Source: Melioribacter sp.
GTDB lineage: Bacteria; Bacteroidota; Ignavibacteria; Ignavibacteriales; Melioribacteraceae
NCBI GenBank assembly: GCA_003155655.1
Contig: PMDS01000123.1
Span: forward strand, 5,873-47,646
Length of the DNA stretch: 41,774 nt
Direction: 5' to 3'
The translations under genes and the position numbers were made by a program. Under the pieces are notes generated by a model that was not told where the DNA came from, ran no database searches, and worked only from the letters and a program-made list of their open reading frames with translations. Shown one piece after another: positions 1 to 41,774 of this stretch; within the stretch, counting starts at the first letter, position 1; every line of letters begins with the position of its first letter.

Positions 1-1131
1 TCCGGGACATTATTGAAACTTGTAAAACAAGGACTGCCTGAATATGGTATTAAGGGAGTTGGCGAAGAAAAAGATTCACAAGGTTCCGAATGGATTATCA
101 AAATATTAAATGAAAAAGATGACCGGCCGTTGTGGATTTGTGTTTGGGGCGGACCTAACACACTTGCGCAGGCTTTATATAAAATCAGAAAAACCAATTC
201 GGAAGCTGAATCAAATAAACTGATTGCAAAGCTAAGAATATATACGATCTCCGACCAGGATGACAGCGCCATGTGGGTCAGGAAAAACTTTCCTGATTTG
301 TTTTACATTGTCAGCCCCGGCGGTTATGAAAATTCAACCTGGGGTGCTATCATGCAATTTGTGACCGGGATAAATAACGAGACAATAAGCAATAGCTGGT
401 TGGCTCATAACATCCAACAAAATCATGGCCCGCTTGGTGCCGTTTATCCTAATGTTGCCTATGGTATGGAAGGTGATACTCCATCATTTTTATCTTTAAT
501 CCCAAACGGATTGAGTGTACCGGAACACCCGGAGTTTGGCGGATGGGGTGGCCGTTATGAAAAGAAAATCCCTCAATTATCAACTTTTAATTCCGGATTT
601 ACCGGGGGCGTACCAATTGAACCGGAAACAAGGAAAATCTGGACCAATGCAAGTGATAATTATACTCCCTATTTGCCCAATGAATACGGGCGGACTGTAA
701 AATTAGATACCGTTTCATTTACAGGTAACAGAGTTACGTTATGGCGGTGGAGAGATGACTTTCAAAATGATTTTGCCGCAAGAATGGATTGGTGTACCAA
801 AACCTTTAAAGAGGCTAATCATCCTCCTGTTCCCGCTTTATCACATCCTGATGAAATAACGGTAAAATCAGGTAGCACCTTTAGTTTGGTCGCCGGCGGC
901 ACATCCGATCCGGACGGTGATAATCTTAGTTATTTATGGTTTCAATATTCTGAAGCAGGTACTTGTAAAAAATTGGTAAAATTTCTTTGGGCAGAAAATC
1001 TCTATAGAACTCTTGCAAAAGCTCCCGAGGTTGAAAAAGAAGAAACTACTCAAATTATTTTAAGGGTAACTGATAAAGGTACTCCTCCTCTTTCGCGTTA
1101 TAAAAGGGTTACCGTGCATATTAAACCATAG
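1..1131 (+). CDS. DUF1593 nucleoside-hydrolase-like secreted protein, 3' part
   Basis: The frame is open to the left edge, so the gene is truncated at its 5' end and 376 residues remain. The first ~265 residues resemble the nucleoside-hydrolase-like DUF1593 fold of Sde182-type proteins: an Asn-Thr-Leu-Ala-Gln segment after a Trp-Gly-Gly turn, an Asp-Asp stretch (SDQDDSAMW) and a Trp-rich loop. The last ~100 residues look like the Ig-like C-terminal domain of the same family, with a DPDGD calcium-loop-like motif and a closing RVTDKGTPPLSRYKR strand pair. Family members are often found beside plant-polysaccharide enzymes, but their substrate is not well established. The next gene starts about 75 bases downstream. 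I am fairly sure of the family and not of the reaction. Confidence 0.75.
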   Translation, partial: SGTLLKLVKQGLPEYGIKGVGEEKDSQGSEWIIKILNEKDDRPLWICVWGGPNTLAQALYKIRKTNSEAESNKLIAKLRIYTISDQDDSAMWVRKNFPDLFYIVSPGGYENSTWGAIMQFVTGINNETISNSWLAHNIQQNHGPLGAVYPNVAYGMEGDTPSFLSLIPNGLSVPEHPEFGGWGGRYEKKIPQLSTFNSGFTGGVPIEPETRKIWTNASDNYTPYLPNEYGRTVKLDTVSFTGNRVTLWRWRDDFQNDFAARMDWCTKTFKEANHPPVPALSHPDEITVKSGSTFSLVAGGTSDPDGDNLSYLWFQYSEAGTCKKLVKFLWAENLYRTLAKAPEVEKEETTQIILRVTDKGTPPLSRYKRVTVHIKP

Positions 1132-1171
1132 TGTTGCCTGGATGAAAACAATTTAGTGAAATGACTTTTAA

Positions 1172-2380
<1,209 letters not shown>

Positions 2381-2395
2381 CATTAAAGGTGAGAA

Positions 2396-3631
2396 ATGAT
2401 AAAGCTACTCTTAATTGCTTTGGCGCTTTTTGCAGTATTTAATTTTTCTTTTGCACAGACGGAGGAACAAATAAAAAATTCTAAGCCTGCGTCTACAAAT
2501 GTTCAAAATGCGCAATTCCCAAGAATTACTCCTGATCTTAGAGTCATCTACAGAATGAAAGCCCCGGAGGATGCGAAAATACAGTTCGATTTAGCTGGTA
2601 AAAAATACGATATGGTAAAAGACAAAGATGGATTCCTGACTGTAATAACTGATCCTCAGGTTCCCGGTTTCCATTACTATCGTTTATGGATTAATGGCGT
2701 TGAAGTAAGCGATCCTGCAAGTGAAACATTCTTTGGAGTCGGCAGAATGTTTAGCGCTATCGAAATTCCAAGCGCAGGAGAAGATTTTTATACTCTAAAA
2801 AATGTCCCACATGGAGATATTCGAACTAAGTTGTACTTCTCCAAAACCACTAATGAGTGGAGAAAAATTTATATCTATTGTCCTCCAGGATATGATAAAG
2901 ATATCAAGAAAAAATATCCCGTGTTATACATCCAACATGGTGGCGGAGAAGATCAACGCGGCTGGGCTGTTCAAGGATTAACAGATGTTATTCTTGATAA
3001 CTTGATTGCAGAAGGTTCTGCAAAACCAATGATTGTTGTAATGGAATCCAGTGCGGCAAGAAAACCCGGTGAACCACTTCCACAACCACGACAGGCGCCG
3101 GCTACTCCTGCACCTCCTCCAATAGTTTTAGGCCAGAGTAATCAACCTGCCGCCCCTGGAGCGCCGCGTCCGCGAATGAATTTTTCTTTTGATACGTTTA
3201 AAGAAGTAATGCTGAATGATCTTATTCCATTTATCGATAAGAATTTTAGAACATTAACCGATGGCAATAACCGCGCAATGGCCGGTCTATCTATGGGAGG
3301 TATGGTAACAACTTCAGTTACATTTACTAACCTGGATAAATTTGCTTATATAGGATGTTTCAGCGGCGGACCAAGAGTGACGGAAAAAGATACTTTATCA
3401 AAGATTTACAATGGGGCATTTGCCGATGCAGCAAAATTCAACAAAAAAGTAAAATTATTTTTTATAAGTAATGGTACCGTGGAAGGTAACTCACCGTTAA
3501 TAGCTGGCGAAATACTTAAAAAAGCTGGCATTAATAACATTGTAGTTTATCAATCTCCAGGAACAGCACATGAATGGTTAACTTGGAGAAGATCATTGAA
3601 TCAGTTTGCACGGTTACTATTCAAAAAATAG
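2396..3631 (+). CDS. CE1-type esterase with E-set domain and proline-rich loop (Est2)
   Basis: A 411-residue paralogue of the preceding gene with the same plan: signal peptide ending FSFAQ, E-set domain at about residues 40-140 and an esterase-D type hydrolase domain from about 155. The oxyanion motif is HGGG, the nucleophile is Ser299 in GLSMGG and the histidine is His392 in [11 protein letters not shown]. The acid position again carries Glu (GTVEG). A Pro/Ala/Gln-rich insertion of about 40 residues (around residues 223-262) sits between a core strand and the helix leading to FIDKNF; similar insertions occur in Est5 and Est6, while Est1, Est4 and Est7 have only a short loop there. The start ATG is preceded by AAAGGTGAG. 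Likely a feruloyl or acetyl esterase acting on hemicellulose in the periplasm or on the surface. Confidence 0.85.
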   Translation: MIKLLLIALALFAVFNFSFAQTEEQIKNSKPASTNVQNAQFPRITPDLRVIYRMKAPEDAKIQFDLAGKKYDMVKDKDGFLTVITDPQVPGFHYYRLWINGVEVSDPASETFFGVGRMFSAIEIPSAGEDFYTLKNVPHGDIRTKLYFSKTTNEWRKIYIYCPPGYDKDIKKKYPVLYIQHGGGEDQRGWAVQGLTDVILDNLIAEGSAKPMIVVMESSAARKPGEPLPQPRQAPATPAPPPIVLGQSNQPAAPGAPRPRMNFSFDTFKEVMLNDLIPFIDKNFRTLTDGNNRAMAGLSMGGMVTTSVTFTNLDKFAYIGCFSGGPRVTEKDTLSKIYNGAFADAAKFNKKVKLFFISNGTVEGNSPLIAGEILKKAGINNIVVYQSPGTAHEWLTWRRSLNQFARLLFKK

Positions 3632-3738
3632 TTTATTCTTTATTCTGGTTTAAATGATTGGATCCATTTGGAAATATGAGAAGTATTTTATGAAGGGTAG
3701 CCTTTTAAAAGAATCTTGAAACTTAGGATTGATACAAA

Positions 3739-4632
3739 ATGAAAACATTAAAAATTTGTTCCGTGTTTTTTATTCTATTACCATTTATTAATCAAGCACA
3801 GGAAGTAATTAACCTATACTCCGGAGTTATTCCAAACTCGAAAGAAAACAGTATAATAGAAACTCAACGATCAGGAATGTTCTCCGGTGTTACAAATCCA
3901 ACATTGGAAATCTATCTTCCGGAAAAAGAAATTTCTACAGGCGTTGCCGTTGTGATATGTCCCGGTGGAGGTTACAGTGTTGTGGTATATCAGGGAGAAG
4001 GAATTTCAACTGCAAAGGAATTAGTTAAAAATGGAATTGCTGCTTTTGTTCTTAAGTACAGACTTCCGGATGATTCTACAATGACTGATAAAAAAAATGG
4101 TCCATTGCAGGATGCCCAGCAAGCAATAAAGGTTATTAGAGAGAATGCCTCAAAGTGGGGTATAGATCCAAACAAGATTGGCATTATGGGTTTTTCGGCC
4201 GGAGGGCATTTAGCATCCACTGAAGCAACTCATTTTAAAAAATCACTAATTGAAAATAAAAACAACACAAAACTGCGTCCTGATTTTCAGATTCTTGTAT
4301 ATCCGGTAATTAGCATGCAGGACAATCTAACACACCCTGATTCAAGGACAAAGTTGCTGGGTAAAAATGCATCGAAAGAATTTATGGATTTATTTTCAAA
4401 CGAATTGCAAGTAGATGGAGATTCACCACCAGCATATTTAACTCATGCAGCCGATGATAAATTAGTCGATGTGGACAACAGCATCCAGTATTTCGAAAAA
4501 TTAAGACATAATAATGTCTCCGTGGAAATGCACATTTATCCCAAAGGCGGACATGGATTTATATTTGGCCATAAAGGCTGGATGGACCCATTACTTGAAT
4601 GGATGAAAAAATCTAAATTAATCAACAATTAA
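3739..4632 (+). CDS. Secreted BD-FAE/acetyl-esterase-like alpha/beta hydrolase
   Basis: A 297-residue protein with a short signal peptide (ending INQAQ) and a complete alpha/beta-hydrolase domain. The oxyanion segment is CPGGGYSVV, the nucleophile is Ser153 in GFSAGGHLAS, Asp239 or Asp240 lies in the AADDK turn and His272 in KGGHGF. This arrangement matches the bifunctional BD-FAE-like / acetylxylan-esterase-like branch often annotated as xylanase-associated esterase, which differs from the CE1 group around it. The likely role is removal of acetyl (or feruloyl) groups from xylan or xylo-oligosaccharides. It stands alone among the CE1 paralogues, with about 107 bases before it and 65 after. 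The family is clear; acyl-group preference is inferred from context only. Confidence 0.83.
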   Translation: MKTLKICSVFFILLPFINQAQEVINLYSGVIPNSKENSIIETQRSGMFSGVTNPTLEIYLPEKEISTGVAVVICPGGGYSVVVYQGEGISTAKELVKNGIAAFVLKYRLPDDSTMTDKKNGPLQDAQQAIKVIRENASKWGIDPNKIGIMGFSAGGHLASTEATHFKKSLIENKNNTKLRPDFQILVYPVISMQDNLTHPDSRTKLLGKNASKEFMDLFSNELQVDGDSPPAYLTHAADDKLVDVDNSIQYFEKLRHNNVSVEMHIYPKGGHGFIFGHKGWMDPLLEWMKKSKLINN

Positions 4633-4685
4633 TAAACATGAAGTTCTTCCAGGTGAATTGGAAATCCTTCATTCATAAAAAATAA

Positions 4686-6617
<1,932 letters not shown>

Positions 6618-6695
6618 TTAGAAAGGAAGTATAAAACTTAGCTTTAACAGAATTATTTCTTACATACATTTTTTTAATAAGCGTTTCGGGATACT

Positions 6696-9107
6696 ATGAT
6701 GGTTAAAATAACAAAACAAAGCATGCACATATTTTTTTATCTGTGCCTAGTATTGCCGCTTGTTCTTCAAGCGCAGGATAAATTATATCATAATGAATTC
6801 TCCTTATCTGACGTAAAATTATTGGACGGACCTTTTAAACATGCCCGTGATCTTAATATTCAAACTATATTGAAATATGATGTCGATCGTTTATTGGCTC
6901 CTTTTCGCAAAGAAGCCGGGTTGATGCCTAAAGCCAAAAACTATCCCAACTGGGATGGATTGGATGGACATGTTGGTGGGCATTATTTATCTGCATTGGC
7001 AATGAATTACGCTGCAACAGGAGATTCCGAATGCAAAAAAAGAATGGAATATATGATATCGGAACTTAAAGCTTGCCAGGAAGCTAATGCAATAAATAAT
7101 CCGGATTGGGCAATTGGATATGTTGGAGGAATGCCAAATAGTAAAATGATATGGGGTAAATTAAAGTCCGGTGATTTTTCTGTATATTGGACAGCATGGG
7201 CGCCCTGGTATAATGTACATAAAATGTATGCCGGATTAAGAGATGCATGGAACTATACCGGGAACGAAGAAGCGAAAACAATTTTTCTGAAATTCTGCGA
7301 TTGGGGAATAAATATTACTTCTGCATTAACAGATTCTCAAATGGAATCGATGCTTAATTCGGAACATGGCGGAATGGTTGAATCTTTTGCCGACGCTTAC
7401 CAGATGACAAAAGATGAAAAGTATTTAACTGCCGCTAAACGTTTCTCTCATAAAGCATTGCTCGAACCAATGGCTGCAGGAAATGACAATCTTGATAATA
7501 AACATGCGAATACACAGATCCCCAAGGTAGTAGGTTTTCAACGAATAGCAGAACTTAGTAGTAATACAACATATGCAAAGGCGGCAAATTTCTTCTGGGA
7601 AACAGTTACAAAAAACCGCAGTCTTGCTTTTGGAGGTAATAGCAGAAAGGAACATTTTCCAAGCCCAAAATCATGCAGTGACTTTATTAATGATGTTGAA
7701 GGTCCCGAATCGTGCAATTCATACAACATGTTGAAATTGACGGAAGATTTATTTAGATCTGACCCATCAGCAAAATATGTTGATTATTACGAAAGAACCG
7801 AATACAATCATATATTGTCAACTCAGCATCCGGTAAACGGAGGTTATGTTTATTTTACACCGGCTCGTCCACGTCATTACAGGGTATACTCCGCACCTAA
7901 CGAGGCGATGTGGTGTTGTGTTGGTACAGGTATGGAAAACCATGGGAAGTATAATCAGTTTATTTATACTCACCAAAATGATTCGTTGTTTTTAAATCTG
8001 TTCATCGCTTCCGAATTAAACTGGAAGGAAAAGGGAATAATAATTAAACAGGAAACAAAATTCCCGAATGAAGAAAGAACAAAGTTAACTATAACTGAAG
8101 GAGCTGCTCGTTTTAGTTTAATGATCCGGTATCCTTCATGGGTAAAAGACAAAGCTTTAAAGGTAATTGTAAATGGTATGGCAATACCGGTTACATCTCA
8201 TTCGTCTTCATATTTTGCTGTCGACCGGTTATGGAAATCAGGTGATGTTGTTCAAATTGTTCTGCCGATGCACAATTCAATTGAACATCTGCCAAATGTT
8301 CCTGAATATATTGCTTTTATGCACGGTCCCATATTGCTTGGGGCAAAAACAGGTACTGAAGATTTAGCCGGTTTAATTGCCGACGACGGCAGATGGGGAC
8401 AAAATGCAAGCGGGAAAAGATTGTCGATTGATAAAGCTCCAATATTAATTGAAGATAATCTTTCCAAAATCGCTGATAAATTAGTGCCGGTTAAAGGCAA
8501 GTCCCTTACTTTTACAATTCCTAATGTAAAAATAATCAACCCGGTAAAAGTTGTGATGGAACCTTTTTATCAAATTCATGATGCTAGATATATGATGTAT
8601 TGGATGGCTTTAACTAGTAATCAATATCGTTCATACCTTGATTCGATTGCTGCAGTAGAAAAAACTAAACTTGCCTTGGAAAACCGCACTATTGATTTTG
8701 TAGCGCCCGGCCAGCAGCAGCCGGAAGCCGATCATGCAATGCAAAGTTCTAATTCAAATACAGGTAATCAATTTGATGAATTCTGGCGGGATGCCAATAA
8801 TGGAGGATATTTCAGTTACAAACTTGCAACTAAAGGTGAAACCGATTTGTCTTTGATGATCCGTTATTTTGGTTATGAATGGGGCGGCAGAAAGTTCGAT
8901 ATTTTTATTGATAATGAAAAATTAATTTCAGAAGATAATACAGGCAGATGGTATCAATCAAAGTTCATTGATGTAGAGTACAAAATTCCCATGCAGATGC
9001 TTAAAGGGAAAGATTATGTCCGGGTAAAATTTCAGGCGGCACTACACAGTACTGCCGGCGCAGTGTATTTTATTAGGTTACTTAAATCCGGCGAGACAAA
9101 AAATTGA
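6696..9107 (+). CDS. GH127-type beta-L-arabinofuranosidase
   Basis: An 803-residue secreted member of the DUF1680/GH127 group (GH146 is the nearest alternative). After a signal peptide ending LQAQ, an (alpha/alpha) barrel covers about residues 30-440, followed by beta-domains and a C-terminal jelly-roll-like module (about 690-800). The zinc-cysteine site of this family is visible: Glu319 in RKEHF, Glu338 and Cys340 in PESCNSYNMLKL, and Cys407-Cys408 in WCCVGTGMENHGK. In characterised enzymes one cysteine of this cluster acts as nucleophile. Such enzymes remove beta-L-arabinofuranose from plant glycans. ATG 6696 and ATG 6699 are both possible starts; the ribosome binding site is weak. Placement between esterases and a GH43 gene fits an arabinose-decorated substrate. 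Confidence 0.88.
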   Translation: MMVKITKQSMHIFFYLCLVLPLVLQAQDKLYHNEFSLSDVKLLDGPFKHARDLNIQTILKYDVDRLLAPFRKEAGLMPKAKNYPNWDGLDGHVGGHYLSALAMNYAATGDSECKKRMEYMISELKACQEANAINNPDWAIGYVGGMPNSKMIWGKLKSGDFSVYWTAWAPWYNVHKMYAGLRDAWNYTGNEEAKTIFLKFCDWGINITSALTDSQMESMLNSEHGGMVESFADAYQMTKDEKYLTAAKRFSHKALLEPMAAGNDNLDNKHANTQIPKVVGFQRIAELSSNTTYAKAANFFWETVTKNRSLAFGGNSRKEHFPSPKSCSDFINDVEGPESCNSYNMLKLTEDLFRSDPSAKYVDYYERTEYNHILSTQHPVNGGYVYFTPARPRHYRVYSAPNEAMWCCVGTGMENHGKYNQFIYTHQNDSLFLNLFIASELNWKEKGIIIKQETKFPNEERTKLTITEGAARFSLMIRYPSWVKDKALKVIVNGMAIPVTSHSSSYFAVDRLWKSGDVVQIVLPMHNSIEHLPNVPEYIAFMHGPILLGAKTGTEDLAGLIADDGRWGQNASGKRLSIDKAPILIEDNLSKIADKLVPVKGKSLTFTIPNVKIINPVKVVMEPFYQIHDARYMMYWMALTSNQYRSYLDSIAAVEKTKLALENRTIDFVAPGQQQPEADHAMQSSNSNTGNQFDEFWRDANNGGYFSYKLATKGETDLSLMIRYFGYEWGGRKFDIFIDNEKLISEDNTGRWYQSKFIDVEYKIPMQMLKGKDYVRVKFQAALHSTAGAVYFIRLLKSGETKN

Positions 9108-9217
9108 GCTTACATTTAATTCTTGAAGTAATCAAATTGTAATCAATTTACTGTGTAATATGACTTGTTTGTTGCAGGAAATTGGCGTCCTTATTCTTAC
9201 AATTATTAAATAGTGCA

Positions 9218-9221
9218 GAGG
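9218..9221 (+). promoter_or_regulatory. Ribosome binding site GAGG for ATG 9230
   Basis: GAGG lies eight bases before ATG 9230, where a typical signal peptide MRKIFLITAIV begins. The in-frame TTG at 9182 would add sixteen residues and is less likely. Confidence 0.5.
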
Positions 9222-9229
9222 CAATTAGA

Positions 9230-10960
9230 ATGAGAAAAATATTTTTAATAACGGCAATTGTTTTTACAATTGCTTTATCTCAATCATCCGGTCAATCAAA
9301 TCTCACTTCAAAGGAAAATAAACAGACTACAATTTGTAATCCGCTTAATCTTAATTATAGATTTTGTCTTGATAAGCCGTCAAGAAGAGAAGCTGCTGAC
9401 CCCACAATGGTTAATTTTAATAATGAATATTATTTGTTCGCATCTAAATCAGGCGGATATTGGCACTCAACAGATTTAATCAACTGGGACTTGATAACAA
9501 CTAAAGATCTTCCCCTTGAAGATTATGCGCCTACTGTCGTTGTAATGAAAGACACATTATATTTCATGGCATCTGCAGATAAGCCGGTGATTTATAAAAC
9601 CGGCGATCCGAAATCCGGTATATGGAAAGTTGTTAACCCGGATTTTCCAATTGGAATGATTGATCCATGTTTATTTTTTGATGATGACGGCCGTTTATAT
9701 TTCTATTACGGCTGTTCTAATGTGAACCCACTTTATGCAGTCGAATTAGACCCCAAAACTTTTATTCCGATAGGCAAACCAAAAGAACTTTTCAACAGCC
9801 ATAAAGACATATACGGTTGGGAGCGAGCCGGAGATTATAATGATAAATCAAGCAGGCCATGGATAGAAGGATCCTGGATGACAAAGTATAATGGAAAATA
9901 TTATTTGCAATATGCTGCACCGGGAACCGAATATAAAAGTTATTGCGACGGGCTTTATGTATCTGATAAACCGCTTGGAGAATATACACTTGCACCTGGC
10001 AATCCATGTTCATCTAAACCCGAGGGATTTATTGCCGGTGCCGGGCACAGCAGTACTTTTCAAGATAAATATGGCAACTACTGGCATATTTCAACAATGA
10101 CAATTTCGCAGAAACATATGTTCGAAAGACGATTGGGATTATTCCCAATGTTTTTCGATAAGGATGGAGAATTATATACATATACGGGTTTTGGTGATTT
10201 CCCGATAAAAGTACCCGGGAAAAAAATATATAGTCCGGATGAATTATTAACTAAATGGATGCTTCTTTCATATAACAAACCTGTTGAAGTTTCTTCTGAA
10301 TTAAAAGATCATCCTAAACAAAATGCATCTGACGAAAACATCCGGACATATTGGAGTGCTAAAACCGACAATAAAGGGGAATGGCTTTCTATCGATCTCC
10401 GGAAAGAGTGTAAAATAAACGCAGTACAGATTAATTTTGCCGAAAACGAAACAAATATATTCGGGCGTGATTCTGAAATCTATTATCAGTATTTATTAGA
10501 GTATTCTTCTGATAATAAAACATGGCATACACTGGCAAATAAAACTGAAACCAAAACGGATGTTCCTCACGATTATATTGAACTAAAGAACTCTGTAAAA
10601 GCCCGGTTTATTAGACTTACAAATTATCATGTGCCTGGCGGAACTTTTGCATTAGCCGATCTGCGCGTGTTTGGTAACGCCGGAGGCAGTATTCCGGAAA
10701 AATTTAAGAAGTTTGAAATAGTTCGTTCAGCAACAGACAAATGTGTAATAAACTTAAAATGGAATAAAAATTCTGATGCGATTGGTTACAACATTCGTTA
10801 TGGAACACAAAAAAATAAATTATATCTCAATTACCAGGTTCTGGGCGATGATTCAATTTCAATAAAAAGCCTGAACAGTTTATCAAAATACTTTTTCACT
10901 ATCGATGCCTTTAATGAAAGTGGAACGCGCAAAGGTAGTGATGTAATAGAAGTCAAATAA
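9230..10960 (+). CDS. GH43 glycosidase with F5/8C and FN3-like C-terminal modules
   Basis: A 576-residue secreted protein. A five-bladed-propeller GH43 domain spans about residues 45-330 with its acidic triad in place: Asp57 (base, AADPTM), Asp145 (IDPCLFFDDDG) and Glu213 (acid, WIEGSWM). Residues about 345-485 form an F5/8-type C (CBM32-like) domain, recognisable from NIRTYWSAKTDNKGEWLSID and a closing RFIRLTNYHVPGG strand. The last ~85 residues resemble a fibronectin type III domain. GH43 enzymes are mostly alpha-L-arabinofuranosidases or beta-xylosidases; the subfamily cannot be set by eye. The added binding module suggests action on the polymer. No T9SS sorting domain is visible at the C-terminus. 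The GH97 gene starts 15 bases later. Confidence 0.85.
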   Translation: MRKIFLITAIVFTIALSQSSGQSNLTSKENKQTTICNPLNLNYRFCLDKPSRREAADPTMVNFNNEYYLFASKSGGYWHSTDLINWDLITTKDLPLEDYAPTVVVMKDTLYFMASADKPVIYKTGDPKSGIWKVVNPDFPIGMIDPCLFFDDDGRLYFYYGCSNVNPLYAVELDPKTFIPIGKPKELFNSHKDIYGWERAGDYNDKSSRPWIEGSWMTKYNGKYYLQYAAPGTEYKSYCDGLYVSDKPLGEYTLAPGNPCSSKPEGFIAGAGHSSTFQDKYGNYWHISTMTISQKHMFERRLGLFPMFFDKDGELYTYTGFGDFPIKVPGKKIYSPDELLTKWMLLSYNKPVEVSSELKDHPKQNASDENIRTYWSAKTDNKGEWLSIDLRKECKINAVQINFAENETNIFGRDSEIYYQYLLEYSSDNKTWHTLANKTETKTDVPHDYIELKNSVKARFIRLTNYHVPGGTFALADLRVFGNAGGSIPEKFKKFEIVRSATDKCVINLKWNKNSDAIGYNIRYGTQKNKLYLNYQVLGDDSISIKSLNSLSKYFFTIDAFNESGTRKGSDVIEVK

Positions 10961-10975
10961 AAGGAAATTTGAGGA

Positions 10976-12919
10976 ATGAAAAATGTCAGATCATTGCTGA
11001 TTTTATGTGTATTTGTTTTTTTTACAAATGTAATTTGTGCTGAAAGCTATTCGATAAAGAGTCCAAATGAAAAAATCAAAGTCAATTTCCGGCTTGCTCC
11101 TGATGGTAGTCCGGTATATTCCGTTTTCTATTCTGGTTCAGCAATTCTTAAGCAGTCAAAATTAGGAGTTGTTAGAAGTGATGATGATTTTACTTCCAAA
11201 TTAACAATTGATTCTGTTTCAAAAGTGAAAGTAGTTTCAGATAGTTACACATTGCTGCTCGGTAAGCGGTTGAAATGTAATTATACCGGCAACAAACAAA
11301 TCTTTTACTTAAAAAATGCGAATTCAAAAAGTATGGAAATCATTTTCCAGGTATCGAATGATGGTGTTGCATTCAGATATAATTTTCCCGGGATAACCAA
11401 ATCAATTATAGAAATTTATAAGGAAGTGACTTCATATCATTTTGATCTTTCTACAAAAGCATTTTTACAGCCTTGCCCGGACGCACGTACAGGTTGGTCT
11501 TTTTCTCAGCCTTCATATGAAGAATACTACAAATCAAATATTCCTGTTGGAACAATTTCACCGGATCAGGCGGGTTGGGTTTTGCCGGCGCTTTTTAATT
11601 ATGGAAACTATTGGATTAGTATTACCGAAACAGCAGTTGATACAAATTATTGCGGAACTCGTTTAAGTCAGTTTTCTCCTGATGGTGAATATTCTGTACA
11701 ATTTCCTCAACCGCAGGAGACTAAATCCGGCGAACCGGTTTTGCCGGAATCGCAATTGCCATGGCTTACACCCTGGCGCGTGATAGCAATAAGTGAAAAT
11801 CTTGCAGGTCTTGTTGAATCAACTTTGGAAACAGATTTAGCAATTCCCGCCAAATATGACGTCTCTTCATGGCTCAAACCGGGTGTTGCTTCCTGGAGCT
11901 GGATTATTCTTAAAGATGATTCCACAATTTATGATGTTCAGCGAAAGTACATTGACTTTGCCTCAAAGATGAATTGGAAATATTGCCTGATTGATGCATT
12001 GTGGGATACTCAAATTGGATATGAGAAAATCAAACAACTCGCAGATTATGCTAAGACAAAAAATGTGAAAGTTTTATTGTGGTATAATTCTGCCGGTGAT
12101 TGGAATACAACACCGCAATCACCACGTGACAAAATTTCTAAAAAAGAAATAAGAATTGCGGAATTCAAAAAATTATTTGAGATGGGAATTGGTGGTATTA
12201 AAGTAGATTTCTTTGGGGGCGATGGTCAGTCTATGATAAAATATTACATCGATATATTGAAGGATGCGGAAAAATATAAACTTGCTGTAAACTTTCATGG
12301 ATGTACTTTTCCAAGAAGCTGGTACAGAACTTATCCTAATCTTGTTAGTATGGAGGCAATAAAAGGAGAAGAATTTGTAACCTTTGATAATTTATATGCA
12401 AATCAGCAACCATCACATTGTGCAATTATTCCCTTTACAAGAAATCTTTTTGATCCCATGGATTTTACACCTGTAAATCTATCCGGAATACCAAATATAA
12501 AACGTAAAACCACTGGTGGATTCGAAATTGCATTGTCTGTTTTGTTCACTTCCGGAATTCAGCATATAGCTGAAACACCTTCTGGAATGGAAATGCAAAA
12601 AGATTTTGTTAAGGAGTATATGAGCTCACTACCGGAAAAATGGGATGATGTGAAATTTATTGATGGCTTTCCGGGGAAATTTGTTGTGCTTGCAAGAAAA
12701 AATGGAAACAATTGGTATATAGCGGGCATTAATGGTGAAAACACTCCTCGTAACTTAGTATTGAATATTCCTTTCGTTAATAATTCAACAAAAAGCATAA
12801 TGATAAAGGATTCGGAAAATGCAAATATTCTGGTTGAAGAAAACGTAAACTTATCCGCACCATTAAATTTAACATTACAGCCATACGGAGGGTTCGTAAT
12901 AAAGACTCTGGTAAAATAA
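10976..12919 (+). CDS. GH97 glycosidase, probably retaining alpha-galactosidase type
   Basis: A 647-residue secreted protein with GH97 layout: signal peptide ending VICAE, an N-terminal super-sandwich (about 25-280) beginning with SPNEKIKVNF, a (beta/alpha)8 barrel (about 290-550) and a C-terminal beta domain. Strand-4 motif GIKVDFFGGDGQ carries Asp411, the position used as nucleophile by retaining GH97 enzymes; Glu460-Glu466 in the MEAIKGEEF segment probably holds the acid/base. This argues against the inverting SusB-type alpha-glucosidase mechanism. Retaining members include alpha-galactosidases and a beta-L-arabinopyranosidase, both fitting a locus rich in arabinose-releasing enzymes. GAGGA sits right before the start with little spacing; AAAAGGAAA further up may assist. 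Confidence 0.85.
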   Translation: MKNVRSLLILCVFVFFTNVICAESYSIKSPNEKIKVNFRLAPDGSPVYSVFYSGSAILKQSKLGVVRSDDDFTSKLTIDSVSKVKVVSDSYTLLLGKRLKCNYTGNKQIFYLKNANSKSMEIIFQVSNDGVAFRYNFPGITKSIIEIYKEVTSYHFDLSTKAFLQPCPDARTGWSFSQPSYEEYYKSNIPVGTISPDQAGWVLPALFNYGNYWISITETAVDTNYCGTRLSQFSPDGEYSVQFPQPQETKSGEPVLPESQLPWLTPWRVIAISENLAGLVESTLETDLAIPAKYDVSSWLKPGVASWSWIILKDDSTIYDVQRKYIDFASKMNWKYCLIDALWDTQIGYEKIKQLADYAKTKNVKVLLWYNSAGDWNTTPQSPRDKISKKEIRIAEFKKLFEMGIGGIKVDFFGGDGQSMIKYYIDILKDAEKYKLAVNFHGCTFPRSWYRTYPNLVSMEAIKGEEFVTFDNLYANQQPSHCAIIPFTRNLFDPMDFTPVNLSGIPNIKRKTTGGFEIALSVLFTSGIQHIAETPSGMEMQKDFVKEYMSSLPEKWDDVKFIDGFPGKFVVLARKNGNNWYIAGINGENTPRNLVLNIPFVNNSTKSIMIKDSENANILVEENVNLSAPLNLTLQPYGGFVIKTLVK

Positions 12920-12946
12920 ACTGAATTTTTATTTTTGGATGATGAA

Positions 12947-15172
12947 ATGAAAAAAAAGATATTATTTTTATTATGCTTTTTACTTTCGTTGAATTTATTT
13001 GCGCAACAGGGTAATAGTATAAAACTTGGAAAATTGCAAACTGGTGCAACGGTTTCATTTATTAAATCTTCGGCGGGTGATTGGGGTATAGAGATCTTAG
13101 GTAGTACTGCTCCAAAGATATTACAGTGGAAACCGGCAAGAATTGATATATACGTAACTGACGAAAATATGCCCGCGCTTTCAGCGGGATATAAAACAAT
13201 TAAAAAATCTGATTCCGGACTTCTTGCATATGCTGAGATTGTTTATGGGAATGATGTAAAGTTTAATCTATATGACCAATGGAAATTAAAAGAAAATGTA
13301 ATTTCAATTAAAAGAAAAGTTGAAGTAATCGGAAACGCTCCCGGCGGATTTAACTCCTCTATCACATTAACAATCGATCCCTCTTGTCAATGGTCGGACA
13401 TGAGCTGTCTCGTACCAGGTTCATTGTATGGTGATCCTACCTACAATGGCGACCGTTCTATCGGCGGTAAGATGAACTACGACGCAAAACGTTTTATAAT
13501 GCGCGAAGATATTCTTCCTGCCCCGATGATTGCATTATTGTTTAGTAATCAGTCTTCAGTAACAATACTTAATCCTACACCGAAAGGTGAATCAACTGTT
13601 GAGGAGACAAAACTTTTAAAAAATGTAATGACTGATGAAAGATTTCAGTTCGGTTCGTTCAGTGTCTGGCAGATGGATAAAAATCCAATTGAATTTGGTT
13701 TTACTTTTCCAGGTACAATGAGCACATATCCATTTGGTCCTGGTGCATCGGCAAAGCCAAGATGGATTCGCCGCTATCATCCTATATCTCAAGGAGTGGC
13801 TCACATTTACAATATAAATTTTAGATTTGGAGCCAATGAAACGTTCCGCGGTCTTACACGAAACTCTTGGCGGTGGGCCTGGAATTTACTTAAGCCTGCT
13901 ATTACTCCTATTAATGTTGAACTTGTTCGCCGTGTTTTAACAGATCATCTTGCCTCGCAAGCAGTAACAATTGATGGCCGTACAGGAATTCCATTTGCTG
14001 TTGCTACATATGATACAAATAAAATACAATGGAACTCTACAATGACAGCGATGGGATTCGTCAGCAAAAACATTGAGTGCGCCGACCAGTTATTGCGAGA
14101 AAGCGACCGCGATAGTACCAATCGCGGAAAGAAAATGCGTCAGATAGGTTTAGGAATTATATCCTCGATGATTAATGCTCTTTCATCAATTCCGCTTCAA
14201 GCTATCGGTTATGATCTCGCAACCGGAAAACCATGGACTGGTGAAATGCAGGAATGGCTCGCACCCTACTTAAGAAACGCTACCGAAGATATGCGCGTAT
14301 TGATGCGGGCTTACCAGCGGGAACGCGCCCATGGTATTCAACACCCTGAGTGGTTCAACTGGGTTAAATCCTACGTTGACTGGCTGATTCTCCAGCAAAG
14401 AGAAGATGGTTCTTTCCCTCGTCGTTGGAAATCGGGTAGCAGTGAGGTTGCTGAGTTAACGGGAACAACAAGTTATTGTCCTGTACCTCTTCTAGTGATT
14501 TTTTATAAAGAGACTAAAAATATAAAATATAAAAATGCTGCCATCCGGGCAGCAGAATATGTTTGGAAAAATTTTGGAACCAGGGGATTGTATGTCGGTG
14601 GCGCAAGTGATAATCCAAATATCACAGACAAAGAAGCCGGGATACTAAGCTTGGAAGCTTTTCTAAGTCTCTATGAATTAAGTAAAGAACCCAAATGGTT
14701 GGAACGCTCAAAATCTGCTGCTGATTATACTGAGACCTGGATGTGGATTTGGAATCTTCCAATGCCGGTTGACGCTAATGATAAACAACTTCACTGGAAG
14801 AAAGGTGTGTCAACAATTGGATTGCAGGGAATAACTGCACGCGGCGCTGGCGGTGCAGATGAATATTTAGATTGGTCGGCTTCTTCTTACGCAAGGCTGT
14901 ACAAATACACAAATGATAAACATTATCTGGATGTTGCGAGGATTCTTTTACACAACACAAAATCAATGGTTGCTCTACCGGGACGTCTGTACGACATGAA
15001 AGGTATTGGTTGGCAGCAGGAACACTGGGGCTTGGGTCCAAGCATTCGGGGCCGGGGAGTAGGCGGACATCGCTTTTGGTTGCCATGGGTTTCAGCCAAC
15101 CATCTTTATAGTATTTCCGGGCTGGAAGAAGTTGATCCTGTATTGTTCAAGCAACTATCAAAAGGAAATTGA
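12947..15172 (+). CDS. Large secreted (alpha/alpha)-barrel protein, family unassigned
   Basis: A 741-residue protein with a signal peptide ending LFAQQ. I do not recognise its family. Residues about 20-310 look beta-rich, with sandwich-like strands and a conserved-looking region PSCQWSDMSCLVPG. From about residue 330 onward it is mainly helical, with repeated hairpin patterns (LQQREDGSFPRRW, ILSLEAFLSLYELSKEPKW, SASSYARLYKYTNDKHYLDVA) typical of six-hairpin glycosidases or polysaccharide lyases. A beta-sandwich followed by an (alpha/alpha)6 toroid is the shape of several glycosidase families. A glycine- and aromatic-rich tail (about residues 685-720) could line a sugar site. The TTG 12935 is an alternative start; ATG 12947 has GGATGA upstream. 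It sits between GH97 and a metallo-hydrolase and is probably part of the same pathway. Confidence 0.6.
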   Translation: MKKKILFLLCFLLSLNLFAQQGNSIKLGKLQTGATVSFIKSSAGDWGIEILGSTAPKILQWKPARIDIYVTDENMPALSAGYKTIKKSDSGLLAYAEIVYGNDVKFNLYDQWKLKENVISIKRKVEVIGNAPGGFNSSITLTIDPSCQWSDMSCLVPGSLYGDPTYNGDRSIGGKMNYDAKRFIMREDILPAPMIALLFSNQSSVTILNPTPKGESTVEETKLLKNVMTDERFQFGSFSVWQMDKNPIEFGFTFPGTMSTYPFGPGASAKPRWIRRYHPISQGVAHIYNINFRFGANETFRGLTRNSWRWAWNLLKPAITPINVELVRRVLTDHLASQAVTIDGRTGIPFAVATYDTNKIQWNSTMTAMGFVSKNIECADQLLRESDRDSTNRGKKMRQIGLGIISSMINALSSIPLQAIGYDLATGKPWTGEMQEWLAPYLRNATEDMRVLMRAYQRERAHGIQHPEWFNWVKSYVDWLILQQREDGSFPRRWKSGSSEVAELTGTTSYCPVPLLVIFYKETKNIKYKNAAIRAAEYVWKNFGTRGLYVGGASDNPNITDKEAGILSLEAFLSLYELSKEPKWLERSKSAADYTETWMWIWNLPMPVDANDKQLHWKKGVSTIGLQGITARGAGGADEYLDWSASSYARLYKYTNDKHYLDVARILLHNTKSMVALPGRLYDMKGIGWQQEHWGLGPSIRGRGVGGHRFWLPWVSANHLYSISGLEEVDPVLFKQLSKGN

Positions 15173-15223
15173 TAACTAATGAGACAACTTGATAAGAAAA
15201 AATATAAAGATAAGGGAATTAAT

Positions 15224-16045
15224 ATGAAAAAGATTACAACCGTTTTTGTACTCCTATCCTTATTTGGATTTTCCAATAAAATAACCGGGCAGGTATTTCA
15301 AAACAAAGATCTCACAATTACCAAATTAGAATCAAATATGTGGGTAATGGAAACTTCGGATAAAACAACGATGTATTTGATTGAAGGAACTCAAAAAGCA
15401 TTACTAATAGATACCGGAACCAGGATTGCAAAACTCGATTCTATAATTAATATTATTACTAAAAAACCTCTTGAAGTAGTGATTACTCATGCTCATGGTG
15501 ATCATGCAGGTAACATTAGCTTTTTTAATGAAATTTGGATGCATCCGGCAGATACTGTTTTGTTGAACAGGAGATACAAAGGCAAGCTTAATTTTGTAAA
15601 AGATGGATTTGTATTTGACCTTGGGGGAACTCAGATCGAAGTGAGCCATATGCCTGCACATACCCCGGGTTCGATTGTTTTACTTGATAGAAAAGCGGGT
15701 AACTGTTATTCCGGTGATGCATTTGGTTCGAATCATGTTTGGTTGCAGCTTAAGCCCCTCTCTCCAATGCAGACGTACGTAAATTCTTGTCTGAAAATGG
15801 AACAATTAATAGATAACGGAATAACAAAAATTTATTGTGGTCATTATCCATACGTTAAAAAAGCATTTGATAAATCTTACATCACAACAATGAGGCAACT
15901 GGCAGAAGGTCTTATCAACGGAACCGGACCCGAAGCACAGCCTTATTCTAATAAAGTTGGTTGCCCTAATCCGATGGCCGTAACAAGCGGTGAAGCAACA
16001 ATCGTTTTCGATCCGGATTATATAAAACAAATAAAGAATAAATAA
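15224..16045 (+). CDS. Secreted metallo-beta-lactamase-fold hydrolase
   Basis: A 273-residue protein with a signal peptide (MKKITTVFVLLSLFGF... ending ITGQ). The zinc motif THAHGDHAGN supplies His89, His91, Asp93 and His94; later ligands are in HMPAHTPGS, YSGDAFG and YCGHYPY. These mark a dinuclear MBL-fold hydrolase of the glyoxalase-II/lactonase-like branch rather than a true beta-lactamase. A secreted member in a glycan locus could hydrolyse a lactone or ester released from the substrate, but this is inference. AAGGGAA before ATG 15224 supports this start over ATG 15179, which would put 15 charged residues before the signal peptide. The decayed remains of a propeller gene follow directly. 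Confidence 0.82.
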   Translation: MKKITTVFVLLSLFGFSNKITGQVFQNKDLTITKLESNMWVMETSDKTTMYLIEGTQKALLIDTGTRIAKLDSIINIITKKPLEVVITHAHGDHAGNISFFNEIWMHPADTVLLNRRYKGKLNFVKDGFVFDLGGTQIEVSHMPAHTPGSIVLLDRKAGNCYSGDAFGSNHVWLQLKPLSPMQTYVNSCLKMEQLIDNGITKIYCGHYPYVKKAFDKSYITTMRQLAEGLINGTGPEAQPYSNKVGCPNPMAVTSGEATIVFDPDYIKQIKNK

Positions 16046-16070
16046 TTATGTTTTAAAAGGAATGTGTAAA

Positions 16071-16469
16071 AAGATTGAATGGATCCAGGGTAAAAAACTC
16101 AATGAAATCATAATTTTTACTGGCTAAGAAGTAGAATGAATAAATGAAACTTGCAGTAAAGACCTTTCAATCTATGTTGGTGCCGGCGTTAAACTTTCAT
16201 CAATAGATGCAAATATAAAGTCAATTTCTGTCCCTTAAATGATGTTGGATATTTGGACGGATTACTATAAATTGGCAAGAACACTTTTATAACTTCTAAT
16301 TGGAGAGGGACGATTCAATTATTTTTTTTAGATAAAACTTTTGAAAATCTTTTAGAATCAAAAACTCGTGCTGCCGATTTGGAATACTTTCCATCTAAAT
16401 ACTTTTTTATTAGTACCAACATTCACAGAAAACAAATTAGTTGCTTACAAGCTAGAATTAGAGAAATGA
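16071..16469 (+). pseudogene. Decayed C-terminal part of an SMP-30/gluconolactonase-like beta-propeller
   Basis: This stretch has no intact gene but keeps protein-coding traces. Frame 3 reads KIEWIQGKKLNEIIIFTG, two stops, then KDLSIYVGAGVKLSSIDAN up to a stop at 16236. The next frame (from 16232) reads LNDVGYLDGLL, a stop at 16268, then GKNTFITSNWRGTIQLF and RAADLEYFPSK. At the T-run 16403-16408 the trace returns to frame 3: FLLVPTFTENKLVAYKLE and a TGA at 16467. The order LDGL / TSNWRG / AADLEY / VPTFTENKLVAYKL matches the last blades of SMP-30-like propellers. At least three stops and two frameshifts argue for real decay rather than sequencing error. The N-terminal half is missing. The old stop overlaps the GH39 start as ATGA, so the two genes were probably translationally coupled. 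Confidence 0.72.
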
Positions 16470-18139
16470 AAATATTGTTTCTTTTGATATGGGTTTACTC
16501 CAGTTTTTTTTGTTATGCACAAGTGCAAGTGGTGAACATAGAAGTTGACTTGAATAAGGAAATGGGCCAGCTAAAACCAATCTGGGCATGGTTTGGGTAC
16601 GATGAGCCGAATTATACATACATGAAAAACGGCAGGAAATTATTAAGAGAACTTGCAGATTTAAGTCCTGTTCCGGTTTTCATTCGTGCACATAACCTAA
16701 TGACTTCAGGAGATGGTACTCCTTCGCTCAAATGGGGATCAACCAATATGTATACTGAAGATCAAAATGGCAAACCAATTTACAACTGGCAGATTGTTGA
16801 CAGCATCTTTGATACATACATTCATCTTAAAATGAAACCGTTTGCTGAAATTGGATTTATGCCGGAAGCACTTTCTTCAAAACCAAATCCATACAGACAT
16901 AATTGGGACCCGGCAGTTAAAAATTCCATTTTATTTTCCGGATGGGCTTACGCGCCTAGAGATTATAGGAAATGGTCGGAATTAATTTATCAGTGGGTTA
17001 AACACTGTGTTGAACGGTATGGAAAAACCGAAGTCGAAACATGGTATTGGGAATTATGGAATGAACCTAATATTGGTTATTTGCAAGCAGATGATAAATT
17101 GAACACGTACTGTAAAATGTATGATTATGCATCCAATGCTGTTAAAAATGCTTTGCCTACTGCGCGAATGGGTGGGCCTCATATAGCTGGAGTTGCTAAC
17201 GAATTTTTAAAGGGTTTTTTACTTCATTGCTTACATGGAATAAACGGAGAGACTGGAAAAACCGGTACTGCTTTGGATTTTATTGCATTCCATGCAAAGG
17301 GTTCACCTGAAGTTGTAGATGGTGTCGTTCAGATGGGGATTCAGAACCAACTTCAGACAATTGATGAAAATCTTAAAACAATTTCGTCAATTCCCGAAGT
17401 TAAAAATCTTCCATTGATTATAGGGGAATCCGATCCTGAAGGATGTGCTGCATGTGGAATGAATACTCATCCTGCAAACGCTTATCGAAATGGAACTATG
17501 TATTCCAGCTATACGGCAGCATCCTTAACGCGTATTTATGATTTAAATGAATACTACGGGACAAATATTATCGGAGCAGTAAACTGGTCTTTTGAATTTG
17601 AAAATCAACCCTGGTTTAATGGTTTTCGTGATCTTTCAACAAATGGTGTTGATAAACCGGTTCTAAATGTTTTCAGAATGCTGGGAATGATGCAAGGGAA
17701 TCGTTTGGCGGTTAACGGAAACTTCGATTATGATTTCAAATCCATTTGTAAATCCGGCGTCCGCGGCGATAAAACTGATATTAATGCTTTCGCTTCAAGG
17801 TCTAAAAACTCCATTACTGTTTTATTGTGGAACTACCACGATAGGGATATTCAGGATGATGGCTTACCAATAAATTTAACAATAATAAATATTCCCGGAA
17901 AAAAAGCTGTGGTATATCAGTATAGAATTGATAGCAAGCATAGTAATTCGTATGAAGTATGGAAGAAAATGGGTTCGCCTCAAAATCCAACTTCAGTTCA
18001 AGTAGATGAACTTGAAAAATCCGGACAATTAGAAATGTTCAATGAGCCGGCTATTGTAAAAATTGAAAACAATAAATTCAACATGGAAACACAATTGCCC
18101 AGACAAGCAGTTTCATTATTGAAACTAGTATTTGAATGA
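16466..18139 (+). CDS. GH39 glycosidase (beta-xylosidase-like)
   Basis: A 557-residue secreted protein with a signal peptide (MKILFLLIWVYSSFFCYAQ). The (beta/alpha)8 domain carries the GH39 marks: FIRAHN near the N-terminus, the acid/base Glu200 in WELWNEPNIGY and the nucleophile Glu321 in IIGESDPEGC. A C-terminal beta domain (about 440-557) follows, with VLLWNYHDRDIQ. GH39 enzymes are mostly beta-xylosidases, with some acting on alpha-L-arabinose-type links or uronic acids, so the exact sugar is open. The frame stays open upstream to 16271, but that part is the neighbouring pseudogene read in one frame; ATG 16466 fits the signal peptide. It probably trims xylose from oligosaccharides freed by the other enzymes. 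Confidence 0.85.
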   Translation: MKILFLLIWVYSSFFCYAQVQVVNIEVDLNKEMGQLKPIWAWFGYDEPNYTYMKNGRKLLRELADLSPVPVFIRAHNLMTSGDGTPSLKWGSTNMYTEDQNGKPIYNWQIVDSIFDTYIHLKMKPFAEIGFMPEALSSKPNPYRHNWDPAVKNSILFSGWAYAPRDYRKWSELIYQWVKHCVERYGKTEVETWYWELWNEPNIGYLQADDKLNTYCKMYDYASNAVKNALPTARMGGPHIAGVANEFLKGFLLHCLHGINGETGKTGTALDFIAFHAKGSPEVVDGVVQMGIQNQLQTIDENLKTISSIPEVKNLPLIIGESDPEGCAACGMNTHPANAYRNGTMYSSYTAASLTRIYDLNEYYGTNIIGAVNWSFEFENQPWFNGFRDLSTNGVDKPVLNVFRMLGMMQGNRLAVNGNFDYDFKSICKSGVRGDKTDINAFASRSKNSITVLLWNYHDRDIQDDGLPINLTIINIPGKKAVVYQYRIDSKHSNSYEVWKKMGSPQNPTSVQVDELEKSGQLEMFNEPAIVKIENNKFNMETQLPRQAVSLLKLVFE

Positions 18140-18233
18140 AAGGAAATTGTATTATTAAAATAAATCTGTAATCTCTAAGAGAAAAATTAAAGATATGGAT
18201 GAACATGAACAGTCTGTGTAATAAGAACAAGCG

Positions 18234-20972
18234 ATGTTTATGAAAGATCTTATTGTTCAAAAATATTTTGATGAACAAAAAGGTATTACCAGGCGAAGCT
18301 TCATGAAAATTGCCGGAGTTTCTGCATTATGGGCATCTTCGCTCGGTGCTTTTAATTTTAAAACAAAGGGAATTTCAATTGTTATTGATTCTTCCGATAG
18401 TACAGCCGGTTCACAACCGGCAGTGTGGGCTTTAAAGGAACTTGAGGACTCATTATTGTCCAGCGGTCTAGATGTTTATAAATGTAACTTGCTTTCCCAA
18501 GCTCGAAGAGGAGATTTTATAATTGTTGTTTTAGGATCAAATTCTTCTCTAGCAAAACAGTTATTTAAAAATGTTAAAACAAATATTCCTGCCGTACCGG
18601 AAGCACTTGGATTGGTGCCGGCTAATACAAACGATAAACATATTTTGATGGTATGCGGAAACGATGAACGAGGCCTGGTATATGCTCTGCTTGAACTTGC
18701 AGACCGTGTTCAATTTTCAAATCATCCACTTGACTCGCTGAATATTAGGGAACCAATTAATGAGCAACCCGCAAATAACATACGTAGTATCGCCAGATTA
18801 TTCGTGAGTGATGTTGAAGATAAATCCTGGTTTTATGATCGTGAGATGTGGCAACATTATTTAACAATGCTGGCTACGCATAGATTTAATCGTTTCAATC
18901 TTAGTTTTGGAATTGGGTATGACTTCCTACAGAATGTGACTGATGCTTATTTTCTTTTCGCTTATCCTTTCTTTTTATCCGTTCCCGGATATAATGTAAG
19001 AGTGCCGCAATTGCCTGATACAGAACGGGATAAAAATCTAGAGACATTAAAATTTATCAGTGAGCAAGCGGCAGAAAGAGGTATACAATTTCAATTGGGA
19101 ATCTGGATGCACGGATATGAATGGCTAAATAGTCCGAATCCTAATTATACTATTGAAGGACTGACACAAGAAACCCATGGCCCTTATTGCCGCGATGCCA
19201 TTCGAATTCTGTTGCAGGCATGTCCATCAATAAGCGGGGTCACTTTCCGGATACATGGAGAGAGTGGTGTAAATGAGGGTAGTTATAATTTCTGGAAAAT
19301 GGTATTTGAAGGAGTAGCTACTTGTGGACGTAAAGTTGAAATCGATATGCATGCAAAAGGTATGGATCAGTCAATGATAGATGTTGCTTTAGGAAGCGGA
19401 ATGCCGGTTAACATTTCTCCCAAATACTGGGCTGAACATCTTGGTTTGCCATATCATCAAGCAGACATTCGGACATTTGAAATTCCTAAGCCTGACCAAT
19501 CAGCTTCCGAATTAATGAAGCTTAGTGCTGGTTCACGAATTTTTATGCGATACGGCTATGGTGATCTTTTAAAGGAAAACAGGAATTATGGAGTGTTGCA
19601 TCGAATATGGCCGGGAACTCAGCGTCTGCTTTTATGGGGCGATCCTTTAACGGGTTCGGCACATTCAAGAGCCTTTGGTTTTTGCGGAAGTGGGGGAGTT
19701 GAATTAATGGAACCGCTTTCTTTTAAAGGTCGCCGAGGATCCGGTATTGCTGGAGATCGTTGCGGTTATTTAGATTCATCATTAAAACCAAAATGGGATT
19801 GGGAAAAGTATATTTACAGTCTTAGAATTTTTGGAAGACTTTCTTATAATCCAAATACGGAACCAGAGGTATGGCACCGGTATCTGGACAAGGAGTTCGG
19901 TGAAGGGGCTAAAGATTTTGAGCTAGCTCTCGCAAATGCTTCACGCATTCTTCCTCTAGTACTGACTGCTCATGGCGTATCAGCTGCTAACAATCTGTAT
20001 TGGGTTGAGATGTACACAAATTTATCAATAGTAGACCGGGAAAACAAAAATCCATTTTTTGATACGCCATCACCTAAGGTTTTCGGTAATGTCAGTCCAA
20101 TGGATCCACAACTTTTCTTGAGAATTAACGATTTTGCCGGTGAATTATTAAAAGGTCCAAGAAGCGGTAAATATACTCCAATCGAAGTTGCACAATGGAT
20201 TGAAGATTATTCTAATATTGCAGCCAAAAACTTAGCTCTTGCAAAAACCAATTCGAAAAGTAAACTAAAACCGGAATTTCGCAGGATGTTTATTGATATT
20301 TCCATCCTGGTTGGACTAGGTTATTTCTTTGCAGCAAAATTTAGATCAGGAGTTCTTTACGCGATATTCGAACAGAGCGGCGATCGTTCAGCACTTGAAT
20401 TATCTTTAAAAATGTATAAAGAAGCTAGAAATCACTGGTCTAAACTTGCCAACTATGCAAAGGATTTTTACAAATCAGATATTACAATTGGTGAAGATGC
20501 AGTGATCCGAGGCCATTGGTTGGATAGATTACCTGCTATTGAAGCAGATTTAGAATTGATGGCTAAAAAACTTGAAGAAACAAAACAAACAAAAATCACA
20601 GAACATGCGAATGTGAAATCTATTATTCACGAAGTATTGGTTCGCCCAGTTCGCACTACTTCGAATTGTAGCCATGAACAACCAAAATATTTTGAAGCCG
20701 GAAAACCTCTTGATCTTGATTTATCAATTGAGAAAGAAATTCAATTAGTACGATTGTACTATCGCCATGTAAATCATGCAGAGCGATTTAGAGTTTTGGA
20801 AATGAAGAAGAGCGGTAAACATTTTAAAGCTAAGGTACCAGCTGATTACACAGATTCACAGTATCCTCTTCAATATTATTTTGAGATAATTGAACCTAAA
20901 AATGCATGGTTGTACCCTGGCTTTTCGCAAGATTTAACAAATCAACCATATTTTGTTGTGCGTAAGACTTAG
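18234..20972 (+). CDS. Tat-exported glycosidase-like protein, family unassigned
   Basis: A 912-residue protein (ATG 18240 is an equal alternative start). The N-terminus carries a twin-arginine signal, ITRRSFMKIAG followed by a hydrophobic stretch, the only Tat signal in the window. Residues about 45-165 form an alpha/beta domain (VWALKELEDSL ... NDERGLVYALLELADRVQF) like the N-terminal domains that precede GH67 and GH20 barrels. Residues about 180-520 look like a (beta/alpha)8 barrel (ATHRFNRFNLSFG, GITFR-like strand VTFRIHGESG, EIDMHAKGMD). Glu in FRIHGESGVNEG is a possible catalytic residue. A helical part and a C-terminal E-set-like domain (about 795-905) follow. A glucuronidase-like role would fit a glucuronoarabinoxylan locus, but I cannot assign a family. 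Confidence 0.6.
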   Translation: MFMKDLIVQKYFDEQKGITRRSFMKIAGVSALWASSLGAFNFKTKGISIVIDSSDSTAGSQPAVWALKELEDSLLSSGLDVYKCNLLSQARRGDFIIVVLGSNSSLAKQLFKNVKTNIPAVPEALGLVPANTNDKHILMVCGNDERGLVYALLELADRVQFSNHPLDSLNIREPINEQPANNIRSIARLFVSDVEDKSWFYDREMWQHYLTMLATHRFNRFNLSFGIGYDFLQNVTDAYFLFAYPFFLSVPGYNVRVPQLPDTERDKNLETLKFISEQAAERGIQFQLGIWMHGYEWLNSPNPNYTIEGLTQETHGPYCRDAIRILLQACPSISGVTFRIHGESGVNEGSYNFWKMVFEGVATCGRKVEIDMHAKGMDQSMIDVALGSGMPVNISPKYWAEHLGLPYHQADIRTFEIPKPDQSASELMKLSAGSRIFMRYGYGDLLKENRNYGVLHRIWPGTQRLLLWGDPLTGSAHSRAFGFCGSGGVELMEPLSFKGRRGSGIAGDRCGYLDSSLKPKWDWEKYIYSLRIFGRLSYNPNTEPEVWHRYLDKEFGEGAKDFELALANASRILPLVLTAHGVSAANNLYWVEMYTNLSIVDRENKNPFFDTPSPKVFGNVSPMDPQLFLRINDFAGELLKGPRSGKYTPIEVAQWIEDYSNIAAKNLALAKTNSKSKLKPEFRRMFIDISILVGLGYFFAAKFRSGVLYAIFEQSGDRSALELSLKMYKEARNHWSKLANYAKDFYKSDITIGEDAVIRGHWLDRLPAIEADLELMAKKLEETKQTKITEHANVKSIIHEVLVRPVRTTSNCSHEQPKYFEAGKPLDLDLSIEKEIQLVRLYYRHVNHAERFRVLEMKKSGKHFKAKVPADYTDSQYPLQYYFEIIEPKNAWLYPGFSQDLTNQPYFVVRKT

Positions 20973-21024
20973 TGAAATAAATTGAATTGAATAAAATTTT
21001 TTGCAAACTAAATGAAGCTGAATT

Positions 21025-22194
21025 ATGAAAAAAAATTCTGATGTATTGACCATAATTTTTTCAATTGTGATTAGTTTGGTTCTTACTTCAAACCAAATGA
21101 TTATTGCTCAAACAATTGAAAAAAAACAACTCGTTCCAACAATTACGATTCCAGCTCCTTCTGGGTCGAAAGGTTTTGGAATGCCTCAAACCAATAGACC
21201 GGCTAATGCCACCGTTCCAAGAATTCCAAGAGCGAGTGCTAGTGTTACAGATACTGCCCGGAAAATTGTAACCAAATCAATTGATTCATTAAGTATGAGT
21301 GATCCTTATATTTTCGCTGATAATGCTACTAAAACATATTATCTTACTAGTAGCGGAGGCGCAATTTATAAAAGTAAGGATCTAAAAAACTGGACGGGTC
21401 CATACGGAGCTTACGACACAAGAGGAACCTGGATGGAAGGAAATAACTTTGTTGCTGCTGCTGAAATTCATAAAGTGAATAATAAGTATTATTACGCAGC
21501 TTCATTCGGTGATAGAAAAGAATTAGTTGATGTTGTTCCACGCAGATATAATGTCTATCGGCATCAAACGATGATTTTGGAATCAGATAAAGCTGAAGGT
21601 CCTTACAGACTAATAAATCCTGACCCTAATTACGATTACCTTCCGCATAGCTGGGATATAATTGATGGAACTATCTATGTAGAAAATGGTCAACCCTTTA
21701 TGGTTTTTGTTCATGAATGGATGCAAACTTTTGATGGTACAATGGAATATGTTAAACTCTCACCAGATTTAAGTAAGACTATAAGTGACCCTGTAATGTT
21801 GTTCCGAGCTACAGAGTCTCCATGCCCGCTTGAAATGGTTAGTAATGGTGAGATGACATACGGACTTAAAATTCCAGGTTGGGTAACCGATGGCCCGGAA
21901 TTATTCCATACAAAAACCGGTAAGCTGGGAATGTTGTGGGCATCTTGGGGTGCAAAGCGGTATCTTGAATGTGTGGCTTACTCGCAATCGGGCACAATTG
22001 ATGGCCCATGGATTCAAGAACTAAAACCATTTATAGATGATAATACCGGGCACGGAATGTTGTTTCGAACTTTTGATGGAAAACTTCTTCTTTGTATTCA
22101 CCATGCAGAAGGAGATGGACCACGCAAACCACAGCTTTGGGAAATTGATGATTCAGGTGATAAACTGGTGCTTGGAAAAAGGTTTAATCCGTAA
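21025..22194 (+). CDS. GH43-like glycosidase with Asp at the general-acid position (copy A)
   Basis: A 389-residue secreted protein. After the signal peptide (ending MIIAQ) comes a Pro/Ser-rich stretch of about 55 residues and then a single five-bladed-propeller domain (about 85-385). Two GH43 acids are visible: Asp93 in MSDPYIF and Asp214 in IIDGTIY. Where most GH43 proteins have Glu-Gly-Pro, this one has Asp289 in VTDGPELFHTKTGKLGMLW; Glu292 lies three residues further. The neighbour at 23421 has the same Asp, so it is a subfamily trait rather than chance damage. The two copies flank an esterase gene and share the ending RKPQLWEIDDSGDKLVLGKR. Likely an arabinofuranosidase or related exo-enzyme, activity to be shown. 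Confidence 0.82.
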   Translation: MKKNSDVLTIIFSIVISLVLTSNQMIIAQTIEKKQLVPTITIPAPSGSKGFGMPQTNRPANATVPRIPRASASVTDTARKIVTKSIDSLSMSDPYIFADNATKTYYLTSSGGAIYKSKDLKNWTGPYGAYDTRGTWMEGNNFVAAAEIHKVNNKYYYAASFGDRKELVDVVPRRYNVYRHQTMILESDKAEGPYRLINPDPNYDYLPHSWDIIDGTIYVENGQPFMVFVHEWMQTFDGTMEYVKLSPDLSKTISDPVMLFRATESPCPLEMVSNGEMTYGLKIPGWVTDGPELFHTKTGKLGMLWASWGAKRYLECVAYSQSGTIDGPWIQELKPFIDDNTGHGMLFRTFDGKLLLCIHHAEGDGPRKPQLWEIDDSGDKLVLGKRFNP

Positions 22195-22211
22195 TTTAAA
22201 AGGAAAGTCAA

Positions 22212-23396
22212 ATGAAATTATTTGCTTGTCTAATTATAATATATTTACTGATGCCTGTTCATACTTGGAGTCAACAGGCTAATATTAATTTGGAATTCAA
22301 TCCGCAAAAGAACAAAGAAAATCTTATCCCATTCAGCGCTGCACTCAACTCACCTGACGTAAAAGATGACGGCACTGTTACATTTCGATTAAAAGCTTCT
22401 GCAGCAACAAGCGTTCAACTTACCGGTGTTGCAATTCTTACCGCTCTTGGAACTGATAATAAGCCGGTTCCTTTCAAAAAAGGTGATGATGGTATTTGGA
22501 CTTTAACAGTAGGTCCACTAAGACCGGACATGTACATTTATTATTTCAATGTTGATGGAGTTCAAATTGCAGATCCAAGCAACTCGATGGCTGGTTTTAC
22601 AGCAATGCCTCCTTACAGCCAATTAATAGTACATGGTGAAGGACCGGCATATTACGATGCTAAAAATGTTCCCCACGGAAATGTTACTCGTCACATTTAT
22701 CATTCTAATGTAACAAATGGTGAACGTGAACTATACGTTTATACACCGCCAGGATATGATAAAAGTAAAACTTATCCCGTACTTTATTTAGTTGGGGGAA
22801 GCGGTGATTTACCATCTAACTGGGTTTATGACGGACGTGTAAATTTGATGATGGATAATTTGCTTGCAGAAGGTAAAGCTATTCCAATGGTAATTGCCAT
22901 TCCTAACAATCAAGTTATTCATAGGAATCATCCAAAGCACACCGAACTAACATTCAAAATCTTTGAGGAAGAACTTAGAAAACATGTAATTCCATTGGTA
23001 GAACAGGAATACAATGTAAGGAAAGACCCAGGTGGCAGAGCTCTTTCCGGATTATCAATGGGAGGACGTCACACAATGTTTGTTGGATTGAATTCACTTG
23101 ACTTATTTGCAAATTTTGGAATTCTTAGTGCTGGTGATGTTGATAGTGAAAATGCCATTACAAAATTTTTAAATGATCCTGATGCAAATAATAAAATAAA
23201 ATATTTATTTGTCGGACAAGGAACAGAAGAAGCAAAAGGAAGAATGGGTGCACGTTGTGTCGTGCTTCATGAAGCTCTTGATAAACATAAAATCAATCAT
23301 GAGTATTATGTTGGCGGATATGGAGGACACGACTGGGCGACATGGCGGCACTTGCTTTATTACCGTTTTTTACCAAACCTGTGGCGTAAAAATTAA
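22212..23396 (+). CDS. CE1-type esterase with E-set domain, altered oxyanion motif (Est4)
   Basis: A 394-residue secreted esterase (signal peptide ending TWSQQ). An E-set domain (about 40-140) precedes the catalytic domain (about 155-394). The nucleophile is Ser282 in GLSMGGR, the histidine is His373 in YGGHDWATW, and the acid position reads GTEEA. Where the other esterases of the window have His-Gly-x-Gly after the first core strand, this one has GGSGDLPSNW, losing the usual histidine. It is the most divergent CE1 copy and sits between the two GH43 copies, starting 17 bases after the first; AGGAAAG precedes its ATG. The E-set domain lacks the [10 protein letters not shown] signature of the left cluster. 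Probably active on a different ester or acyl group from its paralogues. Confidence 0.83.
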   Translation: MKLFACLIIIYLLMPVHTWSQQANINLEFNPQKNKENLIPFSAALNSPDVKDDGTVTFRLKASAATSVQLTGVAILTALGTDNKPVPFKKGDDGIWTLTVGPLRPDMYIYYFNVDGVQIADPSNSMAGFTAMPPYSQLIVHGEGPAYYDAKNVPHGNVTRHIYHSNVTNGERELYVYTPPGYDKSKTYPVLYLVGGSGDLPSNWVYDGRVNLMMDNLLAEGKAIPMVIAIPNNQVIHRNHPKHTELTFKIFEEELRKHVIPLVEQEYNVRKDPGGRALSGLSMGGRHTMFVGLNSLDLFANFGILSAGDVDSENAITKFLNDPDANNKIKYLFVGQGTEEAKGRMGARCVVLHEALDKHKINHEYYVGGYGGHDWATWRHLLYYRFLPNLWRKN

Positions 23397-23420
23397 TATT
23401 TACCAAAGGACACAATACAT

Positions 23421-24545
23421 ATGAAGAAGATAATGTTAGTTTGTTTGTTAATAATTTTTGGTTCAATACATATAACCTTAGCCCAGACTGGAGAAAGGAA
23501 AAAACTTGTTCCGGGAGAACAGGCCCCTCCTGCTAATCCGGGACAAAAAAATTTTGGTGGAATGCGTCCATCTGTCGGTCAACCACAATCGGCTCGACCA
23601 CCACGGCCGGAACCCAAAATTCAAACGGTCTCTCTGGATGAGATTTCAATGAGCGATCCTTTTATTTATCCGGATGTAAATTCCAAAATGTATTATCTTA
23701 CAGGAACTGGTGGTTGGTTATATAAAAGTAAGGATTTGAAAATGTGGACTGGACCATTTCAAATCATTAATTTATCAGGAACATGGATGGAAGGACTCTT
23801 CGTGGCAGCAGCAGAGATTCATCACATTGGAAATAAATATTATCTAGCTGGAACATGGAGCGATCATAGTACTCTTATTCAAGCTGTTCCTCGCCGCTAT
23901 AATGTTCCTCGTAACCAGACCCAAATTTTAGTTGCAGACTCACCTGAGGGACCTTTCAAACCTCTGGTTGCCGATAAGGAATTCTGTCTTGGTCCTGAAG
24001 ATTGGGATATTATTGATGGAACGCTCTATGAAGAAAATGATAGTATCTATTTAGTATTTGTTCATGAGTGGACACAATTGATAGATGGTACTATGGATTA
24101 TATGCCTTTATCAAAAGATCTTACGCATAGGATTGCTGAACCTACAACAATCTTTCGTGCTAGTGAAGCAGCATGGTCCAAAGAAATGAACAGCATCGGC
24201 GAAGCTACATTTGGCATGAAGATGCCGGGATGGGTAACTGACGGCCCGCAAATGTTCAGAACGAAAACAGGAAAACTGGGAATGTTATGGTCAAGCTGGG
24301 GCGAACACAGGTATGCACAAGGTGTTTGTTATTCTGAATCTGGAAGCATTAAGGGTCCATGGATTCAGGAAAAAGAAGCATTCAAAGGAGACAATTCTGG
24401 TCACGGAATGTTATTCACTACGTTTGAAGGCAAACGTTTATTTATTGTTCACCATGCGGAAGAGAAAGGACCGCGTAAACCACAATTATATGAAGTAGAT
24501 GATTCAGGAGATAAACTAATTCTTGGAAAGAGATATAACCCTTAA
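23421..24545 (+). CDS. GH43-like glycosidase with Asp at the general-acid position (copy B)
   Basis: A 374-residue paralogue of the gene at 21025, with the same signal peptide, Pro/Arg-rich linker (about residues 28-68) and propeller domain. Asp79 (MSDPFIYPD) and Asp199 (IIDGTLY) are kept; the third acid position is Asp274 in VTDGPQMFRTKTGK, and here no Glu follows at the Pro+1 position, so Asp274 itself is the best candidate acid. The sequences of the two copies are close across their whole length (PRRYNV, KTGKLGMLW, NSGHGMLF, RKPQL), indicating a gene duplication, followed by or together with insertion of the esterase gene between them. It starts 24 bases after the esterase stop and belongs to the same transcription unit. 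Confidence 0.82.
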   Translation: MKKIMLVCLLIIFGSIHITLAQTGERKKLVPGEQAPPANPGQKNFGGMRPSVGQPQSARPPRPEPKIQTVSLDEISMSDPFIYPDVNSKMYYLTGTGGWLYKSKDLKMWTGPFQIINLSGTWMEGLFVAAAEIHHIGNKYYLAGTWSDHSTLIQAVPRRYNVPRNQTQILVADSPEGPFKPLVADKEFCLGPEDWDIIDGTLYEENDSIYLVFVHEWTQLIDGTMDYMPLSKDLTHRIAEPTTIFRASEAAWSKEMNSIGEATFGMKMPGWVTDGPQMFRTKTGKLGMLWSSWGEHRYAQGVCYSESGSIKGPWIQEKEAFKGDNSGHGMLFTTFEGKRLFIVHHAEEKGPRKPQLYEVDDSGDKLILGKRYNP

Positions 24546-24648
24546 TTGGTTAAAAGGATGAGTAATACATACGGATTTTTACAAGGCAAAGCAGCCTTGA
24601 AGCCTAATCCGGACAATAATAAAAATAAATATTCACAAAAAACAAACT

Positions 24649-24652
24649 GGAG
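24649..24652 (+). promoter_or_regulatory. Ribosome binding site GGAG for ATG 24660
   Basis: GGAG lies seven bases before ATG 24660, where a standard signal peptide starts. This supports the short form over longer in-frame starts at 24546 and 24558. Confidence 0.5.
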
Positions 24653-24659
24653 AATTAAA

Positions 24660-25313
24660 ATGAAAACATCAATCACGTTTCTTTTGTTATTAGTATTAAG
24701 TATCGTAGTTAATGCTCAAAAACTGGATGGCAATTGGAAAGGTAAAATGACTACGCCTAATGGGGATATGGAATTGCTTTTCACTTTTAAAGTAGATGCA
24801 GCAGTATTAACCGGAACTGTTAAATCGGAAATGGGAGCCATACCAATTGAAAATGGAAAGGTTAATGGTAATAACTTTTCATTTGATATAAATGCTAATG
24901 GCCAGGTTATTAGCAATACCGGTGTTCTCGATGGTAATATTGTTAAACTCACTGCACCGATGATGGAAAAACCATTGGAATTAACCAGAGTTGAAGAAAA
25001 ATCCAAAATTGAAGAAAAATCCAAAATTGAAGGGAAATGGATTGGCAAAGCTACCAGCCCACAGGGAGAATTTGAATTAACTTTTACCTTTAAAGTAGAT
25101 GGCGAAAAATTAACCGGGAAAAATTCATCTTCTATGGGTGAAATGGATTTGACCAATGGAGTAGTAAACGGGAATGATTTTTCGTTTGATATTGATATGC
25201 AAGGGATGAAGATTACTCATAAATGCAAATATCTTGCTGACGATACGATTGAATTAAAAGTCAATGTAATGGAGCAGGACATGGTAATGAAATTAACTAG
25301 AGCTGCCCAATAG
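24660..25313 (+). CDS. Small secreted protein with two tandem beta-rich repeats
   Basis: A 217-residue protein with a signal peptide (ending VVNAQ) and two similar domains: about residues 21-110 and 124-217. Each opens with a G-x-W-x-G-K motif, continues with P-x-G-x-x-E-L-x-F-T-F-K-V-D and L-T-G, and contains a G-x-V-N-G-N-x-F-S-F-D-I segment. The pattern suggests eight to ten antiparallel strands per repeat, like a small lipocalin-type barrel. The domains are joined by a charged linker in which EEKSKI occurs twice. No catalytic motif is visible. Similar single-domain proteins occur beside secreted hydrolases in related bacteria; a binding or accessory role is possible but unproven. It follows the second GH43 copy by about 114 bases. 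Confidence 0.75.
   Translation: MKTSITFLLLLVLSIVVNAQKLDGNWKGKMTTPNGDMELLFTFKVDAAVLTGTVKSEMGAIPIENGKVNGNNFSFDINANGQVISNTGVLDGNIVKLTAPMMEKPLELTRVEEKSKIEEKSKIEGKWIGKATSPQGEFELTFTFKVDGEKLTGKNSSSMGEMDLTNGVVNGNDFSFDIDMQGMKITHKCKYLADDTIELKVNVMEQDMVMKLTRAAQ
24993..25028 (+). repeat. Perfect 18-base tandem repeat (two copies) inside the two-domain protein
   Basis: The unit GAAGAAAAATCCAAAATT occurs twice in a row (24993-25010 and 25011-25028) and encodes EEKSKI twice in the linker between the two domains. The exact identity points to a recent slippage duplication that keeps the frame. Confidence 0.9.
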
Positions 25314-25409
25314 ATTTTCTGCAGGCTAATTTTTTAAAGGATACGGATGAAAGCTATTTTTAATAATTCATAGCGAAGATTATTCTATAAAATATTTTAG
25401 AGAGACAGT

Positions 25410-27740
25410 ATGAAAAATAAATTTTTTATGATTCTTTTAATGGGATTACTCTTAACAAGCTCAAGAGTATTTTCTCAGGATCCGAATTTTTACATTTTCC
25501 TTTCCTTTGGACAGTCAAACATGGAGGGAAATGCAAGAATTGAAGATAAAGACAAATCAGTTGATGAACGTTTTCAGGTATTACAATCTGTTGATTGTCC
25601 GGATCTGGGAAGAGTCAAAGGGCATTGGTACACTGCAGTTCCTCCTTTATGCAGATGCAAGACAGGTTTAAGTCCAGCTGATTATTTCGGCAGAACATTG
25701 GTAGCCAACCTGCCAAAGAATATAAAAGTAGGAATTGTAAATGTTTCCGTTGCCGGATGCAAAATTGAATTATTCGATAAAGATAATTTCCAAACTTATG
25801 CAGCAACAGCTCCGTCATGGATGGTTAATATTATTAAGGAGTATAACGGAAATCCTTATGCATATCTTGTAGAGATGGCAAAATTAGCTCAGAAAGATGG
25901 TGTTATAAAGGGTATCTTGCTACATCAGGGAGAATCAAATCCAAATGATACCCTCTGGACACAAAAAGTTAAAAGAATTTACGACAATCTTTTGAAAGAT
26001 CTGAATCTAAATGCTAATTCGATACCTCTGCTGGCTGGTGAAACAGTTAACGCTGATCAAGAGGGTGTCTGTGCCGGTATGAATTCATTTATTGCAAAAC
26101 TACCGGAGGTAATTCCTAACTCATATGTTATTTCATCTAAGGGATGCACGTCCTCACGGGATAATCTTCACTTTGATGCTGCAGGATATAGAAAATTTGG
26201 TACCCGATACGGTGTTAAAATGCTTTCATTACTAGGTTGTGAAATAGCCAAACCGGCACCGGTTAAAGTTGAAGAAGGATTGTTGCAGGGGACATATGAA
26301 GATGTATTAACAGTTTATAGAGGAGTTCCGTTTGCAGCTCCGCCTGTCGGAGAGCTTCGTTGGAAGGCGCCTCAGCCTGCTGCAAAATGGGAAGGTGTAA
26401 AAGTAGCAACCAAGTTTGCACCCGGTCCAATACAAAGCTGGGGTTCTTTTTCGGGTAAAAGTGAAGACTGTCTTTATCTGAATATCTGGACACCTGCGAA
26501 ATCTGCAAGTGAACGTGTACCGGTTCTCGTATGGATCTACGGCGGTGGATTTAACGGCGGCTCTACTGCCGAACCAAATTACAGCGGAGAGTTTCTTGCT
26601 GAAAAGGGAGTAGTGCTTGTCAGCATAGCATACCGTGTAGGCCTGCTTGGATTTTTTGCCCATCCTGAATTGAGTGCAGAAAATCCGAAACATGCATCCG
26701 GAAATTACGGCTTATTGGATATGATTGCAGGACTTCAATGGATTCAAAAAAATATTGCAGCGTTCGGTGGCGATCCAAACAAGGTAACAATCTTTGGTGA
26801 ATCTGCAGGAGGTATAGCTGTTAGTATGTTATGTGCATCACCCCTGGCAAAAGGATTATTCCATGGCGCCATTTCTGAAAGCGGCGGATCGTTTGGGCCT
26901 CCCCGATCGACAACATTTCCGGGTGAGAATATGAAGAATCTTTCTGATGCAGAAAAAGCCGGTGAAAATTTTCTTAAAACTGCCGGGATCTCCTCCATCG
27001 CAGCGTTACGGAAAATTGAAGCTGAAAAACTTCCTGCAATACGCGGACTTGCATGGCCTATCATTGATGGATATGTAATACCGGGCGATCAGTATAAACT
27101 TTATGAAGCAGGGAAGTATAATGATCTGCCGATTTTAGTTGGTTATAATTCGGATGAAGGGGCAAGTTTTTCTCCACCTAAAACTCCGGAAGATTACATC
27201 AAAGGTGTTCGAGATCGTTACGGAAAGTTTGCCGATGATCTTATCAAAGCTTATCCTGTTGGAACAGACGTAGTTCCAAAAACTGCCCGCGATTTAGCGC
27301 GCGATGCAGCCTTCGGGTGGCATACATGGAGTTGGGCACGTCTTCATGCTAAAAAAGGAACTACTAAAGCATTTTTATATTATTTTGACCAACATCCGGA
27401 CTATCCGGAAGGATCACCAAAATTCGGAAGTGGTTCACCGCATGGTCAGGAAGTTGCGTTCGTATTTAAACATCTGAATCCTGCTGATCAAATGGCAACA
27501 AAAACTGATAAAGTGATTTCTGAAGCAATGGCTAACTACTGGACAAACTTTGCAAAGTTTGGAGACCCAAACGGTAAAGGTGTTCCTGAATGGCCTGCAT
27601 TCAATAATGAAAATCCGGTTGTAATGTATTTCGGAAAGACTCCGCACACTGGTCCTGTGCCAAGTCTTGAATCACTTAAAGTATTGGATGAATATTTTAA
27701 ATGGCGACGTTCAGCAGAAGGTGAGGCCTGGGCGAAATAA
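25410..27740 (+). CDS. Bimodular esterase: CE6/SASA-type domain fused to type-B carboxylesterase
   Basis: A 776-residue secreted protein with two unrelated esterase folds. Residues about 20-275 form an SGNH-type domain like CE6 acetylxylan esterases and sialate O-acetylesterases: Ser36 in FGQSNMEG, HQGESN (His172-Glu175) and the Asp251/His254 pair in DNLHFDAAGYRKFG. Residues about 285-770 form a type-B carboxylesterase: entry motif TVYRGVPFAAPPVGELRW, Ser465 in FGESAGG, Glu583 in NSDEGASF and His678 in GSPHGQEVAF. Both triads appear complete. The second half closely resembles the next gene, which supports a fusion after duplication. A likely role is release of two different ester groups from decorated xylan. 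The signal peptide ends VFSQD. Confidence 0.88.
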   Translation: MKNKFFMILLMGLLLTSSRVFSQDPNFYIFLSFGQSNMEGNARIEDKDKSVDERFQVLQSVDCPDLGRVKGHWYTAVPPLCRCKTGLSPADYFGRTLVANLPKNIKVGIVNVSVAGCKIELFDKDNFQTYAATAPSWMVNIIKEYNGNPYAYLVEMAKLAQKDGVIKGILLHQGESNPNDTLWTQKVKRIYDNLLKDLNLNANSIPLLAGETVNADQEGVCAGMNSFIAKLPEVIPNSYVISSKGCTSSRDNLHFDAAGYRKFGTRYGVKMLSLLGCEIAKPAPVKVEEGLLQGTYEDVLTVYRGVPFAAPPVGELRWKAPQPAAKWEGVKVATKFAPGPIQSWGSFSGKSEDCLYLNIWTPAKSASERVPVLVWIYGGGFNGGSTAEPNYSGEFLAEKGVVLVSIAYRVGLLGFFAHPELSAENPKHASGNYGLLDMIAGLQWIQKNIAAFGGDPNKVTIFGESAGGIAVSMLCASPLAKGLFHGAISESGGSFGPPRSTTFPGENMKNLSDAEKAGENFLKTAGISSIAALRKIEAEKLPAIRGLAWPIIDGYVIPGDQYKLYEAGKYNDLPILVGYNSDEGASFSPPKTPEDYIKGVRDRYGKFADDLIKAYPVGTDVVPKTARDLARDAAFGWHTWSWARLHAKKGTTKAFLYYFDQHPDYPEGSPKFGSGSPHGQEVAFVFKHLNPADQMATKTDKVISEAMANYWTNFAKFGDPNGKGVPEWPAFNNENPVVMYFGKTPHTGPVPSLESLKVLDEYFKWRRSAEGEAWAK

Positions 27741-27778
27741 TTTTCATAACGAAAAATTACTTTTGAGTGGAACATTGT

Positions 27779-29326
27779 ATGAGGAACATACCTTTATTAG
27801 CTGCTTTACTTTTATTGATGGGCGCCGGATTTGTTAACGCTCAACAACCTGCACCGCTTAAAGTTGAACAGGGATTGCTGCAGGGAGTTGTTGAAAATGG
27901 AGTTACAGTTTACAAGGGTGTTCCTTTTGCAGCGCCACCGATTGGTAAGTTACGGTGGTGTCCTCCGCAGTCTCCTAAATCATGGGAGGGCGTACGGAAA
28001 GCAGACAAATTTTCAGCTAATCCTATGCAGGTAATGGTAAACGGGTTGGGACCATGGACTCCTGAATATCAACCACAAGGTGAAATTAGTGAGGACTGTT
28101 TGTATCTAAATATTTGGACTAAAGCAAAATCATCAGACAATAAACTCCCGGTAGTAGTCTATATACCGGGAGGTGCGTTCACGGGTGGATCCGGAAATGT
28201 ACCTGTGTATAATGGTGAGAACCTGGCAAAGAAAGATTTGATTTTAGTTACTATTAATTACCGGGTTGGAGTGTTTGGATTTTTTGCTCATCCTGAACTA
28301 TCCAAAGAGTCAAATCATAACTCATCTGGAAATTACGGATTGTTGGATCAGCTGGCTGCACTTGAATGGATTAAGAAGAATATCTCTGCATTCGGCGGCG
28401 ATCCGGAGCGAGTGACAATAATGGGGCAATCTGCAGGGGCAGCATCTGTGCATTACTTAACAGCATCACCACTCGCAAAAGGATTATTCATTCGCGCTAT
28501 TGCGCAAAGCGGTTCTAATGCCAAGACTGGACCAGGAGAAAATTTATCTTCAGCTGAACAAAATGGATTAAGATTTGCAAAAGCTGTAAATGCATCTAAC
28601 CTGGGTGAGCTAAGAAAAATTTCAGCCTCCGACCTGATGGCATCAGTAAACAACCAGTTCCGTTTTTCACCGGTAGTTGACGGATGGTTTTTGCCAAAAA
28701 CTGTTGATGAAATATTTGCATCAGGTCAACAGAACGATGTTACAACTCTTACCGGTTTTGTGGCGGATGAGGGAAGCTATAGCGACAACTATGGCAAAAT
28801 TTCAGTTGAGGATTTTCGTAAGCGGGTGAGGCAACAAACAGGTCCGCTTGCTGAGGAAATTTTAAAATTTTATCCATGCGATACCGAAGAAGCTAATAGA
28901 ATTTCGCAAAAGGAATTTGCATGCGATATGTCAATGGTTTCGATGTATATATGGGCAAAGCAGCGTGAAAAGACAGCCAAAACAAAAACATACACATACC
29001 TGTTTATACATCCGCAACCAGGGGAGACTAAAGAGCGTTATCAAACATTTCATTCATCGGAACTTCCGTACATCTTTGATAATCTGAATCACTCCAACCG
29101 CCCCTGGGCAGCTGATGATAAAATGATCGCAAAGATGATGTCTTCATACTGGAAAAATTTTATTGCAAATGGAGATCCAAACGGACAGGGCTTGCCGAAG
29201 TGGCCGGCATTCAGTGAAGCACCGGAAGAGACTATGGGATTGGGTGATAAAATGGAACCAGGACTTTTTACTACACGGGATAAATTCGATTTACTGAAGA
29301 AATTGCTACAAGATCCACAGCGTTGA
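27779..29326 (+). CDS. Secreted type-B carboxylesterase
   Basis: A 515-residue type-B carboxylesterase (para-nitrobenzyl-esterase-like) of normal length for the family, with a signal peptide ending FVNAQ. Its catalytic residues are Ser218 in MGQSAGAASVHY, Glu331 in VADEGSYSDNYG and His425 in TFHSSELPYIFD. The N-terminal motif TVYKGVPFAAPPIGKLRW matches the second half of the upstream fusion gene, so the two are paralogues. ATG 27779 has GAGTGG upstream at suitable spacing; GTG 27767 overlaps that site and is less likely. It probably cleaves acyl groups (acetyl, feruloyl or methyl) from oligosaccharides. The specific substrate cannot be told from the sequence. Confidence 0.87.
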   Translation: MRNIPLLAALLLLMGAGFVNAQQPAPLKVEQGLLQGVVENGVTVYKGVPFAAPPIGKLRWCPPQSPKSWEGVRKADKFSANPMQVMVNGLGPWTPEYQPQGEISEDCLYLNIWTKAKSSDNKLPVVVYIPGGAFTGGSGNVPVYNGENLAKKDLILVTINYRVGVFGFFAHPELSKESNHNSSGNYGLLDQLAALEWIKKNISAFGGDPERVTIMGQSAGAASVHYLTASPLAKGLFIRAIAQSGSNAKTGPGENLSSAEQNGLRFAKAVNASNLGELRKISASDLMASVNNQFRFSPVVDGWFLPKTVDEIFASGQQNDVTTLTGFVADEGSYSDNYGKISVEDFRKRVRQQTGPLAEEILKFYPCDTEEANRISQKEFACDMSMVSMYIWAKQREKTAKTKTYTYLFIHPQPGETKERYQTFHSSELPYIFDNLNHSNRPWAADDKMIAKMMSSYWKNFIANGDPNGQGLPKWPAFSEAPEETMGLGDKMEPGLFTTRDKFDLLKKLLQDPQR

Positions 29327-29380
29327 AAATAATAATAGAATTAACCGCAACTTTGAGAAAGATTTGCCGGAGAAAGTTAA

Positions 29381-30448
29381 ATGAAATTTGCAGTTAAAAT
29401 CATATACATAATAAGTCTGTTGCTAGTTATTAATCTATCAGCACAAGAGACAATTGATGTAGGCAAAACGGGATGGGATGTAAAGAGACCCTTAATGGCT
29501 GCGGCCTGCGAAAGCGGATGTCCCTGGGGCGAACTTGGAGATTTTGTAAAGGAATCGATGAAACCTTTTGGATATTCGGTAATACTTTGCCGTAATTGCA
29601 ATAGATGGTATGGACCGCAACTTGTTTCAGAGAACGATTATCCGCCTAAGCTTGATGAAATAAATCTTGAAGATGGCGTTAATGTTCGTGTTAACGCAAA
29701 AGTTGATTTTGGTGTAACATCAAGTGCGATGCTAAGCTCAGCTTATAATAATACTCTATCAGGAAAGGGACCTTACCGGAATCTTCGACTCATTGCTAAA
29801 ATTGAGGATCCATTTTATTATTTGGTTGCAACAATGAAAGAATCCGGAATCAAGGATTTCTTACAAATCAAACAACAGCATCTGCCTGTAAGAATTATGG
29901 GAGGTGATGCTAACATGATAACAATTTTAAAATATTACGGCATTTCTCCTGAGGATATTAAATCATGGGGAGGGAAAATTGGAGTTTCAGTTGAAGAAGC
30001 ATTAAAAGGTGAATTTGATATTGTTGCGGGTTTCCTTGCCAGTCCGGCATTGAATCCGGAATCATCTTACTGGACATCGTTAAGTCAAAAATTTGATCTG
30101 TATTTTTTAGAATTGCCGGAAGACCTTTTGAAATTAATTGCCAGGCAAAATGTTGATGCTGAGGTAGTAGAAGCTCATCATAGTTTACTGAAGGGAATTA
30201 AACGTAGAATAAAGACTCTTGGCAGATCAGGAGAAGCGATTTTTGCACGTGATGATATGCCTGAACAAGCGGCTTACGATCTGGCAAAAGCAATCGATGA
30301 AAATCATGGCGCGTTAAAATGGTTTATCAGGGTGTATACATACGATCCTAAAACTGTCTGGCAAAATTATGGAGTGCCATTGCATCAAGGTGCGGAGAAG
30401 TATTACAGAGAAGTAGGATATATGAAGGATGAAAATAAACTTAAATAG
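29381..30448 (+). CDS. Orphan TAXI-type solute-binding protein with four N-terminal cysteines
   Basis: A 355-residue secreted protein (signal peptide ending NLSAQ). The C-terminal signature PLHQGAEKYYREVGY, together with DFGVTSSAM and YDLAKAID, places it with TAXI-type binding proteins of TRAP transporters. TAXI proteins normally begin their mature part with a Gly/Thr-rich ligand loop; here that place holds AAACESGCPWGELGDF, followed by CRNCNRWYG. Cys43, Cys47, Cys70 and Cys73 could form disulfides or bind a metal. No TRAP membrane subunit is present in the window, and the gene sits between a carboxylesterase and a GH27 gene. It may bind a carboxylate such as ferulate or a uronate released by its neighbours, which is inference. 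Confidence 0.72.
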   Translation: MKFAVKIIYIISLLLVINLSAQETIDVGKTGWDVKRPLMAAACESGCPWGELGDFVKESMKPFGYSVILCRNCNRWYGPQLVSENDYPPKLDEINLEDGVNVRVNAKVDFGVTSSAMLSSAYNNTLSGKGPYRNLRLIAKIEDPFYYLVATMKESGIKDFLQIKQQHLPVRIMGGDANMITILKYYGISPEDIKSWGGKIGVSVEEALKGEFDIVAGFLASPALNPESSYWTSLSQKFDLYFLELPEDLLKLIARQNVDAEVVEAHHSLLKGIKRRIKTLGRSGEAIFARDDMPEQAAYDLAKAIDENHGALKWFIRVYTYDPKTVWQNYGVPLHQGAEKYYREVGYMKDENKLK

Positions 30449-30501
30449 ACAATTTAAAAATATAATTGATGGTTTTGGTAATTTATTAAATTGATAGCAG
30501 T

Positions 30502-32394
30502 ATGAAAAGAAAATTACTCTCGTTTTATATGATTTTACTAATTAGCCCTCTTGTATTTACCCAGGTAAATACTAACACTAATTCGCCGAAAGTGAAAAGA
30601 GAAATTGAAGTCATTAAACAATCCGATGAATCAAATAAAACTATTTTCTATAAATGGGCTGAAACGCCCCCGATGGGCTGGAACAGCTGGGATTGTTTCG
30701 GACCAACAGTAACAGAGGCAGAAGTAAAAGCAAACGCAGATTATATGGCTGCACATCTTAAAAAATCCGGATGGGAATATATTGTTGTTGATATTAGATG
30801 GTACGTTGCAAACGATAAAGCTCATGGTTATAATGAAAAAGATGCAGTCATTGCTATGGATAATTACGGCAGGCTGCTACCGGCTGTTAATAAATTTCCC
30901 TCTTCGGCAGATGGAAGGGGATTCAAACCGTTAGCAGATTATATTCATAAAAAAGGTTTAAAATTTGGTATTCACATAATGCGTGGCATTCCAAAACTAG
31001 CGGTTGAAAAAAATACTCCAATTTTAGGTAGTGATGTTAGAGCAAAAGATATCTATAGTACCAGGCTGCTTTGCCAATGGCTTAGAGATATGTACACTGT
31101 TGAAGCCGCAAAGAAAGGAGCCCAGGAATATTATAATTCACTCTTCCTGTTATATGCATCATGGGGACTAGACTTCATAAAAATTGATGATCTTTCACGT
31201 CCGTATCACCAGGATGAAATTGAAATGATACGTAAAGCTATTGATAAATGTGGAAGACCTATTGTATTAAGCACTTCACCCGGAGAAACACCGATTCAAT
31301 CCGCTGAACATGTTAGTATGCATGCTAACATGTGGCGTATCATTGACGACTTCTGGGATAACTGGTCGCAATTGAGTGAACATTTTTCACTATTTGAAAA
31401 ATGGTTGCCTTATATGGGATCGGGGCATTGGCCTGATGGAGATATGCTTCCATTAGGTAGAATAGGAATCAGGGCTGAGCGTGGTGATAATCGTATGAGT
31501 ATGCTTACCAAAGATGAACAATATACTTTAATGTCACTATTCTTAATCTGTCGTTCGCCACTGATGTTCGGCGGCAATTTACCTGACAACGATGTGTTCA
31601 CTAAAAACTTAATCACTAACAAAGAAGCTATTTCCGTTTTGCAGAGAAGTAAAAATAACAAGTTACTTTTTAATGATGGAGATAGAATTGCCTGGATTGC
31701 AGATGATTCAAAAACCAACGACAAATATGTGGCGCTTTTCTATACTGCTGATCAAAAACCGATTTTGGAAAACAAAGCTCTATATAACAGCAATTTAATT
31801 ACATACAAAGCTGGTGAACAATCTGAAAAAATAAAAGTGAACATCGAGGGGGCAAAAAAACTTTATCTTGTTGTTACCGACGGCGGTAATGGAAACAATT
31901 GGGACCATGCAGATTGGATAGAACCGAAGCTTGCTGGTAAAAATGGTTCGCTTAACTTGACTGATCTTAAATGGGTAAATGCAACATCAGGTTGGGAAAC
32001 AGTGAAGATTAACAAGAGTGTTGGCGGGAATAGATTAGTTGTTGACGGTCAGGAATTTGATAATGGTTTTGGTACTCACGCAAGATCAATAATCGAATTT
32101 GACATTCCTGAAGGATACGATACTTTTTCTTCTCTCGCAGGACTTGATAGAGAATGTATTCAACATACCGAAGGTGCAACAGTTAAATTTCATGTCTTTA
32201 CTCAATATCCAACCGGAGTTCCCCCAGCTGATTCGATCAAAATAAATATCAAATTTGATCAGCTTGGATTGAATGGGAAGTGTAATGTACGGGATTTGTG
32301 GGCAAAGAAAAATATTGGATCATCTATAAACGAAGTATCAATGTATGTAAGAAAACATGGCGCTAAGTTATTGAAGATTAGTAAATCTAAATAA
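30502..32394 (+). CDS. GH27 glycosidase with C-terminal NPCBM domain
   Basis: A 630-residue secreted protein. The GH27 (clan D) barrel opens with TPPMGWNSWDCFGPTVTE and has the nucleophile Asp229 in DFIKIDDLS and the likely acid/base Asp283 in WRIIDDFWDNW. The barrel runs to about residue 390, followed by a beta domain and an NPCBM-type galactose-binding-like module (about 490-628; LKWVNATSGWETVKINKS, GFGTHARSIIEF). Family members are alpha-galactosidases or beta-L-arabinopyranosidases; either sugar is plausible here, and GH97 upstream covers the same range. The NPCBM domain may hold the enzyme on the substrate. It is followed within 65 bases by the GH31 gene. Confidence 0.87.
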   Translation: MKRKLLSFYMILLISPLVFTQVNTNTNSPKVKREIEVIKQSDESNKTIFYKWAETPPMGWNSWDCFGPTVTEAEVKANADYMAAHLKKSGWEYIVVDIRWYVANDKAHGYNEKDAVIAMDNYGRLLPAVNKFPSSADGRGFKPLADYIHKKGLKFGIHIMRGIPKLAVEKNTPILGSDVRAKDIYSTRLLCQWLRDMYTVEAAKKGAQEYYNSLFLLYASWGLDFIKIDDLSRPYHQDEIEMIRKAIDKCGRPIVLSTSPGETPIQSAEHVSMHANMWRIIDDFWDNWSQLSEHFSLFEKWLPYMGSGHWPDGDMLPLGRIGIRAERGDNRMSMLTKDEQYTLMSLFLICRSPLMFGGNLPDNDVFTKNLITNKEAISVLQRSKNNKLLFNDGDRIAWIADDSKTNDKYVALFYTADQKPILENKALYNSNLITYKAGEQSEKIKVNIEGAKKLYLVVTDGGNGNNWDHADWIEPKLAGKNGSLNLTDLKWVNATSGWETVKINKSVGGNRLVVDGQEFDNGFGTHARSIIEFDIPEGYDTFSSLAGLDRECIQHTEGATVKFHVFTQYPTGVPPADSIKINIKFDQLGLNGKCNVRDLWAKKNIGSSINEVSMYVRKHGAKLLKISKSK

Positions 32395-32458
32395 TACGTC
32401 TATGAAGAGAATACGGAATAATAATTATGTCAAATATTTTATTTAGGAAATTAAATAA

Positions 32459-34876
32459 ATGAAAAGAATATCAATATTCATTTTACTTTTAGTTCTATCA
32501 GTCGTGCAAATATCAGCTCAGCAATTTAAAAGAATTGAAAACGGAGTTGAGGCCAAGTATAACTCAATAACGGTCAAACTAGAATTCTATTCGCCGGAAA
32601 TTGTCAGAGTAACTAAAATTCCGGAAGGTGTTAATATTAACAAATCAAGTCTTTCCGTTATCAAGTCTCAGCAAAAAACGATTTTTAATGCTAACCAGGT
32701 TGATGATGTTCTCACCTTGAAGGGCGAAAAGCTGCAAGTGATACTCAATTTGAAGAATGGTAAGATCTCTTTTGCAACTGCTACCGGAGAATCGCTGCTT
32801 AACGAAAAAGAAGCAAGCACTTTATTTACAGATTTCAACGATGCAGGGGTTAAAACGTTCAGCGTGGCACAATCTTTTATCCTTGAAAAAGATGAAGCGA
32901 TTTATGGTTTGGGACAGCAGCAACAGAGCAAAATGGTTCAACGAAATCTCAAATTGAATATGATACAGGGAAATACTGATGATTATGTTCCATTCTTTCA
33001 ATCAGAAAAAGGTTATGGTTTATTCTGGGATAATTATTCACCTACCATATTTGAAGATAGTAATGATAATACATCTTTCAAATCTGATGTCGGTGATTGC
33101 ATCGATTATTATTTTATGTATGGCAAGAATGCTGATGGAGTTATTGCATGTATGCGGGATTTAACCGGACAGGTTCCAATGTTTCCATTATGGACTTTTG
33201 GTTATTGGCAAAGCAAAGAACGCTATAAAAGTCAGAATGAATTAGTTGGAGTTGTAAAGAAATACAGAGAAATTGGAGTACCGCTTGATGGTATAATCCA
33301 GGATTGGCAATACTGGGGCAACAATTATCTGTGGAATGCAATGGAATTTCTAAATGTTGATTTCTATGATCCTAAAAAGATGGTTGATGATATTCACAAC
33401 ATGAATGCTCATGTTATTATCTCAATTTGGAATTCATTTGGTCCGCAAACAAAACAGTACAGAGAATTAGATAAGATTGGTGCCTTAATGAATTTTAGTA
33501 CATGGCCACAATCTGGTTCAGAAAAATGGCCACCTAGAAGAGATTATCCATCTGGTGTAAGAGTTTATGACCCATATAATCCCGCAGCAAGAGACATCTA
33601 CTGGAAATATTTAAATAAGGGAATTTTCTCACTTGGTATGGACGGATGGTGGATGGATTCATCTGAACCAGATCACCTCGATTTCAAACCTTCCGATTTA
33701 GATAACAAAACTTATCTTGGTTCATTTAGAAAAGTTAGAAATGCATTTCCATTAATGACTGTCGGTGGACTATTTACACATCAACGCGAAATTTCTTCTG
33801 ATAAGCGTGTGTTTATTCTTACGCGGTCTGCATTTGCCGGTCAACAAAGATATGGTGCAAACACTTGGTCAGGAGATGTTGTTGCATCATGGGATGCGTT
33901 AAGAGCACAAATTTCTGCAGGATTGAATTTTTCCCTTTGCGGGATTCCTTATTGGAATAGCGACATCGGAGGATTCTTCTTATGGAATTTTAAGAAAGGC
34001 CTGGATGATCCAAATTATCGCGAGCTTTACATACGATGGATACAGTTTGGCGCATTCTGCCCGATGATGCGTTCTCATGGAACTGATGCCCCGCGTGAAA
34101 TTTATCAATTTGGAAAACGTGGGGATAGGTTGTTTGATGCGATTGAAAAATCCATTAATCTTCGTTACACTTTATTGCCCTATATTTATTCCACTTCATG
34201 GGATATCACAGCAAATCAATCCAGCATGATGCGCGCATTAGCGATGGATTTTACCAAAGATAAAAAAGCACTTAACATCAATAATCAATACATGTTTGGA
34301 AAGTCAATTCTTGTTTGTCCGGTAACAAAACCAATGTATTCAAAGAATATTATCAAAGGTAAAGATACAACCAAGGTCGAAGATTTTAGCGAAATAAAGA
34401 GTGAAGATTTTTATTTACCGAAAGGAACTGATTGGTTTGATTTCTGGACAGGCAAAAAACTTCAGGGCGGACAAACTATAAACAAAGCTGCAGCAATTGA
34501 TATTATTCCTTTGTTTGTTAAAGCCGGCTCAATTATTCCATTTGGTCCCAAAGTTCAATTTGTAACAGAAAAAAATTGGGATAATCTTGATATTAGAGTT
34601 TATAAAGGAGCTGATGGAGAGTTTGTTTTATATGAAGATGAAAATGATAACTATAATTATGAGAAAGGATTCTATTCCACAATAACTTTTACCTGGAATG
34701 ATGCAAAAAAAGTTTTAACCATCAACGACAGAAAAGGATCATTCCCGGGAATGATCTCCAAACGTAAGTTCAATATAACTGTGGTGAATGAGAAAAAAGG
34801 GATTGGTACAGCTAAAGACGCGAAGCCGGATAAAGTAGTCAGCTATACGGGAGAAAAAATAGTTATTGCATTATAG
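32459..34876 (+). CDS. GH31 glycosidase, alpha-xylosidase-like
   Basis: An 805-residue secreted GH31 enzyme with a signal peptide ending QISAQQ. The N-terminal beta-sandwich (about 20-235) includes YGLGQQQ; the barrel (about 240-590) carries the nucleophile Asp400 in GWWMDSSEPD and the acid/base Asp473 in WSGDVVASWDAL; C-terminal beta domains follow. The sequence around the active site (VPMFPLWTFGYWQSKERY, IIQDWQYWG, DIGGFF, MMRSHGTDAPREIY) is like the xyloglucan/isoprimeverose alpha-xylosidases rather than alpha-glucosidases. No PA14 insertion is evident in the N-terminal part. Alpha-linked xylose occurs in xyloglucan and on some cereal xylan side chains, so it fits a complex hemicellulose substrate. 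Confidence 0.87.
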   Translation: MKRISIFILLLVLSVVQISAQQFKRIENGVEAKYNSITVKLEFYSPEIVRVTKIPEGVNINKSSLSVIKSQQKTIFNANQVDDVLTLKGEKLQVILNLKNGKISFATATGESLLNEKEASTLFTDFNDAGVKTFSVAQSFILEKDEAIYGLGQQQQSKMVQRNLKLNMIQGNTDDYVPFFQSEKGYGLFWDNYSPTIFEDSNDNTSFKSDVGDCIDYYFMYGKNADGVIACMRDLTGQVPMFPLWTFGYWQSKERYKSQNELVGVVKKYREIGVPLDGIIQDWQYWGNNYLWNAMEFLNVDFYDPKKMVDDIHNMNAHVIISIWNSFGPQTKQYRELDKIGALMNFSTWPQSGSEKWPPRRDYPSGVRVYDPYNPAARDIYWKYLNKGIFSLGMDGWWMDSSEPDHLDFKPSDLDNKTYLGSFRKVRNAFPLMTVGGLFTHQREISSDKRVFILTRSAFAGQQRYGANTWSGDVVASWDALRAQISAGLNFSLCGIPYWNSDIGGFFLWNFKKGLDDPNYRELYIRWIQFGAFCPMMRSHGTDAPREIYQFGKRGDRLFDAIEKSINLRYTLLPYIYSTSWDITANQSSMMRALAMDFTKDKKALNINNQYMFGKSILVCPVTKPMYSKNIIKGKDTTKVEDFSEIKSEDFYLPKGTDWFDFWTGKKLQGGQTINKAAAIDIIPLFVKAGSIIPFGPKVQFVTEKNWDNLDIRVYKGADGEFVLYEDENDNYNYEKGFYSTITFTWNDAKKVLTINDRKGSFPGMISKRKFNITVVNEKKGIGTAKDAKPDKVVSYTGEKIVIAL

Positions 34877-34931
34877 GGAAAGTTTTAAAATGAATTATAC
34901 ACGACAGATAAATTATATACTGAATTAGAAA

Positions 34932-36074
34932 ATGGTAATAAGTATCATGAATTCTAAAAAAAATATTTTCTTAAGCTTATTATTGTTAGCGTCTTCATTT
35001 TATGCGCAGGTAAATATTAACAATGAAACATCAACAGAAAAAACATCTGTAAAACAATTTTGTTATACAAATCCGATTACTAGAGATACTTCAATCTCGA
35101 TGCGTGATCATTGTATCATTAAAGTTGGTGAAAAATGGTATTGTACCGGAACATCAAATCCTATTTGGACGGGACCAAATCCCGGTGTTCGTCTATTAGT
35201 TTCTGACGACCTGATTCATTGGCAACATCACTCATGGCTTATTGATGCAAGCAAATTACCAGCGGACTGTCCATATAACGGAAGGTTCTGGGCACCTGAA
35301 ATACATTTTATAAAAAATAAATTTTGGCTCACAGTTAACAGCGGCAAAGTTACTATTGAGGATCCCAAAGGAATGAAGACGCATAGTGTCTGGTTGTTTT
35401 CTTCGGATCAAGTTACAGGTCCGTACAAATTGGTGAACGGTCCGCTTACTCCACAATACAATAATGATGCAACTCTTTTTGAAGATGAAGATGGAAAAAC
35501 ATATTTCTATTGCAGCGGCAACGGACTTTTCCAAGCTAGGATAGATTTATCAACAGGTAAACTTATTGGTAAAGCTGAAAAATTTTTAGATAAGAAAGAA
35601 CCCGGCTATCCTGAATGGATGGTGGGTGGTATTGAAGGTCCATTTGTTATTAAAAGAGAGGGAACATACTTCATGTTTTTTTCAACATGGACTCGTGGTT
35701 ACGAAGTTGGACTATTAAAATCAAAATCACCTCTTGGGCCATGGGAACTTGCATCACGCGAACCGATCTTTGGTACAAGAAAAAAAGGATATCGTCCCGA
35801 GCTTGCAAAGGAGGGAGGGTATGATAATTTGAAATTCCTTGATACCCAGGATCCATATTGCGAAACCGGCCACAATGCCATATTCGAAGGACCTGATGGA
35901 AAGTTATGGAATTCTTGTCACTACAGTATGTATGATAAACGTCCATATCCATATAATCCGGAGTTGAAAGATTGGGAAAAATTACCTCAATTAGGAATTG
36001 AACCTGTTTATTATAAAGATGGAAGATTCTATATCTCTGGTCCTACATGGACAAAACAATGTGTAGAATATTGA
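34932..36074 (+). CDS. GH43 glycosidase with intact acidic triad
   Basis: A 380-residue single-domain GH43 protein with a signal peptide (MNSKKNIFLSLLLLASSFYAQ). The triad is complete: Asp59 in SMRDHCIIK, Asp179 in NNDATLFEDEDG and Glu235 in GGIEGPFV. The strand FWAPEIHF is typical of GH43. It is only distantly similar to the pair at 21025 and 23421, so the window holds at least three separate GH43 lineages. Likely activities are exo-alpha-L-arabinofuranosidase or beta-xylosidase. ATG 34947 is an alternative start that shortens the signal peptide by five residues; neither has a clear ribosome binding site. It precedes GH51, a common partner in arabinose release. Confidence 0.85.
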   Translation: MVISIMNSKKNIFLSLLLLASSFYAQVNINNETSTEKTSVKQFCYTNPITRDTSISMRDHCIIKVGEKWYCTGTSNPIWTGPNPGVRLLVSDDLIHWQHHSWLIDASKLPADCPYNGRFWAPEIHFIKNKFWLTVNSGKVTIEDPKGMKTHSVWLFSSDQVTGPYKLVNGPLTPQYNNDATLFEDEDGKTYFYCSGNGLFQARIDLSTGKLIGKAEKFLDKKEPGYPEWMVGGIEGPFVIKREGTYFMFFSTWTRGYEVGLLKSKSPLGPWELASREPIFGTRKKGYRPELAKEGGYDNLKFLDTQDPYCETGHNAIFEGPDGKLWNSCHYSMYDKRPYPYNPELKDWEKLPQLGIEPVYYKDGRFYISGPTWTKQCVEY

Positions 36075-36212
36075 TCCCAATTATGAGATTTAATTGCAAT
36101 CAATTTAAAATTTCCAGATAGGTAATCACAATGGAGGATTCAGCTTTCAACTCTTATCTGGAGAGGAATACAACAATTACTTGATAATAGAAGTGATTAG
36201 TTAAATAAAAGT

Positions 36213-36216
36213 GGAG
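36213..36216 (+). promoter_or_regulatory. Ribosome binding site GGAG for ATG 36223
   Basis: GGAG lies six bases before ATG 36223 and overlaps the upstream GTG at 36211, so the ATG is the better start. Confidence 0.5.
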
Positions 36217-36222
36217 AAAAAA

Positions 36223-37788
36223 ATGTATTTCTTTAAAAGGTTGTTATTGGTAGTGCTTGTATTTAGTACTGTTTTATTAAATGCTGCTGATAATCCAAAG
36301 GAAAAAGCAAATCGTATAATTGTAAATGCAGATTTAGGAAAAGAAACAATAAGTAAATTTATTTATGGCCATTTTACCGAACATCTTGGTAATTGTATTT
36401 ATGGTGGAATTTATGTCGGTGAAAATTCTTCAATCCCAAATACACTTGGAATAAGGAATGATGTTATTGAAGCACTTAAAGAAATTGGTCCTTCAGTTGT
36501 CCGGTGGCCGGGTGGATGCTTTGCAGATACCTATCATTGGAAAGATGGAATAGGTCCTAAAGATAAAAGACCATCAATCATTAATACTAATTGGGGAGGA
36601 GTAACTGAAGACAATAGTTTTGGGACTCACGAGTTTTTAGACTTTTGCGAATTGATCGGGGCCGAACCATATATTTGTGTAAATGTTGGCAGCGGTACTG
36701 TTCAAGAAGCAGCGGAATGGGTTGAATACATTAATTCAAATGCAAAAAGCCCGATGACTGAATTGCGTAAAAAGAACGGAAGAGAAAAACCATGGAATGT
36801 TAAATACTGGGCGGTTGGAAATGAAAGCTGGGGCTGTGGTGGGAACATGACTCCGGATTATTACTCAGATGTTTATAAAAGATTTTCAACTTTTATGCGC
36901 GCCGGAAATTTGTATCGTGTAGCGAGTGGTGGAACCGATCCTGATTTCAATTGGACAGAAACTGTTATGAAAAAAACACAACCTTTCGCAAGTTTGATCC
37001 AGGGATATTCATTTCATTACTATACTTTCTGCCATGGTTGGGATGATAAAACAGCTGCAACAAAGTTTACAGAAAATGATTGGTTCTGGACAATGAAAAA
37101 TACAATCATAATGGAAGAACGCCTTCAGAAACATATGGCGATTATGGATGAAAATGATCCTAATAATAAAATTGGTTTGATTGCCGATGAATGGGGAAAT
37201 TGGTACAAGGTTGAGCCGGGTACAAATCCGGGATTTTTATATCAACAAAATACGGTACGCGATGCAGTTACTGCCGGACTATATCTAAATATATTCAACA
37301 ACAATGCCCGCCGTGTTAAAATGGCAAACATTGCGCAGGCCATCAATGTTCTTCAATCAATGCTCCTTACAAAAGATAATAAAATAGTAAAGACGCCTAC
37401 ATTCTATGTCTTCAAAATGTATAAAGTACACCAGGATGCTACGCTATTACCTATCAATCTGACTTGCGAAGATTACTCATATGATGGAATGTCTTTGCCC
37501 AGTGTAAGTGCATCTGCATCAAAGGATAAAGAAGGAAAAATTCACATTTCTCTAACAAATATTGATATGAAGAAAGATAGAACAGTTCAGATTGAACTAA
37601 GAGGTACGGAGAGCCTGTCTAATTCTACCGGAGAAATAATTACAGGTCAAAATGAAAATGATTATAATGACTTCGGACAGCCGGAGAAAGTAAATATCAA
37701 AAAGTTTTCATCATATACAATGCAGAATAATGTCCTTAAAGTAGATCTACCGGCAAAATCTGTTGTTACAATTGAGTTGAAGAAATAA
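36223..37788 (+). CDS. abfA: GH51 alpha-L-arabinofuranosidase
   Basis: A 521-residue protein of normal GH51 length. Motifs in order: FIYGHFTEHLGNCIYGG and VVRWPGGCFADTYHWKDGIG near the N-terminus, acid/base Glu201 in AVGNESWGCGG, the SFHYYT strand, and nucleophile Glu323 in IADEWGNWY. The C-terminal beta domain ends in VDLPAKSVVTIELKK. GH51 enzymes release alpha-L-arabinofuranose from arabinoxylan and arabinan. Unlike many GH51 proteins, which are cytoplasmic, this one has a signal peptide (MYFFKRLLLVVLVF... ending LLNAA), so it should act outside the cytoplasm. It is the last glycosidase of the block; a 244-base gap follows. Confidence 0.9.
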   Translation: MYFFKRLLLVVLVFSTVLLNAADNPKEKANRIIVNADLGKETISKFIYGHFTEHLGNCIYGGIYVGENSSIPNTLGIRNDVIEALKEIGPSVVRWPGGCFADTYHWKDGIGPKDKRPSIINTNWGGVTEDNSFGTHEFLDFCELIGAEPYICVNVGSGTVQEAAEWVEYINSNAKSPMTELRKKNGREKPWNVKYWAVGNESWGCGGNMTPDYYSDVYKRFSTFMRAGNLYRVASGGTDPDFNWTETVMKKTQPFASLIQGYSFHYYTFCHGWDDKTAATKFTENDWFWTMKNTIIMEERLQKHMAIMDENDPNNKIGLIADEWGNWYKVEPGTNPGFLYQQNTVRDAVTAGLYLNIFNNNARRVKMANIAQAINVLQSMLLTKDNKIVKTPTFYVFKMYKVHQDATLLPINLTCEDYSYDGMSLPSVSASASKDKEGKIHISLTNIDMKKDRTVQIELRGTESLSNSTGEIITGQNENDYNDFGQPEKVNIKKFSSYTMQNNVLKVDLPAKSVVTIELKK

Positions 37789-37805
37789 AGCACCTGAAAT
37801 TATTA

Positions 37806-37826
37806 ATAAGAGAGAATTACTCTTAT
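37806..37826 (+). other. Short inverted repeat after GH51
   Basis: ATAAGAG and CTCTTAT form a seven-base-pair stem around a seven-base loop. There is no T-run after it, so it is a poor terminator; it may be an RNA-processing or weak attenuation site. It lies in the 244-base gap before Est5, the widest one in the right half of the window. Confidence 0.3.
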
Positions 37827-38020
37827 ATAGTGAATTATCAAATCTTCTTTGAAATGCTGTAGTTGTAAAAATGATTCAATAAATTGATTCAAATATTTCT
37901 ATGTGATAAATTTAAATCAGCTTTATTTGTTAAGCCAGTGTATAGAGTATCAATGCTCAATTTTAAAATAGAGACCTAAAACCGATGTTGTTAATTAAAA
38001 TACTTAGTAAAATTTCTTAT

Positions 38021-38025
38021 GGAGG
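38021..38025 (+). promoter_or_regulatory. Strong ribosome binding site GGAGG of Est5
   Basis: GGAGG lies seven bases before ATG 38033. It is among the best Shine-Dalgarno sequences in the window, consistent with high translation of the last esterase block. Confidence 0.65.
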
Positions 38026-38032
38026 TTTTTAA

Positions 38033-39238
38033 ATGAAAAAAGCAATATTATTTATTTTATTATTTGTAATATCAGCTACTGGAATAAGCTATGCCCAGGC
38101 AGGGCAAAATTTAATTGTTCCAACTACTGCTGATACAGCACATCCATCACCTTACAATCTCTCCGGAGCTAAGTTTCCGCGTATTGAAGCTGACGGCAGG
38201 GTTACATTCCAATTTAGAGCTCCCGATGCTCAGAAGGTGCAGGTATCAATCAACAACACGGCATTTGATATGGTTAAAGGAAGCAATGGTGTATGGACTT
38301 ATACAAGTGAGCCACAGGATAAAGGTTATCATAATTACTGGATGATTGTTGATGGCGCTATCGTGATTGATCCTGCTACCAACGCATTTATCGGTTATAG
38401 CCATATGTGTAATGGCTTTGAAATTCCTGATCCCGACGGCGGTTTTTATGAATTGAAAGATGTACCGCACGGTAAAGTATTAATTGAAAATTACTATTCT
38501 AAGACAGTCAAATCATGGCGTCACATTTTTATTTACACGCCTCCGGGATATGAAGCAAATACTTCAAAACGTTACCCGGTGTTTTATCTTCAGCACGGCG
38601 GCGGTGAAGATGAAAGAGTGTGGATTGAAATGGGCAGAACTAATGTAATACTTGACAACCTGATTGCTGAAGGAAAAGCAAAACCATTTATAGTTGTAAT
38701 GGAAACCAGCGCTGCATATAAACCCGGTGAAGCTCCGCCACAGCCGATGCAGCCGCGTCAACCACTTGGCCAGGGCGCACAACCACCGGCAGGAGCGCAA
38801 CCACCAGCTGCACGTCCCCGCATGTCATTTTCATTTGATACTTATAAAGAAGTTATGATCAACGACATGATTCCTTACATTGATAGTCATTTCAGAACTT
38901 TAAAAAACGGTAAAAACCGTGCAATGGCCGGCTTATCGATGGGTACTTTTGTAACAAGAGTAGTTGCTTTGGCTAATCTTGATAAGTTTTCCTATATCGG
39001 AATCTTTAGTGGCGGAACTGTTGCCCCTGCAGACATCTCCGACAAATCAAAAGTCAAACTTGTTTTTATGAGTTTTGGAAGCCGCGAAAGAGGTTCAGAT
39101 GGTCTTAAAGCTGCAGCCGAGACATTGCAGAAAGCAGGAATAAAAGCCGTCTCTTATGTATCTCCACTTACTGCTCACGAATGGCAATCCTGGAGAAGAA
39201 GTTTGAGAGAATTTGCACCTCTTCTGTTTAGAGATTAA
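38033..39238 (+). CDS. CE1-type esterase with E-set domain and proline-rich loop (Est5)
   Basis: A 401-residue secreted esterase, first of three at the right end. Signal peptide ending SYAQA, E-set domain (about 40-140; FQFRAPDAQKVQVSI), catalytic domain from about 155. The oxyanion motif is HGGGEDE, the nucleophile Ser302 in GLSMGTF (Thr replaces the last Gly of the usual GLSMGG) and the histidine His382 in [11 protein letters not shown]. The acid position reads FGSRE, giving Glu. A Pro/Gln/Ala-rich loop of about 45 residues (around 227-265) is inserted after KPGEAPP, at the same place as in Est2. It most resembles Est2 and Est6. Probably a hydroxycinnamoyl or acetyl esterase. Confidence 0.85.
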   Translation: MKKAILFILLFVISATGISYAQAGQNLIVPTTADTAHPSPYNLSGAKFPRIEADGRVTFQFRAPDAQKVQVSINNTAFDMVKGSNGVWTYTSEPQDKGYHNYWMIVDGAIVIDPATNAFIGYSHMCNGFEIPDPDGGFYELKDVPHGKVLIENYYSKTVKSWRHIFIYTPPGYEANTSKRYPVFYLQHGGGEDERVWIEMGRTNVILDNLIAEGKAKPFIVVMETSAAYKPGEAPPQPMQPRQPLGQGAQPPAGAQPPAARPRMSFSFDTYKEVMINDMIPYIDSHFRTLKNGKNRAMAGLSMGTFVTRVVALANLDKFSYIGIFSGGTVAPADISDKSKVKLVFMSFGSRERGSDGLKAAAETLQKAGIKAVSYVSPLTAHEWQSWRRSLREFAPLLFRD

Positions 39239-39289
39239 TAAATTAGAGAATAGAGCAAGATGTTTTAATAAAAAATGATTCAATCAATT

Positions 39290-40527
<1,238 letters not shown>

Positions 40528-40532
40528 TATAA

Positions 40533-41705
<1,173 letters not shown>

Positions 41706-41718
41706 ATTATCTGCAGGC

Positions 41719-41754
41719 AAGTGTGTGATGATCCATTATCATCACACACTTTTT
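41719..41754 (+). terminator. Rho-independent terminator after the last esterase gene
   Basis: A perfect 14-base-pair stem (41719-41732 with 41738-41751, AAGTGTGTGATGAT and its complement) closes a five-base loop CCATT and runs into five T residues at 41750-41754. It lies 13 bases after the Est7 stop and marks the likely 3' end of the transcript. I saw no comparable hairpin between the genes upstream. Confidence 0.88.
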
Positions 41755-41774
41755 GTTCGCCCGGCATGGGTGAT

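Follow-up and report, generated by a model that had tools for sequence, protein, structure and literature searches.

A conserved protein with a predicted beta-sandwich and six-hairpin toroid, a candidate for an undescribed family of glycan-active enzymes in Melioribacter sp.

The gene and its neighbourhood

The window, i.e. the whole stretch of 41,774 nucleotides that was analysed, contains an open reading frame at positions 12947-15172 (the query), for which the following features and neighbours were identified.

12947..15172, forward strand: open reading frame of 741 amino acids, ATG at 12947, TGA at 15170-15172
12947..13006, forward strand: likely Sec signal peptide, residues 1-20, judged by eye, cleavage site approximate
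13016..13843, forward strand: predicted N-terminal beta-sandwich domain, residues 24-299 (AlphaFold2 model)
13844..15160, forward strand: predicted C-terminal (alpha/alpha)6 toroid, residues 300-738 (AlphaFold2 model, six-hairpin matches in VIA-align)
10976..12919, forward strand: GH97 gene (Pfam), 27-base gap upstream of the query
15179..16045, forward strand: metallo-beta-lactamase-fold gene (Pfam Lactamase_B), directly downstream of the query
18234..20972, forward strand: 912-amino-acid protein, distant relative of an alpha-D-galacturonidase (NCBIfam and PDB sequence matches)

We confirmed that 12947-15172 is a genuine conserved gene and more than a chance reading frame, since relatives that are 41-76% identical in their best segment occur at 11 public loci and another one, 62% identical, was found elsewhere. 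An alternative in-frame TTG lies at 12935, 5' of the annotated ATG. The 11 genome contigs, confirmed by tblastn, include Calditrichaceae, Calditrichaeota, BMS3Abin03, KSB1, Bacteroidales, Bacteroidetes, Opitutus, Terriglobus albidus and Neomarinimicrobiota, and a plasmid record of Deinococcus aetherius encodes a relative that is 38% identical over 96% of the query. Altogether, relatives with 35-77% identity are present in at least six bacterial phyla, and both annotated relatives that we inspected are listed as 'hypothetical protein'. The core family is sparse in whole genomes, being found in two of 57 relatives of the host (the remaining two of the four matches there are short toroid matches) and in 4/395 genomes of the host's phylum, including L019 at just 26% identity; 23 of these 395 genomes match at E 0.001, those beyond the core family more weakly and partially. 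The corresponding numbers are 2/297 for the phylum of G431 (30 match at E 0.001), 4/288 for that of G427 (9 match at 1e-20) and 4/40 for that of G423. The viral contigs scanned yielded no relatives.

A Pfam scan of all 26 reading frames of 150 amino acids or more in the window identified glycosidase genes of GH127, GH97, GH39, GH31, Melibiase_2 (GH27-type) and, four times, GH43, together with an arabinofuranosidase with an Alpha-L-AF_C domain (GH51-type) and many esterase, SASA and carboxylesterase genes, in line with the earlier note, which had placed the gene inside a glycosidase block. GH88 was found in none of the 26. The adjacent GH97 product is listed with a single NCBIfam model, 'retaining alpha-galactosidase' (213.5 bits, cut-off 800). 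The 18234-20972 product has no Pfam family; it matches NCBIfam NF049878 (6.6e-19, 67.5 bits, cut-off 1300) and BPa0997 in the PDB (8e-5), the related alpha-D-galacturonidase family being, as we assume, GH138, and it is possibly a uronate-removing glycosidase of a new subfamily. A homologue with 70% identity adjoins the query homologue in L006, and one with 27% identity lies two genes away from it in L132. Two further products of the window are recorded here as observations in their own right: the 255-residue protein encoded at 24546-25313 reaches no family cut-off and has homologues that share a stretch with the query homologue (L005, L006 in two places, L007), and the product of 29381-30448, inside the glycosidase block, lies near TAXI-type TRAP solute-binding subunits (63.7 bits, cut-off 84.35; Pfam NMT1_3).

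In addition to the window, we scanned 16 core neighbourhoods, using the GH88 profile together with probes derived from the window and from its relatives; this choice of probes favours window-like company. L076 and L077 are counted as one genome, and four of the neighbourhoods (L008, L010, L014, L015) consist of short contigs. Genes of the esterase or SASA type occur in 11 of the 16 (L005, L006, L007, L008, L009, L011, L012, L013, L014, L075, L077), GH97 in five (L005, L006, L007, L009, L013) and GH27-type genes in two (L005, L076). Among the neighbours named by Pfam are GH67 in L005 and L006, GH54-type in L011 and GH3 in L006 and L076, with GH3 and GH54 being counted solely where Pfam names them. 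A member of the second subclade (L135) sits with GH127, GH27-type, GH2 and GH43 genes (Pfam), L074 has merely a weak GH43 neighbour, and L041 has none of such glycosidase or esterase company. As a separate observation, four loci have a PETase-like esterase gene (PF12740) upstream of the query homologue, identified by Pfam in two of them and by similarity in the other two (L007 6893-7834, L012 6989-7915, L011, L075).

In L041 (8880-22133), the Deinococcus aetherius plasmid, the query relative, which has no apparent signal peptide, lies beside sugar ABC transporter genes. The cluster also encodes an SDR, an FAD oxidoreductase, a KDPG-type aldolase, an FGGY kinase that scores 368.2 bits for xylulokinase (cut-off 380.25) and a PTE-family member that scores 195 bits for phospho-furanose lactonase (cut-off 630). 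It looks like a sugar-acid or pentose route, and this company hints at a pentose product, too thinly to build on.

GH88 or GH105 genes were detected in 0/16 core neighbourhoods by the probe and GH88-profile scan, and we thus rejected a GH88 partnership of the core family. GH88 exceeds its cut-off in 14 of the 16 genomes that carry a query-family gene (G427 and G017 have no match over cut-off), so that its presence at genome level says little. Next to the far relatives, GH88 was found in two of nine neighbourhoods (L042, L082). A Bacteroides finegoldii relative beside GH88, suspected to be PL27, gave no match in a PDB search at E up to 0.001.

Sequence comparisons and predicted fold

The query stays below all Pfam and NCBIfam cut-offs. 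In Pfam (E up to 10) its best score is to GH127 (21.2 bits, cut-off 24.9, best stretch 26 residues), the other scores being 14.8 for pectic acid lyase (22), 14.4 for C5-epimerase (23.3) and 14.4 for GH76 (25.9); GH88 (PF07470) is not listed there, nor is DUF2264 (PF10022), the HMMER filters dropping weak matches, and NCBIfam returned a single weak irrelevant match. Searching the PDB with the query as a single sequence gave five chance-level matches (best E 0.96). A 16-member profile gave 16 short matches, GH76 and YihS among them (best E 3e-4), and a profile of 13 diverse members gave 42, the best being to GH76 (4bok, E 3e-11, about 75 residues). The PL27 structures 5no8 and 5nok are absent from all three sets of matches, and so are the GH154 structures 8oi4, 9o4u and 9nwf, which are part of the set searched. 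5mqr and 6m5a, which represent GH142 and GH121 in the section of PMC7263609 cited, are likewise not among the 5, 16 and 42 matches, their presence in the set being unconfirmed.

Two core relatives, each 37-38% identical to the query, cross a Pfam cut-off: L134 reaches 32.0 bits for GH76 (residues 470-618), and L135 reaches 31.0 bits for GH127 with a best stretch of 28 residues. They are two of eight relatives in one Pfam scan, and a second scan of six relatives gave none over cut-off (L018: GH76, 21.2 bits). HMM-HMM comparison resulted in probabilities of 12% (70 columns) for GH88 and 40% for GH127 with the core alignment, rising to 70% (71 columns) and 95%, respectively, with the wide alignment, and six proteins weakly recruited by the GH76 model gave 96% with both. 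We read these matches as a probable sign that the query shares the six-hairpin superfamily with these families. GH154 was rejected as family of the query, as its HMM-HMM probability is 0.1% with the core and with the wide alignment, the DUF2264 side comprising 2 sequences; the tie between DUF2264 and GH154 was checked, DUF2264 matching 9o4u and 9nwf (named dehydratases) and 8oi4 (named beta-galactosidase). No counterpart of the GH154 NNW active-site segment, as given in the portion of PMC12269599 used here, is visible in the 16-row alignment, where the positions are not alignable.

The full-length AlphaFold2 model was computed from 12 input sequences (mean pLDDT 67.2, pTM 0.70, pLDDT below 50 for 231 of the 741 residues). 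It contains 19 strands in residues 24-295 and helices in residues 300-738, supporting, at moderate confidence, a beta-sandwich followed by an (alpha/alpha) toroid. Folding the toroid alone brought no improvement (pLDDT 63.0, pTM 0.76). In a Foldseek search with the full-length model PL27 entries occupy the first two ranks (E 1.1e-6 for 5no8 and 2.0e-6, TM-scores 0.30-0.35) and later rows include GH94, GH116, PL26 and GH63; galactose-mutarotase-like rows presumably match the N-terminal beta-sandwich, the table giving no row ranges. The ranking prompted PL27 as a candidate family, which we rejected as it is without sequence support. The toroid alone returned no Foldseek rows below E 0.001. VIA-align identified a six-hairpin (alpha/alpha)6 toroid (best match Z 22.1, rmsd 3.7, 308 residues aligned), with Z-scores of 18.6-22.1 for the full-length model and 19.1-21.9 for the toroid alone over the rows listed. 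These include GH88, GH76, AGE-type epimerases and a DsbH-domain protein, and PL27 follows at rank 18 for the toroid alone (Z 20.4); GH154, GH142 and GH121 are not among the matches listed, which excludes none of them. As GH88, GH76 and the epimerases score similarly, the fold singles out no function for the query.

The earlier note had described a beta-sandwich and (alpha/alpha) barrel enzyme of no recognised family, which holds for its anatomy and for the query itself and has to be qualified for the family, as L135 and L134 reach the GH127 and GH76 models. Of the comparisons it proposed, HMM-HMM matching separates the query from GH154 and gives for GH88 and GH127 values that are lower with the core alignment than with the wide one, and the predicted structure matches the toroids of many families, PL27 being the top match over both domains at a low TM-score. 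Judged by sequence, the query seems to fit no characterised enzyme family among Pfam, NCBIfam and the PDB, recent CAZy families lying outside the comparison, and no description of it was recognised among the papers listed by a keyword search of a partial PMC library. Within the scope of these databases and literature keywords, it is best read as an undescribed family inside the known six-hairpin superfamily.

Conserved residues

Conservation was determined at 55 positions in a MAFFT alignment of 34 sequences, i.e. 23 core members (among them the query, L019 with its 26% identity and two short fragments, L010 and L014) plus 11 far members at E 1e-15, with invariance being counted where a sequence covers the position. 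The following residues stand out.

13427..13429, forward strand: Tyr161 of a PGxxY motif in the N-terminal domain (21/21 core, 11/11 far)
14609..14611, forward strand: Asp555, candidate active-site acid (22/22 core, 11/11 far)
14627..14635, forward strand: Asp561-Lys562-Glu563, with D561 and E563 as candidate acids (each 23/23 core, 11/11 far)
15020..15022, forward strand: Glu692, candidate general base (22/22 core, 11/11 far)

The invariance of Y161, D555, D561, E563 and E692 across the core and 11 far members is new in this analysis. Also invariant where covered are P157 (20 core, 11 far), G625 (23, 11), G688 (22, 11) and W714 (22, 11). Six far members, 15-19% identical to the query, are also part of a separate alignment of 13 diverse rows, in which D561 is retained in 12 and replaced by Asn in L026. 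Because the far members were recruited with the core profile, selection accounts in part for the invariance of D555, D561 and E563; the recruiting stretch omits Y161 in eight and E692 in seven of the 11, so that these two residues, lying mostly outside it, are largely independent of this selection.

The site is not purely acidic, as two basic positions are nearly as conserved as the acids: Lys562 is kept in 31/34 sequences (22/23 core, 9/11 far), and position 492 is Arg or Lys in 30/33 (21/22 core, 9/11 far), Arg492 itself being found in 21/22 core members. D638 is retained in 23/23 core and 9/11 far members. Conserved in the core only are R443 (22/22), Y510 (20/22), K618 (21/23), H669 (22/22) and H708 (21/22); Tyr510 occurs in none of the 11 far members, eight of which have Phe. 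No His is present in the columns kept in at least 12 of the 13 diverse rows. The query contains no catalytic motif that we recognised, and the earlier note had found none either.

In the model E692 lies in the last inter-hairpin loop, where the pLDDT is below 50, as it is throughout the modelled loops at about 158-172, 552-560 and 672-713, so that a convergence of these loops on one pocket is not established. For the invariant columns, no significant concentration in the inter-hairpin loops was seen (40 observed, a value reached by 59 of 439 circular shifts, with loop limits taken from the low-confidence model), and crowding of conserved residues on one toroid face was consequently rejected. 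The invariant acids could instead bind metal or substrate or be structural, for example as helix N-cap at DKE.

A far subgroup of 633-853 amino acids (L123-L127, L045, L046) has the motifs PxxxYxGN, A(I/L)DxxxxDKE and G(S/A)QxE. None of five members scanned exceeds a Pfam cut-off, and two compared with the PDB at E up to 1 gave no matches, suggesting another unnamed family with the same acids as the query.

Proposed function and comparison with known toroid enzymes

We favor, at a probability of somewhat less than 60%, an acid-catalysed exo-glycosidase of an undescribed six-hairpin family that acts on (glucurono)arabinoxylan side chains, so that the query product probably trims side chains off plant xylan, a substrate suggested by the gene company. 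Secreted or periplasmic, the enzyme would use its beta-sandwich to prop the toroid and to extend the Tyr161-bearing loop to the toroid mouth, where a pocket of inter-hairpin loops would receive a capped (glucurono)arabinoxylan side chain. E692 in the last loop would act as general base like the corresponding Glu of GH63, GH78 and GH37, and D555, D561 or E563 in the loop preceding hairpin five as general acid, leading to hydrolysis, most likely with inversion. GH97 and GH27-type alpha-galactosidases, GH43 and GH51-type arabinofuranosidases, GH67 and esterases would be its partners. The toroid enzymes GH63, GH78, GH37 and GH121 have few conserved acids, with a Glu at the common base or corresponding position, according to the part of PMC7263609 cited, and the assignment of E692 to this position in GH63, GH78 and GH37 is a tentative analogy by chain order, without superposition. 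Three considerations favor a hydrolase: relatives retain three or four carboxylates and one Tyr down to about 15-20% identity, several inverting glycosidases share the architecture, and genes of the core family are not accompanied by uronyl hydrolases of the kind that assist lyases and dehydratases. Against it stand L074 and L041, which have little or none of the xylan-related gene company, the GH88 genes next to far relatives and a lyase as top two-domain fold match.

The main rival is a uronate lyase or dehydratase. Such an enzyme would take the proton from C5 of a (methyl)glucuronate side chain, with elimination of the substituent at position 4, the leaving group being rhamnose in PL27 and water in GH154. 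We consider it possible, at odds that leave it unlikely. Uronate elimination is kept alive by the resemblance to PL27, whose domain order is the same (PMC8377490), by the basic positions 492 and 562, by the GH67 genes in two core loci and the galacturonidase-like neighbours, and by the far relatives beside GH88. The report that the toroid 'glycosidase' family GH154 can comprise dehydratases (PMC12269599) and the conservation of lyase-type residues (Arg492, Lys562, Tyr161 and, in the core, Tyr510) point the same way. The PL27 TM-scores, however, are only 0.30-0.35, neither PL27 nor GH154 is supported at the sequence level, Tyr510 is not conserved beyond the core, GH88/GH105 enzymes, which would clear the unsaturated product, are missing from all 16 core neighbourhoods scanned, and two of the 16 gene-bearing genomes lack GH88 over cut-off.

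The query may also belong to a recently created CAZy family, which is compatible with the other readings and which we regard as doubtful: many new GH and PL families are missing from Pfam and NCBIfam, and no recognisable description appeared among the papers listed by the keyword search of the partial PMC library. Improbable is a specific version of uronate elimination in which the core family is a lyase or demethoxylating dehydratase that acts on xylan and takes off a glucuronate side chain bearing a cap or a 4-O-methyl group. The enzyme, with a carboxylate-rich site, Tyr161 and Lys562/Arg492, would have no sequence relationship to PL27 and GH154, and its unsaturated product would pass to another enzyme instead of a linked GH88/GH105. 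More improbable still is a six-hairpin enzyme that does not hydrolyse, such as a sugar epimerase or isomerase (AGE, YihS or AprG-like). In its favor are VIA-align Z-scores of about 19-22 to YihS, mannose isomerase, cellobiose 2-epimerase and AprG, about as high as the glycosidase values, and a short profile match to YihS (E 0.0009). Against it, this match covers 30 residues of helical repeat, AGE-type catalysis relies on histidine, absent from the broadly conserved columns, and AGE, YihS and AprG-like enzymes have no large N-terminal sandwich.

The earlier suggestion of a new glycosidase family stands insofar as the query has no confident family match in Pfam, NCBIfam and the PDB; glycosidase activity is not established, as PL27 lyases have the same architecture (PMC8377490) and GH154 is reported to be a dehydratase (PMC12269599). 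In either case the protein is well conserved across phyla, and its gene often lies in the company of esterase genes and genes for xylan debranching. As a glycosidase it would found a family and supply a missing step in the dismantling of decorated xylan; as a lyase it would extend the recent finding of dehydratases among toroid 'glycosidases'. The invariant residues provide a handful of targets for point mutants that bear directly on the mechanism.

Several known toroid enzymes resemble the query in part. GH88/GH105 unsaturated uronyl hydrolases share the toroid (VIA-align Z 19.0-22.1) and have no large N-terminal sandwich. GH76 alpha-1,6-mannanases, also toroids, are the best PDB profile match of the wide alignment, covering one or two hairpins, and have no comparable N-terminal domain. 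The GH127/GH146 beta-L-arabinofuranosidases are toroids with weak profile similarity to the query, and a GH127-type gene lies in the window; their toroid, however, precedes the other domain, whereas that of the query is C-terminal, and GH127 catalysis uses a zinc-bound Cys, whereas none of the five query Cys residues is invariant in the 16-row alignment. GH154 (DUF2264) has a toroid fold. It acts on glycans, like the query in its proposed role, and is now reported to be a glucuronate dehydratase in the part of PMC12269599 cited, but its profile does not match that of the query. GH63, GH78, GH37, GH94, GH121 and GH142 combine a toroid, mostly with a beta-sandwich, and few conserved acids, as described in the portion of PMC7263609 cited; none of them was recognised among the PDB sequence matches of the query, whose acid-rich loop precedes hairpin five in the low-confidence model and does not lie in the A' region between helices 5 and 6. 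The best two-domain Foldseek match is the PL27 L-rhamnose-alpha-1,4-D-glucuronate lyase (BACCELL_00875, 5no8, 5nok), in which a beta-sandwich precedes the toroid (PMC8377490), the order predicted for the query; the resemblance is one of predicted fold, at TM-scores of 0.30-0.35, and no PL27 structure is among the PDB sequence matches.
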